From: Chryseomicrobium sp. FSL W7-1435
GTDB lineage: Bacteria; Bacillota; Bacilli; Bacillales_A; Planococcaceae
Reading direction: 5' to 3'
Assembly: GCF_038595005.1 (NCBI RefSeq)
Contig: NZ_CP151997.1
Coordinates: 1,922,001 to 1,986,000 of the forward strand
Length of the DNA stretch: 64,000 bases
Below the pieces are notes generated by a model that had not been told where the DNA came from, ran no database searches, and saw only the letters and a list, made by a program, of their open reading frames with translations. The position numbers were made by a program, and so were the translations under genes. This document shows, one piece after another, positions 1-64,000 of the stretch. The first letter of the stretch is position 1. Every line of letters begins with the position of its first letter.

Positions 1-303
1 GCGGAATGCGCTTGTATTGTCGATTACAACTGCCCCTCTTGCAACCGCCTCTTTAGCTAGTTGACGAGAAACATCTCCTCCTGCAGAGAAAAATGCAAAG
101 TTTACACCCTCAAAGGCTTCAGGTGTTGCTTCCTCTATTACATAGGACTGACCATTTATATCAAGCTGTTGACCAGCAGATCGTTTTGACGCCAGTAGTT
201 TTAAATGGGAGTAGGGAAAATTCCTCTCAACTAATTTCTCAGCTATTTTTTGACCTACTGCTCCTGTCGCTCCAACAATGGCGACTACATATCTCTCACT
301 CAC
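1..303 (-). CDS. asd: Aspartate-semialdehyde dehydrogenase, N-terminal part (truncated by window edge)
   Basis: Reverse-strand translation from a GTG codon at 303 begins MSERYVVAIVGATGAVGQ, the glycine-rich NADP-binding loop of aspartate-semialdehyde dehydrogenases, and runs open to base 1 through FAFFSAGGDVSRQ and VIDNTSAFR, both typical of the family. The enzyme reduces aspartyl phosphate to the semialdehyde, the branch point to lysine, diaminopimelate, methionine and threonine. GTG is chosen because a GGAAGGGGAG ribosome site lies just upstream and the reading frame matches the family start. It follows spoVFB, as in B. subtilis, which fits shared demand for the dihydrodipicolinate branch. 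About 100 residues are visible; the catalytic cysteine lies outside the window. Confidence 0.93.
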   Translation of the reverse strand, partial: MSERYVVAIVGATGAVGQKIAEKLVERNFPYSHLKLLASKRSAGQQLDINGQSYVIEEATPEAFEGVNFAFFSAGGDVSRQLAKEAVARGAVVIDNTSAFR

Positions 304-408
304 ACAAAACTCCCCTTCCTGCATTCATAATGGCGATATTGTATCATATACGGTATGAAAATTCATTAAATTAAATAAATATTACTATAAATTATATTTC
401 GGAAGAGA

Positions 409-999
409 TTAACTATAAGAAATGAGTAGGGGCTGGAGTTGTTCTCCATCAAGTGCAGCTTCTACAGTTTTGGCAAGTTTTGAAAAGTCAGCTACAAGAG
501 AAGTAGGTTTTTTAACCGGATCATCTTGCCCTAAAGGAATGAGGTAAATGTTTTTACTACGCAACAGCGCCATAACATTTGGTCCGTTCATTCCTAGTGC
601 GTCATTTGTAGAGACACCGACGACTACTGGCTTTCGGTTTCTAAGAGTGGCCTTGGCAGCCATCAATACAGGTGAATCTGTTTGGGCATTGGCAAATTTA
701 CTCAGTGAATTTCCTGTGAGGGGAGAAATCACCATACAATCGAGCGGCGTGATGGGTCCAAAAGGTTCCGCCCCTGCTATCGTAGTGACTACTTTGCGAC
801 CACATAATTCTTCAAGTTTAGCTACCCACTGTTCTCCACTACCAAAGCGAGTATCTGCTGATAACACAGAGTACGTAACGATTGGATGCACTTCTGCCCC
901 TTCATTAAGTAATTGTGTAATCATCCCCTCTAATTCAGGAAATGTACAATGCGAAGCGGTCACCCCAAAACCTATCCTTTTATTAGCTAAAGTACTCAG
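409..999 (-). CDS. spoVFB: Dipicolinate synthase subunit B
   Basis: Flavoprotein-like subunit that works with SpoVFA to oxidise dihydrodipicolinate to dipicolinic acid in the sporulating mother cell. The protein has RIGFGVTASHCTF at the N-terminus, LDCMVISPLTGNSLSKFANA, TDSPVLMAAKATLRN and STNDALGMNG, which align closely with B. subtilis SpoVFB. An upstream ATG at 1047 would add 16 residues not seen in the family. The family-matching start is a CTG at 997-999 preceded by GGAAGGGG seven bases away, so I place the start there at about 197 residues. It overlaps the 3' end of spoVFA by 17 bases, which implies translational coupling. The start codon is the uncertain point; the function is not. Confidence 0.9.
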   Translation of the reverse strand: MSTLANKRIGFGVTASHCTFPELEGMITQLLNEGAEVHPIVTYSVLSADTRFGSGEQWVAKLEELCGRKVVTTIAGAEPFGPITPLDCMVISPLTGNSLSKFANAQTDSPVLMAAKATLRNRKPVVVGVSTNDALGMNGPNVMALLRSKNIYLIPLGQDDPVKKPTSLVADFSKLAKTVEAALDGEQLQPLLISYS

Positions 1000-1741
1000 T
1001 GAAAATCCCCTTCCGTTCAAATAATTGAATAAAGTCATTTGCTGCATCCAGCGGGTACACTTTGCCAGGTAATGCTAATAGATGATAGTATAAAACATCT
1101 ACCGGCTGCTGGATGCCACCTGGCAAAGATGCAAGGTCAATGACACAATGAGCATTGTTTGCAGTTTTTGAATCTAACCATTGATACGGAATTGTATTGA
1201 TGCATAGACAATCCAACTTTAGAGACGTTAGTAAATCAACTGCTTGAAATCCTTGTTGCCGAGCCTCTGCTTGCTGACTGATAGACCGCGTTCGAATTCT
1301 CACTTCTCCACCCAATGCCTTCAATTTAACAGCAAGGGTTTTTGCTACTCGACCATACCCTGCGATTTCCCAAAAATAAGAAGAAATTCGTCTAGGCATG
1401 TGGTGATAAAACCAATGCAGAAAACTTTCGGCAGTCAAATCGGCATTCATCCACAACCAATCTTCATCAGCCGTATAGGTGGTCACGTTTTGTGAATTAA
1501 AGTCAACAAAACTATGTTTGTTACCACTCCAAATCTCTTTAACGTTGGAAGGAATGATTAACTCTGTTTGATCATGCACCATTCCTATAGCAAGAAACAG
1601 CAAATCGACTTGGTTATTTTCATCATTTGATTGGCAAAAAGTATTCCAGTTCATGTATTGTTCAGTAGCAATTCCCTTGTGTTGCAGTTGCTCTGCTAAT
1701 GCTGTGTATCGGCTATCTTCTCCAATAATGACTATTCTCAT
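983..1741 (-). CDS. spoVFA: Dipicolinate synthase subunit A (short, divergent)
   Basis: Dehydrogenase-like subunit of dipicolinate synthase. At 252 residues it is shorter than the roughly 300 usual for the family. Recognisable elements are the dinucleotide-binding stretch IAGYGRVAKTLAVKLKALG (about 127-145), CINTIPYQWLD and VIDLASLPGG, the last two matching conserved SpoVFA segments. The N-terminal third is poorly conserved and the C-terminus is abbreviated. Placement between ymxH and spoVFB matches B. subtilis and supports the call better than similarity alone. Its ATG overlaps the ymxH stop by four bases. Transcription is probably driven from the sigma-K-type site upstream of ymxH. Confidence 0.85.
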   Translation of the reverse strand: MRIVIIGEDSRYTALAEQLQHKGIATEQYMNWNTFCQSNDENNQVDLLFLAIGMVHDQTELIIPSNVKEIWSGNKHSFVDFNSQNVTTYTADEDWLWMNADLTAESFLHWFYHHMPRRISSYFWEIAGYGRVAKTLAVKLKALGGEVRIRTRSISQQAEARQQGFQAVDLLTSLKLDCLCINTIPYQWLDSKTANNAHCVIDLASLPGGIQQPVDVLYYHLLALPGKVYPLDAANDFIQLFERKGIFTEYFS

Positions 1742-1977
1742 GAATTTTCACGCTGGAATAAGACATATTCATTTCCAATCACTTGTATGTCTTGCCATGA
1801 AATAAAAAATAGTGTGTCTCGATTTTTACCTTTCCAAGTCTTCGGGCTTTTCACTTCAATCCCTAACAATTCTCCTGTCTGTGGTTCAATGACAAGTTCC
1901 GCATGTTCAAGTAGGCCATATTTTTTTCCGTCCTGCATTCCTACTAATTCTTTTCTTACTAGCTCCGATAAACGCAT
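1738..1977 (-). CDS. ymxH: YlmC/YmxH family sporulation protein (PRC-barrel)
   Basis: A 79-residue PRC-barrel-like protein beginning MRLSELVRKELVGMQDGKK with LGIEVKSPKTW in the middle, typical of the YlmC/YmxH family. The biochemical role is unknown; in B. subtilis it is the first gene of the spoVF cluster. The start is supported by AAGGGGG eight bases upstream. The stop overlaps the spoVFA start. A sigma-K-like promoter lies about 20 bases upstream, consistent with late mother-cell expression of the three-gene unit. Confidence 0.85.
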   Translation of the reverse strand: MRLSELVRKELVGMQDGKKYGLLEHAELVIEPQTGELLGIEVKSPKTWKGKNRDTLFFISWQDIQVIGNEYVLFQRENS

Positions 1978-1995
1978 AAAACCCCCCTTATCCCC

Positions 1996-2022
1996 TACTA
2001 TATGTGTAGAGAAAAGAGGAGT
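1996..2022 (-). promoter_or_regulatory. Putative sigma-K promoter of ymxH-spoVFA-spoVFB
   Basis: On the minus strand the sequence reads AC, 16 bases, then CATATAGTA. This fits the sigma-K pattern (AC at -35, CATANNNTA at -10) with every defined base matching. It lies just upstream of the ymxH ribosome site. In B. subtilis the spoVF operon is sigma-K dependent, so position and sequence agree. No experiment is available here. Confidence 0.6.
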
Positions 2023-2031
2023 TTCATGAAA

Positions 2032-3249
2032 TTATACCGAATACGGTTGAACAATAGAAATTGCTTTTGGATGTGTAAACAATTGAGCTGCTTTCAAGAT
2101 ATCATCACTTGTCACAGCTTGGTATTTTTGCAAATACGATTCAACTGTATGCTGCTCGCCATAGAGCGTTTCGTTTTGTGCCAGTCGATTCATCCATGTT
2201 GTTGAACTTTCAAGCGACAGCAGAAGGTTGGATTCTATCTGTGCTTTTGCATTTTGGAGCTCCGTTTCAGAAAATCCTTTTTCTACTACTTCAGCTAAGA
2301 TATCGTCGACAGCCTCAAGTAGCTCAGTTAATTGGTCTGTTGATGTGCCTCCATAAATAGCAAAAACACCACTGTCTAAATAAGACGTTTGATAACAATA
2401 GATCGAATAAGCAAGTCCTCTCTCCTCACGAATGGCTTGGAAGAGACGCGATGACATCGAGCCGCCTAACATTGTTTGCAGCAGTACAATCGCATAAATG
2501 CTTGGATCTTTTACAGCAGTGGATGGCCACGCAAGTGTCACATGCGCTTGTTCAATTTCCCGTTCATTGCAAACGGCAGCTGGATGAAAATCGCCTTTTG
2601 TCAAAGGAGCAATTGATTGTGAATCCCAGTGATTGCTGCCGAACAACTGACAGATAGTATCTAACAACCTATCGTCAATATTACCTGCGACAGATACAAT
2701 AATTCGGGAAGGATAGTACATACGCTTGTAAAACGCAATTAGCTCCTCCTGCGTAAATGTGTTGACAGTTTCTATGGTACCCAGAATAGGCTGAGCAAGT
2801 GGGTGCTTATCATAAATTCCAGCCCATAAGTATTCATGCACACTATCGTCAGGTGTATCTTCTACCATATGAATTTCTTCAATGATGACTTGTTTTTCAC
2901 GTTCGATTTCTTGAGGATCAAAAACAGAGTTCCATAGCATATCTGCTAATAACTCTACGGCTTGATGAGCGTAGCTATCTAACACTCTCGTGTAATAACA
3001 TGTCTGCTCTTTAGAGGTATAGGCATTGCTATTGCCTCCAATTTTATCAAAAGCAATGGCTAATTCTTTTGCACTTCTAGTAGTTGTTCCTTTAAAAAGC
3101 ATGTGTTCAATAAAGTGCGCCATGCCCGCTTCTTTTGCGGACTCATAGCGAGACCCTGCTTCCACCCATACTCCTATAGAGACAGACCTAGTGTGCTCCA
3201 TAGAATGGGAAAGAACTCGAACGCCATTAGGTAATATTCGTTTGCTCAT
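2032..3249 (-). CDS. mlpA: M16 family zinc metallopeptidase (MlpA/YmxG)
   Basis: Insulinase-type processing peptidase of about 405 residues. The inverted zinc motif HFIEH is at residues 45-49, followed by LFKGTTTRSAKELA, and the distal glutamate region EREKQVIIEEIHMVEDTPDD is present. The later MLGGSMSSRLFQAIREERGLAYSI is the second conserved M16 stretch. The physiological substrate is unknown. I use the ATG at 3249 (MSKRILPNGVRV), which matches the family and has AAAGG upstream, rather than an upstream in-frame ATG at 3309 that would run through the pnp terminator. In B. subtilis ylxY lies between pnp and this gene; it is absent here. Confidence 0.92.
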   Translation of the reverse strand: MSKRILPNGVRVLSHSMEHTRSVSIGVWVEAGSRYESAKEAGMAHFIEHMLFKGTTTRSAKELAIAFDKIGGNSNAYTSKEQTCYYTRVLDSYAHQAVELLADMLWNSVFDPQEIEREKQVIIEEIHMVEDTPDDSVHEYLWAGIYDKHPLAQPILGTIETVNTFTQEELIAFYKRMYYPSRIIVSVAGNIDDRLLDTICQLFGSNHWDSQSIAPLTKGDFHPAAVCNEREIEQAHVTLAWPSTAVKDPSIYAIVLLQTMLGGSMSSRLFQAIREERGLAYSIYCYQTSYLDSGVFAIYGGTSTDQLTELLEAVDDILAEVVEKGFSETELQNAKAQIESNLLLSLESSTTWMNRLAQNETLYGEQHTVESYLQKYQAVTSDDILKAAQLFTHPKAISIVQPYSV

Positions 3250-3275
3250 GTTGATTCGACCTTTCGCTAGTAGTA

Positions 3276-3304
3276 CAAAAGCTGCATGCCTAGGCATGCA
3301 GCTT
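3276..3304 (-). terminator. Intrinsic terminator after pnp
   Basis: A perfect 22-bp palindrome at 3281-3302 (half-site GCTGCATGCCT) is followed on the minus strand by TTTTGTACT. It begins ten bases beyond the pnp stop and separates pnp from mlpA. Confidence 0.7.
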
Positions 3305-3311
3305 GTCAATA

Positions 3312-5423
3312 TTATTGTTGTTCAGCGCGCTCTTTTTCTTCTTTCAACACTGTTTTGCGTGAAATGTTGACGCGGCCTTGGTTATCAATCTCGATTACTT
3401 TCACGAGAAGTTCATCACCCATTTTTAGTACATCTTCAACGGCTTTTGTACGCTCTTCTTGTATTTCAGAAATGTGCAATAACCCGTCTTTTCCTGGGAA
3501 TAGTTCTAAGAAAGCGCCGAATTTTTCAATTCGTTTAACTTTTCCTAAGTAGTATTCTCCAACGACTGCAACACGCACAATATTTTCAATCATTTTACGT
3601 GCTTTTGCAATCATTTCTTCATCAGAAGAAGCAATGTAGATAGTACCATCTTGTTCTGTATCAATCTTAACGCCTGTTTCATCAATAATTTTATTGATGA
3701 CTTTACCGCCTGGTCCAATAACATCACGGATTTTGTCTGGGTTAATTTTTACTACATCAATTTTTGGTGCATATTTAGAAAGTTTCTCGCGAGATGCAGG
3801 CAATGTAGCTAACATGCTTTCAAGAATTTGTAGACGACCTGTTTTGGCTTGCTCTAAAGCTTCTTCAAGGATTTGACGAGACAATCCATCAATTTTAATA
3901 TCCATTTGAAGAGCTGTAACACCTTCAGCTGTTCCAGCTACTTTAAAGTCCATATCCCCAAGGTGATCTTCCATTCCTTGAATATCTGTCAACACTGTGT
4001 AATGTTCACCTTTTTTAATAAGACCCATTGCGATACCTGCTACTGGTGCTTTGATTGGCACACCAGCGTCCATCATTGCAAGTGTAGATGCACAAATACT
4101 TGCTTGTGAAGTCGAGCCGTTTGACTCAAGTACCTCTGAAACTAGACGCATCGTGTAAGGGAATGTCTCTTCATCTGGAATAACGGCTTCAAGAGCACGC
4201 TCTCCAAGTGCACCGTGACCAATTTCGCGACGACCTGGCGCACGGATTGGACCAGTTTCACCCACACTGAATAATGGGAAGTTGTAATGGTGCATGAATC
4301 GCTTAGACTCTTCTAAACCAATGCCATCAATAATTTGCACATCGCCGAGTGGTCCTAATGTACAAATACTTAGAGCTTGAGTTTGCCCACGTGTAAATAA
4401 TCCCGAACCGTGAGTACGAGAAAGAATACCAACTTCAGAAGAAAGTGGACGAATCTCATCTTGTTTACGGCCATCCGGACGAATTTTTTCTTCCGTGATC
4501 AAACGACGAACTTCTTCTTTCACAAGCATGTCAACAGTCTGACGCACTTGCTTCAATGTATCGGCATCTGCATCCTGAGACTCAAATGTCTCAATAACAC
4601 GCGTACGTACAGTATTGATTGCTTCATCGCGAGCAGCTTTTTCAGCCACTTGAACAGCTGTGTTGACTTCAACTTCAGCCATCGCTCTTACTTGAGAGAC
4701 GATGTCTTCATTCAATTGATAAAGTGTTACTTCAGTTTTTGCTTTACCTACTTCTGCAACAATTTTCTCTTGGAATGCAACTAGTTTCTTGATTTCCTCA
4801 TGACCGAACATAATAGCTTCTAACATGATTTCTTCCGAAACTTCTTTAGCACCGGCTTCTACCATGTTGATTGCATCCTTCGTTCCTGCCACTACTAAGT
4901 CCATTAAAGAGTTTTGCATCTGCTCTGTTGTTGGGTTAATTAAAAATTCACCGTTCACATAGCCAACTTGAACACCTGCAATGGGACCTTCGAATGGAAC
5001 ATCTGAAATTGATAGGGCTAATGAAGATCCAAGCATAGCAGCCATCTCAGAAGAACAGTTTTGATCAACAGACATGACGATTGAGATAACTTGTACCTCA
5101 TTACGGAAACCGTCTGCAAATAGTGGACGAATTGGTCGGTCAATAAGACGGCTTGTTAAAATAGCGCGCTCTGAGGGACGACCTTCTCGCTTGATAAATC
5201 CTCCAGGAATTTTACCGACAGCATATAATTTCTCCTCATAGTTCACTGTTAATGGGAAGAAATCTAAATTCTTAGGCTGTTTTGAAGCAGTTGCAGTAGA
5301 TAACACGGTTGTGTCACCATAACGCACAAGAGCTGCACCGTTCGCTTGTTTAGCTAATTGGCCTACCTCAATAATTAATGGGCGACCTGCCCATTCATAC
5401 GTATACGTTTTCTTTTCGGTCAT
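3312..5423 (-). CDS. pnp: Polynucleotide phosphorylase
   Basis: 3'-5' exoribonuclease and polymerase acting in RNA decay, about 703 residues. Two RNase PH domains are visible (N-terminal, with [21 protein letters not shown]-terminal, with [16 protein letters not shown] and [23 protein letters not shown] split across the phosphate-binding region). A KH domain follows ([20 protein letters not shown]) and then an S1 domain ([18 protein letters not shown]). The start is ATG 5423 ([11 protein letters not shown]) with GAGAGGAG upstream; an earlier in-frame codon at 5495 overlaps the promoter. It sits directly downstream of rpsO as in most Firmicutes, but has its own promoter. Confidence 0.97.
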
Positions 5424-5451
5424 TTGTGTACTCCTCTCAACATCCAAATCT

Positions 5452-5480
5452 ATGATATGTATCCTCTTGTAGTGTATCAA
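5452..5480 (-). promoter_or_regulatory. Sigma-A-type promoter for pnp
   Basis: The minus strand reads TTGATA, 17 bases, TATCAT, ending about 29 bases before the pnp start. It lies after the rpsO terminator, so pnp can be expressed independently. Confidence 0.5.
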
Positions 5481-5510
5481 ACTCCTACACTCCATGAAAA
5501 CAACTTTCTA

Positions 5511-5547
5511 TTAGCAGAAAGACTCAACCTGTATCACAAGTTGAGTC
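5511..5547 (-). terminator. Hairpin after rpsO
   Basis: Minus-strand stem GACTCAACTTG paired with AGGTTGAGTC is followed by TTTCTGC. The U-run is short, so termination may be partial and allow rpsO-pnp read-through. Confidence 0.5.
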
Positions 5548-5567
5548 TACTAAATTGAATATTCGAA

Positions 5568-5837
5568 TTAGCGGCGTAAGCCTAATTTTGCAATCAATTC
5601 ACGGTAACGTTGAACTTCTGTTTCACGAAGATATTTCAAAAGGTTACGACGACGTCCAACCATTTTGAATAGACCGCGACGTGAGTGATGATCTTTTTTG
5701 TGAGTACGTAAATGCTCGTTTAAAGAGTTGATCTCTTCAGTTAGCATTGCGATTTGGATTTCTGGTGATCCAGTATCGCTCTCGTGAGTACGGTACTCAG
5801 TGATTAGTTCATTTTTGCGTTCTTTTGTAATTGCCAT
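5568..5837 (-). CDS. rpsO: 30S ribosomal protein S15
   Basis: An 89-residue small-subunit protein that binds the 16S rRNA central domain. The sequence [20 protein letters not shown] with [19 protein letters not shown] and [13 protein letters not shown] is textbook S15 at full length. AGGAGG lies just upstream. A 97-nt leader precedes it, and S15 autoregulates its own mRNA in several bacteria. Confidence 0.98.
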
Positions 5838-5934
5838 GTTAGTTTCCTCCTAAATAGTAAGTATCCCCTCTACCTGAGCAATCGTTGGAGAATCGAAAAG
5901 CCAAGATAAGGTTTAGTACAAGACGTACTGAATT
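5838..5934 (-). promoter_or_regulatory. rpsO 5' leader
   Basis: Leader of about 97 nt between the predicted start site and rpsO. The minus strand carries the hairpin AGTAC-GTCTT-GTACT near its 5' end. S15 leaders regulate translation in Bacillales; that this one does so is inference. Confidence 0.4.
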
Positions 5935-5963
5935 ATTATAGCAGACTGCCATTATGTGTGCAA
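5935..5963 (-). promoter_or_regulatory. Strong sigma-A-type promoter for rpsO
   Basis: Minus strand TTGCAC, 17 bases, TATAAT: consensus -10 and near-consensus -35. It overlaps the last codons of ribF. Confidence 0.7.
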
Positions 5964-6902
5964 GTGCTGGCTGGTTAGTAAGGCTATAGCTTGTTGCTTA
6001 TCAAGAGATATTTGAAGTTTTAATGCATCCAAAGACGGGAACTTTTGTTCTTTACGAATTGGTTGGTACCAGTGAATTCTAACCTGCTCCCCATAAATGT
6101 CTCGATCGAACTCGATTAGATGTACTTCAATCGATAATTTCTTTTCACTTTGAACGGTTGGTTTAAATCCAACGTTACATACGCCATCAAACCATTGATC
6201 TTGAACTTTCATTCGAACAGCATAGACGCCATTCGCTGGTATGAACTGTCCTTCATCTGGTTCAACATTGGCAGTAGGAAATTGAATAGTTCTTCCCCGT
6301 TTATCTCCATGCACAACAACCCCGTCCAGTTGAAACGGACGACCTAAAAGTGCACAAACTTGTTGCATGTTTCCGTTTTTTAACTCCGTACGGATGCGGG
6401 TTGAGCTGACTTTTTCATCATCAAGAACAAATTTTGGAACAGTTGTCACAGTTAGTTGTGGTGAAGCGTAGCTCTGCATCAACTCCATATTTCCTTTTCC
6501 GAACGAGCCGAACGAGAAATCAAAGCCAGCTATCACATGACGAACATGCAAACCAAGAATAAACTGTTCAATAAATGTTTCAGGTGAGAGTCGGGCAAAA
6601 TCTGACGTGAAACGCACGACAAAGACATCGTCGACGCCATGTGCTTGCAACAACTCCAGCTTTTGTTTAAGAGGTGTAATGTAGAAGATCTCTTCTTTTT
6701 TCCCACCCAATACAATGGATGGATGTGGATCGAAAGTCATCACTGCACTGCGAATCCCTTTTTGATGGGCAGAGGCAACTGCTTGATTAATTAATTGTTG
6801 ATGACCTTTATGTAGACCATCAAAAAACCCGATGGCAAGTGCGTATCCTTTATTATCAGGAGTCGGCATTTTTGTAGGATAGGTAATGTAATGAACTGTC
6901 AT
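5952..6902 (-). CDS. ribF: Bifunctional riboflavin kinase / FAD synthetase
   Basis: Makes FMN from riboflavin and then FAD from FMN, 316 residues. The N-terminal adenylyltransferase domain has IGFFDGLHKGHQQLI (about 25-39) and the C-terminal kinase domain has VVHGDKRGRTIQFPTANVEP and GVYAVRM. The RIRTEL element links the two. The start overlaps the truB stop by four bases (ATGA-type coupling). Order truB-ribF-rpsO matches B. subtilis. Confidence 0.95.
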   Translation of the reverse strand: MTVHYITYPTKMPTPDNKGYALAIGFFDGLHKGHQQLINQAVASAHQKGIRSAVMTFDPHPSIVLGGKKEEIFYITPLKQKLELLQAHGVDDVFVVRFTSDFARLSPETFIEQFILGLHVRHVIAGFDFSFGSFGKGNMELMQSYASPQLTVTTVPKFVLDDEKVSSTRIRTELKNGNMQQVCALLGRPFQLDGVVVHGDKRGRTIQFPTANVEPDEGQFIPANGVYAVRMKVQDQWFDGVCNVGFKPTVQSEKKLSIEVHLIEFDRDIYGEQVRIHWYQPIRKEQKFPSLDALKLQISLDKQQAIALLTSQHLHT

Positions 6903-7831
6903 TGTATTTCCATCTCCGGACGTGTGAACATTTTTTCAGGCTTCATGTAGCCTGGCTTTTCAGGATGTGCCCGATAAACAGCATGCGCCACCCCGTTTTT
7001 TCCAATTACAATTTTATCATGAATTAGAAGATCAGTGTGAGCAGGAAGGACTTGACCATTCGAAAACGCTTTTTCAAGATCTGCAGGGATTTCATGAAAG
7101 GGCCACTCAGTTAAGGAGCGCTCAATCGGCTGCAGAAGCTCATCCATTCGTTGTTCTTCGTACAGTTCTGCTACTTGTTGTATGGTGCGGGTTTCGGCTA
7201 CTCCAAACCCACCTGCTTGTGTACGAATTAATTTCTTCATGTGCGCCGGCACACCTAGTAATTTCCCTATTTGCACAGCCAATGTTCGAATATAGGTACC
7301 TTTACTACATACAACCTCTATCTCAAAGTCGATTTCTTCACCAGTCCATACAGAAGGCTCTTTCACTAGAGTGAGTGAATGAATGGTAACTTCTCGACTT
7401 GGACGGTCGATGACTTTTCCTTCACGGGCATACTCGTACAACCGTCTACCATTTACCTTAACGGCTGAGTACATGGGAGGTGTCTGAGTGATGGTACCAG
7501 TAAGTTGAGTCAAAGTATCCTGTAATTGAATGCTCTCTAAGTGAATCGGGTTATCGACAGAAGCAATGACATCTCCAGAAGCATCCTCAGTTGTTGTAGC
7601 TTTTCCTAGAGATACAGTTGCCCGATAAGCCTTCCCTTGAGCCATTACATATTCAGCGACTTTTGTTGCCTGTCCTAAGCAAATTGGCAGGACTCCTTCA
7701 ACATCTGGGTCTAAGGTGCCTGTGTGGCCAATACGTTTCATTTTTAAGATTTTTCTAAGTTTGAATACACAGTCATGGGAGGTCATGCCTGCTTCTTTCC
7801 ACAAGGGAAGAATTCCTTCAAGCTGTTGCAT
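6899..7831 (-). CDS. truB: tRNA pseudouridine-55 synthase
   Basis: Converts uridine 55 of the tRNA T-loop to pseudouridine; about 310 residues. Motifs are GILPLWKEAGMTSHDCVFKL, KRIGHTGTLDPDVEGVLPIC (catalytic aspartate in GTLDP), YSAVKVNGRRLYEYAREG and CSKGTYIRTLAVQIG. The ATG at 7831 (MQQLEGILP) is chosen over an earlier one at 7882 because AAGGAGAG sits just upstream and the extra residues would come from the preceding terminator. Confidence 0.96.
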   Translation of the reverse strand: MQQLEGILPLWKEAGMTSHDCVFKLRKILKMKRIGHTGTLDPDVEGVLPICLGQATKVAEYVMAQGKAYRATVSLGKATTTEDASGDVIASVDNPIHLESIQLQDTLTQLTGTITQTPPMYSAVKVNGRRLYEYAREGKVIDRPSREVTIHSLTLVKEPSVWTGEEIDFEIEVVCSKGTYIRTLAVQIGKLLGVPAHMKKLIRTQAGGFGVAETRTIQQVAELYEEQRMDELLQPIERSLTEWPFHEIPADLEKAFSNGQVLPAHTDLLIHDKIVIGKNGVAHAVYRAHPEKPGYMKPEKMFTRPEMEIQ

Positions 7832-7846
7832 AGTCTCTCTCCTTCT

Positions 7847-7879
7847 TAAAAAAAGCCCACCTCGAGTGGAGGCAGGCTT
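7847..7879 (-). terminator. Terminator-like hairpin between rbfA and truB
   Basis: Minus-strand stem AAGCCTGCCTC, loop CACTC, GAGGTGGGCTT, then a run of T. Eleven pairs including two wobbles. It starts right after the rbfA stop. Confidence 0.7.
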
Positions 7880-7883
7880 CAAG

Positions 7884-8228
7884 TTACTCTTGTTTGTTCA
7901 ACTTTCGCAATAGGTCATCAATATGATTACCATAGGCGATTGATTCATCTACTTGGAATGCAAGCTCAGGAGTTTTACGAAGACGAATACGTTTTCCGAC
8001 TTCTGAACGAACAATTCCTTTTGCCTTTTCAAGACCTTTCAGCGCTTCTTCTTGTTTCACTTGTTGCTCCAACACTGTCACGTAGACCGTGGCTTGTTGT
8101 AAGTCACCAGTTACTTCAACGTCCGTCACTGTTACAAATTCTACGCGAGGATCTTTGACCTTACGTTTAAGGATATCAGCGATTTCCTTTTTCATTTGCT
8201 CCGCTACGCGGTTTGCTCTCATCGACAT
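7884..8228 (-). CDS. rbfA: Ribosome-binding factor A
   Basis: A KH-like 30S maturation factor of 114 residues. [40 protein letters not shown] and [20 protein letters not shown] are diagnostic. The start is ATG 8228, matching B. subtilis RbfA, with GAGGTG six bases upstream; a GTG three codons earlier is possible. It belongs to the nusA-infB operon. Confidence 0.96.
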
Positions 8229-8242
8229 TTTCTTCACCTCAA

Positions 8243-8521
8243 TTACAGCTCATGAATGGTGAACGATAAGCACTCCCATTCAGAGTTTGATTCTAAAAAT
8301 TCGAGTACGCTGTGTAACTCTCGTTCAGAATGGCGACGATCTGATGAGACCGTCACAATTCCAATCTTAGTTCGTTGCCATAGATCTTGAAAATCCAATT
8401 CACTAACCGCAACATTGTATTTTTGACTCGTGCGCTTCAACATTCGCTGCAACACAGCCCTCTTTTCCTTTAGGCTGTGCATTTGCGGCAAGATAAATTC
8501 ACACTCGAGGTAAAGAATCAT
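8243..8521 (-). CDS. ylxP: YlxP family (DUF503) protein
   Basis: A 92-residue protein with [20 protein letters not shown] and an alternating hydrophobic pattern ([26 protein letters not shown]) typical of the DUF503/YlxP family. It lies between infB and rbfA in most Bacillales. The function is not established, although position suggests ribosome assembly. Its start overlaps the infB stop by four bases. Confidence 0.9.
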
Positions 8522-10968
8522 TTACGTACGATTTCTTGCATGATGTAGGCTTCGATAATGTCGCCTTCCTTAACTTCATTAAATCCTTTAATTGTAATAC
8601 CACACTCATAGCCACGAGCAACTTCTTTAGCGTCGTCTTTGAAACGCTTCAATGTATCAAGCTCTCCTTCGAAGATGACAATGCCATCACGGATAACACG
8701 TACACCAGAATCTCGTGAAATCTTACCTTCTGTTACGTAAGAACCGGCAATAGTACCGACTTTTGAAACTTTGAAGGTTTCGCGAATTTCTGCTTGACCG
8801 ATAATTTTTTCTTCAAATTCAGGATCAAGAAGGCCTTTCATAGCCGACTCGATTTCTTCGATTACTTTGTAAATGATGCGGTGTAGACGAATATCTACGC
8901 CTTCTTGTTCAGCTGCACGTTTTGCGTTGACATCAGGGCGAACGTTAAATCCGATAACGATAGCGTTTGAAGCTGCTGCAAGTGAAATGTCTGATTCCGT
9001 AATAGCGCCAGCGCCCGTATGGATGATACGTACATTTACGCCTTCTACTTCAATTTTCATTAAAGCTGCTGCCATTGCTTCAACTGTACCTTGAACATCA
9101 GCTTTGACAATCAGGTTCAGTTCTTTCATTTCGCCTTGTTTCATTTGATCAAACAAGTTATCAAGAGTCACGCGCGTCTTTTCAGTACGTTGTTCTTGAA
9201 TGGCAGTAGATGCTCGAGACTCCCCAACTTGACGGGCAGTTTTTTCGTCTTCAAATACTACGAAGCGATCTCCTGCTAAAGGAACTTCATTTAAACCTGT
9301 AATTTCAACTGGAGTTGAAGGACCGGCTTCTTTTAGACGACGACCAGTTTCATTGACCATTGCACGAACGCGACCATAGGCATGTCCAACTACAATTGGG
9401 TCACCTACGCGAAGTGTTCCATCTTGAACTAATAAAGTTGCAACAGAACCTCGACCTTTATCAAGCTGCGCTTCAATAACAGTACCGATTGCTTTACGCT
9501 TTGCGTTAGCAGTCAATTCTGCCACTTCAGAAATCAGTAAGACCATTTCTAGTAATGTATCGATGCCGTCACCTTTTAGTGCTGAAATCGGTACAAAGAT
9601 TGTATCGCCACCCCAAGCCTCAGGTACTAGGCCATGCTCTGTTAATTCTTGCATGACGCGGTCTGGGTTTGCAGAAGGCTTATCCATTTTGTTAACAGCC
9701 ACGATAATTGGCACTTCTGCCGCTTTTGCGTGGTTAATCGCTTCAACTGTTTGAGGCATAACACCATCATCAGCTGCAACTACTAGAATCGTTAGATCCG
9801 TTACTTTTGCTCCACGTGCACGCATTGTCGTGAACGCAGCGTGACCAGGTGTATCAAGGAAAGTAATTTTCTTGCCGTTTTCATCTGTTACTTGGTAAGC
9901 ACCGATATGCTGCGTGATACCGCCTGCTTCACCAGAAGTAACTTTTGAATTACGAATCGAATCAAGTAACGTTGTTTTACCATGATCGACGTGACCCATA
10001 ATAGTAACAACAGGTGGACGTTCTTTTAGATCTGCTTCATTTTCTTCTTCGCTGTCAAAATGAACTTCAAGGTCAGTAATATCGACTTTGATTTCTTCTT
10101 CCACTTCAACACCGTAATCTGCACAAATTAGCTCAATCGTATCTTTATCTAACTCTTGGTTGATGTTAGCCATTATACCTAACATGAATAATTTTTTGAT
10201 TAATTCAGCAGGCTCTCTGCCTAATTTTTTTGATAGTTCTTGTACAGATAGTGATTCTGTAAACGTGATTCTTGCTGGCAATTCACGTTCTTTACGTGGA
10301 ACTGGTGGTTGTACAGGTGTTGAATTTTTCTTACGACGGTGTGGTCGGTTACCACCTGGACGTCCTTGGAATCCACCACGGTTACCACCTTGACGATTTC
10401 CTCCACCTGCTGATGGGCGATTTTGTCCTTGTGGTCCACGATTTTGAGGTGTAGATGCACCTTGTGCTTGACCTTGTCCTTGTGGACGAGCTTGACCTTG
10501 TCCTTGTGGACGAGCTTGGCCTTGTCCTTGAGGACGAGCTTGACCTTGTCCTTGTGGACGAGCTTGACCTTGTCCTTGAGGACGAGCTTGACCTTGTCCT
10601 TGAGGACGAGCTTGACCTTGTCCTTGAGGACGAGCTTGACCTTGTCCTTGAGGACGAGCTTGACCTTGTCCTTGTGGACGAGCTTGGCCTTGTCCTTGTG
10701 GACGAGCTTGGCCTTGTCCTTGTGGACGAGCTTGGCCTTGTCCTTGTGGACGAGCTTGGCCTTGTCCTTGTGGACGACTTTGTTGGTTAGTAGCTGCAGG
10801 CTTTGCAGAACCTCCCGTAAATTTAGAATCAAGCTGTTTTACAGTATCTGATTCGATTGTAGACATATGATTTGTCACTTTAACATTTAATTTTTCAAGC
10901 TCGGTAATGACATCTTTGCTTGATTTATTTACTTTTTTGGCGTATTCATGAACTCTGATTTTCGTCAT
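8518..10968 (-). CDS. infB: Translation initiation factor IF-2 with expanded Gln/Gly/Pro repeat
   Basis: GTPase delivering fMet-tRNA to the 30S subunit, 816 residues. Order: N-terminal IF2 domain ([20 protein letters not shown]), a low-complexity linker at about 64-167 made of 13 RPQGQGQA units, a basic Gly/Arg/Asn-rich segment, a second IF2-N domain ([20 protein letters not shown]), the G domain ([30 protein letters not shown]) and C-terminal beta-barrels with the fMet-tRNA-binding domain. The core is fully conserved. The repeat is unusual in its near-identity at DNA level. Start follows a GGGGGTGAGCG region after ylxQ. Confidence 0.97.
10465..10776 (-). repeat. Thirteen 24-bp tandem repeats inside infB
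   Basis: Thirteen consecutive 24-bp units (312 bp), each encoding RPQGQGQA. Units differ only at two third-codon positions (CCA or CCT for proline; GGC or GGT for glycine). The four or five units nearest the infB start share one variant, and the CCT/GGT variant is clustered in the middle, pointing to recent block duplication. Because units contain no stops, other frames stay open here and produce spurious long ORFs. Confidence 0.97.
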
Positions 10969-10972
10969 TCGC

Positions 10973-11293
10973 TCACCCCCGGTTATATTCGTTGATTAGT
11001 GATGCCAATTTTTTCGCAAAACCATTATCCATAATTGCTAGTACAACACGGGCTTCTTTCCCGGTTGCGTGTCCCAAATCATATCGATTTCCGAAGACAT
11101 CCAAATCAACGTTGTATGATGCACACTTATCTGTTACCTTTTTGGCTGTATTAGCTGATGCATCGTTGGCTAATAGTACAAGTTTTGCTTGTTGCCTTCT
11201 TACTTCTCGAATAACTAGTTCTTCTCCAGTGACGATTTTTCTAGCACGTGTTGCTAATCCAATGAGATTTAGAATTTGTTGTTCTAGCGTCAT
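10973..11293 (-). CDS. rplGA: YlxQ, L7Ae/L30e-type RNA-binding protein
   Basis: A 106-residue L7Ae-family protein: [37 protein letters not shown], then a weakly conserved end. L7Ae homologues bind kink-turns, so an RNA-related role is likely, though the cellular target is unclear. It overlaps ylxR by four bases upstream and lies five bases from infB downstream. Confidence 0.92.
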
Positions 11294-11568
11294 TTCAATT
11301 TCTCCCGTTCAATTAAAACGATAAGGTCCTCATAGATGGTTGGAGGAATTGTCACTTCTAATTGATTGCCTAAGGAGTTTTTCTTTTTAGCTGCTTCAAC
11401 TGCCTCAATAGATTTTGATAAATAAGCACCTCGACCAGATTTCTTCCCTGTAGGGTCTACAGAAACGTCTCCTTCTTTTGATCGCACAACACGAATCATT
11501 TCTTTTTTCGGAAACATTTCATTAGTTGCCACACATTTGCGCATGGGGATCTTTTTTTGGATTGCCAT
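11290..11568 (-). CDS. rnpM: YlxR (DUF448) RNA-binding protein, RNase P modulator family
   Basis: A 92-residue protein with RKCVATNEMFPKKEMIRVVR and DPTGKKSGRGAYLSKS, the hallmark of the YlxR/DUF448 family. A B. subtilis member has been linked to RNase P modulation; that function is carried over by homology only. It lies between nusA and ylxQ as usual. Confidence 0.92.
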   Translation of the reverse strand: MAIQKKIPMRKCVATNEMFPKKEMIRVVRSKEGDVSVDPTGKKSGRGAYLSKSIEAVEAAKKKNSLGNQLEVTIPPTIYEDLIVLIEREKLK

Positions 11569-11587
11569 ATGCAGACACCTTCTTCAC

Positions 11588-12724
11588 TTATTCTTTATAA
11601 AAATCGAAGTCTTCTTGCGTTTCAAGTTCTTCGAAATCTTCTTCGTTTGATTGCTCAAATGCACGAGGGTAAATACCCAATTCACGTGCATCGGTTTCAC
11701 TCTTGATATCTATTTTCCAACCTGTCAATTTAGCTGCTAAACGAGCATTTTGTCCACGTTTTCCGATTGCAAGTGATAATTGGAAGTCAGGAACTACAAC
11801 AGTAGTAGACTTATCATCATCGCTCACTTGAACATCCAGAACTTGTGAAGGGCTAAGTGCGTTTGCTACAAATTGTACTGGGTCTTCTGACCATTCTACG
11901 ATATCGATTTTCTCGCCGCCAAGTTCATTGACGATTGTCTGAACACGAGCTCCTTTTGCTCCTACGCATGAACCGACTGGATCCACATCGTCATTATGAG
12001 CAACTACCGAGATTTTCGAACGATCGCCCGCTTCACGAGCAATCGATTTAATTTCTACGATACCATCATAAATTTCAGGAACTTCCATTTCAAAAAGTCT
12101 ACGCAGTAGTCCAGGATGCGTTCTTGATACAAAAACTTGTGGTCCACGCGTTGTGCGCTCAACTTTCGTAATAAATACTTTTATACGATCGTGAGGACGA
12201 TACGTTTCACTTGGAATTTGTTCATTCGACGGAAGGACAGCTTCGACTTTCCCAAGACCCACATAAATATTACGAGCATCTAGGCGTTCAACGATACCAT
12301 TTACGATATCTTCTTCACGGTCTACATATTCTTCATAGATCAAGCCGCGCTCTGCTTCACGTACACGTTGTGTGACGACTTGCTTTGCAGTTTGAGCTGC
12401 GATGCGTCCAAAGTTACGAGGAGTAACTTCTTCTTCAATAACATCCCCTACTTGATAATGAGGATTAATCAGGTGTGCGTCTTCAAGTGAAACTTGTAGG
12501 CGCTCATCCTCTACTTCTTCTACAACATCTTTACGAGAATAGACAATCATCGATCCTGAATCCAGGTTGATGTCTACACGCACATTTTGTGCTTGGTTGA
12601 AATTACGTTTATAAGCTGTAACGAGTGCTGCTTCAATCGCTTCAATCAATACATCTCGTTTAATACCTTTTTGTTGTTCCAGAGCCGTTAAGGCATCTAA
12701 TAATTCACTGCTCACAGCAATCAC
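11588..12724 (-). CDS. nusA: Transcription termination/antitermination factor NusA
   Basis: A 378-residue elongation factor binding RNA polymerase and nascent RNA. It has the N-terminal polymerase-binding domain, an S1 domain ([19 protein letters not shown]), and two KH domains ([39 protein letters not shown]). It ends with an acidic tail and lacks the C-terminal repeats of proteobacterial NusA, as normal for Firmicutes. It is in the rimP-nusA-infB operon. Confidence 0.97.
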
Positions 12725-12744
12725 TCCTTATTTACCTAGTATGC

Positions 12745-13218
12745 TTAAAAATCAATTGCTAGACGCGCAAGCGCGATCTTATCATGGGGGATTGTCACTT
12801 TACGAAGACGAGTTTTATCACGATATTCAATGATAGCTCCTTCTTCTTTTGAGTAACTCAACAAGTTTCCTTCAAATTCTTTTCGGTTATCAATAGGCTC
12901 ATACGTTTTAAAGAAAACATATTCCCCAACCGCTTGAACAAAATCGGCTTCTTTTTTCAAAGGACGTTCTGCACCCGGTGATGATACTTCTAAAAAGTAA
13001 TTTTCTTTGATAGGATCTTTTTCATCTAAAAGTTCGCTAACACGGTGACTGACAAGAGCACATTGCTCAATGTCAATGCCTCCACCTGGGACATCTACAT
13101 AGATACGTAGAAACCAGTCACGACCTTCTTTAACGTACTCTACATCAACTAATTCAAGGTTTAATTCGGCAATGATCGGAGCAATCATTTGCTCGATATT
13201 CGTTACGATTTCCTGCAT
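12745..13218 (-). CDS. rimP: Ribosome maturation factor RimP
   Basis: A 157-residue 30S assembly factor. LELVDVEYVKEGRDWFLRIY, GGGIDIEQCALVSHRVSELL and YFLEVSSPGAERPLK are diagnostic. The ATG at 13218 is preceded by AAGGAGG, while an in-frame ATG 50 codons upstream would run through the polC terminator, so the short form is preferred. First gene of the nusA-infB operon. Confidence 0.96.
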   Translation of the reverse strand: MQEIVTNIEQMIAPIIAELNLELVDVEYVKEGRDWFLRIYVDVPGGGIDIEQCALVSHRVSELLDEKDPIKENYFLEVSSPGAERPLKKEADFVQAVGEYVFFKTYEPIDNRKEFEGNLLSYSKEEGAIIEYRDKTRLRKVTIPHDKIALARLAIDF

Positions 13219-13244
13219 AAAATCCTCCTTACTTTTGTCTTTAA

Positions 13245-13277
13245 ACAACAGAAAAGAGCGGGAAATCCCACTCTTTG
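13245..13277 (-). terminator. Intrinsic terminator after polC
   Basis: Minus-strand stem AAAGAGTGGG and CCCGCTCTTT around a short AT loop, followed by TTCTGTTGTTT. One G-T pair in the stem. Confidence 0.65.
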
Positions 13278-13342
13278 CGCAAAAGTTATCTACCATTCGT
13301 ATGCCAATCATACCATATCTGTCTGCTGTAAGCAAATTGTAG

Positions 13343-16300
13343 CTAAAATAAAGACAATTGGTTTGCATCCGGCATTCCTTCTAAACAACCAAGTGAATCT
13401 AAGTAATCAACAATCGTGCGGGAAACCTTCCCACGTTGTTGTAAATCCTCTTTTGATAAGAACTCTCCTGTTTCACGAGCACGCACTATTTGAAGTGCTA
13501 CATTCGTTCCTAATCCAGGGACAGAATTGAAAGGTGGAATTAACGTATCTCCCTCAATAACAAATTCCATTGCCTGAGATTTATATAAATCGACTTTTTG
13601 CATGCGAATTCCACGCTCTGACATTTCGAGTGCTATTTCAAGGACTGTCAGCAAACTCTTTTCTTTTGGACTAGCTTCTAATCCTTTAGCATTGATTTCT
13701 TGCAATCTTGCACGAATTGTTTGAGAACCGTTGACCATTGCTTGGAGGTCAAAATCGGAAGCTCTCACCGTAAAGTATGCTGCATAATAAAGAATCGGGA
13801 AATGAACTTTAAAATAAGCAATTCGAACAGCCATCAAAACATATGCCGAAGCATGTGCTTTCGGGAACATATATTTTATTTTTTTACAGGAGGCAATGTA
13901 CCAAGCTGGAACATTGTTCTTCTTCATTTCCTCTTCAAATTCTGGCGACAGTCCTTTTCCTTTTCGGACGGACTCCATGATTTTAAATGCTAGCGAAGGT
14001 TCTAGACCTTGATAGATCAAGTAAACCATAATATCATCACGACAACCGATTACATCACTTAACTGACAAGTGCCTGCTTGAATTAACTCTTGCGCATTTC
14101 CAAGCCATACGTCCGTTCCATGCGACAAGCCAGAGATCTGCACGAGTTCAGAGAATGTAGAAGGTTTTGTTTCCTCTAACATTTGGCGAACAAATCGAGT
14201 ACCAAATTCCGGAATCCCAAGTGTGCCTGTTTTACAGTCAATCTGCTCTTTTGTGACTCCTAGTGACTCCGTGCCACTAAAGATTTTCATAACTTCTGGG
14301 TCGTCAGTCGGTATAGTCTTGGGATCAATCCCAGATAAATCTTGTAACATCCGGATAACCGTTGGATCATCGTGACCAAGAATATCTAATTTCAATAAAT
14401 TATCATGGATAGAATGGAAATCAAAGTGCGTCGTTTTCCAACTCGAATCTTGAGCATCTGCAGGGAATTGAATTGGAGAGAAATCATAAATATCCATATA
14501 ATCTGGCACGACTATGATACCGCCTGGGTGTTGTCCAGTGGAGCGTTTTACTCCTGTACACCCCTTAACTAAGCGATCCACTTCTGCACCACGCATCAGT
14601 AAATTATGGTCCGATGCATACCCCTTCACGTAGCCATAGGCTGTCTTTTCCGCGACTGTACCAATTGTACCCGCACGGAATACATTGTCTTCTCCGAACA
14701 ATTCTTTTGTGTAGTTATGGGCGATCGGTTGATATTCGCCACTAAAGTTCAAGTCAATATCTGGCACTTTATCGCCTTTAAAACCTAAGAAAGTTTCAAA
14801 AGGAATGTCTTGCCCGTCTTTTCGATAGAGAATTTTGCAATCAGGGCATTCTTTGTCCTCTAAATCATAGCCAGAACCCACTGAGCCGTCCTGGAAAAAC
14901 TCTGATTTCTTACACTCAGGACAAACGTAGTGAGGCGGTAAAGGATTAACTTCGGTAATATCCGTAAGCGTAGCTACTAATGAAGAACCAACAGAGCCAC
15001 GAGATCCTACAAGATAGCCGTCATCTAAAGACTTCTTAACAAGTTTGTGCGAGATTAGGTAGATTACACCAAATCCATGACCAATGATGGACGTTAATTC
15101 TTTTTCAATACGAGCAGAAACGATTTCAGGAAGCTCGTCTCCATAAAGTTCTTTTGCTCTTGAATACGTCAGTTCTTTAATTTCATCATCCGCACCTTCA
15201 ATCTTAGGTGCAAATAAATCATCTTTGATTGGTTTTACGTCGCCTATGCGATCAGCAATGGCTTGGCTATTTTCCACAACTAGTTGATGCGCCACTTCAG
15301 GTCCTAGAAAATCAAACGCTTTTAACATCTCATCTGTCGTGCGGAAGTGCACTTTTGGCAATTCATGTCGGTTTAGTGGATTGGCACCACCCATACCACT
15401 GACCAAAATTTTACGATACACCGCGTCATTTTCAGTCAAGTAGTGAACATTTCCGGTAGCTACAACTGGTTTGTTGACACGCTTTCCTACTTTAACTAGT
15501 TTACGAATGATGTCTTCCAAGTTCCACTCATCGCGAACGAGTTCAAGCTCAATCAAATGTTGGTAGACCTCTTTAGGATGAACCTCTAGATAGTCATAAA
15601 ATTTAGCAATTTGCTCGACTTGTTCAAGTGGTTTTTGCATTAATGCTTCAAATACTTCCCCTTTGTCACAGCCAGACCCAATCAATAACCCTTTACGGTA
15701 TTTTTGCAAGGTCGAGCGTGTGATTCGAGGTACTCGGTAAAAAGTTTGAATGTGGGAGATAGAAACCAAGTGGAACAGGTTTTTTAACCCTTCATCATTG
15801 ACTGCAAGAATTGTGCAGTGTGATGGCCGTCCACGTTTATAGGCATCCCCTTCGCCTACATAATCATTTAATTGATTATGATTCGTAATTCCTTTTTGTT
15901 CCGCTTCTTTTAAGAGGTGCAAAAGCAAATAGCCCGTGGCCTCACAGTCATAAATTGCACGGTGAGCTTGCGTAAGTTCTATGTTGAATTTTTTAGCTAA
16001 TGAGCCTAAGCGGTGATTCTTCATCTCGGGGTGTAAAAAGCGAGCAAGCTCGAGCGTATCAATTACCGGATGATCAAACGTCTCGATTCCACTTTGACGA
16101 TATGCCTCATATAGGAAACCCATATCAAATGAAGCATTATGGGCGACGACGATCCCTGTCCCTATGAATGAATGAAATTCTTTAACTACTTGACTAAGTT
16201 CTGGTGCATCTCGAACCATGTCATCTGTAATCCCTGTAAGCTCAATCGTAGTAGCTGAAAGTGTTTGATGAGGGTTTACAAATCGCTCGAATTTATCAAT

Positions 16301-17659
16301 GATGGCACCATCACGAATTTTGACAGCCGCAAGTTCGATAATTTTATCGTAAGTTGCAGATAATCCCGTCGTTTCTACATCAAAGACAACGAAGTCCGCA
16401 TCACTTAGAGATTGATCGATTTCGTCATAAACAATTGGTACACCATCGTGAACAAGACTTGCTTCAAGTCCATAAATAATTTTAATGCCATTTTCTTTTC
16501 CAGCTGCATAAGCGTCTGGAAATGCTTGTACATTCCCATGATCGGTAATCGCAATTGCCTTATGGCCCCATTTTGCGGCTTGTTTTACGAATTCACCCAC
16601 TGGAGTTACGGCGTCCATCGCACTCATTGGCGAATGCAGATGAAGTTCTACCCGTTTTTTCCCTTCAGGTGCCAAGTCTTGCTTGACCTCTGGGCGAATC
16701 TCCATCATATCTTGCGCCATCATGATCAGGTCGCGAACGAACGTATCATTTTGAACTGAGCCACGTGTACGAATCCACATACCTTTTTTCAAACGTTCCA
16801 TCATTTGTACGTCTTCTTTATCACGTGAGAACATTTTAACTAAAATGGAATCGGTGTAGTCTGTGATTTTTGCTGTCAATAAAGAGCGTCCACTGCGTAG
16901 CTCTTTAATTTCTACATCGAAAACAAATCCTTCAATCGTAATGCGGCGCTCTTCATCTTGAATGCGACGAATTTCTGCCACGACTTCATCCTGTTTGATC
17001 TGTACACCAAGTTGGAAAGGACCAGATTGCGAAGCGTTGCTATCAGTAGCTGAGTGCTCACGATTCATTTGATCTTCAAGTGCTTTGCGACTCAACGCTT
17101 CTTCTTCAGCTTGCTTTTGTTCGTGGAATTGTCTTTGTAGTTCAGCAAGTTGTTCCGGATTGTCATCCAGTACACAATCAAATCGCACAGAGTGAATACC
17201 AAGTTTTTGATAGGCTATGGCTAATGTAGGAAAATACTTAGTTTGCAGGGTTCTTAACTCAAGTTCTTGGGCACACTTTACTCGAACAAGCTGTCCCTCT
17301 ACTTGAGGAACCTGTGAAGCTAAGAGTTCTTTTAAAGGTGGACTCATTTCATAAAAAGAGTCTACAACATCTAACCAATAGGCTGGAATCACCTCAGATA
17401 AATCGTAAGGACCTGTCAATTTTATTTCTAAATCAATAATGGCTATGCCCTTAAACCGCTCCGTTAATCGGTTTTTAAATTCCGAAAAAATAGGTCCTGG
17501 GAGTGCCACACTACCAGTTAATTGAAAACACCAAAGCCGATCTTTTTTATGTACTGTGAGTTTTTCAAGCTCATAGCTCTCAAAGGCTTGTAAATAGACG
17601 TCCTCTTCAAGCTCAAGTTGTTGAAGCAACAAGAGCATCTTCATTTTGTTAGTTTGCAT
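13343..17659 (-). CDS. polC: DNA polymerase III alpha subunit, PolC type
   Basis: Replicative polymerase of low-GC Gram-positives, 1438 residues. Order: N-terminal domain, OB fold, PHP domain ([18 protein letters not shown] and [18 protein letters not shown]), an inserted DEDD 3'-5' exonuclease ([37 protein letters not shown]), a zinc motif ([17 protein letters not shown]), and the catalytic palm ([14 protein letters not shown]) with a C-terminal helix-hairpin-helix. The exonuclease within PHP distinguishes PolC from DnaE. Start supported by AAGGGGGG seven bases upstream. In B. subtilis proS lies between rseP and polC; here only a terminator does. Confidence 0.98.
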
Positions 17660-17678
17660 GAAAATCCCCCCTTACCGT

Positions 17679-17714
17679 AAAAATAAAGGAAAGTTCAGCA
17701 TGTGAACTTTCCTT
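17679..17714 (-). terminator. Intrinsic terminator after rseP
   Basis: Perfect 12-bp stem AAGGAAAGTTCA / TGAACTTTCCTT with a five-base loop, followed on the minus strand by TATTTTTACGG. The polC ribosome site comes immediately after, so polC depends on read-through or an unseen promoter within the hairpin region. Confidence 0.85.
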
Positions 17715-17723
17715 CAGTCATCA

Positions 17724-18977
17724 TTAAAAGAAAAATCGTTGTATATCGTTCCATGTCACGACAATCATCAATACCATGAGTAGCATGATGCCTACGAAAT
17801 GCACCATTCCTTCTCGCTGCTTGTCTACTGGGCGACCTCGCAAGGCTTCAAAACCGAAGAATAATAATCGTCCACCGTCAAGTGCTGGTAGAGGTAATAG
17901 ATTCATGATTCCTAAATTGATGCTCAGAACAGCTGTCCAGTTCATCAAGTTGAAGATACCAAATTTAGCAACTTCTTCAGTTGCTTTATAGATACCTACA
18001 GGTCCCGATAAATCATCAATGCTAAACTGACCGGTGATCAAATTTCCTAATAACTGGAATATCAACACGGTCCATTCATAAGTTTGCGTAGCTCCATAGA
18101 CGACAGATCCCACGATTGATTTTTCAAGTGGGCTTTGAACACCAATTTGTCCTATCGTTTGTTCACCATTTTCAACGGCTTCAGGAGTAATTTCTAATGC
18201 CAGAGCCTCTCCATCACGAGTAACATCAAATGTTAATGGCGTTTCAGGATTTTCTTGAATCACAAGCGCTAGATCTCTCCAACTGTCCACTTGTTGGCCT
18301 TCAATAGCTGTTACTTCATCACCTTGCATCAAACCTGCTTCAGCAGCGGGAGAATTATCCACGATAGCACTAATTAAAGGCTCGTCTGTTGGAATGCCTC
18401 GGAATATAGCCAGCACAGTAAAAACTAGGAATGCCAAGATGAAATTGAATAAAGGACCTGCAACGATAGCTAGTGAACGTTGTCCCACTGTTTTGGAGTG
18501 GAATTGACGGTCATAAGGAGCTATTAGCGACAAACGACCTGATTCATTTACTTTAGCATCTCGTGAAATTGGATAACGAACGAGGTTTTCTGATTCGTCA
18601 TAGCCCTCTATAAACATTTCTTTCATTAAGTCAGCGCGCTCAATTTCAATGTAGTGCATATCAGGCAAATAATTTTTTTGATTCATTACAAGCATGTCGA
18701 CTTCATTTTTATCATTCAGTCGAACTCCTACACGATAGCCTGCTTGTAGTTCTACAGCGTCTAAATCTTCTCCAGCCATTCGCACATAACCACCGATTGG
18801 CAGCATACGAATTGTATAGATTGTTTCACCTTTTGTATAGCCAAGCAGTTTAGGTCCCATTCCTATAGCAAATTCTCGGACCATAATCCCTGCTCGCTTA
18901 GCAAAAATAAAATGTCCTAGTTCATGAAAAAATACAATAGAACCAAATATAAGTATAAACGCAATTGCAGTCTCCAA
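17724..18977 (-). CDS. rseP: Site-2 zinc protease RseP/RasP
   Basis: Intramembrane metalloprotease cleaving anti-sigma factors and signal-peptide remnants, 417 residues. The first membrane helix contains HELGH (residues 18-22); a PDZ domain lies in the middle (AGLMQGDEVTAIEGQQVDSW), and the second catalytic motif NLLPLPALDGGRLLFF is near the C-terminus, with three or four membrane segments in all. The start is TTG at 18977 (family N-terminus), with GGTGGGG upstream; no ATG fits. It sits downstream of dxr, as in B. subtilis. Confidence 0.96.
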   Translation of the reverse strand: METAIAFILIFGSIVFFHELGHFIFAKRAGIMVREFAIGMGPKLLGYTKGETIYTIRMLPIGGYVRMAGEDLDAVELQAGYRVGVRLNDKNEVDMLVMNQKNYLPDMHYIEIERADLMKEMFIEGYDESENLVRYPISRDAKVNESGRLSLIAPYDRQFHSKTVGQRSLAIVAGPLFNFILAFLVFTVLAIFRGIPTDEPLISAIVDNSPAAEAGLMQGDEVTAIEGQQVDSWRDLALVIQENPETPLTFDVTRDGEALALEITPEAVENGEQTIGQIGVQSPLEKSIVGSVVYGATQTYEWTVLIFQLLGNLITGQFSIDDLSGPVGIYKATEEVAKFGIFNLMNWTAVLSINLGIMNLLPLPALDGGRLLFFGFEALRGRPVDKQREGMVHFVGIMLLMVLMIVVTWNDIQRFFF

Positions 18978-19007
18978 GTTACCCCACCTTCATTTTTAAC
19001 AATACGA

Positions 19008-20153
19008 TTAGTTTACCATTTTTTCAACGAATCTTCTTGTTTCAGCATCTACGGAGAGGATTGTTTCAAGCGTAGGTTTGCTTAGCACGGAGTGTTGATC
19101 CAGTGCTTTCTCGATAGCCAAATCAATATCTAAAAATGAGATTTTTTCTTGAAGGAATAGTCCAACGGCCGCTTCATTAGCAGCATTTAAAACCGTTGTA
19201 GCCGTCCCTCCTGCTTTCCCAGCCTCAATCGCTAAATGCAGTGCTTTGTATCTTGTCAAATCCATTTCTTGAAAATGTAATTTGCCAATTTCAACTAGAT
19301 TTAGAATTTTTGCTTGAGGTAATGGCAATCGATCCGGATACGTAAGAGCATATTGGATGGGAACACGCATATCAGGTGTACCCAGTTGTGCCATGACGCT
19401 AGTATCTACGAACTCTATCATCGAGTGAATGATACTTTCACGGTGTAAAACTACCTCAATGTCTTCATAAGGCATATTAAATAGTACGTGAGCTTCGATG
19501 ACCTCTAACCCTTTGTTCATCATTGTGGCAGAGTCGATCGTAATTTTACTTCCCATTGACCAATTCGGATGATTTAAAGCATCCTGAACTGTAACTCCTT
19601 GCAATTCATCACGTGTTTTATCACGGAAACTGCCACCTGATGCAGTAATAATTAGCTTCTTTATTTGCTTTGGATTTTCTCCATTTAAAGCTTGAAAGAG
19701 AGCAGAGTGTTCACTATCTACAGGTAAAATAGTGACCTTGTGTTTAGCGGCTGCCTCCATAACCAGATGACCTGCTGTTACTAACGTCTCTTTGTTGGCG
19801 ATAGCAATGGTTAGTCCTTTTTCGATAGCCTTCAATGTTGGTTGAAGGCCCACACTCCCTAACACTGCATTGACGAGTAACTCTGCACCAGATTCTGAAG
19901 CGACGGCCATTAAGCCTTCATCTCCCCAAACTACAGTTGTGCCGGGAAGAGTTGCTTGCAATTCTTTTACATCCTTTTCATTTGCAACAGATACCATTGG
20001 TACATCAAATTCCTGCGCAATTTTTTTAGCTTGTTCAACTTGTTGACCAACTGAAAATGCCATTAATTTAAATTGTTCTGGGTGTGTACGCAATACATCG
20101 AGCGTTTGTTGTCCGATGGATCCCGTTGCTCCTAATAAGCTAATCTTTTTCAT
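19008..20153 (-). CDS. dxr: 1-deoxy-D-xylulose-5-phosphate reductoisomerase
   Basis: Second enzyme of the non-mevalonate isoprenoid pathway, about 381 residues. The NADPH-binding [16 protein letters not shown] is at the N-terminus; [47 protein letters not shown] (split motif with the metal and substrate ligands) and [11 protein letters not shown] follow. ATG 20153 has GAGGAG upstream. It lies between cdsA and rseP. Confidence 0.97.
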
Positions 20154-20186
20154 CTGAGAACTCCTCACTAAGCTATGTGCAACTCT

Positions 20187-20978
20187 TTAAGTAAAATGTA
20201 AGAAATGTAGCAATGGAATAACAAATAATAAAGAATCAAATCGATCTAAAATTCCACCATGTCCTGGTAACAGTGTTCCAGAATCTTTCACGTGATAATG
20301 ACGTTTGATGGCTGATTCAGCTAAATCACCGAATTGCCCAATGATGGATGCCGCTACAGTTACAAAAATAAGTTGATAAATGGAATCTGCAAAAGGAAAC
20401 AGCACATTTAATACAATCGCAAACACGATAGCAGCAGCAACTCCACCATAAAAACCTTCTACTGTCTTGTTTGGTGAAATTTCTGGCCACAGTTTTTTCT
20501 TGCCGAACCGTCGACCTGTAAAATAGGCCCCTGAATCTGTTGTCCATACAATAAGCAATGCAAAGACTACATAAATCAGACCGTCCATTCGTGTTTCAAT
20601 CAAATAATAAAAACCAATACCGATATACATCATGCCGAAGAAAACGAACGCAGCATCATCATATGTAAATGTATTTTTAACAAGCACTGCATAAAGAAGC
20701 AACATGAATACCAGGACAAAGACTAGTGTCATTTTATCGTGACCCGTCCACCCAATTAACGTTTCTTCAAAACGAGTAGGCAACAGCAATACATAAAGGT
20801 TGACCAGTGCCAGGAAACCTGGAATAGACTTTAAACGAATTTGCTTCATTCGGAGAATTTCATATAAAGCAATAGTAGCAAGTAAGTAAATAGCTAAAGT
20901 GAATGGAATTCCTCCCACCCATACGATTGGAACAAATAACGCTAGTGCTATAAGCGCTGTAATTATACGTTCTTTCAT
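20187..20978 (-). CDS. cdsA: Phosphatidate cytidylyltransferase
   Basis: Integral membrane enzyme making CDP-diacylglycerol from CTP and phosphatidate, 263 residues with about eight hydrophobic segments. The C-terminal signature is intact: SAIKRHYHVKDSG followed by LLPGHGGILDRFDSL. Its start overlaps the uppS stop by four bases. Confidence 0.96.
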   Translation of the reverse strand: MKERIITALIALALFVPIVWVGGIPFTLAIYLLATIALYEILRMKQIRLKSIPGFLALVNLYVLLLPTRFEETLIGWTGHDKMTLVFVLVFMLLLYAVLVKNTFTYDDAAFVFFGMMYIGIGFYYLIETRMDGLIYVVFALLIVWTTDSGAYFTGRRFGKKKLWPEISPNKTVEGFYGGVAAAIVFAIVLNVLFPFADSIYQLIFVTVAASIIGQFGDLAESAIKRHYHVKDSGTLLPGHGGILDRFDSLLFVIPLLHFLHFT

Positions 20979-21751
20979 TTCGTTGGTTCCTCCAATCCAC
21001 CATATCTGCGACTTCTTGTTTGATAGACTTGAATTGCTTCACGCAAGCAATTTTCATCGAAGTCTGGCCATAGAACATCCGTGAACCAAAATTCAGTGTA
21101 CGCTAATTGCCAAAGCATAAAGTTACTAAGGCGGACTTCTCCACTCGTACGAATTAACAGGTCAGGTTCAATCAAATCTCTAGTCATCAGATGTTCCGTA
21201 ATGCACTGTTCTGTAATGTCAGACGGAGACAATTTCCCATCATTTACAGCTTGTGTAATTGCTTTAACGGCATGCAAGATTTCTGCGCGGCTTCCATAAT
21301 TCAAAGCGAAATTCAAGATCAGTCCTGTATTCTCACGTGTACTGTCCACAGCCTTTTGAACAGCGCGTTGTGTATGCTCTGGTAATGAAGCAAAATCACC
21401 CATCGTTTGCACTCTAACATTTTGCTCTATAAGTTCTGGTAAGTACGTGCCCAAAAATTCTTCGGGTAAACGCATTAAAAATTCGACCTCTTTTTTAGGT
21501 CGAGACCAATTTTCTGTAGAAAATGCATAGAGCGTCAATACTTTCACACCAAGATCATTCGCATAGCGGGTAATCTTACGCACTGTCTTCATGCCTTCAT
21601 GATGTCCAGCAATCCTTGGTAATGCTCGCTTAGTCGCCCACCGACCATTTCCATCCATAATAATGGCTATATGGCTCGGCACAGTACCTGTAACCGCAAG
21701 CTCCCCATCTTCCAGTTGACTTTGCTTTTGTGTAAAAAGCTTTTTAAACAT
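20975..21751 (-). CDS. uppS: Undecaprenyl diphosphate synthase (cis-prenyltransferase)
   Basis: Condenses isopentenyl diphosphate onto farnesyl diphosphate to make the lipid carrier for wall synthesis; 258 residues. IAIIMDGNGRWATKRALPR (catalytic aspartate in MDGNGRW), AFSTENWSRPKKEV, NFALNYGSRAEI and LIRTSGEVRLSNFMLWQ are all present. First gene after its own promoter, followed by cdsA, dxr and rseP. Confidence 0.97.
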   Translation of the reverse strand: MFKKLFTQKQSQLEDGELAVTGTVPSHIAIIMDGNGRWATKRALPRIAGHHEGMKTVRKITRYANDLGVKVLTLYAFSTENWSRPKKEVEFLMRLPEEFLGTYLPELIEQNVRVQTMGDFASLPEHTQRAVQKAVDSTRENTGLILNFALNYGSRAEILHAVKAITQAVNDGKLSPSDITEQCITEHLMTRDLIEPDLLIRTSGEVRLSNFMLWQLAYTEFWFTDVLWPDFDENCLREAIQVYQTRSRRYGGLEEPTK

Positions 21752-21794
21752 GAATTAGTTCCTCCAGACGCTCGTATCAAAACATATATATCCT

Positions 21795-21822
21795 ATCATA
21801 CCAAATTTCATACAGCATTGAA
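21795..21822 (-). promoter_or_regulatory. Extended -10 promoter for uppS-cdsA-dxr
   Basis: Minus strand TTCAAT, 16 bases ending in TGG, then TATGAT. The TG at the extended -10 position strengthens a weak -35. It lies about 43 bases upstream of uppS, in a 207-bp gap after the frr terminator. Confidence 0.5.
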
Positions 21823-21915
21823 TTGTATTTTTTTACTTTCATCTTAAGAACGCTTTTAATGAGAGGAAGTTTCGTCAATCTAAGCGTGTGTGCCAATTCC
21901 AAATTTTCTTACTCA

Positions 21916-21951
21916 TTAAAAACGTCCTCAAGCTACTTGCTCTTGAGGACG
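21916..21951 (-). terminator. Intrinsic terminator after frr
   Basis: Minus-strand perfect stem CGTCCTCAAG / CTTGAGGACG, nine-base loop, then TTTTTAATG. Confidence 0.88.
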
Positions 21952-21958
21952 ACCGGAA

Positions 21959-22516
21959 TTAAATTTCCATAATTTCATTTTCTTTATCTTTTGCAAGATC
22001 ATCAATCTTTGAAATGTAAGTATCTGTTAGCTTTTGAACATCTTCTTGGAAACCACGAAGATCATCTTCTGTGATTTCTCCGTTCTTTTCAAGTTTTTTA
22101 AGATCTTCATTTCCGTCACGACGAACATTTCGAATATTGACTTTGGCTTCTTCAGCCTCTTTTTTCACTTGTTTCGCAAGATCTTTGCGTCGTTCCTCAG
22201 TAAGTGCTGGAACTGCCAAGCGAATAACTGAACCGTCATTTGTTGGTGAGATGCCGATGTCAGATTTCATAATAGCTTTTTCAATATCACTAAGTACCGT
22301 TTTATCATATGGTTGAATGACGAGAAGACGTGCTTCTGGCGTCGAAATACCAGCCACTTGATTGATAGGTGTTGATGAACCGTAGTAATCTACTGTAATT
22401 TTATCAAGTAGAGACGCACTGGCACGACCCGCACGAATCGATGCGATCTCACGTGAAAATACTTGAACAGATTTCTCCATCTTGTCTTTTGTTTGAGCAA
22501 TTACTTGTTTCGTCAT
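21959..22516 (-). CDS. frr: Ribosome recycling factor
   Basis: A 185-residue factor that splits post-termination ribosomes with [57 protein letters not shown] and the [13 protein letters not shown] segment are diagnostic. Its start overlaps the pyrH stop by four bases. Confidence 0.98.
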
Positions 22517-23241
22517 TGTGCATTCCTCCTAACGACAGTCCCAATTGTCTCACCGAGTGCCGCCTTTTTAATATTACCTTTTTCCATAATTGAGAATACA
22601 ATAAGATCGATATCGTTGTCCATACATAGAGTAGATGCTGTAGAATCCATAACTTGTAGCCCGTTTTGAATAACCTCAAGGAATGAGAGATTTTCATATT
22701 TCACTGCTGTAGGATCTAATTTCGGATCTGCTGAGTAAACACCATCCACATTATTTTTGGCCATCAAGATAACGTCTGCTTCAATTTCAGCTGCTCGTAA
22801 CGCAGCAGTTGTATCTGTTGAGAAGTACGGGTTGCCTGTACCAGCTGCAAAAATAACAACACGTCCTTTTTCTAAATGACGAATCGCTTTACGACGAATA
22901 TAAGGCTCTGCTACTTGGCGCATCTCAATTGATGTTTGGACACGTGATTCGACTCCCTGTTTCTCAAGAGCATCTTGAAGTGCCAGTGAGTTCATCACAG
23001 TAGCTAGCATTCCCATATAGTCTGCCGTAGCTCGGTCCATTCCCATCTCACTACCAACCTTGCCACGCCAAATATTGCCGCCGCCCACGACTACAGCTAC
23101 CTCGATATCTAAATCTACTACCTCTTTCACTTGCTCAGCAACAGATTTAATAATCGCTGGCGATAGACCGAAACCTTGCTCTCCTGCAAGCGCTTCTCCG
23201 CTCAGCTTTAATACGATTCGTTTATATTGTGGTGTCGTCAT
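22513..23241 (-). CDS. pyrH: UMP kinase
   Basis: Phosphorylates UMP to UDP, 242 residues, amino-acid-kinase fold. [47 protein letters not shown] and [20 protein letters not shown] are family hallmarks. It lies between tsf and frr as in most bacteria and is preceded by a terminator-like hairpin. Confidence 0.98.
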
Positions 23242-23264
23242 TTATATCCTCCCAGATTTTGTCT

Positions 23265-23296
23265 TGAAAAATAGGGAACACAATGGTGTGTTCCCC
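23265..23296 (-). terminator. Terminator-like hairpin between tsf and pyrH
   Basis: Minus-strand stem GGGAACACA / TGTGTTCCC with loop CCAT, followed by TATTTTTC. Confidence 0.75.
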
Positions 23297-23314
23297 TAAA
23301 AGCCTATTATTAAA

Positions 23315-24199
23315 TTAGTTACCTTTAACTTGGCTCATTACTTCTTCAGCAAAGTTATCTTCACGTTTTTCGATTCCTTCACCAACAGCGTAACGAGTGA
23401 ATGATACTAACTCTCCACCTGTTGCTTTTACGAAATCACGTACTTTTTGATCTGGGTTTTTAACGAATGATTGATCAAGTACACAAACATCTTCAAAGTA
23501 CTTGCCAAGGCGACCTTCTACCATTTTAGCTACAATGTTTTCTGGTTTGCCTTCGTTTAAAGCTTGCTCCGTTAATACTTTGCGCTCGCGCTCTACTTCA
23601 TCTTCAGAAACTTCATCACGAGAGATGTATTGTGGGTTAAGAGCAGCAATGTGCATTGCTACGTCTTTTGCAGCTGCTTCATCAGTTGTACCTTCAAGAA
23701 GAGCTAGAACACCAATGCGTCCGCCCATGTGCAGGTAAGGACCAAATGCGTCTGCATCTGTTTTTGTTTTAATATCAAAACGACGAAGAGTAATTTTTTC
23801 ACCAATTTTAGCTACAGCGTTTGAGATGTAGTTATCAACTGTTAAGCCATTGTCCATAGTTGAAGCGTTAGCTTCTTCTACAGTAGCAGGCTCAGTTGCT
23901 AATAAGTGAGCAGATAAGTCTTTAACAACTTTTTGGAAGTTTTCGTTTTTTGCAACGAAATCTGTCTCTGCATTTACTTCAACTAGAACTGCTTTGTTTC
24001 CTTGTACTTCGATTGCTGTAATACCTTCAGCAGCAATACGATCTGCTTTTTTAGCAGCAGAAGATAGGCCTTTTTCACGTAAGAAATCAATAGCTGCGTC
24101 GATATCGCCATTAGTTTCTACTAGTGCTTTTTTACAATCCATCATACCTGCGCCTGTTTTTTCACGTAATTCTTTAACCATTTGAGCTGTAACTGCCAT
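23315..24199 (-). CDS. tsf: Elongation factor Ts
   Basis: Nucleotide-exchange factor for EF-Tu, 294 residues. [20 protein letters not shown] (UBA-like start), [18 protein letters not shown] (the EF-Tu contact TDFV) and [10 protein letters not shown]-like [17 protein letters not shown] are present. Follows rpsB. Confidence 0.98.
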
Positions 24200-24230
24200 G
24201 TTATGTTCCTCCTATACCGTTTGTGTTCTT

Positions 24231-24267
24231 AAAAAAAGGTGATAAGTGGGTTGGCCGCTTATCACCT
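24231..24267 (-). terminator. Terminator/attenuator hairpin between rpsB and tsf
   Basis: Minus-strand stem AGGTGATAAG / CTTATCACCT around a GGCC-containing loop, then seven T. It probably attenuates tsf relative to rpsB. Confidence 0.8.
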
Positions 24268-24280
24268 GTTTGTTTAAAAA

Positions 24281-25003
24281 TTACTCAGCTGCTACTTCTT
24301 CAGTAGATTCTGAAAGATCTTCACCTTGTTTTGCTTCAAGTAAAGCGTCTGCCATTTTACCAGTAAGAAGTTTTACAGCACGGATTGCATCGTCGTTTGC
24401 AGGGATTACATAGTCGATTTCATCTGGATCACAGTTAGTATCAACGATACCAACGATCGGGATGTGCAACTTGATTGCTTCTGCAACCGCAATGCGCTCT
24501 TTGCGTGGGTCTACAACAAACATAACGTCTGGTAGAGATTTCATATCACGTACTCCGCCTAAGAACTTCACTAAGCGTTCGTGTTGTTTTTTAAGTTGTA
24601 CAACTTCTTTTTTAGGAAGTACAGCAAAAGTACCGTCTTCTTCCATTTTCTCAATTTGCTTCATACGAGCAACACGTTTTTGGATTGTACCGAAGTTTGT
24701 TAACGTACCACCTAACCAGCGTTGGTTGATGTAGTAGTTTCCAGAACGTTCTGCTTCGTCCTTGATTGCTTCTTGTGCTTGCTTTTTCGTACCAACGAAT
24801 AAGACTTTACCGCCTTCTTCGCCAACTTGACGCATGTAAGCATAAGCTTCTTCTAATTTTTTCACCGTTTTTTGAAGATCGATGATGTAGATCCCGTTAC
24901 GCTCAACGAAGATATATTTCTTCATTTTTGGGTTCCAACGGCGAGTTTGGTGACCAAAGTGTACACCAGCCTCAAGTAGTTGTTTCATAGAGATAACTGA
25001 CAT
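24281..25003 (-). CDS. rpsB: 30S ribosomal protein S2
   Basis: A 240-residue ribosomal protein. [51 protein letters not shown] and [20 protein letters not shown] are conserved S2 signatures. AGGAGG lies upstream. A structured leader and its own promoter precede it. On its upstream side lies the repeat region rather than the motility genes found at this spot in B. subtilis. Confidence 0.98.
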
Positions 25004-25031
25004 GATATTTCCTCCTATTGGTTTAAACTTC

Positions 25032-25089
25032 CGCTATTCTTCCTGTGATCAAACGACCCGTAGGCACCTGCTTAACCATCAGAATAGCG
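25032..25089 (-). promoter_or_regulatory. rpsB leader hairpin
   Basis: Minus-strand stem CGCTATTCT / AGAATAGCG encloses about 40 nt, within the 5' leader of rpsB. S2 leaders that respond to the protein are known in Firmicutes; the stem is seen, the function inferred. Confidence 0.45.
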
Positions 25090-25110
25090 TGTATAATCAT
25101 ACCGTCTTAT

Positions 25111-25139
25111 AATGTACCATACATTGGACAGCTTGACAA
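25111..25139 (-). promoter_or_regulatory. Promoter for rpsB-tsf
   Basis: Minus strand TTGTCA, 17 bases ending in TGG, TACATT (extended -10). About 108 bases upstream of rpsB and back-to-back with a plus-strand promoter starting at 25154. Confidence 0.6.
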
Positions 25140-25153
25140 CAGAAAAATCTGTT

Positions 25154-25182
25154 TTGTGTATAAGATAGTATTTCTCTATAAT
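25154..25182 (+). promoter_or_regulatory. Near-consensus plus-strand promoter directed into the 76-bp repeat array
   Basis: Plus strand TTGTGT, 17 bases, TATAAT. The consensus -10 ends five bases before the first repeat unit, placing transcription start around 25188-25190. No plus-strand ORF of credible coding quality lies downstream, so the product would be non-coding. Its -35 is only 14 bases from the divergent rpsB -35. Confidence 0.6.
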
Positions 25183-25186
25183 CAGC

Positions 25187-25462
25187 TGCATCTTACAAAG
25201 CTTGCTTTTAAGTTCAAATTAAGAACGAAAAGGATTGGACCAAGAACTTCTTCTAATCCAGGTGCATCTTACGAAGCTTGTTTTCAAGTTCAGATTAAGA
25301 ACGAAAAGGATTAGACCAAGAACTTCTTCTAATCCAGGTGCATCTTACGAAGCTTGTTTTCAAGTTCAGATTAAGAACGAAAAGGATTGGACCAAGAACT
25401 TCTTCTAATTCAGGTGCATCTTACGAAGCTTGTTTTCAAGTTCAGATTAAGAACGAAAAGGA
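25187..25462 (+). repeat. 76-bp tandem repeat, 3.6 copies
   Basis: Units start at 25187, 25263, 25339 and 25415, the last ending near 25462. Each begins TGCATCTTACRAAGCTTG. Units 2-4 are almost identical; unit 1 carries several substitutions. In the last unit the second hairpin is replaced by a different, GC-rich one. Confidence 0.97.
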
Positions 25463-25491
25463 CTGGGCCCGCTCTAGTCGAGCGGGCCCAG
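25188..25491 (+). ncRNA. Candidate repeat-containing non-coding RNA
   Basis: Predicted transcript of about 300 nt from the promoter at 25154-25182 to the end of a GC-rich hairpin. It contains three full 76-nt units and one partial, each able to form two hairpins on the plus strand: GAAGCTTG-TTTT-CAAGTTC and GGATTRGA...TCTAATYC. Stem differences between units (CTTG/TAAG in unit 1; GGATTGGA in units 1 and 3; TCTAATTC in unit 3) all make G-U pairs in plus-strand RNA but A-C mismatches in minus-strand RNA. The 76-bp period is not a multiple of three, so the peptide frame shifts at each unit and coding is unlikely. Transcription is not proven and no U-run follows the last hairpin. Confidence 0.45.
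25463..25491 (+). repeat. Perfect 12-bp GC-rich hairpin closing the array
   Basis: CTGGGCCCGCTC, loop TAGTC, GAGCGGGCCCAG. Ten of the 12 pairs are G-C. No T-run follows on plus (GCGCGAATCTTCTTA), and on minus it is followed by TCCTTTTCG, a weak T-run, so it could act as a terminator from the minus side or a 3' stabilising stem on plus. Confidence 0.9.
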
Positions 25492-25811
25492 CGCGAATCT
25501 TCTTAGTTCGAGCTTACACAAGTTTCTCCAGTTGCATCCGGCTAGTTGAAGTGCTTTTTTGTAGGAAGTGGTGGCTTGCAACGTCTTCGTTTCGGCTCTG
25601 CCTCTACTGGAGTAACAACTTTCACATCTTGCGCGAGTTTAAAAGTTAGAGAATCGCTGCGCTAACGCGAGGCTCGATTAAGGTTGTAAACTTTCACCGT
25701 GTTGGTCAGCGAGATTGCTGAACATTACTTTTTAAGTACAAATTCTTAATTACTTTAAGCCCTTACTAGTAAGATCTTGACCATTTAAAATATTTTAGTA
25801 TCGGGGAATGT
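25492..25811. other. Gene-free spacer
   Basis: No credible CDS, tRNA or known RNA is seen. A direct repeat of an AACTTTCAC-type sequence occurs near 25616 and 25690. At 25751-25780 a 30-bp stretch (TACTTTAAGCCCTTACTAGT and on) resembles the end of the 332-bp unit found twice further along, so it looks like a remnant of another copy. Confidence 0.6.
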
Positions 25812-26002
25812 TCATCACACTCGTTTTCTCGCTCTTGAATTATTTAATCGATCATCAGAATGGATTAATCGCTCATCAGAATCGTTTTTTCCTTCATCAC
25901 CAGCAAATAATCACTCATCACGGATTTACCCGATCATCAGAATGGATTAATCGCTCATCAGAATCGTTTTTTCCTTCATCACCAGCAAATAATCGCTCAT
26001 CA
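25812..26002. repeat. Iteron-like array of TCATCA motifs, 21-bp phased
   Basis: TCATCA begins at 25812, 25852, 25873, 25894, 25915, 25934, 25955, 25976 and 25997. Spacings are 40, 21, 21, 21, 19, 21, 21 and 21 bp, i.e. two helical turns. The array is partly an 82-bp tandem duplication (25849-25930 and 25931 on). Flanks are commonly CGCTCATCAGAATNG and AATAATCRCTCATCAC. Such phasing is typical of protein-binding iterons; no binding protein is known here. Confidence 0.9.
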
Positions 26003-26029
26003 CAGATTCAATGCCACTACCTGAATCGA

Positions 26030-26183
26030 TTTGAAATCCCGGAAGCCAGGTTACCATTTCCCAGGCCAACTGAGTTTTACCGAGACCCGGCAACGCAGCC
26101 GAAAGTGGCCTTCTTTCGGCTGACGTGGGGAGGCTCGCAGAAACTCACCTAGGAAATGGTGTTCTGGCTGGAGAGATTTCAAA
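26030..26183. repeat. 154-nt nested inverted repeat, copy 1
   Basis: Paired blocks from outside in: TTTGAAATC/GATTTCAAA, AGCCAG/CTGGCT, ACCATTTCC/GGAAATGGT, TGAGTTT/AAACTCA, CGAG/CTCG and GCCGAAAG/CTTTCGGC around a TGGCCTT loop. It can form a long cruciform or RNA hairpin. Confidence 0.85.
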
Positions 26184-26361
26184 TTTCACTTAAATTGGTC
26201 TAGTAAACTTCTCCTGAAGGTTTTTAGTAAGACCTTAAACATTTTTTACTTTAAGCCCTTCCTAGTAAGATCTTTGTGAATCTATGTGCTCCAGTCACAG
26301 AAAGTGCTCATAATGTAGCTTTTACCTCTCATCACAGATTCAATGCCACTACCTGAATCGA

Positions 26362-26515
26362 TTTGAAATCCCGGAAGCCAGGTTACCATTTCCCAGGCCA
26401 ACTGAGTTTTACCGAGACCCGGCAATGCAGCCGAAAGCGTCCTTCTTTCGGCTGACGTGGGGAGGCTCGAAGAAACTCCCCTAGGAAATGGTGTTCTGGC
26501 TGGAGAGATTTCAAA
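26362..26515. repeat. 154-nt nested inverted repeat, copy 2
   Basis: Same as copy 1, with changes mostly in unpaired parts: the apical loop is CGTCCTT instead of TGGCCTT. AAACTCC replaces AAACTCA, costing one closing pair. Confidence 0.85.
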
Positions 26516-26693
26516 TTTCACTTAAATTGGTCTAGTAAACTTCTCCTGAAGGTTTTTAGTAAGACCTTAAACATTTTTTACTTTAAGCCCTTCCTAGTAA
26601 GATCTTTGTGCATCTATGTGCTCCAGTCACAGAAAGTGCTCATAATGTAGCTTTTACCTCTCATCACAGATTCAATGCCACTACCTGAATCAA

Positions 26694-26847
26694 TTTGAAA
26701 TCCCGGAAGCCAGGTTACCATTTCCCAGGCCAACTGAGTTTTACCGAGACCCGGCAACGCAGCCGAAAGTGGCCTTCTTTCGGCTGACGTGGGGAGGCTC
26801 GCAGAAACTCACCTAGGAAATGGTGTTCTGGCTGGAGGGATTTCAGA
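26694..26847. repeat. 154-nt nested inverted repeat, copy 3
   Basis: Inner part identical to copy 1. The outer 3' arm is GATTTCAGA, which keeps pairing with TTTGAAATC through a U-G pair on the plus strand only. Confidence 0.85.
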
Positions 26848-26878
26848 TTTCACTTAGATCGATTTAGTAAACTCCAAT

Positions 26879-26913
26879 AAAAAAAGCACTTTCTCCTGTG
26901 ACAGAGAAAATGC
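26879..26913 (-). terminator. Intrinsic terminator after codY
   Basis: Minus-strand stem GCATTTTCTC / GAGAAAGTGC, eight-base loop, then seven T. It closes codY before the repeat region. Confidence 0.88.
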
Positions 26914-26921
26914 TCCTTCGA

Positions 26922-27698
26922 TTATAACTTCATGTTCTCAAGTTCTTCTAAGAACTTGTTGTTTAGTACTTTGATATAAGTACCTTTCATACCAAGTGAA
27001 CGTGATTCAATAACACCAGCAGATTCTAATTTACGTAGTGCGTTTACGATTACAGAACGAGTAATACCTACGCGGTCTGCAATTTTAGAAGCTACTAGTA
27101 AACCTTCATTGCCGTTTAACTCTTCGAAAATGTGCTCAATAGCTTCTAATTCACTGTAAGAAAGTGAATTGATCGCCATTTGAACGACTGCTTTGCTACG
27201 TGCTTCGATTTCAATTTCTTCTGATTTTTCACGAAGAATTTCCATACCAACTACTGTAGCACCATACTCAGCTAAGATTAGATCATCATCACCGAAAGCA
27301 TCATTGATACGAGCTAAAATTAAAGTTCCTAGACGCTCACTACCACCGTTAATTGGCACGATTGTTGTTAAGCCCTCTTTGAATAGATCTTTATTCTCGA
27401 CTGGGAAAGCAGTAAATTCACTTTCTACGTCTAAGTTTGAAGATGTTTCTGTTACTTTAAATAGACCTTTTGTGTAGACCTCTGGGAATTGACGATCTTC
27501 TAACATACGAATCATACGATCGTTGTCGATTTTTTGGTTGATATCGTACCCTAGAAGTTTCCCTTTACGGCTTACGATAAATACATTACACTCAATTACT
27601 TGTGACAAAGATTCTGCCATTTCTTTAAAATTCACTTGCTGCCCTGCAGACGCTTGGAGCATGGAATTAATTTTACGTGTTTTCTCTAATAGATTCAT
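26922..27698 (-). CDS. codY: GTP- and branched-chain-amino-acid-sensing pleiotropic repressor CodY
   Basis: Global nutrient regulator of 258 residues. The N-terminal GAF domain (about 1-155) contains the effector-binding region around [16 protein letters not shown], and the C-terminal winged helix-turn-helix is [20 protein letters not shown] at about 203-222. Length and sequence match B. subtilis CodY closely. It is the last gene of xerC-hslV-hslU-codY. GGAGG lies upstream. In B. subtilis fla/che follows; here repeats do. Confidence 0.98.
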
Positions 27699-27780
27699 TA
27701 TGAACCTCCATCTTTAAATTTTTTCTATTTATAAAATATTCTAAAGCTTTTTAATTGTTTTTAAAACAAAAAAGTTTCAT

Positions 27781-29157
27781 TTATAAGATAAATTGTGACA
27801 AATCTTTGTTTTTTACGATATTTTTGAGCTTACTGTCCACAAATGCGGGTGTAATGTCCACATGGGCAGGAGATATGTCAGATGCTTCATAAGAAAGATC
27901 CTCCATCACCTTCTCCAATAATGTGTGCAGTCTACGCGCCCCAATATTATCGGTCTCCTGATTGACTTCAAATGCTAGTTCTCCAATTCGCTCAATAGCT
28001 TCATCCGTAAAGACTACTTCTATATCTTCCGTTGCTAGTAAAGCCACGTACTGTTGAATCAAAGAATGATTAGGCTCTTTTAAAATACGTACGAAATCAT
28101 CTTTCGATAATTTTTCGAGTTCCACACGGATTGGAAAACGTCCTTGTAGCTCGGGAATTAAATCAGACGGTTTGGCCATATGGAAAGCTCCAGCAGCAAT
28201 GAATAAAATATAATCCGTTTTGACTGCCCCGTATTTCGTTGAAATAGTGGATCCCTCTACGATTGGTAAGATATCTCGTTGCACACCTTCTCGAGAAACA
28301 TCTGCTCCATTTCCAGATTTTGCAGCAATTTTATCAAATTCATCAATGAAGATAATTCCGTCTTGCTCGGCTTTTTCAATAGCGGCTTGATTGACTTCAT
28401 CTGTATCTAACAGTTTGGCGGCTTCTTCAAGAATTAACACGCGTCTTGCATCTTTTACCTTCATTTTGCGTTTCTTTTTCTTCTTCGGCATTAGATTTGA
28501 AAGCATATCCTGCATCTGAGCACCTTGACCTTGGTCTCCACCTGGCATCATATCAAATAATGAAGGTGTTGCTTCTGTGACTTGAATCGTTACTTCTTCC
28601 TCTTCTAGTAAACCAGCTTTTAATTTATCCGCAATTTCACTTCTTTTTAATCGGATCGAAGAATCCTCTTCTTCATCTTGGTCTGGACGGCCCCCAAGAA
28701 GCGCTTCAAATGGATTCGTTGGATTGGTTTTCTTTTTTAAAGAAGGGACCAAGTGTTTGATTAATTGCTCTTCTGCCAAACGTTCTGCTTGAGGTCTCAC
28801 TTGCTCTGTCTTTTCTTCTTTCACTATTCGAATAGACGCCTCAACCAGATCACGCACCATGGACTCAACATCTCTACCCACATAGCCGACCTCTGTAAAC
28901 TTAGTGGCCTCAACTTTGATGAACGGTGCGTTTGTTAATTTAGCGATACGACGGGCAATTTCAGTTTTCCCTACACCAGTCGGTCCAATCATCAACATAT
29001 TTTTAGGTACTACTTCTTGTTGCAGTTCTTCGCTCAATAATTTTCGACGGTACCGATTGCGTAGCGCAATAGCAATCGCTTTTTTCGCCTCATCTTGACC
29101 GATAATATAGCGGTCTAAATACGCTTTTGTTTGTTTAGGAGTTGTCTCTTTGGTCAT
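27781..29157 (-). CDS. hslU: ATP-dependent protease ATPase subunit HslU (ClpY/CodX)
   Basis: AAA+ unfoldase partner of HslV, about 458 residues. [20 protein letters not shown], Walker A in [17 protein letters not shown], a charged I domain at about 130-250 with a KKKKKRK run, Walker [12 protein letters not shown] and a C-terminal sensor-2 region are visible. The ATG at 29157 has GGAGGAG upstream and overlaps the end of hslV by 23 bases, indicating coupling. Confidence 0.97.
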
Positions 29158-29698
29158 GGTCGATCTCCTCCAGAATAATGTTATGGTTTGTAAAGACACA
29201 AATATCAGCTGCGGTATCTAGTGCTGCATGCGCAATTTCTTTTGCCGTGAGTTGTTCGCCACTGAACTTCTTCAAAGCACGTCCTGCAGCAAGAGCATAA
29301 TTTCCGCCAGAACCGATTGCTAAAATTCCATCATCTGGCTCGATGACTTCTCCAGTTCCTGATACGAGTAACAAAGTATCTTTGTTCATCACAAGTAGCA
29401 TGGCTTCTAACTGACGCAGCATTTTATCGCCCCGCCATTCTTTTGCAAGCTCGACTGCTGCACGTTGTAGATTGCCATTGTACATTTCTAACTTCGCTTC
29501 AAACTTTTCAAATAGCGTAAATGCATCAGCAACTGAGCCAGCGAAGCCCGCAACCACTTGGTTGTTAAATAAACGGCGTACCTTTTTAGCAGTGTGCTTC
29601 ATCACCACTTGATTCCCTAGAGTGACTTGACCATCGCCTGACATGGCAGATTGCCCCTTGTGTTGAATCGCAAAGATAGTAGTAGCGTGTATAGCCAT
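29135..29698 (-). CDS. hslV: ATP-dependent protease proteolytic subunit HslV (ClpQ/CodW)
   Basis: Proteasome-like peptidase, 187 residues. [40 protein letters not shown] and [16 protein letters not shown]-like segments match CodW. The N-terminus is MAIHATTIF, whereas B. subtilis CodW carries a serine next to the initiator Met that has been implicated as nucleophile; here that serine is absent and the threonines after HA are the likely nucleophile. Forms a two-part protease with HslU. Confidence 0.96.
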
Positions 29699-29710
29699 AA
29701 TTGTCTCCTC

Positions 29711-30601
29711 CTATGCACGTGGGTGTGCATTTTTATATGTGGAAAGTAAATGATCTTTCGTTACATGTGTATAAATCTGCGTGGAGCTCAGACTGCTGTG
29801 ACCTAGTAATTCTTGGACCGTACGCATGTCTGCCCCATTATTCAAAAGATGCGTAGCAAACGTATGCCGAATCATATGTGGGTAAATGGATTTTGTTAAG
29901 GTGCTTTTTTTGACGATTTCTTGAAGAATATAACGCACACCCATATCGGTTAAAGGTTCTCCACGATTATTGACAAACAGCGTCGCGTGTTGCGCGTTCT
30001 TCATTAACCGAGGACGTGCTGTCTCTAAATAAGTTTCAAGTGCACTTACTGCAAAGCTCCCAACCGGTACATAACGCTCTTTACGTCCTTTCCCCATGAC
30101 ACGGACTATTCCGTAAGGTAGATCGATCGCTTGCGTGTCTAAAGCTGTCAATTCACTTACACGCATGCCGGTTGCATAGAGCAGTTCAAGAAGTGCTTGA
30201 TTCCGAATGGCTAAGGGAGTCTCACCTTGGACTGCCTCAAATAAAGCTTGTAGTTCCTCTTCGTAAAAAAACTGCGGCAATTTCTTCTGCTGTTTTGGAT
30301 GGAAGAGTGCTTGAAAGGCATCTGAATTTACAGAACGTTCTTTTGATAAGAACATGTAAAATGTTCGAATGGCTGATATTTTTCGTGATATAGTTGTTCT
30401 CGCTAATTTGGCGTTATAGAGTTTTGTGACATATAGCCGAGCGTGTAAATACTCCACTTCTTCGAATGACGCGATTGATTCCTCTGTGAGGAAAGCTATA
30501 AACTGAACTAAGTCTGTCTCGTACTCTTTTACAGTATGAGGTGAATAGTTTTTATCGAGTTGAATAAATTCTAGAAAATCATGCAGTTCTTGCTTTCCCA
30601 T
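29711..30601 (-). CDS. xerC: Tyrosine recombinase XerC (CodV)
   Basis: Chromosome-dimer resolvase, 296 residues. N-terminal SAM-like DNA-binding domain and C-terminal catalytic domain with R in ATGMRVSELTALD, K in MGKGRKERYVPVG, HMIRHTFATHLL, LGHSSLSSTQIY and the nucleophile in IYTHV. All RKHRHY positions are present. First gene of the codY operon, 13 bases before hslV. Confidence 0.95.
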   Translation of the reverse strand: MGKQELHDFLEFIQLDKNYSPHTVKEYETDLVQFIAFLTEESIASFEEVEYLHARLYVTKLYNAKLARTTISRKISAIRTFYMFLSKERSVNSDAFQALFHPKQQKKLPQFFYEEELQALFEAVQGETPLAIRNQALLELLYATGMRVSELTALDTQAIDLPYGIVRVMGKGRKERYVPVGSFAVSALETYLETARPRLMKNAQHATLFVNNRGEPLTDMGVRYILQEIVKKSTLTKSIYPHMIRHTFATHLLNNGADMRTVQELLGHSSLSSTQIYTHVTKDHLLSTYKNAHPRA

Positions 30602-30618
30602 CTGCCATCCTCCTCCAC

Positions 30619-30654
30619 GTAAAAACCCCTAAGATTATACCAATCTGTAGGGGT
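30619..30654 (-). terminator. Intrinsic terminator after trmFO
   Basis: Minus-strand stem ACCCCTA-C-AGATT / AATCTTAGGGGT, short loop, then TTTTTACG. One bulged base. Confidence 0.82.
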
Positions 30655-30663
30655 CAACTGCAA

Positions 30664-31974
30664 TTAAAGTGAATTACTCTTCACAAAATTTTGAATTGTT
30701 GTTAATGCTCGATTAGCAAATTTCTCTGCTTTGACTTTTTTATCGCGGATGCGTCCAGGTAAGTTAGGGAACAATCCGAAATTGATATTCATTGGTTGAA
30801 AATTCTTAGGATCTGCTTCCGTAATGTAGCGAGCCATACTTCCAAGCGCTGTCTCGGCCGGTAAAACAAATGGCTCTTCACCGTTCACAAGACGTGCTGC
30901 ATTAATACCTGCTAACAGACCACTACCTGCAGATTCTACATACCCTTCAACACCTGTCATTTGACCGGCAAAGAAAATTTGATGGTTTGCTTTCAATTGA
31001 TACGTAGGTTCTAAGACTGTTGGTGAGTTGATAAAGGTATTGCGGTGCATCACACCATATCGAACAATCTCAACATTCTCTAAACCAGGGACTAGTTGAA
31101 GAACTTCTTTTTGAGGTCCCCATTTAAGGTGCGTTTGGAAACCAACAATGTTGTACAATGTTCCCGCTGCGTCATCTTGTCTTAATTGAACGACCGCATA
31201 CGGAATTTTCCCTGTCTTAGGATCTTCGAGACCTACAGGTTTCATTGGTCCAAACAACAAAGTTTTGCGACCACGTGCAGCCATTACTTCAAACGGCATA
31301 CACCCTTCAAAGTAAATCTCTTTTTCAAATTCCTTCAAAGGTACAACTTCTGCTGCAATCAACGCCTCATAGAAACGGTCAAATTCTTCTTCTGTCATCG
31401 GACAGTTTAAGTAAGCTGCCTCACCTTTGTCATAACGAGATTTTAAATAAACTTTGTCCATATCGATGCTATCTTTTTCCACGATTGGTGCCGCTGCATC
31501 GTAGAAGTAGAGATAATCTTGACCCGTCAATTCTTTCACTTTCTCTGCTAACGCAGGTGACGTCAATGGGCCAGTAGCAATGATTGTGATGCCCTCAGGA
31601 ATATCTGTTACTTCACCTGGTACGATTTCAATGTTTGGATGATTTCGAATCACATCTGTCACTCTTCCAGCGAAGTCATGACGATCAACAGCCAGCGCTC
31701 CTCCAGCAGGAACAGCGCTATTATCTGCAGATTTAATAATTAACGAATCTAAAATACGCATCTCTTCTTTGATGACACCAACTGCATTTGTTAAATTGTT
31801 TGCGCGCAGAGAATTCGAGCAGACTAGCTCTGCAAATTTATCCGTATGATGTGCAGGTGTTTGTTTAACAGGTCGCATTTCATATAGTTTTACTTGAATA
31901 CCGCGTTTTGCTAATTGCCAAGCTGCTTCGCTTCCTGCTAAGCCAGCTCCAATTACATTTACAATTTGACTCAT
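30664..31974 (-). CDS. trmFO: Folate/FAD-dependent tRNA (uracil-54-C5) methyltransferase
   Basis: Makes ribothymidine at position 54 of tRNA using methylenetetrahydrofolate, 436 residues. [20 protein letters not shown] is the FAD-binding loop; [20 protein letters not shown] (with the catalytic cysteine), [13 protein letters not shown] and [14 protein letters not shown] are family features. Lies between topA and xerC as in B. subtilis. Confidence 0.97.
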
Positions 31975-31992
31975 GAACGAATTGCCCTCTTT

Positions 31993-34068
31993 CTAGCTTT
32001 GTACTTCTTCTTTATAGTCACAAGAAACACATTGGATCTGTATTCCTTTTTTCAATTTCTTCTCGACTAACAGTTCCTCACACTTAGGACACGGTCGATT
32101 GATTGGTTTATCCCATGAAACGAAATCGCATTCTGGGAACTGGTCACAGCCATAGAAAATACGCTTCGTTTTACTTTTCCGTTCTAAAAGCTGGCCTTTT
32201 TGACACGTAGGACATGGAACACCAATCTCTTTTACAATGGCCTTTGTGTTTCGGCATTCTGGAAAATTGCTGCAAGCCATGAACTTTCCGTAACGGCCAA
32301 GCTTATAAACCATTGCAGAACCACATTTTTCGCAATCCTCACCAGTTGGTTCATCTTTGATTTCGATTTTCTCCATCTCTTCATCAGCATGTTTCACATG
32401 CTTTTCAAAGTTACCGTAGAAGCGATCAATCAAGTTGATCCATTCAATCTGTCCTTCTTCGATTAAATCTAAATCTTTTTCCATTTGCGCAGTAAACTCG
32501 ATATTAATAATATCTGGGAAGAACTCAATCATTAGCTCATGCACGATTGTGCCCAATTCTGTTGGTACAAAACGCTTCGTTTCAAGCGTTACATAGCCAC
32601 GCTTTTGAATGGTATCTAGAGTTGGTGCGTAGGTTGATGGACGGCCTATACCCAACTCTTCTAACGTCTTCACAAGACGGGCCTCTGTATAGCGTGGTGG
32701 TGGCTGAGTGAAATGCTGTTTTGGATCAATTGAAGATGCCTTCACTTTTTCGCCTTCCACTAAATCAGGCAATAATTTATCTTTGTCATCAATTTGATCA
32801 TCTGAACCTTCTACATAGACTTTCATGAATCCTGCAAACTTTACCTGTGAGCCATTTGCACGGAACATGACATCTTGATTGGTCAGGTCAACCGCTACCG
32901 TATCTAAAACTGCAGGGGACATCTGACTTGCAATAAAGCGTTCCCAAATAAGTTTGTAGAGGCGAAGCTGGTCTCGCGTTAGCAATGCCTTCACATCGTC
33001 TGGAGTACGCAGGGCACTCGTTGGACGAATCGCTTCATGGGCATCTTGTGTTTTTTTAGATGATTTTACAGCTTGAGCAGTTGATAAAAAATCGTTTCCG
33101 TATTTTTCATTGATGTAACCTGCTGCCTCATTTTTTGCTGTATCTGAAATTCGTGTAGAATCTGTTCGCATATATGTGATCAGACCGACAGTTCCTTGTT
33201 TCTTCCCTAAATCGATACCCTCATAGAGCTGCTGGGCGAGCATCATTGTTTTGCGTGCGCGGAAATTTAACTTCCGAGCAGCTTCTTGTTGTAAAGAAGA
33301 GGTTGTAAATGCAGGAGATGGGTTGCGTTTACGTTCTTTTTTGACTACTTTATCGACAGTAAACTGTTTCCCCTTCATGGACTTCAAAACTGCATCTACT
33401 TCTTCTTTTGAAGTTAGTTTTTTCTTTTCACTGCGATTTCCATAATACATCGCTTCAAAAACACTTTTCCCTTTTTCAAAAGCGCCTTCGATCGACCAGT
33501 ACTCTTCCGGAACAAACGCATTAATTTCGTTCTCACGATCGATGATTAATCGTAATGCTACCGATTGAACACGACCTGCTGATAGTCCTTTTTTTACTTT
33601 CTTCCATAGTATTGGGCTAATGTTATACCCTACTAGGCGGTCAAGCACTCGGCGAGCTTGCTGAGCATCCACTAAATCACGATTTAATGGGCGTGGATGT
33701 TTAAATGATTCAATGACTGCGTCTTTAGTAATCTCATTGAAGACAACGCGACAATTTGAATCCGCATCGATGGATAGAGCATTCGCTAAGTGCCAAGCAA
33801 TTGCTTCTCCTTCTCTGTCGGGGTCAGCCGCGAGATAAACTTTCTTAGCTTTTTTGGCGGCGGTTTTTAATTCCTGCAGGACAGGCCCTTTTCCGCGTAT
33901 AGTAATATATTTTGGTTGATAATTATTATCTACATCTACTCCCATTTGGCTACGTGGTAAATCAATAACGTGACCAACAGAAGCTTTTACTTTATATTTT
34001 TTCCCCAAATACTTTTCAATCGTCTTTGCTTTTGCTGGGGACTCTACGATTACTAAATAATCTGACAT
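31993..34068 (-). CDS. topA: DNA topoisomerase I
   Basis: Type IA topoisomerase relaxing negative supercoils, 691 residues. Toprim at the start ([33 protein letters not shown]), the catalytic tyrosine in [12 protein letters not shown], and three C-terminal Cys4 zinc ribbons (CEKCGSAM...[15 protein letters not shown]...[15 protein letters not shown]...CVSC). RBS AGGAGG-like sequence precedes ATG 34068. Confidence 0.98.
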
Positions 34069-34164
34069 AATTGGCCTCCTTTAAATAGAAGGTAATCCGC
34101 TTCACGATAAAAACAAATACCTGTTGCAAAATGTATAACAGTTTTCCACTGATTGCAAGGTTTT

Positions 34165-35010
34165 TCATTTATCCTGTTGTGAAGAGAGTACAAATGAGTC
34201 TGTAAAATCAGCTGAAGAATGTAGCAAAATTGCACCTTGTTGAATCAAACTATGAGGTCCTTCACTAAGCACTGAATCTATTTTTCCAGGGAATGTGTAA
34301 ACTTCTTTTCCCAGGTCCAGTGCAAAATCAACAGTCGACATAGTCCCGCTCTTTTTTTCGGCTTGGGTAATAATGACAGCCTGTGAAAGTCCGCTAATCA
34401 GGCGGTTTCGCGCAATGAATTGGTGCGGCGCAGGCATTGTTTGTGGCGGATATTCAGTGATCACAAGATGTTTAGTAACCATCTCTTCAAATAATTTGTG
34501 ATTAGTTTTAGGATAAATTTGATGGAATCCAGACCCCAGTATGGCGATGGTCGGCGTCTCATGGGCTATTGCAGCTTGATGTGCCATAGTGTCTGCTCCA
34601 ATTGCCATACCGCTGCAAACTGTTTTCGTGTGCAATTTTATAAATGGCATGATGGAGTTGATGCAGTGCTCAGAATAATGGGTCGACTTTCGTGAACCAA
34701 TTATCGCTACAATGGCAGATTTTAATAGACTTGGGTTCCCTCTAATGTATAAAACCGCAGGTGGATCATGAAGATTTTTGAGTTGTTCTGGGTAGTCGGT
34801 GTCGAAAATAGTGATTAGTGTGATGGAGTGCTTGGTGTAGAAAGCTTCAAAAGGAAATGTCTGAGCTTTTGTCCATTGCTCTTGCACAATTTGGGGAATG
34901 GGAGTAGTCAAAGTTGAATGGTGTTGCAGAGTGTCGAAGATCGGTTTAAGTCTATTCCATGGCCAGGGGATTAAGCTGTGCAGGGCAATTAGTCGCTGTT
35001 TGTCGTTCAT
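34165..35010 (-). CDS. dprA: DNA processing protein DprA/Smf
   Basis: Loads RecA on incoming single-stranded DNA in transformation; 281 residues. The Rossmann-like core has VAIIGSRKSTHYSEHC, VCSGMAIGADTMAHQAAI, AILGSGFHQIYP and FIARNRLISGLSQAVIITQA. The N-terminal SAM-like region is short and divergent, and no C-terminal winged helix is evident. Lies between sucD and topA as in B. subtilis. Confidence 0.95.
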   Translation of the reverse strand: MNDKQRLIALHSLIPWPWNRLKPIFDTLQHHSTLTTPIPQIVQEQWTKAQTFPFEAFYTKHSITLITIFDTDYPEQLKNLHDPPAVLYIRGNPSLLKSAIVAIIGSRKSTHYSEHCINSIMPFIKLHTKTVCSGMAIGADTMAHQAAIAHETPTIAILGSGFHQIYPKTNHKLFEEMVTKHLVITEYPPQTMPAPHQFIARNRLISGLSQAVIITQAEKKSGTMSTVDFALDLGKEVYTFPGKIDSVLSEGPHSLIQQGAILLHSSADFTDSFVLSSQQDK

Positions 35011-35036
35011 AGATCACCTCTTTACAATAATTGGGG

Positions 35037-35066
35037 ATAAAAAAAGATACGGCTTTCGCCGTATCT
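35037..35066 (-). terminator. Intrinsic terminator after sucD
   Basis: Minus-strand stem AGATACGGC, GAAA loop, GCCGTATCT, then TTTTTTATCC. A GNRA loop and full pairing. Confidence 0.92.
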
Positions 35067-35072
35067 ACTAGT

Positions 35073-35975
35073 TTAGTGTGTTTTACACGCGTCGTAAAGA
35101 CCCGCTTCTTTAATTGCTTCAATTAATGTCTCGCCGATAACTGATGGAGTTGCTGCAACTTTCATACCAGCTTCTTTCATAGCGCTGATTTTTCCTTCTG
35201 CAGTACCTTGTCCACCTGAGATGATAGCTCCTGCGTGACCCATACGTTTGCCTTCAGGTGCTGTTTGTCCACCAATGAAACCAACTACAGGTTTTTTCAT
35301 GTTAGCTTTAATCCACTCAGCAGCTTCTTCTTCTGCTGTACCGCCGATTTCACCAATCATAACAACCGCATATGTTTCTTCATCTTCATTGAATGCTTCA
35401 AGAGCATCGATAAAGTTTGTTCCGTTTACTGGATCTCCACCAATACCAACAGCAGTCGTTTGACCAATGCCAGCTTGTGTTAATTGGTGAACAGCTTCAT
35501 ACGTAAGTGTACCAGAGCGTGAAACTACTCCAACGTGACCTTTAGTATGAATGTAACCAGGCATGATGCCGATTTTACACTCATCAGCAGTGATGACGCC
35601 TGGGCAGTTAGGACCAACTAAACGAGTCTTTTTACCTTCCATGTAGCGTTTCACTTTAACCATGTCTAGCACTGGGATGTGCTCAGTAATACAGATTGCC
35701 ATATCTAATTCCGCATCTACAGCTTCTAGAATTGCATCTGAAGCGAATGGTGCTGGAACATAAATAACAGATACGTTAGCGCCAGTTGCCTTTACAGCTT
35801 CTTCAACTGTGTTGAATACTGGAACGCCTTCTACTTCTGTACCGCCTTTACCAGGTGTTACACCTGCAACGATTTTAGTACCGTACTCAATCATTTGTTT
35901 TGTATGGAAAAGAGCAGTTGAGCCCGTGATTCCTTGAACGAGTACTTTTGTATCTTTATTAATAAATACGCTCAT
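35073..35975 (-). CDS. sucD: Succinyl-CoA synthetase alpha subunit
   Basis: TCA-cycle enzyme subunit forming succinate, CoA and NTP with SucC; 300 residues. CoA-binding [37 protein letters not shown] and the phosphohistidine loop [20 protein letters not shown] are intact. Second gene of sucCD, 17 bases after sucC. Confidence 0.98.
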
Positions 35976-35992
35976 TATTCTCCCTGCCTTTC

Positions 35993-37153
35993 TTATCCTA
36001 CAAGATTTACGATTTTTTGTGCGCCATCAGCCATTGAGTCAGCTGCAATGATGTTTAAACCAGACTCATTTAACATTTTCTTACCTAGATCAACGTTTGT
36101 CCCTTCAAGACGAACGACTAGTGGTACTTGAAGACCGACTTCTTTAGCAGCGATAATAACACCCTCTGCAATTACGTCACACTTCATAATTCCACCGAAA
36201 ATGTTAACAAAGATTCCTTTAACATTTTTGTCAGAAAGAATGATTTTAAATGCTTCTGTTACTTTCTCAGCTGTAGCACCGCCCCCAACGTCCAGGAAGT
36301 TAGCGGGTGAGCCACCGTAGTAGCTGATTGTATCCATTGTCGCCATAGCTAGGCCGGCACCGTTAACCATACATCCGATGTTTCCATCGAGAGAGATATA
36401 ACTTAAATCATATTTAGATGCTTCAATTTCTTTTGCATCCTCTTCATCGTAATCACGCATTTCAAGAATTTCTGGGTGACGGTAAAGAGCATTAGCATCG
36501 AAATTAAATTTCGCGTCTAGTGCAACCACTTGATCATCACCTGTAACAACTAGTGGATTGATTTCAACGATTGCTGCATCTTTATCAATATAAACTTTGT
36601 AGAGGCCTAACATGAATTTAACTGCTTTGTTAACAAGCTTTGCAGGAATATTCATTTTGAACGCCATACGACGAGCTTGGAAACCAGTTAACCCGACTAC
36701 AGGATCGATATCTTCGTAGAAAAGACGTTCCGGTGTGTTAGCTGCTACTTCTTCAATATCCATTCCGCCTTCTTCAGAACCCATTAAAGTTACACGTGAA
36801 GTGGCACGGTCTAAAACAAGACCAATGTAATATTCTTTTTGAATATCGCTACCTTCTTCGATGTAGATACGTTTCACTTCTTTACCTTCTGGGCCTGTCT
36901 GGTGAGTGACAAGAACTTTACCTAAAAGTTCTTTTGCGTACTCGCGTACTTCGTCAAGATTTTTTGCAATTTTAACGCCGCCCGCTTTTCCGCGACCACC
37001 TGCATGGATCTGAGCTTTGACAACTGTTACTGCTGTACCTAATTCTTTCGCTGCTTTAACTGCTTCTTCTGGTGAGAAGGCAACGATTCCGTTTGGTACG
37101 GCAACTCCATATTGACGTAGCAATTGTTTTCCCTGGTATTCATGGATATTCAT
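35993..37153 (-). CDS. sucC: Succinyl-CoA synthetase beta subunit
   Basis: ATP-grasp subunit, 386 residues. [60 protein letters not shown] and the succinate-loop [11 protein letters not shown] are visible. It has its own promoter upstream and a GGAGGA ribosome site. Confidence 0.98.
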
Positions 37154-37195
37154 TGTGCGTCCTCCAATCGAACTATTGAGTTTACTACCTTCCCC

Positions 37196-37224
37196 ATTGT
37201 ATAAAACCTGTCACAATATGTCCA
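37196..37224 (-). promoter_or_regulatory. Sigma-A-type promoter for sucCD
   Basis: Minus strand TGGACA, 17 bases, TACAAT, about 43 bases upstream of the sucC ATG. Confidence 0.6.
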
Positions 37225-37256
37225 TAAAAGTATGAAACTGCGAATTTTCAATCTTC

Positions 37257-38018
37257 TCAAATAAAATTGACAAGTGACTTGATGGGTTCAAAACTTCTTC
37301 TATGTTCTGAGCAAATACCTAAAGCTTCAATTGCCTTTAAATGAGCAGGAGTGCCGTATCCCGCATGTTGCTCAAACCCATAGCCCGGGTACTGTAAAGC
37401 TAGTTCTTCCATGTAGGCATCTCGAACAGTTTTGGCAAGTATAGAGGCTGCCGCAATGGATAAACTTCTGGCATCTCCTTTGATAAGAGCATGGCAGGGC
37501 TGCTCGACAGGAAGCGGCATCGCATCTGACAAAATGATGTCAGGCTTTATAGCCAAACCTTCTAAAGCCATCACCATTGATTGTTTAGTGGCCTCATAAA
37601 TATTGAATTGATCGATTTGTTGGCGAGGTTGAATATGTACCGAGTAACTGACAGCATGTTGCCGAATTAATGCGGCCAGCTGACTTCTAGTCTCTTTTTT
37701 TAGTTGTTTTGAATCGTTCACATCGGAAAGCATTTCTGTGTTTTCGGGTAATATGACCGCAGCTGTGACAACTGGCCCTGCTAAAGGACCCCGCCCTGCT
37801 TCATCCACACCAGCGACTATTCCGGAACCGAACGAATAATCAAAGTCGTGTCGAGCTTTGTAATCTGTCCATTTTTGTTGCTGTTTCAAGTTGTTACGAT
37901 CAAATGAGGCAAGCAGCTTTTGAACACCTAGACGCTCATCTGTCCGTAATTCTTTAAGCCAATCCTTGTCGACTGGCAACGAGCGAAGTTTTTCTTTAAT
38001 CATTTTTATGGATTCCAC
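37257..38018 (-). CDS. rnhB: Ribonuclease HII
   Basis: Removes ribonucleotides from DNA hybrids; 253 residues. IVAGVDEAGRGPLAGPVVTA (DE pair), DSKQLKKETR, ILSDAMPLPVEQ and KTVRDAYMEELALQYP are RNase HII motifs. An N-terminal extension of about 65 residues before the catalytic domain is normal for Bacillus RnhB. ylqG and ylqH, which follow it in B. subtilis, are absent. Confidence 0.97.
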   Translation of the reverse strand: MESIKMIKEKLRSLPVDKDWLKELRTDERLGVQKLLASFDRNNLKQQQKWTDYKARHDFDYSFGSGIVAGVDEAGRGPLAGPVVTAAVILPENTEMLSDVNDSKQLKKETRSQLAALIRQHAVSYSVHIQPRQQIDQFNIYEATKQSMVMALEGLAIKPDIILSDAMPLPVEQPCHALIKGDARSLSIAAASILAKTVRDAYMEELALQYPGYGFEQHAGYGTPAHLKAIEALGICSEHRRSFEPIKSLVNFI

Positions 38019-38049
38019 TGCAGATCCTCCTCTTCAAACGTACCTTGGA

Positions 38050-38104
38050 CAAAATAAAATCAGTATCCTCTCTTGAATAAATTCTAAGAGATCATACTGA
38101 TTTT
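38050..38104 (-). terminator. Intrinsic terminator after rbgA
   Basis: Long imperfect minus-strand hairpin: AAAATCAGTAT and ATCTCTT pair with AAGAGA and ATACTGATTTT, followed by ATTTTGTCC. Confidence 0.7.
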
Positions 38105-38123
38105 AATCGAATTTCTATAAATT

Positions 38124-38996
38124 TTATAGGGATGTGTCAGCTTCTTCTTGTTCTTCGACAATATCAAAAGTAAGTCTTCCTAAATGTTCATTTCGCACAT
38201 CACGGACAATTAATTCAGCAACGGCATCGTAATCAATTTCCCCACCAGCTGAAAAAGTTTTGCGTAATTGGCCAATGTGAGTAAAGACTGCTTCTAGATC
38301 GTCACCAACTGTAGTTAGCTGATATCTTTCTTGTAAGCGCTCTGGATAGTGTTTCTCTAAAAAACGAAGTGCATATACAGCTAAGTCCTCCATGCGCAAC
38401 ACAGCGTCTTTAATGGCTCCTGAGAGGGCTAATTTGAAACCAATCTGTTGATCTTCAAACTTTGGCCATAAAATACCGGGTGTATCCAACAATTCTAGTT
38501 CTTTTTCAAACTTAATCCATTGCTGCGATTTCGTGACACCTGGAGTGTTTCCAGTTCTAGCAATGTTCTTTTTTGCAAAGCGGTTGATGAGCGTTGATTT
38601 TCCCACATTGGGAATGCCTAAGATCATGGCACGGATAGCACGAGGTTTCATCCCTCGGGATTTCATACGATCAAATTTTGGTTTGAGTAAAATTCGAGTT
38701 TCTTTTAAAACTCGCTGCAGATCTTTTCCTTCAAATGAATCAATGGCTACCGCTTGAATACCTTGCTCCGCAAAATAAGCAATCCATTTGGCGGTTTGCT
38801 TTTCATCTGCCATATCGGCTTTTGTTAAAATCATTAATTTAATTTTTTGATGGACAATCTGTTCAAGCATTGGATTTCTTGACGAAACTGGCAAACGAGC
38901 ATCCACCAGTTCAAATACGATATCGACAAGTTTTAAGTTTTCTGTTACTTCCCGACGGGCTTTTGCCATATGCCCGGGAAACCATTGAATCGTCAT
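38124..38996 (-). CDS. rbgA: Ribosome biogenesis GTPase RbgA (YlqF)
   Basis: Circularly permuted GTPase for late 50S assembly, 290 residues. The N-terminal [15 protein letters not shown] is diagnostic; G4 (LTKADM) precedes G1 ([15 protein letters not shown]), then G3 ([10 protein letters not shown]), as expected for the permuted order. The C-terminal domain binds rRNA. It is followed by rnhB. Confidence 0.97.
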
Positions 38997-39006
38997 AGTG
39001 CCACCT

Positions 39007-39564
39007 CTACTTTACAATACTAAAATCCTGAAGCGGCCAAAAAATCAAACTCGTTGTACCGATAATTTCATCCTCTGGAACTAAACCAATAATACGACTA
39101 TCTTTTGAATAGCGGCGGTTGTCTCCCATGACAAAAAAATAGCCTTCAGGAATTTCTGTTAAATTGGTTCTCTCTTCTAAAGTAAAATCTTCTGTTAAAG
39201 TACCTTCAGAAATTTCTTCTTTATATTCATCTAGATAAGGTTCATCGACCGCTTCCCCGTTGATGTACAATTGATCATCTTCATAAGCAATCGAGTCACC
39301 AGGCAGGCCGATAATACGTTTGATATAATTTTTTTGTTCAGGTGCATGGAATACCACAATCTCAAAGCGTTCTGGAGTTCCTATATCATAACCAATTTTG
39401 TTAACTACCATCCGGTCACCGTCACGTAGTGTAGGCATCATGGACTCCCCATCTACCACAATTGGTGTAAATAAAAAGAACCGAATAATTGCGGCTATAC
39501 TAAATGCGATTAAAATTGCTTTTGCCCATTCCCACACTTCATTTTTCTTTTTTGTTGTTTCCAT
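39007..39564 (-). CDS. lepB: Type I signal peptidase
   Basis: Cleaves signal peptides at the outer membrane face; 185 residues. One N-terminal membrane anchor ([19 protein letters not shown], about 14-32), catalytic Ser41 in [10 protein letters not shown] and Lys82 in [13 protein letters not shown], and the [17 protein letters not shown] box are present. Highly similar to SipS/SipT types. Located between rplS and rbgA, with a 10-bp gap to rbgA. Confidence 0.95.
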
Positions 39565-39635
39565 TCACTCGCACTCCCCTCAGCTTCTATCTTACAAAAA
39601 ATATAGGGTTTTCTCTAGTCAGAGCTCTGTTTATA

Positions 39636-39679
39636 AAAATAAAAATACTGCTTGCTGTCTTGCGACAACAAGCAGTATT
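39636..39679 (-). terminator. Intrinsic terminator after rplS
   Basis: Minus-strand stem AATACTGCTTGTTGTC / GACAGCAAGCAGTATT around GCAA, then TTTTATTTTTAT. Sixteen positions with one mismatch or wobble. Confidence 0.92.
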
Positions 39680-39683
39680 CAAA

Positions 39684-40028
39684 TTAGCGAAGTTCTTTAA
39701 TACGAGCTGCTTTACCACGTAGGTTACGTAGGTAGTACAATTTCGCACGACGTACTTTACCACGACGAATAACTTCAAGACGCGCAATCTTTGGTGTGTG
39801 TACAGGGAATGTACGCTCTACGCCAACACCAGAAGAAATTTTGCGAACTGTGAAAGTTTCGCTGATACCGCCGCCACGACGTTTGATGACAACACCTTCG
39901 AATACCTGTAAACGCTCACGAGTACCCTCGACAACTTTAACGTGTACACGTACAGTGTCTCCAGGACGGAACGATGGTAGGTCAGAACGAAGTTGATCTT
40001 TAGTAACCGCTGAAATAATGTTTTGCAT
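39684..40028 (-). CDS. rplS: 50S ribosomal protein L19
   Basis: A 114-residue large-subunit protein. [40 protein letters not shown] and [20 protein letters not shown] are L19 signatures. ATG 40028 with AAGGAGAG upstream is the family start; an in-frame ATG 24 codons earlier lies in the leader. Confidence 0.98.
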
Positions 40029-40115
40029 AATCATTTCTCTCCTTATACGAATGCTCATACACGCATATCCGCTGCAGCGGAACATCCAAAATAGGTGCAA
40101 CTTATAAGAAGCACA
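40029..40115 (-). promoter_or_regulatory. rplS 5' leader (L19 leader-like)
   Basis: Leader of about 87 nt with the palindrome CCGCTGCAGCGG at 40069-40080 followed by the ribosome site. Structured L19 leaders are known in Firmicutes; matching to that family needs a covariance search. Confidence 0.4.
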
Positions 40116-40121
40116 TCAAAC

Positions 40122-40150
40122 ATCATATCATAGACATTGACAAGTTGCAA
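40122..40150 (-). promoter_or_regulatory. Sigma-A-type promoter for rplS
   Basis: Minus strand TTGCAA, 17 bases, TATGAT, in the gap right after trmD. It lets rplS be made independently of trmD. Confidence 0.55.
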
Positions 40151-40156
40151 TACTTG

Positions 40157-40888
40157 TCAGTTCTTTTTCAATGATTCAATATACTCTTTATCTTCTTTGG
40201 ATAACTCTGCAGTTTCAAGCAGGTCTGGTCTACGCTCGAATGTTCTTTTTAAGGACTCTCTGCGTCTCCATTGTTCAATATTGGCATGGTTTCCTGACAG
40301 CAACACATCAGGCACTTTCATCCCTTTAAACTCAGCTGGCCTTGTGTAATGCGGATGTTCTAAAAGCCCTGTCGAGAAGGAATCCTGCTCATGTGAAGCT
40401 TGTTTCCCTAACACGTCTGGCAAAAGACGCACCACGCTGTCCACAACGGTCATAGCTGCAAGTTCTCCACCCGTTAATACAAAATCCCCTATAGAGATCT
40501 CATCGGTCACAAGATGCTCTCGAATGCGTTCATCATAGCCTTCATAATGGCCACAAATGATCATCAAAGCCTCTTCACCTGCTAACTCTTCCGCTTTCTT
40601 TTGAGAGAAGCGTTCTCCTTGAGGACACATCAAGAGAATACGAGGTGGTTTTTGGGTTTCGAGTTTTAAAGCTTCAACAGCCGCAAAGAGTGGTTCTGGT
40701 TTTAAGACCATACCAGCACCACCCCCATAAGGGTAATCATCTACTTGTTTATGTTTTGACTCAGAGTAATCACGGAAATTAATGACTTCTAATTGCGCTC
40801 TGCCAGATTCTTGTGCTTTTTTTAAAATAGAGGAGCCGAACACTCCATCAAACATTTCTGGAAACAAAGACAAGACTTGAATCTTCAT
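40157..40888 (-). CDS. trmD: tRNA (guanine-37-N1)-methyltransferase
   Basis: SPOUT-knot methyltransferase preventing +1 frameshifting, 243 residues. [51 protein letters not shown] and [17 protein letters not shown] are invariant TrmD motifs. Start overlaps the rimM stop by four bases. Confidence 0.98.
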
Positions 40889-41403
40889 TCGCTAAGTAAA
40901 CCTTCCATGACCTCAATGACAATTTTCTTTTCACTAGGGTCGACAGATTTAACAACTTGCTCGATGTAAGGAATATAGTGTTTTTTCCCTTTAGTCGGTG
41001 TCACTTCCCATACATCGTTTGCTCCAGTTGGTAAGATTTCGGTTACGCGACCAATTTCTTCACCCGTGGTCGAGAATACATCACAACCAATGATTTCATG
41101 AAAATAAAAAGCATTTTCTTCGAGCTCATTCAAGTCAGTTTTTTCGACTTTCAAGAGATGGTCTCTAAAAGGTTCTACATCATTAATTGTAGGGAACCCC
41201 TCAAACGTAAGCAGATCAAAGTTCTTGTGCGTACGATGATTTGTCACCTTAACTTGTTGGACTAATTGCTCTCCCTTGAAAAGTGCTAGTTTGCTCCCTT
41301 TTTTAAAGCGCTGCTCTGGAAAATCCGTTGAGGACATTACCCGAACTTCTCCACGAATTCCGTGCGTGTTCACAATCTTTCCGACATTTAACCATTCCGT
41401 CAT
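40885..41403 (-). CDS. rimM: 16S rRNA processing protein RimM
   Basis: 30S head maturation factor, 172 residues, with RimM N domain ([18 protein letters not shown]) and C-terminal PRC barrel ([27 protein letters not shown]). ATG 41403 has AAGGAGTG upstream. ylqD, between khpA and rimM in B. subtilis, is missing here. Confidence 0.97.
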
Positions 41404-41430
41404 GCGAGACACTCCTTTCAACTTGTAAAC

Positions 41431-41465
41431 GAACAAAAAGGAAGAACTTGTGAGTTCTTCCTTTT
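41431..41465 (-). terminator. Terminator-like hairpin between khpA and rimM
   Basis: Minus-strand stem AAAAGGAAGAACT / AGTTCTTCCTTTT with a four-base loop, then T-rich TTGTTCG. Perfect 13-bp pairing two bases after the khpA stop. Confidence 0.78.
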
Positions 41466-41467
41466 GG

Positions 41468-41701
41468 TCAATCTAAAATATCGACAAAAACACGTTTTGA
41501 TTGGTGACTGCTTGCTGCTGAATAGACAATTGTACGAATCGCTTTAGCGACGCGTCCTTGTTTCCCAATTACTTTCCCCATATCTTCTGGATGTACAGAA
41601 AGCTTATAGACAACCCGGTTACCTGAAATCTGTTCATGGACCTCAATAGACTCCGGATGATCAACAAGTGGTGTAACGATCGTTTCAATCAGCCGCTTCA
41701 T
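41468..41701 (-). CDS. khpA: KH-domain RNA-binding protein KhpA (YlqC)
   Basis: A 77-residue single KH domain: [20 protein letters not shown] has the GKQG loop. In other Firmicutes it pairs with KhpB/EloR and affects cell-shape and mRNA; inferred here. Lies between rpsP and rimM. Confidence 0.93.
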
Positions 41702-41715
41702 GCTGTCACCTCCGA

Positions 41716-41991
<276 letters not shown>

Positions 41992-42026
41992 TTAGTGCAC
42001 CTCCGAATAGTTTCACACAAGATAGT

Positions 42027-42055
42027 ATATTACCAAGCTTTTTTTAGTTTGTAAA
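42027..42055 (-). promoter_or_regulatory. Sigma-A-type promoter for rpsP-khpA
   Basis: Minus strand TTTACA, 17 bases, TAATAT, in the 93-bp gap after ffh. Confidence 0.55.
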
Positions 42056-42081
42056 GTGTTTTTTCTTAACACTACTAAAAG

Positions 42082-43437
42082 TTATCGAAATAACCCATCC
42101 ATGCCTGGGAAATTCATCTTTTTCTTGCCCTTTTGTTGCATAGTAGACATTTGTTTCATCATTTTTTTCATATCTTCAAATTGCTTAAGTAGACGGTTTA
42201 CTTCTTGAATAGAAGTTCCTGAACCTTTGGCAATTCGCTTTTTACGACTACCATTAATCGCCTCTGGATGACTCTTCTCGTGAGGCGTCATGGAATAAAT
42301 AATGGCTTCTACACGGTCCATCTGCTTTTCATCTACTTTGGCATTTTCTAGCCCTTTAATCTTACCAGCACCCGGCAACATTTTGAGGATTTCATCGAGC
42401 GGCCCCATCTTTTTCACTTGTTGCAGCTGTTCTATGAAGTCATCAAACGTGAACGATTGCGTGCGGATTTTCTCTTCTAATTCTTTTGCTTTTGTTTCGT
42501 CGACTTCTGTTTGCGCTTTTTCAATCAGTGAAAGAACATCGCCCATTCCTAGAATCCGCGAAGCCATACGATCTGGATGGAACTCTTCAAGAGCATCCAT
42601 TTTTTCACCCATCCCGACAAATTTTATCGGTTTTTGGGTAACTGAACGAATAGATAACGCAGCACCACCACGAGTATCACCATCTAGTTTTGTTAACACG
42701 ACACCCGTAATGCCAATCGCTTCATTGAAGTTAGATGCGACATTGACCGCATCTTGACCTGTCATGGAATCGACTACCAAGAAAATTTCGTCTGGCTCTT
42801 TTAAAGCACGAATTTGTTTCAATTCATCCATGAGCTCAGAATCTACATGAAGGCGACCCGCTGTATCGATGATTACAACGTCATGATGTTCTTGTTTTGC
42901 ATGTTCAATTGCTTGACGTGCAATTTCTACAGGGGAAATCTCAGTGCCTAGTGAAAATACTGGTAAGGAAAGTTGCTTACCAAGTGTCTCTAGCTGTTTG
43001 ATCGCCGCTGGACGGTAAATATCAGCCGCAACCAGAAGTGGCTTTTTATTGTACTTTTTACGCAATACAGAAGCTAACTTCCCACTAGTTGTCGTTTTAC
43101 CGGCACCTTGAAGACCAACCATCATAATGACAGTTGGTGGACGTGTAGAAAAGGCAATTTTGCTTTGTTCTCCGCCCATAAGCTGTGTCAGCTCATCTTT
43201 AACAATCTTAATTACTTGTTGACCAGGTGTAAGACTTTTCATTACATCTTGGCCAATTGCACGTTCTGATACAGTTTTAATAAATTGTTTGACGACTTTT
43301 AAGTTAACGTCTGCTTCTATCAAAGCAAAGCGCACTTCGCGCATCATTTCTTTGACGTCCGCTTCGGAAATCTTCCCTTTTCCTTTAATCTTTTGCATCG
43401 TCACTTGGAGTCGTTCTGCTAAACCTTCGAAAGCCAT
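42082..43437 (-). CDS. ffh: Signal recognition particle protein Ffh
   Basis: SRP54 GTPase, 451 residues. N domain, G domain (MVGLQGAGKTTTSGKLASVL; DTAGRLHVD; LTKLDGDTRGGAALS) and a methionine-rich M domain ending MKKMMKQMSTMQQKGKKK that binds the signal peptide and 6S/4.5S-type RNA. Follows ylxM and ftsY, forming the secretion-targeting cluster. Confidence 0.98.
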   Translation of the reverse strand: MAFEGLAERLQVTMQKIKGKGKISEADVKEMMREVRFALIEADVNLKVVKQFIKTVSERAIGQDVMKSLTPGQQVIKIVKDELTQLMGGEQSKIAFSTRPPTVIMMVGLQGAGKTTTSGKLASVLRKKYNKKPLLVAADIYRPAAIKQLETLGKQLSLPVFSLGTEISPVEIARQAIEHAKQEHHDVVIIDTAGRLHVDSELMDELKQIRALKEPDEIFLVVDSMTGQDAVNVASNFNEAIGITGVVLTKLDGDTRGGAALSIRSVTQKPIKFVGMGEKMDALEEFHPDRMASRILGMGDVLSLIEKAQTEVDETKAKELEEKIRTQSFTFDDFIEQLQQVKKMGPLDEILKMLPGAGKIKGLENAKVDEKQMDRVEAIIYSMTPHEKSHPEAINGSRKKRIAKGSGTSIQEVNRLLKQFEDMKKMMKQMSTMQQKGKKKMNFPGMDGLFR

Positions 43438-43449
43438 TGTGTTCTCCTC

Positions 43450-43779
43450 CTATTCGACGCCTTTTAATTGTTCAATTAAATCAATCGATTGAGTCTTGGG
43501 TTGCTCAGTTTGAATAGCTTGCTCGAGTTGCTCGATCAGCTGTTGACGCTGGGCAAATTTTTCGAAGAGATTCAATTTTGTTTCATATTCTTCAAGCATC
43601 ATTTCAGTTCGGCGAATATTGTCGTAGACGGCTTGCCGCGAAATTTCATATTCTTCGGCAATTTCTCCAAGGGAGAGGTCATCTAAATAGTAAAGTTCCA
43701 TATATGAGCGCTGTTTATCGGTTAAAAGTGATTGATAAAAGTCAAAAAGGAAGTTGATACGTGTCGTTTTTTCAATCAT
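43450..43779 (-). CDS. ylxM: YlxM/p13-like SRP-associated helix-turn-helix protein
   Basis: A 109-residue protein with a sigma-70 region 4-like helix-turn-helix: [20 protein letters not shown] and [20 protein letters not shown]. YlxM proteins lie next to ffh across Firmicutes and affect SRP; the exact role is not settled. Twelve bases from ffh. Confidence 0.92.
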
Positions 43780-43845
43780 CTTCTCGCTCCTTCAGTTAGT
43801 GCACAAAACTAGTGTAGTGGCTACATAATTTAGTGTCAAGTATTT

Positions 43846-44874
43846 TTACTTGTCTTCATATTGGGAAGACGTTTCTTCTAGCTCTAATCCATCCGCAAAA
43901 AGACCATAGACATATTTATCAGCATCAAACGGTTGCAAGTCATCGATTTTTTCACCAAGCCCTACAAACTTTACTGGAATACCAAGTTTGTTGCGGATGG
44001 CTAACACAATACCACCTTTGGCAGTGCCATCAAGTTTAGTTAAGACAATTCCTGAAACGTCTGTCACTTCCTTGAATGTTTGCGCTTGAATCAAAGCGTT
44101 TTGTCCTGTCGTTGCATCCAGAGCTAATAATACCTCGTGTGGCGCTTCTGGAATTTCACGAGAGATGACCCGATGAATTTTCTCAAGTTCATTCATAAGA
44201 TTGACTTTGTTCTGCAATCGACCAGCGGTGTCACAAATTAACACGTCAACCCCTCTGCTCTTCGCTGCACGAACTGCGTCATACATTACGGCAGCCGGAT
44301 CTGAGCCTTCTGCTTGTTTAACGACTTCAACACCTACACGGTTGCCCCACTCTTGTAATTGGTCGATAGCTCCGGCACGGAAAGTATCCCCAGCGGCTAA
44401 CATGACAGTTTTCCCCTGTTGCTTATAGCGGTGAGCAAGCTTACCAATCGTCGTTGTCTTCCCTACACCATTTACTCCAACAACTAAGATAATGCCTAAA
44501 CCGGTTTCTGGTAGTGTGACTTCAGAAAGTTCCTGTTCACCATTTTCATAAATCTCAACAAGTTTTTCAGCAATAACAGATTGAATTCCCGCGGTTTCTT
44601 TGATGTTCTTACGTTTCACTTCAAAGCGCAGTTTGTCCATCAGTTCCATTACCGTTTCAAAACCGACGTCTGCTTGCAGCAGCAATTCTTCTAGCTCTTC
44701 AAAAAAATCTTCATCCACTTTGCGGTACTGAGCAACGAGGTCATTTACTTTGGATGTAAACTGATCACGTGTTTTTGTGAGTCCACCTTTAAATTTATCA
44801 GTGATGCTTTGTTTTTCTACTTGTTCTTCAGGTGTCCCTGACATTTTTTCTTTTAATTTCTTGAAAAAGCTCAT
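43846..44874 (-). CDS. ftsY: Signal recognition particle receptor FtsY
   Basis: SRP receptor GTPase, 342 residues. It has a short N domain after a charged start and the G domain with VVGVNGVGKTTTIGKLAHRY, AAGDTFRAGAIDQLQEWG, CDTAGRLQNK and LTKLDGTAKGGIVLA. The acidic A domain of proteobacterial FtsY is absent, as usual in Bacillales. Between smc and ylxM. Confidence 0.97.
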   Translation of the reverse strand: MSFFKKLKEKMSGTPEEQVEKQSITDKFKGGLTKTRDQFTSKVNDLVAQYRKVDEDFFEELEELLLQADVGFETVMELMDKLRFEVKRKNIKETAGIQSVIAEKLVEIYENGEQELSEVTLPETGLGIILVVGVNGVGKTTTIGKLAHRYKQQGKTVMLAAGDTFRAGAIDQLQEWGNRVGVEVVKQAEGSDPAAVMYDAVRAAKSRGVDVLICDTAGRLQNKVNLMNELEKIHRVISREIPEAPHEVLLALDATTGQNALIQAQTFKEVTDVSGIVLTKLDGTAKGGIVLAIRNKLGIPVKFVGLGEKIDDLQPFDADKYVYGLFADGLELEETSSQYEDK

Positions 44875-44889
44875 TACTTCTCAGTCCTT

Positions 44890-47800
44890 TTATACGTATT
44901 CTTCAAGCTTCACAGAGACGAGTTTTGACACACCTGATTCTTGCATCGTCACTCCGTACAATACATCTGCACCTTCCATCGTACCTTTTCGATGGGTGAT
45001 GACGATGAATTGTGTGTCTTCTGAGAACTGGCGCAAATAGTCACTATAGCGCACCACGTTGGCCTCATCTAAAGCGGCTTCTACTTCGTCCAATATACAA
45101 AATGGTACAGGTCTTGTTTGTAAAATAGCAAACAATAAGGCGATAGCTGTCAGTGCTCGTTCACCACCCGAAAGTAGAGAAAGGTTTTGCAATTTTTTCC
45201 CAGGTGGTTGAGCGACGATATCAATTCCTGTCTCTAACATATTGCCTGGGTCGGTGACGACAAGATCGGCTTGCCCTCCACCAAATAATTTACGAAAAAC
45301 ACTGCGGAAATGTTTCTGAATTTCATAAAAAGTAGTGGAGAACCTTTCTGTCATCTCTTCATCCATTTCTGCAATGGCTTCATGAAGCGTTTCTTTTGCT
45401 TGCAGTAAATCCGTACGCTGCTCGGTTAAAAATAAATAGCGTTCATTTACTTGTTCAAATTCATCGATTGCCGATAGATTGATTGGACCTAATTCTTCAA
45501 TTGATTTTTTTAACAAGCGAATTTTTGACCGCTCTCTTTCACTATCTTCCGGTAAAGTGTAATTCGCTAATGCAAACGAGTAGTCCATTTCGTAGACATC
45601 AGATAACACTTCATAATACTGAGTTAAGTTTTTTTCCAGTTGCTCTTTTTGCACGAGTAGTTTTTCATACGAAATCGATACATTACGCAAGCGAGCAGCC
45701 GCATCTTCTTCTTGCAATTCTGTGGAGCGGATTTGTTGATTACAAGCTGCACGCAACTCGCGTTGTTCTCGAATTTTTTCCGTCAAGCTTACTTTTTGAT
45801 CAGCTAATTGTTGAATCTCAGACGCAAGTTCATCTGCAGTCTGGTTATCATGTCCAGTTTGATACCAAGACAATTCATCTTCCCAAGCTTGAATTTGCGT
45901 TGATGCTTTAGCGGAAGATTCCGTTAAAGCGGCTACATCTCGGTCAACTTGTTGCTGCCTTTCAGAAGCAACAGCTAGCTCTGTCAATAACTCACCTAAC
46001 TGATTTTGAATCGCATCTTTTTGTTCGACTGATTTAGTTTTCAACTCGGTCAATGAGTGAATTTCTTGTTGGATAAATGAGGATTTTTCTTTCAACTGCG
46101 CAAGCAGCTTCTCAATCTCTAGTAAGCGTTTAGTCGCTTGCTCACGATCATCCCCATGTTCTTGTTGTTGGAGATGGAAATCATCGAATTTATCTTGCCA
46201 TTTCTCTACCAATGTTGTTGCAGAAGCTAGCTCTGCATAAATCGTTTGCTGCTCGAGACGTAAGTTCTCTCCAGTTTCACGCAGAGATTCCAACTTCAGT
46301 TGATGAGCAGCAGTCTCCTCTTTAGCAGTTGATACAGACTTCTCTGCTCTTGCAAGATCATTCTCTAATTTCGCAACAAGTTGGGAATAGTTTTCAAGGT
46401 CTGCTTTTCGCGTAAATACCGAGCTTTGCTTCTTAGTAGCTCCACCCGTCAATGAACCACCTGGGTGCACCACATCGCCTTCTAGTGTCACAATGCGATA
46501 GCTATTGTTGATTAACTTGGCTAACTCGGTCGCTCCGTTCAAATCTTTCGCAACGAGAATAGTTCCTAAGAGATTGTCGCGTATAGCGGCGTACTCAGGT
46601 TCACAGGAAACTAGCGTATTGGCAGTAGCAATAAATGCGGGATGTTCCGCAATTTTTTGTAATTGAAAAGACTGCACATGACGCTCTTTAATGACGTCCA
46701 TTGGTAGAAAAGTGGCACGTCCCAATCGATTTTGTTTAAGGAAAGAGATAGCTCGTTGAGCCGTTCGTGTATTTTCCATCACCACATGTTGCGCTTGTCC
46801 ACCAATAGCGGTATCAATAGCCGTTACATAGGAAGGGGGAATGATTAAAATTTCTGCAACTGCTCCTCGTATACCTTCAAGTTGTTGCTGATCACGTTGT
46901 TTGAGCAATTCTTTAACCCCATAAAAATACCCACTAAATTCGACTTCAAGTTCTGCCAGTGAATCGCGTTTTGCTCGAAGCTGATGGAGTTGTTGATAGC
47001 CTTCAAACAATAGTTGGCGCTTTTTCTCAAACGCCTCAGTATGAGAGTTAAAAATCGTTTGCTGCTGTTTGTAGTGTTGAAGTGTTTTTTCCACGTCAGT
47101 ATCGACTGTGTGCTTTTTAGCAGTAGCTTCCTGATGAGTTGCCCGTGCAAGCTTCAGTTGCTGTTCTATTTCAGAGACTTCGTCTGTAAAACGCTTTAGA
47201 TGGAGTTGTTGCTTTTCCGATTGTTGATGTAACAGACGTTGTTCATTTTTCAACCCAGCCTCTTCATTCAATAGTTCAATGTAGTCAGATTTCAGACTAT
47301 CTAGCTGATTGTCGAGATCTGCTGCCGAGGTATGTACAAATTGCTCAAGCTTGCTGCGCTTAGCTTTTAATTCTTTCATTTGATTCGTTTGTTTCTGTTT
47401 TTGTTCATTCATTCGTTGCAGTTTGTCAGAAAGTTGGAGCGCCTCTTGTTTTGCCACTTCTAAAGATGCTTGCAATTTACCAACTTGCTGCGCGCGATTA
47501 TTTTGCTTTTCCTCGAGTACAAGTTTTCTTCCTTCTTGTCGTTCAAGTTTAGAGGAGACAGCGACCGCTTCGTCTTGCAAATCGTCAACTTGTTGCTCAA
47601 GTATAGCCAATTGCTTTCTCGATGCATGTAACTTTTCACTGTATTGCTCTCGTTCTAAACGAGTACTTTCACTCACACTTGAAGCCTCTTCGATAGCTGT
47701 TACCAATTTATCTTTAGATTGTTCTGCTTCATGGATATCGTGCAACGTCAGGCCGATTTCACGCGTTTTCAGTTCCGCAGCAAATTCCAAATAATCTTTT

Positions 47801-48435
47801 GCTACAGATGCTTGAATTTGCAATGGCTCAATTCTGGATTCTAGCTCATGTAAAATGTCCAGAACTCTGTTCAAGTTATCATCCGTCTCGAGCAATTTAA
47901 ACTCTGCTTTTTTCTTACGTTGTTTATATTTTAGTACACCAGCAGTTTCCTCAAAAATGGCGCGACGATCCTCAGCTTTACTGTTCAGTATCTCGTCCAC
48001 TTTACCTTGAGAAATAATGGAGAACGCTTCTTTGCCAAGTCCAGAATCCATAAATAATTCTGTTATATCTTTTAATCGACACGTTTGCCGATTCAATAAA
48101 TATTCGGAATCTCCCGAACGGTAAACTCTGCGAGTCACACTAACTTCTTCATAGTCTGTTTGCAGGGCATGAGAGTTGTTGTCGAGAACTAACGTCACCT
48201 CTGCAAAGTTCAATGGCTTACGGGAATCACTGCCGGCAAAAATCACATCTTCCATCTTGGTACCGCGCAGTGATTTGGCTGATTGTTCGCCAAGTACCCA
48301 ACGAATTGCATCCGTTATATTACTTTTCCCACTACCATTTGGTCCTACAACCGCTGTAACTCCAGGCACGAAGTCTACAGCGATTCGTTCAGCAAATGAT
48401 TTGAAGCCTACAATTTCAAGCCTCTTTAAAAACAT
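44890..48435 (-). CDS. smc: Chromosome segregation protein SMC
   Basis: Condensin ATPase, 1181 residues. Walker A VVGPNGSGKSNITDAIRWVL (about 30-49), long coiled coils at roughly 170-500 and 680-1010, hinge around 510-670 (GAVAEILIIPPSYVTAIDTA; VVHPGGSLTGGA), and the C-terminal signature LLSGGERALTAIALLFAI with Walker B CILDEVEAALDE. Follows rnc by two bases and precedes ftsY as in B. subtilis. Confidence 0.98.
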   Translation of the reverse strand: MFLKRLEIVGFKSFAERIAVDFVPGVTAVVGPNGSGKSNITDAIRWVLGEQSAKSLRGTKMEDVIFAGSDSRKPLNFAEVTLVLDNNSHALQTDYEEVSVTRRVYRSGDSEYLLNRQTCRLKDITELFMDSGLGKEAFSIISQGKVDEILNSKAEDRRAIFEETAGVLKYKQRKKKAEFKLLETDDNLNRVLDILHELESRIEPLQIQASVAKDYLEFAAELKTREIGLTLHDIHEAEQSKDKLVTAIEEASSVSESTRLEREQYSEKLHASRKQLAILEQQVDDLQDEAVAVSSKLERQEGRKLVLEEKQNNRAQQVGKLQASLEVAKQEALQLSDKLQRMNEQKQKQTNQMKELKAKRSKLEQFVHTSAADLDNQLDSLKSDYIELLNEEAGLKNEQRLLHQQSEKQQLHLKRFTDEVSEIEQQLKLARATHQEATAKKHTVDTDVEKTLQHYKQQQTIFNSHTEAFEKKRQLLFEGYQQLHQLRAKRDSLAELEVEFSGYFYGVKELLKQRDQQQLEGIRGAVAEILIIPPSYVTAIDTAIGGQAQHVVMENTRTAQRAISFLKQNRLGRATFLPMDVIKERHVQSFQLQKIAEHPAFIATANTLVSCEPEYAAIRDNLLGTILVAKDLNGATELAKLINNSYRIVTLEGDVVHPGGSLTGGATKKQSSVFTRKADLENYSQLVAKLENDLARAEKSVSTAKEETAAHQLKLESLRETGENLRLEQQTIYAELASATTLVEKWQDKFDDFHLQQQEHGDDREQATKRLLEIEKLLAQLKEKSSFIQQEIHSLTELKTKSVEQKDAIQNQLGELLTELAVASERQQQVDRDVAALTESSAKASTQIQAWEDELSWYQTGHDNQTADELASEIQQLADQKVSLTEKIREQRELRAACNQQIRSTELQEEDAAARLRNVSISYEKLLVQKEQLEKNLTQYYEVLSDVYEMDYSFALANYTLPEDSERERSKIRLLKKSIEELGPINLSAIDEFEQVNERYLFLTEQRTDLLQAKETLHEAIAEMDEEMTERFSTTFYEIQKHFRSVFRKLFGGGQADLVVTDPGNMLETGIDIVAQPPGKKLQNLSLLSGGERALTAIALLFAILQTRPVPFCILDEVEAALDEANVVRYSDYLRQFSEDTQFIVITHRKGTMEGADVLYGVTMQESGVSKLVSVKLEEYV

Positions 48436-48437
48436 AG

Positions 48438-49172
48438 TTAGTCCTCCGTCTTCAATTTCTCAATGGCTAATTGTGCAGCCTGTTGCTCTGCTTCCTTTTT
48501 AGAGCGTCCACTGCCTTCTCCAAGAGCTGTTTGGTCTAGAGAGACTTGCGAAATAAAGATCCGATTGTGTGCTGGGCCGGTCTCTTCAATAATTTCATAT
48601 TTCAATTGTCCTGCATTGTCTTGTTGAATTAATTCTTGCAACTGACTCTTGTAATCAGAGACTTTTGAAAAAGCCCCTACCTCTACTTTCGGGAACATCA
48701 CTTGCTCTAACAACTCGATCACTTTTGTTAAGCCTTGATCAAGGTATAAAGCTCCAACAAGCGCTTCAAAAACATCTGCAAGAAGCGCAGGTCGTTGACG
48801 TCCACCCGTATTTTCTTCTCCTTTTCCAAGAAGAATAAATGAGCCAAGATCTAGCTCATTCGCCAAATGAACAAGGGACGGTTCACAGACAATCGATGCA
48901 CGAAGTTTCGTCAACTCTCCCTCAGTCATTTTCGGGTAACGGTGGAACAAATACTGGGATACAGCCAGTTCAAGTACCGCGTCTCCTAAAAACTCCAATC
49001 GTTCATTGTCGATAAAAGATTTGCGTCGGTGTTCATTTACATAGGAAGAATGGGTGAATGCTTCAAAAAGCAAGCTTTCATTTGAAAACACAAGATGCGA
49101 TTCGCGCTGAAAATCAGCAATCTTTGACTTTGCCTCTTGGCTATATAGCGGTTTTTTCTTTTGTTCTTTCAT
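48438..49172 (-). CDS. rnc: Ribonuclease III
   Basis: Double-strand-specific endoribonuclease, 244 residues. The nuclease domain has [20 protein letters not shown] and [18 protein letters not shown]; a C-terminal dsRNA-binding domain has [12 protein letters not shown] and [21 protein letters not shown] ribosome site upstream. Confidence 0.98.
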
Positions 49173-49251
49173 CTACCTCAGCCTTTCTGTATATACAGGT
49201 CTATCCCTACTAGTTTACTGCTTATTGCAAGGATTGCATAGTCTTGGCACA

Positions 49252-49283
49252 AAAAGAAAACCAGAGAGTTTGCACCCTCTGGT
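49252..49283 (-). terminator. Intrinsic terminator after acpP
   Basis: Minus-strand stem ACCAGAG / CTCTGGT with a ten-base loop, then TTTCTTTTTG. It ends the fapR-plsX-fabD-fabG-acpP unit. Confidence 0.78.
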
Positions 49284-49293
49284 AGTTGTTTTA

Positions 49294-49533
49294 TTAGTTG
49301 CCTAATTTGCCTTCGATGTAAGTTACTGCAGAACCTACAGTTGAGATATTTTCAGCTTCCTCATCGGAGATTTCCATGTCGAACTCATCTTCAAGTTCCA
49401 TAACAAGTTCCACAACATCTAATGAGTCAGCGCCTAAATCTTCACGGAAAGAAGCTTCCATTTTCACTTCTGATTCATCTACACCTAAACGGTCTACGAT
49501 GACTTTCGTTACGCGTTCTACTACTGTTGACAT
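49294..49533 (-). CDS. acpP: Acyl carrier protein
   Basis: A 79-residue carrier with phosphopantetheine attachment Ser37 in [18 protein letters not shown]. Acidic, four-helix pattern. Start has GGGAGGTGA upstream. Last gene of the fatty-acid cluster. Confidence 0.98.
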
Positions 49534-49585
49534 TTCATGTCACCTCCCCTCATTAGTATACGCAACTATCGAGCATTTGCCTAGA

Positions 49586-50329
49586 TTACATGTACATTCC
49601 ACCGTTAACATGAAGTGTTTGACCGGTAATATAGGTTGCTTCATCTGACGCTAAGAACGCAACTGCTGCTGCGATATCCTTAGACGTCCCAAAATGACCA
49701 AGTGGGATCTGTGACAGCATCGCCGTTTTAATCTCTTCAGGTAATTGATCTGTCATTTCCGTCTCAATAAATCCTGGAGCTATTGCATTAACCGTAATAT
49801 TACGTGAGGCTAGTTCAAGCGCAACAGATTTTGTCATACCTACTACACCCGCTTTGGCCGCCACATAATTTGTTTGACCAGGATTTCCAGAAGCACCTAC
49901 TATGGATGAGATATTAATGATTCGTCCTTTGCGCTGCTTTATCATTTGACGTGACACTGCTTTCGTTGTCAAGAATACACCTTTTAAATTCGTATCAATG
50001 ACATCGTCCCATTCACTATCTTTCATTCGCATTAAAAGATTGTCCCGAGTGATTCCTGCGTTGTTTACTAAAATGTCGATAGACCCGTACTCATCAAGAG
50101 CTGCTTTCATCAAGGCCGTTACCTCTTCACCATTTGAAACTGATGCTTGAACAGCTATCGCTTTACCACCAGCTGCAACAATCTCAGCTACAACGGCTTC
50201 CGCTTTTTCCTGACTGCCACTGTAATTGACGACAACCTGAGCACCTCTAGCCGCCAAATCTTTTGCAATTTCACTACCGATGCCTCGTGATGCACCTGTT
50301 ACAACTGCTGTTTTTCCCTGTAAGGTCAT
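49586..50329 (-). CDS. fabG: 3-oxoacyl-[acyl-carrier-protein] reductase
   Basis: NADPH-dependent elongation-cycle reductase, 247 residues, short-chain dehydrogenase fold: [32 protein letters not shown], the catalytic INISSIVG...YVAAKAG and the [10 protein letters not shown] lid. Start overlaps the fabD stop by four bases. Confidence 0.97.
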
Positions 50330-51270
50330 TGTGAATCTCCTTTCAAATGATAAAGAGCTCGATTCAAGCTTATTGTGTCGAATACAGAATAGGTTGTCAC
50401 GGACTTATCAATCTTTTTGATTAATCCGGAAAGAACGTTCCCTGGACCACACTCGACGAATGTATCGACTCCTAAATCAATCATCGTTCGTACAGACTCT
50501 TCCCAACGAACGGGAGCTGTAACTTGCTCGATTAGTAAGTTGCGGATCTCTTGTTCTTGTTCTACTGGTTGAGCAGTAACATTAGCGATCACCGGCACTT
50601 TTGGTGCCCGAACAGAAACCATGGCCAGCTCAACTGCCAACTTACTAGCAGCAGGTCGCATTAACGATGAATGGAACGGGCCACTAACTGTTAACGGAAT
50701 TGCACGTTTTGCTCCTTGCTCTTTTGCCAAAATCGATGCATTTGCGACTCCTTCTGATGTACCTGAAATAACAATTTGACCAGGACAGTTGAGGTTTGCT
50801 ACTTGAACGGCATGACCTTGTGCTGTAATCTCATCCGTCACCTTTTCCAAGTCGGCAGCCTGCATTCCAAGAATGGCTGCCATTGCTCCTTCACCTGCAG
50901 GAACGGCTTCATTCATATACTTCCCGCGTTTATGGACAATCGTTGCCCCGTCCTGAACCGATAATACGCCTGCCATCACAAGTGCCGAATATTCGCCCAG
51001 TGAGTGACCTGCTACGTAGTCCGGTTGAAGACCATGTTCCATTAATAAAGAAGCTGCTATTGTGCTGCTCAGCAATAAAGCTGGTTGAGCATGGTAAGTT
51101 TTCGTCAACTCTTCAAGAGGCCCTTCAAACATGATTTTAGAAATCGGTATGTTCATTGCTTTTTCAGCTGTTGTTAAATAATGCTCGTATTTCGGGAAGT
51201 TCTCAACAAGGTCTTTTGCCATTCCAACTGCTTGTGAGCCTTGTCCCGGGAAAATAAATGCTACTTTCAT
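50326..51270 (-). CDS. fabD: Malonyl-CoA:ACP transacylase
   Basis: Loads malonate onto ACP; about 314 residues. [20 protein letters not shown], catalytic serine in [16 protein letters not shown] and histidine in [17 protein letters not shown] are intact. ATG 51270 with AAGGATG upstream is the family start; ATG 51279 is an alternative. It begins one base after plsX. Confidence 0.97.
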
Positions 51271-51271
51271 A

Positions 51272-52258
51272 TTACGCATCCTTTCGAACGGTCTCTGCAA
51301 TTATGCCACTGACATCCCACTCCACCATCGTACGTGCTTGACGAATGGCATGGAAAATCGCATTTTCATTAGAGGAACCATGTGCTTTTATAACCGGTGC
51401 GTTTAAGCCAAATAAACCAGCACCACCGTACTCTGTATAATCCATTAACCCTTTTAAGTCTGCTAAATCATTTTTCACCAATGCGGCAGCCAATTTTGTT
51501 TTAGTGGATTTCATGAATGTCTGCTTCAGCATCTTAAAGAGGCTTCCGGCAGTTCCTTCGATGGTTTTTAACACCATGTTGCCTGTGAATCCATCGGTAA
51601 CCACTACGTCAGCTACTCCATCTAATAAATCACGCGCCTCTACATTGCCGATAAAGTGAATAGGGGCTTGCTCTAACAGTGTATAAGCTTGCTTAGTAAG
51701 ATCATTACCTTTACCTGGTTCAGTTCCAATATTTAATAGACCAACTCTTGGTTTGTCAATTGAACGAACGTTTTGGGCATAAATAGATCCCATCACTGCA
51801 TATTGGACTAAGTGCTCTGGCTTAGCGTCCGCGTTTGCGCCTAAGTCCAGCATGACGAATCCTTTCCCATCGATTGTAGGAAGTGTTGGCGCAAGAGCCG
51901 GTCTTTCAATTCCTGGGATACGGCCAACGATGAATAAACCTGAAGCCATCAGGGCGCCTGTATTTCCTGCTGAGATGGCCGCTTGAGCTTCTCCATCTTT
52001 TACGGCCTGTGCCATGCGTACCATCGAGGCATCTTTTTTACGTCGAATGGCTCGCACAGGTTCATCCGTGGCTTCTATTTTCTCAGTTGTGGGAACAAAC
52101 GTTAGGCGTGGGTGCTCTTTTAGCAATGGTGTCACTTCAGCTTCCAAACCAAATAATAGAATTTCAATATCTGTGAACGTCTCAAGTGCACGGTATACGC
52201 CTTTTACAATTTCAGTAGGGGCGTGATCGCCACCCATTGCATCTACTGCTAATTTCAT
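51272..52258 (-). CDS. plsX: Phosphate acyltransferase PlsX
   Basis: Makes acyl-phosphate from acyl-ACP for phospholipid synthesis, 328 residues. [52 protein letters not shown] and [13 protein letters not shown] are family signatures. Overlaps fapR by four bases. Confidence 0.97.
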
Positions 52259-52833
52259 TTCATCACCTTCTCTTCCGGTTGCGATACATGATACATAGTG
52301 AACTCCCCTTCAAACACTTTTTCCTGATGGACTTTACTAATGACGTGTATGGTAGAGTTCCGTTCATTTTCTCTTCGGGTGACTTGTGCTTTCGCTACAA
52401 CTCGGTCTCCCTTTTTTACCTGTTTAACAAAATGGATGGTTGCCTTTTTAGTGAGTGCCAGTTCATCATCTAATAATGCGACTGCTAAAGAATTAGCCTG
52501 AGCAAATAAATGATGGCCTCTTGCTATATTACGTGTATGAAAGACATGTTCTTGTCCAATTTCTAACATAGAAATCGCGGAATCGCCAAGTGTCAAATCA
52601 ATGATTTCTCCAATAACATCATCTTCAGTCAAGGAGCGCACAGTCGTCAGTCGATCCGTAGCAACGTGTTTAATCCGTTCTCGAAGCTCTGGGATCGATA
52701 ACTCCATGCGATCTAGGCGAATGGTTTGAACACTAACTTGAAAATTTGTCGCCAGCTGTTCATCCGTGATAAAAGGGTTATCCTCTAACATTTTTTGTAA
52801 GCCAGATTGTCGATCTTTTTTAGAATAGCGCAT
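52255..52833 (-). CDS. fapR: Fatty-acid/phospholipid regulator FapR
   Basis: Malonyl-CoA-responsive repressor, 192 residues. N-terminal DeoR-like helix-turn-helix ([38 protein letters not shown]) and C-terminal hot-dog fold ([20 protein letters not shown]) that binds malonyl-CoA. ATG 52833 follows GAGGTGAT. It lies first in the operon with a matching operator upstream, so autoregulation is likely. Confidence 0.96.
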
Positions 52834-52847
52834 GTTTATCACCTCTT

Positions 52848-52864
52848 TTAGCACTTGGTACTAA
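52848..52864 (-). promoter_or_regulatory. FapR operator
   Basis: Minus strand TTAGTACCAAGTGCTAA, an inverted repeat that agrees with the known FapR box (TTAGTACC at one half). It lies five bases from the -10, covering the predicted start point. Confidence 0.8.
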
Positions 52865-52868
52865 TATC

Positions 52869-52897
52869 AGTATATAAATAGAAAAAAAAGAATGCAA
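52869..52897 (-). promoter_or_regulatory. Sigma-A-type promoter for fapR operon
   Basis: Minus strand TTGCAT, 17 bases, TATACT. The -35 lies inside the 3' stem of the recG terminator and the spacer includes its T-run. Confidence 0.65.
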
Positions 52898-52920
52898 GAA
52901 CTGTTTCGTTCTTTGCATTC
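52882..52920 (-). terminator. Intrinsic terminator after recG
   Basis: Minus-strand stem GAATGCAAAGAAC / GTTCTTGCATTC with one bulge and a six-base loop, then eight T. It starts at the base after the recG stop and overlaps the fapR promoter. Confidence 0.9.
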
Positions 52921-54969
52921 TTAATCAATACGATGACCGTCTAAAATACCCGATTTTTCTAGCGCTTCACGATAAGGTTGCCATTCTTCTGAGTTCCAAA
53001 AGTAACTACTATCGACCAGTCGTTCAGCGTCTTCACGCGCCGTTTGCAAGGCCCGATAATCATGAACAAGATCAGCGATTTTAAACTCAGGCATCCCGCT
53101 TTGTTTACGGCCAAAAAAGTCTCCAGGTCCGCGTAGCTCTAAATCTTTTTCAGCTAATGCAAAACCATCTGTCGTCTCTGTCATGGACGTCATACGCTCT
53201 TTTCCTACTTCCGTTTTCGGATCAGCAATTAACACACAATATGATTGGTGATCGCCACGGCCTACACGCCCACGTAACTGATGCAGTTGTGCGAGCCCAA
53301 AACGCTCTGCATCAAAAATCATCATAAATGTCGCATTCGGAATATTGACCCCTACCTCTACTACGGTTGTAGAAACAAGGATTTGACTCTCATTTTCTGA
53401 AAACCTTCGCATCACGGCATCCTTCTCGTCAGAGGGTAACTTACCATGCATCAACTCTACTTTAAAAGCCGGTTCATAATAGTGTTGCAGCTGATGAAAA
53501 ATATCGAGAACATTTTGCAAATCTAACTTATCCGACTCTTCAATAAGCGGACAGATAACATAGGCTTGTCTGCCTGCTAAAAGCTCTTTCTTCAAACGGC
53601 TAAGAAGAGCAGGCAATTGTTGCTCTTTCATCCAGTAGGTTTCAATCGGTTTTCGTCCGGCAGGCATTTCATCAACTACGGTAACATCCATTTCTCCGAA
53701 AGCAGTAATAGCCAGAGTCCTTGGTATAGGAGTCGCCGTCATAAATAGCACATCAGGCTCAAGACCCTTTTGTTTTAACACACGTCTTTGCTCCACGCCA
53801 AAGCGGTGCTGCTCATCGGTTACTACTACACCAAGATTATGAAACTGGACGTCAGGTTGAATCAAAGCATGCGTGCCGATTACGACATCGATTTCTCCAT
53901 TTTGCAGGCCTTCTAGAATCTGTCGACGTGCTTTTGCTTTAGTCGATCCCGTCAATAATGCTACTTGAATGCCAAGTGGTGTGAACCATTCAAAAAACGC
54001 ATTTGCGTGTTGCTCTGCTAAAATTTCGGTCGGTGCCATAATTGCGCCTTGTAAACCCGCACTATATCCAGCTATTAAAGTAATGGCTGCAACAACCGTT
54101 TTACCTGAACCTACGTCACCTTGTAACAAACGATTCATTTGATAAGGTGCTCGTAAATCGTTTAAAATCTCGGTGACCGCTCGTTGTTGTGCTCCCGTTA
54201 ATTGATAGGGAAGTGAAGAAACGAAACTAGTGATTAGCAGTTGATCATAGTCAACGGCCCGCCCAACATTCGCCTCTTTGCGTAATTTTTTAAGGGCCTG
54301 CATTTTTAATTGAAATTGCAGCAATTCTTCATAAACAAATCTTCTTCGAGCATTTTTGGTGCTGTCCGCGTCTTCAGGAAAATGGATTGCTTGGAGTGCT
54401 TGAAAAAGTCCTGGAAGACGGTATGAATCTCTGACTGACTCAGGTAAAGGATCGACCCACTCATCTTTTGTCTGCTCAAACACTTGCGTCAGAATTCGAC
54501 GGAACACCTTTTGAGTGACACGGCCTTTCAGACTGTAAACTGGTTCAAAGTCATGCGCATCTGTACGAGGTCCCAGTTGATGTGCCGAAGCCTGAATAAC
54601 TTGTCTTCCCTTATCCCACTTGCCAGAAATAGTAACTATTTCACCAGGCACAAATTTTGATTTCAAGTAGGGTTGATTGAAAAATACGGCTTTGATGAGA
54701 TGTCGGCCCGTCAAAACTTTGACTTGCAGTCTTGATTTCTTGCCCATAAATAATATAGTTGGGTCACTTTCGACTCGGCCTTCTACAGTAACCCGTTCAT
54801 TATGATCTGTTAACGTTAAATCTTTTAAACGAAAATCTTCGTGGCGGGTAGGAAATGTGAACAGGACATCTTCCATAGTGAAGATGCCCAGTTCATTCAA
54901 TGCTTCTGCCGTCGCTTTTCCTACACCTTTAAGTATAGAGATTGGCTCTTGCAGCATATTATTGCTCAC
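52921..54969 (-). CDS. recG: ATP-dependent DNA helicase RecG
   Basis: Branch-migration helicase, 682 residues. N-terminal wedge with OB fold (LTDHNERVTVEGRVESDPTI), Walker A LLQGDVGSGKTVVAAITLIA, VVTDEQHRFGVEQRRVL (DEQH), TATPIPRTLAITAFGEMDV, and a C-terminal domain with QLHQLRGRVGRGDHQSYCVL. The GTG at 54969 overlaps sdaAA; an ATG four codons inside is an alternative start. Confidence 0.97.
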   Translation of the reverse strand: MSNNMLQEPISILKGVGKATAEALNELGIFTMEDVLFTFPTRHEDFRLKDLTLTDHNERVTVEGRVESDPTILFMGKKSRLQVKVLTGRHLIKAVFFNQPYLKSKFVPGEIVTISGKWDKGRQVIQASAHQLGPRTDAHDFEPVYSLKGRVTQKVFRRILTQVFEQTKDEWVDPLPESVRDSYRLPGLFQALQAIHFPEDADSTKNARRRFVYEELLQFQLKMQALKKLRKEANVGRAVDYDQLLITSFVSSLPYQLTGAQQRAVTEILNDLRAPYQMNRLLQGDVGSGKTVVAAITLIAGYSAGLQGAIMAPTEILAEQHANAFFEWFTPLGIQVALLTGSTKAKARRQILEGLQNGEIDVVIGTHALIQPDVQFHNLGVVVTDEQHRFGVEQRRVLKQKGLEPDVLFMTATPIPRTLAITAFGEMDVTVVDEMPAGRKPIETYWMKEQQLPALLSRLKKELLAGRQAYVICPLIEESDKLDLQNVLDIFHQLQHYYEPAFKVELMHGKLPSDEKDAVMRRFSENESQILVSTTVVEVGVNIPNATFMMIFDAERFGLAQLHQLRGRVGRGDHQSYCVLIADPKTEVGKERMTSMTETTDGFALAEKDLELRGPGDFFGRKQSGMPEFKIADLVHDYRALQTAREDAERLVDSSYFWNSEEWQPYREALEKSGILDGHRID

Positions 54970-55861
54970 GGCCTACTACAGCGCCGCCAAATATTTTAGC
55001 TTCTAACCAACGACCTGTTGGTGTCGCTGCTAACCCACCCTGTGCAGTTTCTTTCAATGCAGTCGGCATCGTCTGCCCAATTTTGTACATTGCATCGATT
55101 ACTTCATCACATGGAATACGGCTTGTTACGCCCGCAAGTGCCATATCCGCTGCAACGAGCGCATTAGCTGCTCCCATTGCATTTCGTTTTACACAAGGTA
55201 CTTCTACCAAGCCTGCTACTGGGTCACACACTAATCCCAACATATTTTTAAGTGTTATAGCAAAAGCTTCTGAACATTGTTGAGGTGAGCCGCCCGCCAT
55301 TTCTGTAATGGCTGCAGCTGCCATCCCAGAAGCAGAACCTACTTCAGCTTGACAACCTCCCGCTGCTCCTGAAATCGAAGCATTGTTAGCAACAACAAAG
55401 CCAAATGCACCCGAAGTGAATAAATAGTTAATCATTTGTTCTCGCGTCGGATTCAATTTATGAATGACAGCAAAAAGTGTACCTGGTACAACTCCCGCAG
55501 ATCCAGCGGTAGGGGTTGCACAAATTGTCCCCATAGCTGCATTGACTTCATTTGTAGCTACCGCTTTGCTGACCGCATCCAATAACAATTCTCCGGATAG
55601 AGAGTTCCCTTTTTTCATGTAATTCTGGATAAGGACTGCATCGCCGCCGGTTAATCCAGAAGTGGAGCGCACTCCTTGTAAGCCTTTTTCTACTGCTTCT
55701 TCCATTACGGTTAAATTGCGGTCCATTTGTTTCATGATTTCTTCACGAGTTCGGTCCGTAACTAGCATTTCTTGCTCAATCATTATTTCAGAGATTAATT
55801 TATTTTCAGCTTCCGCTCGCTCAACAAGTTCACGGACATTGCGAAATAATACTTCCATCAT
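54959..55861 (-). CDS. sdaAA: L-serine dehydratase, iron-sulfur alpha subunit
   Basis: Deaminates serine to pyruvate using a 4Fe-4S cluster; 300 residues. NAAMGTICATPTAGSAGVVP, GAAGGCQAEVGSASGMAAAA and MLGLVCDPVAGLVEVPCVKR carry the cluster cysteines. Partner SdaAB is encoded just upstream, nine bases away. Its end overlaps the recG start. Confidence 0.97.
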   Translation of the reverse strand: MMEVLFRNVRELVERAEAENKLISEIMIEQEMLVTDRTREEIMKQMDRNLTVMEEAVEKGLQGVRSTSGLTGGDAVLIQNYMKKGNSLSGELLLDAVSKAVATNEVNAAMGTICATPTAGSAGVVPGTLFAVIHKLNPTREQMINYLFTSGAFGFVVANNASISGAAGGCQAEVGSASGMAAAAITEMAGGSPQQCSEAFAITLKNMLGLVCDPVAGLVEVPCVKRNAMGAANALVAADMALAGVTSRIPCDEVIDAMYKIGQTMPTALKETAQGGLAATPTGRWLEAKIFGGAVVGREQ

Positions 55862-55870
55862 GAATTCCTC

Positions 55871-56533
55871 CTAATCAGCAATACGCGTCACTTGAGTGAT
55901 ATTAGGTAAAGTGGCGATTTCAGCCAATACTGCTTCACTTACCGTTTGATCGACTTCAATTACCATGAGCGCCATATTGCCCTTTTCTTTTCGCGAAACT
56001 TCCATGTGCCCAATGTTAATTTGTTGATCAGCTAGACATTTAGCTACACTAGCAATACAACCAGAGCGGTCTTCATGCACCACTAGTATAGCAGCTCCGC
56101 CACCTGATAAGCGCAGTGGGAAGCCATTGAGCTCAACAAGCTCTACTTTCCCTCCACCGATGGATATACCGACCATCGACATTTCCTGTTGCTCGTCACC
56201 TAGTACAATGCGCGCCGTATTTGGGTGCTCTGTGTGTGCAGTTTCAGGTATAAATTCAAAGGTCAACCCTAAACGTGCTGCGTCTTCAAAAGCTGTTTTG
56301 ATGCGTTCATCATCTGTATCATAATCTAGAAGACCGCCGATAATTGCTACATCAGTTCCGTGGCCTTTGTAAGTTTCTGCAAAGGATCCATAAAGATGTA
56401 CTTTTGCCCATTTTGGCTGTCGACCAAATAAATCACGGCCGATACGTCCGATGCGAGCAGCACCTGCTGTATGTGAAGATGAAGGCCCAATCATAACTGG
56501 CCCAATTATATCGAACACTGATTTAAATTTCAT
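55871..56533 (-). CDS. sdaAB: L-serine dehydratase, beta subunit (ACT domain)
   Basis: Regulatory subunit, 220 residues. FDIIGPVMIGPSSSHTAGAA is the serine dehydratase beta N-terminus and a C-terminal ACT domain (ILVVHEDRSGCIASVAKCLA) follows. ATG 56533 has GGGGGAT upstream. A possible cre site lies 40 bases upstream, consistent with carbon control of serine catabolism. Confidence 0.95.
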   Translation of the reverse strand: MKFKSVFDIIGPVMIGPSSSHTAGAARIGRIGRDLFGRQPKWAKVHLYGSFAETYKGHGTDVAIIGGLLDYDTDDERIKTAFEDAARLGLTFEFIPETAHTEHPNTARIVLGDEQQEMSMVGISIGGGKVELVELNGFPLRLSGGGAAILVVHEDRSGCIASVAKCLADQQINIGHMEVSRKEKGNMALMVIEVDQTVSEAVLAEIATLPNITQVTRIAD

Positions 56534-56572
56534 ACTTATATCCCCCAAACCTTTATCCTTTCCATTTTACTA

Positions 56573-56586
56573 TGAAAACGCTTTAA
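56573..56586 (-). promoter_or_regulatory. Possible catabolite-responsive element upstream of sdaAB
   Basis: Minus strand TTAAAGCGTTTTCA matches 13 of 14 positions of TGWAANCGNTNWCA. It sits 40-53 bases before the sdaAB ATG. CcpA control is inference. Confidence 0.4.
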
Positions 56587-56598
56587 CTTCTAGTTCTT

Positions 56599-56734
56599 AG
56601 ATGTGGAGAACGCTACTCTAGAAATTCCGAGGAAATCAGACGTGCCCGTGAAGGCGCTCTTTAGCCTTTGCGGGTGCGGCTGATTCCGCAGTGTGTTTCT
56701 GGCGTTCGGAACTCGATTACGCTCAGATGTGGAG
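56599..56734. repeat. REP/MITE-like imperfect palindrome with flanking direct repeats
   Basis: A roughly 100-nt imperfect inverted repeat (GAACGC 56608 with GCGTTC 56707; AGAAA/TTTCT; GGAAATCAG/CTGATTCC; AAGGC/GCCTT apex) lies between direct repeats AGATGTGGAG at 56599-56608 and 56725-56734. It is more GC-rich than its surroundings and has no ORF. It fills most of the 290-bp sdaAB-fakA gap. Confidence 0.7.
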
Positions 56735-56749
56735 CAGACTATTCAGCGT

Positions 56750-56790
56750 AAAAAAAGCAGATTCTCTAGAACCAAATCTAGAAAATCTGC
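56750..56790 (-). terminator. Intrinsic terminator after fakA
   Basis: Minus-strand stem GCAGATTTTCTAGA / TCTAGAGAATCTGC, loop TTTGGT, then TTTTTTACG. Confidence 0.88.
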
Positions 56791-56823
56791 TGATATAATT
56801 TTGGTCTCTAATGAACTTACCTA

Positions 56824-58467
56824 TTATTCCACTGAAAGAATGTACGGATAAAGTGGTTGCTTACCGTTATACATTTCTACTTCAACGTCTGGATAATGTG
56901 CTTCCACCCAGTCAGCTAATTCCTGTGCATGAGCTTCTGTAGTATCTTGACCATAGAGAATAGTTAACAGTTCTGCGTCCTCATCTACCATTGATTCTAG
57001 TAACTGTTTAGCAGCTACTTCAAGATCTTTTGTAGATAAAATAATTTTACCTTCTGCAATCGCCATAAAGTCATCTTTGGCAATTTCAACGCCATCAATT
57101 GAAGTATCTCGAACGGCATGCGTGATTTGTCCTGTTTTCACATGTGCAAAAGCTTGCGTCATCGAATTTTTGTTGTCTTCTACTGTAGCCTCAGGATTGA
57201 AAGCAAGAACCGCCGCCATTCCTTGTGGTACTGTTTTCGTTGGGACAACTGCCGCTTCAATTTCAAGCAGTTCAGCAGCTTGTTCAGCTGCCATGATGAT
57301 GTTTTTGTTGTTCGGTAAAATTAATACTCGTTCAGCACCTACATCTTTGATTGCTTTTACGATATCTTCTGTTGAAGGATTCATCGTTTGACCGCCTTCA
57401 ATTACAGCAGAAGCACCTAGATTTTTTAACAGCTCACTAACACCTGTGCCCATTGCAACAGTGACAACGGCATAAGGATGCTTGACTGTTTTCTGTTTCT
57501 TAGGTTGTTCGCCAACAAGATCAGTGTGCTGTTCGCGCATATTTTCAATTTTAATTTTGATCAGGTCTCCATATTGCTGTCCATAGTTCAATACTTCTCC
57601 TGGTTGCTCTGAATGAATATGTATTTTAGCTACCTCATCATCTGAGATGACAAGTAGTGAATCTCCATATACACTCAAATCATTTCGGAAATCACCCTCA
57701 TCGAATGATTTTTTTGTTTCATCTAAACGAACCATGAATTCCGTGCAGAAACCAAATTCAATTTCAGAAGTGTCCATGAATCCTTGGATAGCCATGTGGT
57801 GCTCAGCACTAATCATTTCATCCATAGACCCACCAGCTGTTTTTTCAGGAAGTTCTTCTCCTTTTAACGACGCCAAGAAGCCTTCGTATACATAGACAAG
57901 CCCCTGACCGCCACTATCGACAACTCCAACTTCTTTTAATACCGGCAATAAATCCGGTGTACGTTTTAGTGAAGCTTTTGCTTCTTCTAATATGATTGTC
58001 ATGAGTTCATCGATCGCATCAACTTCTTTAGCGGCTTCGACTGCCTTTTTTGCGGCATCTTTAGCAACCGTTAAGATTGTTCCTTCAACAGGCTTCATAA
58101 CCGCTTTATAAGCCGTATCTACGCCGTATTGTAGTCCAGCAGCAAATTGTTCAGCTGTCACCTCTGCGTATCCTTCAACTGATTTACCGAACCCTCTAAA
58201 TAATTGAGAAAGAATAACACCCGAGTTGCCTCGTGCTCCCATAAGCAAACCTTTTGCAAGTGCTTGCGCTGTTTTACCTAGGTGTTCAGTTGTATGAGTT
58301 GCGGTTTCCGCAGCACCTGATGTCATCGATAAATTCATGTTTGTTCCTGTGTCACCATCGGGCACTGGGAAGACATTCAACGCATCCACATAGGCTGCAT
58401 TTTGAGCAAGGTGGTGTGCACCCATCTGCACCATCTCAGCAAATTGATTACCATTAATCGTTTTCAT
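56824..58467 (-). CDS. fakA: Fatty acid kinase FakA (YloV, DhaL-like)
   Basis: ATP-binding subunit that phosphorylates exogenous fatty acids held by FakB proteins; about 547 residues. N-terminal DhaL domain with ALNVFPVPDGDTGTNMNLSM (metal-binding aspartates near 37 and 39) and LLMGARGNSGVILSQLFRGF; a middle FakB-contact domain and a C-terminal FakA-specific domain follow. ATG 58467 follows GGGAGAG; an earlier codon at 58518 is not family-like. Confidence 0.94.
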   Translation of the reverse strand: MKTINGNQFAEMVQMGAHHLAQNAAYVDALNVFPVPDGDTGTNMNLSMTSGAAETATHTTEHLGKTAQALAKGLLMGARGNSGVILSQLFRGFGKSVEGYAEVTAEQFAAGLQYGVDTAYKAVMKPVEGTILTVAKDAAKKAVEAAKEVDAIDELMTIILEEAKASLKRTPDLLPVLKEVGVVDSGGQGLVYVYEGFLASLKGEELPEKTAGGSMDEMISAEHHMAIQGFMDTSEIEFGFCTEFMVRLDETKKSFDEGDFRNDLSVYGDSLLVISDDEVAKIHIHSEQPGEVLNYGQQYGDLIKIKIENMREQHTDLVGEQPKKQKTVKHPYAVVTVAMGTGVSELLKNLGASAVIEGGQTMNPSTEDIVKAIKDVGAERVLILPNNKNIIMAAEQAAELLEIEAAVVPTKTVPQGMAAVLAFNPEATVEDNKNSMTQAFAHVKTGQITHAVRDTSIDGVEIAKDDFMAIAEGKIILSTKDLEVAAKQLLESMVDEDAELLTILYGQDTTEAHAQELADWVEAHYPDVEVEMYNGKQPLYPYILSVE

Positions 58468-58480
58468 AATGTTCTCTCCC

Positions 58481-58843
58481 TTACATTGTCGCAACGCGAA
58501 CGCCTTGCACATAGACATTCACCGATTCGACAGCCATTCCTAAAGATTTGCCGAGCGTGTATTTCACTTTCGATTGCACTTGGTAAGCGATTTCTGAAAT
58601 CTTTGTACCATAGCTTACGATAATATACATATCAATATTTACTTTTCCATCTTTTTCACGAACCAGAACACCTTTAGAAAAGTTCTCTTTGCGAAGGATA
58701 TCTGATAGGCCATCCTTCACTTGATGCTTCGATGCCATTCCGACAATCCCATAACATTCAATAGCAGCTCCGCCCGCAATTTGAGCGATAGCGTCTTGTG
58801 AGATTTCGATCTGACCAAAGTCGTTTTTAATTTCAATCGACAT
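58481..58843 (-). CDS. yloU: Asp23/Gls24 family protein YloU
   Basis: A 120-residue alkaline-shock family protein: EISQDAIAQIAGGAAIECYG and GVLVREKDGKVNIDMYIIVS are typical. Function is uncertain; members often precede fakA, as here, 13 bases away. AGGAGGG lies upstream. Confidence 0.93.
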   Translation of the reverse strand: MSIEIKNDFGQIEISQDAIAQIAGGAAIECYGIVGMASKHQVKDGLSDILRKENFSKGVLVREKDGKVNIDMYIIVSYGTKISEIAYQVQSKVKYTLGKSLGMAVESVNVYVQGVRVATM

Positions 58844-58954
58844 TTGTAATTCCCTCCTAAGTCAAACTGACTACCTTACATTGTACTATACGATACGAAT
58901 CATGAAAAGAAACGTTTTCAAGATGGTCTGTAAAGGAAATTTTCTTGATAACAC

Positions 58955-58983
58955 TTGCGAACACAAAAAAAGTATGGTAAATT
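58955..58983 (+). promoter_or_regulatory. Candidate rpmB promoter
   Basis: Plus strand TTGCGA, 17 bases, TAAATT, about 67 bases before the rpmB ATG. The -10 is imperfect. Confidence 0.45.
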
Positions 58984-59050
58984 ACTAAAGTATGTGAAAT
59001 AACGAAGTAAAACAAAAAGCATAGCTTCTTGTTGTGAGGAGGGAATTAGT

Positions 59051-59239
59051 ATGCCTAAACAATGTGTAATTACAGGCCGTAAGACTCGTTCTGGAAACAA
59101 CCGTTCACACGCTATGAACGCTTCTAAGCGTACATGGGGTGCTAACTTACAAAAAGTTCGTATTCTTGTAGATGGTAAACCAAAACGCGTATGGGTTTCT
59201 GCTCGTGCATTAAAATCAGGAAAAGTGGAGCGCGTTTAA
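59051..59239 (+). CDS. rpmB: 50S ribosomal protein L28
   Basis: A 62-residue large-subunit protein and the only plus-strand CDS in the window. [39 protein letters not shown] and [11 protein letters not shown] are L28 signatures. GAGGAGGG lies upstream. CXXC zinc pairs are absent (C5 only). It is divergent from yloU and convergent with spoVM, as in B. subtilis. Confidence 0.98.
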
Positions 59240-59251
59240 TCGCCTCTTTTT

Positions 59252-59297
59252 TCTAAAAAAACCACAGCTCTCTTCGGAGGCGCTGTGGTTTTTTGTT
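59252..59297. terminator. Bidirectional terminator after rpmB
   Basis: AAAAAACCACAGC, 13-base loop, GCTGTGGTTTTTT. Pairs well on either strand. Confidence 0.92.
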
Positions 59298-59307
59298 TTT
59301 AGATAGC

Positions 59308-59336
59308 AAAAAACCGCCCTAATGGCGGTTTTTTTT
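59308..59336. terminator. Second bidirectional terminator, overlapping spoVM end
   Basis: AAAACCGCC, loop CTAAT, GGCGGTTTTTTTT. The minus-strand loop holds the spoVM stop codon TAG. Confidence 0.92.
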
Positions 59337-59414
59337 CGACTTTTGATTATCCTTGAAGAACCAACGCAAGAGCTTAGTGACACTTGCCGGAAGCTGAATA
59401 GTAATGACCTTCAC
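59319..59414 (-). CDS. spoVM: Stage V sporulation protein M, divergent
   Basis: A 31-residue peptide starting at GTG 59412-59414, directly after the thiN stop. It begins MKVITIQLPASVTKLLRW. Against B. subtilis SpoVM (26 residues) the M1, K2, T5, I6, L8, P9 and R17 positions agree, P9 being the proline needed for curvature sensing. The rest is an amphipathic helix with a longer, Lys/Asn-rich tail ending in the terminator hairpin. SpoVM marks the forespore surface and anchors SpoIVA. Position between thiN and rpmB equals B. subtilis. GGGG five bases upstream may serve as ribosome site. Too short for usual gene finders. Confidence 0.8.
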   Translation of the reverse strand: MKVITIQLPASVTKLLRWFFKDNQKSKKNRH

Positions 59415-60059
59415 TTAATCCCCACTTTCCTCGCTACTCTGTATACATAAACATATGCCAGATGAAAACGAGATAGACCCGGAGTCCTTCAAAATCTCAT
59501 TGCTTGTGAAGCGAGAGCTAGTGGATGTGATAGTATCATTGGTCACTGGAAATTTAAATCCTTGTAACGTGATCGCTGTAACACTGCCCTTCCATGCAAA
59601 AAAAGAACAATAGCGATAACCATCAGCTTCAATTGTTGTCTCTCCCGGAACTAGAAAGTAAATTTTGTTTTGTTTATCTACTAGTTCAAAGTGAATCTCG
59701 GGAAACCTTTCTTGAAAAGCGGCTACATCATGCAGTACTGCTTGATAGTGATCTAGACGTCCACCAGTGACGCCAACAAGAGTGATACGTCTTGGTTGAA
59801 GCTTTGTGGCTTTTTCAAGTGCAAGAAACGTATCAGTTTCATCTTTATCGACTGGCAATTGCACCGCTTGTTGTAAAGCATGTGCCCACTGTTGCTTCTC
59901 AGCCTCCCGAATAGAATCTAAATCCCCGATCACTAAGTCAGGTGTTATTCCTATCTCTAAAAGTCTGATTGCTCCGCTGTCTGCACCAATCCAATAATCT
60001 GCTCGGAGATTGGAAGGAATCTCTTGTTTCGGTCCTCCACCACATATACCGATATGCAT
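59415..60059 (-). CDS. thiN: Thiamine pyrophosphokinase
   Basis: Transfers pyrophosphate from ATP to thiamine, 214 residues. WIGADSGAIRLLEIGITPDL, GDLDS (residues 45-49), DKDETDTFLALEKA and GVTGGRLDHY are conserved. Directly follows rpe and abuts spoVM. Confidence 0.95.
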   Translation of the reverse strand: MHIGICGGGPKQEIPSNLRADYWIGADSGAIRLLEIGITPDLVIGDLDSIREAEKQQWAHALQQAVQLPVDKDETDTFLALEKATKLQPRRITLVGVTGGRLDHYQAVLHDVAAFQERFPEIHFELVDKQNKIYFLVPGETTIEADGYRYCSFFAWKGSVTAITLQGFKFPVTNDTITSTSSRFTSNEILKDSGSISFSSGICLCIQSSEESGD

Positions 60060-60060
60060 A

Positions 60061-60708
60061 TTAGACTTCCTGTATTTCTTTTAATGCTAACGCTTTATCT
60101 GACGCTCCGTAGATAGCAGATCCCGCTACTACAACTGTTGCTCCAGCTTCAACACACTCTTTAACTGTAGTTTTATTAACGCCACCATCAATTTCAATTT
60201 CAAAATGTAATCCTTTTTCCGCTTTCAGTTCGGCAAGTTGTTTCACTTTCTTCAATACGCCTGGAATAAAGGATTGTCCACCAAAGCCTGGGTTTACTGT
60301 CATAAATAAAACTACATCCACATCTTCTAAGACATGTTCAATCGTTGAAATTGGCGTATGCGGATTTAACACTACTCCACATTGAACATTAAACGATTTA
60401 ATATAGTGAAGCGTGCGATGAAGATGACGGCAAGCCTCTACATGAACGGTAATAATATCTGCTCCCGCTTGCACAAAGGATTCAATATAGGCATCTGGAT
60501 TTTCAATCATTAAATGGACATCTAGTGGTAACTTGGTATGGGGACGTATAGCATTGACGACTAGTGCTCCCATCGTGATATTTGGAACAAAATGGCCATC
60601 CATAACATCTACATGAATCCAATCTGCTCCAGCTTTTTCTACGATTTCAATCTCACTTTGTAAGTTAGCAAAATCTGCTGCTAGTATTGAAGGTGCTACT
60701 TTTACCAT
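60061..60708 (-). CDS. rpe: Ribulose-phosphate 3-epimerase
   Basis: Pentose-phosphate epimerase, 215 residues, TIM barrel. SILAADFANLQSEIEIVEKA, WIHVDVMDGHFVPNITMGA, LMTVNPGFGGQSFIP and IDGGVNKTTV are diagnostic. Two bases from rsgA upstream. Confidence 0.97.
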   Translation of the reverse strand: MVKVAPSILAADFANLQSEIEIVEKAGADWIHVDVMDGHFVPNITMGALVVNAIRPHTKLPLDVHLMIENPDAYIESFVQAGADIITVHVEACRHLHRTLHYIKSFNVQCGVVLNPHTPISTIEHVLEDVDVVLFMTVNPGFGGQSFIPGVLKKVKQLAELKAEKGLHFEIEIDGGVNKTTVKECVEAGATVVVAGSAIYGASDKALALKEIQEV

Positions 60709-60710
60709 AC

Positions 60711-61586
60711 CTAATACCTCGGCTTTCTATCCATAATTTCTTGTAAAAATTGCAGGTAATGTTCATAACGATGAACAGCAATTTGTTGCGTTTCAACGGC
60801 AGATTTCACTGCACAACCCGGTTCTTTTAAATGGAGACACCCACGATATTTGCAGGGCATGTCTCGCATTTCTATGAAACAATTACCAAGCTCTTCTTTT
60901 TCAATATGCTCCATCTCGAAAGTACTGAAGCCTGGTGTATCGGCCAATAGCCCACCTTCTACCTCAATCAATTCCACGTGTCGAGTCGTATGTTTCCCTC
61001 GACCTAGGGCCATTGAAATCTCTCCTGTTTTTAAAGCTAACTCAGGAAGCAGGGTGTTCAACATTGTGGACTTTCCAACACCCGATTGACCTGCAAGAAC
61101 ACTTAAATTTCCTTTGAGATGTCCTGTAACTGCCGCGCGCAAAGATGGATCACCTTTAAATGTATAGACGACTGGGTAGCCGATGCGCTCGTAATAACTT
61201 GCTTGTTGCTCAACTTTTAGACGTTGTTCATCCGTTAGCAAATCCATTTTGGTAATGATTATAATAGGTTCAATGCCATATCCTTCGATTACTGTTAGGA
61301 ATCGGTCCAACAAATGTTCATTAAAGTCTGGTTCAATTGCTGAGAATACCAATAACGCCTGGTCTACATTTGCAATTGGTGGTCGCACCAATTCATTTTT
61401 ACGGGGATGGATTTCAGTGACAACTCCATCATTCTCACCTTCAACTGTATAGGAAACCTGATCTCCTACTAACGGAGATTGACCGCGATTTCTGAATACG
61501 CCTCTAGCGCGAGTTTGTACTAAAACTCCATTATCATACACGTAATAAAAACCACTAAGTGCTTTTCTAATCTGTCCTGTTGGCAT
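60711..61586 (-). CDS. rsgA: Ribosome small-subunit GTPase RsgA (CpgA)
   Basis: 30S maturation GTPase, 291 residues. N-terminal OB fold, permuted G domain (ITKMDL first, then LAGQSGVGKSTMLNTLLP, then ADTPGFSTF) and a C-terminal zinc finger CKYRGCLHLKEPGCAV. Adjacent to prkC/prpC; PrkC phosphorylates CpgA in B. subtilis. Confidence 0.97.
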   Translation of the reverse strand: MPTGQIRKALSGFYYVYDNGVLVQTRARGVFRNRGQSPLVGDQVSYTVEGENDGVVTEIHPRKNELVRPPIANVDQALLVFSAIEPDFNEHLLDRFLTVIEGYGIEPIIIITKMDLLTDEQRLKVEQQASYYERIGYPVVYTFKGDPSLRAAVTGHLKGNLSVLAGQSGVGKSTMLNTLLPELALKTGEISMALGRGKHTTRHVELIEVEGGLLADTPGFSTFEMEHIEKEELGNCFIEMRDMPCKYRGCLHLKEPGCAVKSAVETQQIAVHRYEHYLQFLQEIMDRKPRY

Positions 61587-61597
61587 GTCATTCCTCC

Positions 61598-63574
61598 TTA
61601 AGGTAAATCTTCATAATCGATGGTTTCTTGTGCTACAACAACATTATCGACTTCAATGCGATAAGCTCCTTGCGTACCCTCTTCGATTTCAAGTTGCAGA
61701 CGTCTTGACGCATCTTCTGTGATGGCAAACTCTTCAATAGGTTCCGCAAGTGTTCTCATTTTGTCTTGGACAAAAATTCTGACGACTTTTTCTTGTGGTT
61801 CTTCCCCTTCTGCGGGCTCTTCCGCCTGATACGGAATTTCAACTGAAACGATGTAGAGTTTAGTAGCTGCTGCTGCAGGACCGGCTGATAAGACAACAGT
61901 AATTTCTCTACCCGGCAGCAACAGTGTACCTGCTGCTGGTTGTTGACGAATCACTTCACCCGCCGCCACTTCAGACGAATTTTCTCGAGCGGAAGAATTA
62001 ATCACAAATCCTGAGGATTGGGCATAATCTTGTAATCCGCGTTCATTGTAGCCTCGAAGGTCTTGTATTTGCACTTCACGCACTTCAGGCCCTTTACTAA
62101 TTGTAAATGTTAAATCTGTTTCAGCCAGATTGAGTTCTTCACCTGCTTCAGGTTGTTGGGCAATTATAGTACCAACAGGCTCATCAGAAAACTGCTCAGT
62201 CTCTGAAACTGACTTAAACTGTTCTTCAACGAGCGGGCGGACTTGCTCGATATTTCTACCTGTGTAATCACTTAGCTCTGAAAGCTCGGGACCTTGAGAA
62301 ACATACAACATGATTTCCGTTTCTGGATCTCTCATTCTTCCTGCCTCAGGAGATGATCGTATGACTTGATCAGCTTCAAACTCTACCGAAAACTGCTCTC
62401 GCACATCCCCTACGACAAAACCAGATGCCTCCAGCTCTTCCGTTGCTTCTTCAGTAGTCATTCCTGCAACGTCGGGAACTTCTATTTTTGCAGGACGAAA
62501 CAAACCAGGAAATGCAAGCACGATGATAAGCGCAAGTACTAGTAAACTACCAATAATAGTAGCAATAATTGTCCCTGTCCTTTTTTTCTTTTTCTTCACT
62601 GGAGGAGTTGGACCCATTTGAGGAGTTGGTTTTCTGTCCTCCAATTTGCGTGTTTCTGCAAGTTGATCCAATGGAATCGGTTGTTTGATCACCGGCATTA
62701 CTCTCGTTGCATCATTATCGACGCTAGGAACATATTTTTCTTCATTCGAACGATCTGGATCTAAAGAATGGGCGATATGACTATACATCTCTTTCACGCT
62801 GACATAACGATCTTCCTGCTTTTTAGCGGTAGCTCGAAGCATAACATTTTCTAGACTTTGAGGAATAGCCGGATTAATCGCGCGCACCGATGGCGTATCT
62901 GCTTGAAGATGTTTTAAAGCGATTGAAACTGCGGACTCCCCTTTAAATGGCAGTTGACCCGTTAGCAGTTCAAATAACACAATACCGAGTGCGTAGATAT
63001 CAGACTTTTTAGTAGCAGTCCCACCTCTCGCTTGTTCAGGCGATAAATAATGAACTGTACCAAGTACGGAGTTGGTCTGTGTAAAAGAAGTAGCCGATAA
63101 AGCCATGGCAATACCAAAGTCTGTCACCTTCACATTTCCATTTTCATCTAACAGAATGTTCTGTGGCTTGATGTCTCGGTGAACGATTTGATGATCATGT
63201 GCGTGTTCAATCGCCGAAAGTAGTTGTTTCATGATTTGAACGGTTTTCGCTGGTTGCACTGGGGCATGTTCAGCTATGTACTCTTTCAACGTCTGCCCTT
63301 TTACATGCTCCATGACAATGTAATGGATATCGCCATCTTCTCCGACATCATAAATGGTTACGATGTTGTCGTGGGTAAGAGACGTAACCGATAAAGCTTC
63401 TCGCTGAAATCTTCTATGAAGGTCATCTTCGTTAGAAAAATCATATCGAAGGATTTTTATTGCTACATCCCGGTCTAAAATCATATCATGAGCTTGATAG
63501 ACATTTGACATGCCGCCTCCACCAATATGCTTTTCAAGTTTGTAACGTCCACTAATTCGTTTTCCAATTAACAC
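61598..63574 (-). CDS. prkC: Ser/Thr protein kinase PrkC with PASTA domains
   Basis: Membrane kinase sensing muropeptides or lipid II, 658 residues. Hanks domain: GGGGMSNVYQAHD loop, Lys40 in VAIKIL, HRDIKPQN with Asp134, DFG at 152-154. A juxtamembrane basic patch KKKKKRTG, one TM helix at about 334-356, then three PASTA domains (about 363-570) and a C-terminal Ig-like part. Same length and order as B. subtilis PrkC. Confidence 0.97.
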   Translation of the reverse strand: MLIGKRISGRYKLEKHIGGGGMSNVYQAHDMILDRDVAIKILRYDFSNEDDLHRRFQREALSVTSLTHDNIVTIYDVGEDGDIHYIVMEHVKGQTLKEYIAEHAPVQPAKTVQIMKQLLSAIEHAHDHQIVHRDIKPQNILLDENGNVKVTDFGIAMALSATSFTQTNSVLGTVHYLSPEQARGGTATKKSDIYALGIVLFELLTGQLPFKGESAVSIALKHLQADTPSVRAINPAIPQSLENVMLRATAKKQEDRYVSVKEMYSHIAHSLDPDRSNEEKYVPSVDNDATRVMPVIKQPIPLDQLAETRKLEDRKPTPQMGPTPPVKKKKKRTGTIIATIIGSLLVLALIIVLAFPGLFRPAKIEVPDVAGMTTEEATEELEASGFVVGDVREQFSVEFEADQVIRSSPEAGRMRDPETEIMLYVSQGPELSELSDYTGRNIEQVRPLVEEQFKSVSETEQFSDEPVGTIIAQQPEAGEELNLAETDLTFTISKGPEVREVQIQDLRGYNERGLQDYAQSSGFVINSSARENSSEVAAGEVIRQQPAAGTLLLPGREITVVLSAGPAAAATKLYIVSVEIPYQAEEPAEGEEPQEKVVRIFVQDKMRTLAEPIEEFAITEDASRRLQLEIEEGTQGAYRIEVDNVVVAQETIDYEDLP

Positions 63575-63576
63575 AG

Positions 63577-64000
63577 CTAGTCACCTGCCTTCAACTGACT
63601 AAGAATGAGCGAAATGTTGTCTTCTCCACCTTGTTCATTTGCCAGAGCTACTAATGTATCTGCTTTGGCTGAGAGCGTTGCATCTTTTTGAATAACATGA
63701 ACCATTTGTTCAGCTGTTACCATATTGCTCAGTCCATCTGAGCACATGACTACATACTCTCCCTCTCGCATCGTTACAGTTAAGATATCTGGATCAATCG
63801 ATAGCTCGGTACCAATAGCTTTCATCAACATGTTTTTACGAGGGTGGGTCCGAGCCTGTTCTTCGTTGATTTCACCTGAATCTAATAGCACATTGACGTA
63901 CGAGTGATCTTTGGTCAAAGGATGAATTTCACCTTTTGAATACAGGTAAACACGACTGTCACCTATGTGAGCAAATGTCACTTTTCGTTCTTGAAAGACA
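63577..64000 (-). CDS. prpC: PP2C-type protein phosphatase PrpC, C-terminal part (truncated by window edge)
   Basis: The reading frame runs open to the window end (preceding residues VFQERK). FAHIGDSRVYLYSKGEIHPL, VVMCSDGLSNMVTAEQM and GGEDNISLIL are PP2C motifs with metal-binding aspartates. It opposes PrkC and overlaps or abuts prkC by two bases. An internal GTG at 63981 is not the real start; the first part lies outside. Confidence 0.95.
   Translation of the reverse strand, partial: VFQERKVTFAHIGDSRVYLYSKGEIHPLTKDHSYVNVLLDSGEINEEQARTHPRKNMLMKAIGTELSIDPDILTVTMREGEYVVMCSDGLSNMVTAEQMVHVIQKDATLSAKADTLVALANEQGGEDNISLILSQLKAGD

Follow-up and report, generated by a model that had tools for sequence, protein, structure and literature searches.

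A probable spoVM gene of Chryseomicrobium, divergent at positions otherwise fixed in its family, in the slot between thiN and rpmB

SpoVM is a textbook example of a peptide that senses membrane curvature, and it has been studied mainly by mutation in a single species. Published work ties proline 9 of SpoVM to curvature sensing (PMC12004969), isoleucine 6, together with glycine 486 of B. subtilis SpoIVA, to the binding of these two proteins, and lysine 2 and isoleucine 15 to the cortex checkpoint (PMC5607322). The latter source also gives Pro9 as the sole residue that is fully conserved in an alignment of Bacilli and Clostridia, and places spoVM near rpmB in other organisms too (PMC5607322). 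It has also been published that short spoVM genes are overlooked in annotation (PMC3533761), and the loss of other sporulation components, the SpoIIIA proteins, is known in the family to which the organism studied here belongs (PMC7924749). A literature search combining SpoVM and Planococcaceae found no paper, and in the text consulted nothing is said on whether Chryseomicrobium or Tetzosporium form spores.

We analysed a window of 64,000 nucleotides, the whole stretch of DNA considered here, from Chryseomicrobium sp. FSL W7-1435, whose genome is a single contig of 2,710,361 bases. On the reverse strand, at positions 59319..59414, lies an open reading frame of 31 codons plus a stop, with a GTG start and a TAG stop (MKVITIQLPASVTKLLRWFFKDNQKSKKNRH), which was assigned as spoVM from the reading of the frame, a weak NCBIfam match and orthologues in the genus. 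Its upstream neighbour is thiN, encoding thiamine pyrophosphokinase (59415..60059, reverse strand; Pfam TPK domains and TIGR01378), which is preceded by rpe, encoding ribulose-phosphate 3-epimerase (60061..60708, reverse strand; PF00834), and the convergent neighbour on the other side is rpmB, encoding ribosomal protein L28 (59051..59239, forward strand; PF00830 and TIGR00009). According to the reading of the frames, the GTG is directly preceded by the TAA stop codon of thiN. For comparison within the genus, a set of four genomes was used: the source genome (G000), C. aureum DSM 105437 (G001), C. excrementi ET03 (G020) and Tetzosporium hominis VT-49 (G038), Chryseomicrobium and Tetzosporium being separate genus names at NCBI. 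Beyond the species compared here, NCBI also has C. imtechense, C. amylolyticum, C. palamuruense and C. deserti. The frame is present in all four, and the 20 bases 5' of its start (59415..59434, reverse strand, GCGAGGAAAGTGGGGATTAA), which are the end of thiN, are identical in all four and are probably the ribosome-binding region. At 59412-59417 of the window the thiN stop and the spoVM start stand in the same frame with zero codons between them, again in all four genomes; readthrough of this stop would yield a ThiN-SpoVM fusion, and termination and restart may be coupled.

Against NCBIfam, the peptide matched a single family, SpoVM_broad (NF033436), over residues 1-21, with 15.7 bits and an E value of 0.011, about half of the cut-off of 31 bits, which is an annotation threshold and not a biological criterion. 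The peptides of C. aureum, T. hominis and C. excrementi also matched only this model, with 16.9, 15.9 and 19.9 bits, respectively (in C. excrementi for the first 32 residues), and searches of the source peptide against Pfam and against PDB sequences gave no match. Since the profile match is weak, the case for SpoVM is built on the slot: the frame lies close to rpmB and downstream of thiN, in a genome with sporulation genes. Within a family sample of 121 genomes, the SpoIVA model was matched in 92, namely in the source genome, in the three congeners, whose copies are broken, and in 88 genomes of other genera, including G098, where spoIVA is only a fragment at a contig end. In all 88 of these, among the matches listed, a SpoVM profile match lay 8-25 bases from the thiN match, and 62 of the SpoVM matches were above the cut-off and 26 below it. 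In the 29 other-genus genomes that lack a spoIVA match, the same slot was searched by pattern, and no SpoVM-like frame turned up; one of these slots measured 255 bases at a contig end, rpmB was unrecognised in 6 of the 29, and the pattern was looser than the profile and not the same as it. A sequence-only reading of the window had proposed a divergent SpoVM in this syntenic slot, and the proposal was borne out: the frame from 59414 to 59319 is real, it follows thiN and converges with rpmB, and its one NCBIfam match is SpoVM_broad. We put the probability that it is the spoVM gene of this organism, a true but divergent member of the family with a presumed SpoVM function, at roughly 0.87.

A second, canonical spoVM elsewhere in the genome, which the sequence-only reading had named as the finding that would speak against it, was found neither in the search of the genome with its own peptide, which recovered this copy alone, nor in the profile searches. 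An order-wide profile search of 261 genomes gave 29 matching rows, all from the same family, with 68-81 bits for the four genus genomes and at most 20 bits for the others; an equally divergent second copy in the source genome was absent from this search and from the own-genome search. A whole-genome search with the SpoVM profile gave no match in the source genome up to E 10 among the matches listed, and this search passes over even the known copy. The sequence-only reading had described the peptide as missed by length cut-offs; what is visible here is a problem of score. The SpoVM_broad cut-off is missed by 26 of the 88 evident spoVM genes of other genera, among the matches listed, and by all four copies of the genus.

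To describe the gene within the genus, we compared its four copies codon by codon. The peptides are MKVITIQLPSSVTKLLRWFFRDTKKNRH in C. aureum, MRVITFQLPAAVTKVLRLFFRDQKSTKKNRH in T. hominis and VKVITFQLPAAVTKVLRLFFIVKKKTTASRER and onward, over 74 codons in all, in C. excrementi, and together with that of the source genome they share the genus-type sequence [KR]VIT[IF]QLP[AS][SA]VTK[LV]LR[WL]FF. The ThiN proteins of C. aureum, T. hominis and C. excrementi are 66, 64 and 64% identical to that of the source genome. Over spoVM codons 2-20, the comparison of the source genome with C. aureum gives 8 changes at 12.8 synonymous sites and 2 at 44.2 nonsynonymous sites (Fisher p 2.9e-5); the source genome differs from T. 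hominis by 9 synonymous and 7 nonsynonymous changes (Fisher p 0.001), and from C. excrementi by 8 and 7. As judged from these counts, the first 20 codons are under purifying selection. In C. excrementi, the usual tail of SpoVM and the hairpin that follows it are gone, and the frame runs on for its 74 codons into the antisense strand of rpmB, which is perhaps early decay after the loss of sporulation. A further hairpin-like stretch remains in the slot of this species.

The sequence-only reading had also counted the length of 31 residues, the GTG start and the basic tail as peculiarities; these turned out to be ordinary. SpoVM sequences were read in 78 of the 88 spoIVA-matching genomes of other genera, where they are 28-53 residues long, have 41 distinct sequences over the first 20 residues, lie directly after thiN as here, carry a basic tail, and start with GTG (23), TTG (23), ATG (19) or CTG (13), so that non-ATG starts are common, with GTG and TTG the commonest. 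CTG seems to be the start in these 13 of 78 (for example, G013, G091, G061, G062 and G033), where it stands 3' of a purine-rich stretch resembling a ribosome-binding site, an assignment made by alignment only. The end of the tail in the source genome coincides with an intrinsic-terminator-like hairpin with A- and T-runs (59308..59334, reverse strand), whose loop at 59319-59323 holds the TAG stop of spoVM and whose 5' arm encodes the last residues. The fold, computed over 46 bases, has -15.8 kcal/mol (z -4.2), and none of 200 shuffled sequences was as stable; a terminator pattern scan listed no terminator, this hairpin included. Three of the four genus species end in KKNRH because the 5' arm of the hairpin codes for the last residues, which makes the end of the tail a side effect of this terminator-like structure.

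For the comparisons with B. subtilis, the identities and hydrophobic moments given here refer to what we take to be its 26-residue SpoVM sequence. The sequence-only reading had listed M1, K2, T5, I6, L8, P9 and R17 as shared with this sequence, which holds: the source peptide is identical to it at 7 of the first 20 residues, which equals the lowest value among the 78 other SpoVMs of the family (mean 9.1, minimum 7). The two also share the rpmB-adjacent slot and an amphipathic helix after Pro9 that points in nearly the same direction. Relative to the presumed B. subtilis peptide, Tyr4 is replaced by Ile, Lys10 by Ala and Gly14 by Lys in the source peptide, which also has Trp-Phe-Phe at 18-20, a hydrophobic stretch that is shorter by about three residues, a length of 31 residues instead of 26, and a GTG start. 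Residues K2, Thr5, I6, P9 and Arg17 are kept, and residue 15 is Leu for the presumed Ile of B. subtilis, a conservative change that is also found in 11 of the 78 relatives. I6 is shared by the source genome and C. aureum, and F6 is found in the other two sisters and in 77 of the 78 relatives.

Within the family, all 78 SpoVMs of other genera have Y4, T5, P9, K/R10, S13 and C19 without exception. The four genomes of the genus instead carry I at position 4, A/S at 10, T at 13 and F at 19, and they also have K at position 14. Tyr4 and a basic residue 10, which are present in all 78 relatives and presumably in B. subtilis, are replaced by I4 and A10 in the source peptide; these two residues are not known to define the family. 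B. subtilis presumably has G at 13 and M at 19, and since S13 and C19 are features of this family, Tyr4 and the basic residue 10 are the only ones at which the peptide departs from both references. The lysine lost at position 10 has a counterpart at position 14, one helical turn further on. Over the first 20 residues, the source peptide is identical to the family SpoVMs at a mean of 7.9 residues (best 9), compared with a mean of 13.6 (minimum 8) among themselves. On the sequence comparisons made here, the real peculiarity of this SpoVM is the set of genus-wide changes at fixed positions, together with the high evolutionary rate of those sporulation genes that were compared.

A different helix face (SVTKLLRWFF), as named in the sequence-only reading, found no support. 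Over residues 10-20, the hydrophobic moment is 0.52, at the lower limit of the 0.52-0.68 seen in the family, compared with 0.61 for the presumed B. subtilis sequence, and its direction is nearly identical (-171 versus 178 degrees), so that the polar face keeps its direction. Over residues 10-23 the moment is 0.42 versus 0.58, the lower value arising because the hydrophobic stretch ends at residue 20. AlphaFold2, run without an alignment, returned a single helix over residues 9-27 of a 30-residue chain lacking Met1, with a mean pLDDT of 81, which is weak evidence for a peptide. The peptide is thus predicted to form a short amphipathic helix after Pro9.

By analogy with B. subtilis, the peptide would be made by the mother cell during sporulation. 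Its flexible N-terminus, Pro9 and the amphipathic helix of about residues 10-20, ending in Trp-Phe-Phe, would take it to the outer forespore membrane, which is convex, and there it would recruit SpoIVA, the ATPase whose polymer forms the basement of the coat. On the branch at the base of the genus, SpoVM and SpoIVA would have changed at positions fixed in the family, within a fast phase of the sporulation genes, and the loss of Lys10 with the gain of a lysine one turn later would have left the helix amphipathic. Expression, membrane targeting, SpoIVA binding and spore formation in the source organism are all carried over from B. subtilis in this proposal, and by that analogy its SpoVM most likely does the standard SpoVM job.

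The partner protein was then compared. The spoIVA gene of the source genome is open and scores 470 bits, with a cut-off of 459.9 and a range of 521.8-570.7 for full-length copies of other genera. The protein keeps the GPVRVGKST motif and a glycine seven residues from its end, which was equated with the SpoVM-binding Gly486 of B. subtilis by position only. Its end reads KQEQQG; 20 relatives have forms such as NEGDRG, NDGNKG and NEGERG, and the remnants in the sister species read KQEQQG, KQDQQG and RQDQQG. Across 21 genomes, the mean identity to other genera is 46.1 for SpoIVA of the source genome versus 61.9 (z -6.0), and 35.8 versus 61.4 for SpoVM (z -5.3); the neighbouring genes gpsA (z -0.8), der (z -0.3) and a lipoprotein gene (z 0.0) are unremarkable, and SpoVM and SpoIVA are two clear outliers. 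With the source genome removed (n 20), identity of SpoVM correlates with that of SpoIVA with a rho of 0.77, compared with 0.37 for gpsA, 0.42 for der and -0.16 for the lipoprotein gene. The second most divergent SpoIVA and SpoVM of the 21 genomes (the latter with V6, R10 and M11) are those of G099, which belongs to another genus and has a genome of 2.5 Mb.

These values could mean that the SpoVM-SpoIVA pair of the genus was specifically re-matched by co-evolution and no longer fits the B. subtilis or the family type, a possibility for which the two outliers, their correlation, the end of SpoIVA, unlike that of relatives and akin to the sister remnants, and G099 as a second, milder case all speak. 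However, SpoIIE, which has no known partnership with SpoVM, is also lowest in the source genome among the 15 compared (33.2 versus 40.2, z -3.1), and its correlation with SpoVM without the source genome (n 14) is almost as high as that of SpoIVA (rho 0.71 versus 0.77). For SpoIVA, the tip of the source genome has a length of 1.02, and the other tips have a median of 0.20 and a maximum of 0.31; in the same order, the values are 1.30, 0.42 and 1.09 for SpoIIE, 0.28, 0.19 and 0.44 for gpsA, and 0.13, 0.06 and 0.18 for der. Among the 178 columns of SpoIVA at which 19 or more of the 20 others agree, 37 are changed in the source genome, and these changes show no significant excess at the end of the protein (5 of 16 sites in residues 441-487 versus 32 of 162 elsewhere, p 0.33). 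The profile score of SpoIIE (279 bits) lies inside the family range of 266.9-380, and taken alone it would have misled, in contrast to the identity comparison. The genomes in all these rate comparisons are not independent points. The SpoIIE control and the lack of concentration at the SpoIVA end weaken the case for pair-specific co-evolution, which we consider less likely than not; its fuller form, in which Tyr4 and the basic residue 10 were lost, the lysine moved by one turn and the SpoIVA end changed along, such that each partner would function at home and fail with its B. subtilis counterpart, is likewise doubtful. From these sequence data, SpoIVA stands out more than SpoIIE, both seem fast, and the sporulation genes seem to evolve fast as a class in this genome.

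As to the state of sporulation, the source genome carries open matches for all six families searched (spoIVA, sigE, spo0A, spoVAD, spoIIE and cotE), with the open genes full-length or nearly so wherever tested. The best NCBIfam models of its four sigma genes are SigE, SigK, SigF/SigG and SigG, and the genes are taken as sigE, sigK, sigF and sigG; the SigG match and one of the two SigE models are under their cut-offs. Its spo0A is above the cut-off and SpoVAD and SpoIIE are under their curated cut-offs, that of SpoIIE being missed by all 40 matching genomes of the family. A sigma-E promoter search upstream of spoVM gave a best score of 9, with a mean of 9.1 for shuffled sequences and of 10.3 for the family. 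The three congeners differ from the source genome in that stops, a frameshift and internal deletions disrupt their spoIVA; profile matches revealed no intact sigE, spoVAD or spoIIE in any of them, spo0A is open in all three, and cotE is matched over 152 of 177 positions in C. excrementi, over 88 in C. aureum and not in T. hominis. The genus name Tetzosporium suggests spores, yet in T. hominis spoIVA is broken and there is no intact sigE match.

It could be argued from these losses, from the run-on frame of C. excrementi without the usual tail and hairpin, and from the low scores of several sporulation genes of the source genome on their models, that sporulation is decaying across the genus and that SpoVM is a drifting leftover in the source organism as well. 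The open state of all six families in this genome and the purifying selection on codons 2-20 make such a relic unlikely. We also weighed at first a role outside sporulation, by which SpoVM would persist in species that lost sporulation, because the frame is kept in C. aureum, C. excrementi and T. hominis despite their broken spoIVA, and because codons 2-20 differ between C. excrementi and T. hominis by 5 synonymous and 2 nonsynonymous changes (Fisher p 0.007). The spoIVA remnants of the same two species are, however, similarly constrained (pS 0.67 and pN 0.067 over 99 codons, pS 0.22 and pN 0.02 over another 44), and their lesions differ, from which it follows that spoIVA was under selection for most of the divergence of the two species and was lost recently. 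The loss of spoIVA in the three sister species thus looks recent, and the sporulation losses within the genus are apparently separate. After a recent loss, the survival of a very short spoVM frame needs no new role; given this, and since the pattern search of the slot gave no SpoVM-like frame in any of the 29 genomes that lack spoIVA, we consider a role outside sporulation very improbable. That the frame arose by chance between thiN and the terminator, for which its score under the curated cut-off and the overlap of its last codons with the hairpin could be cited, is almost certainly wrong, as the frame, its upstream bases and most of its first 20 residues are conserved in four of four species with few nonsynonymous changes.

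Our findings on this divergent SpoVM bear on annotation, on the peptide and on the genus. The current SpoVM model scores 26 of 88 evident members from other genera, among the matches listed, below its cut-off, together with all four of the genus. Since a natural SpoVM is changed at fixed positions and nevertheless subject to purifying selection, there appears to be no strict requirement for Tyr4 or for a basic residue 10, and the peptide of the source organism offers a ready test for separating curvature-sensing residues from SpoIVA-binding residues. The genus also forms a short natural series in which sporulation seems to have been lost recently, with one species in which all tested genes are open and three in which several are broken or missing.
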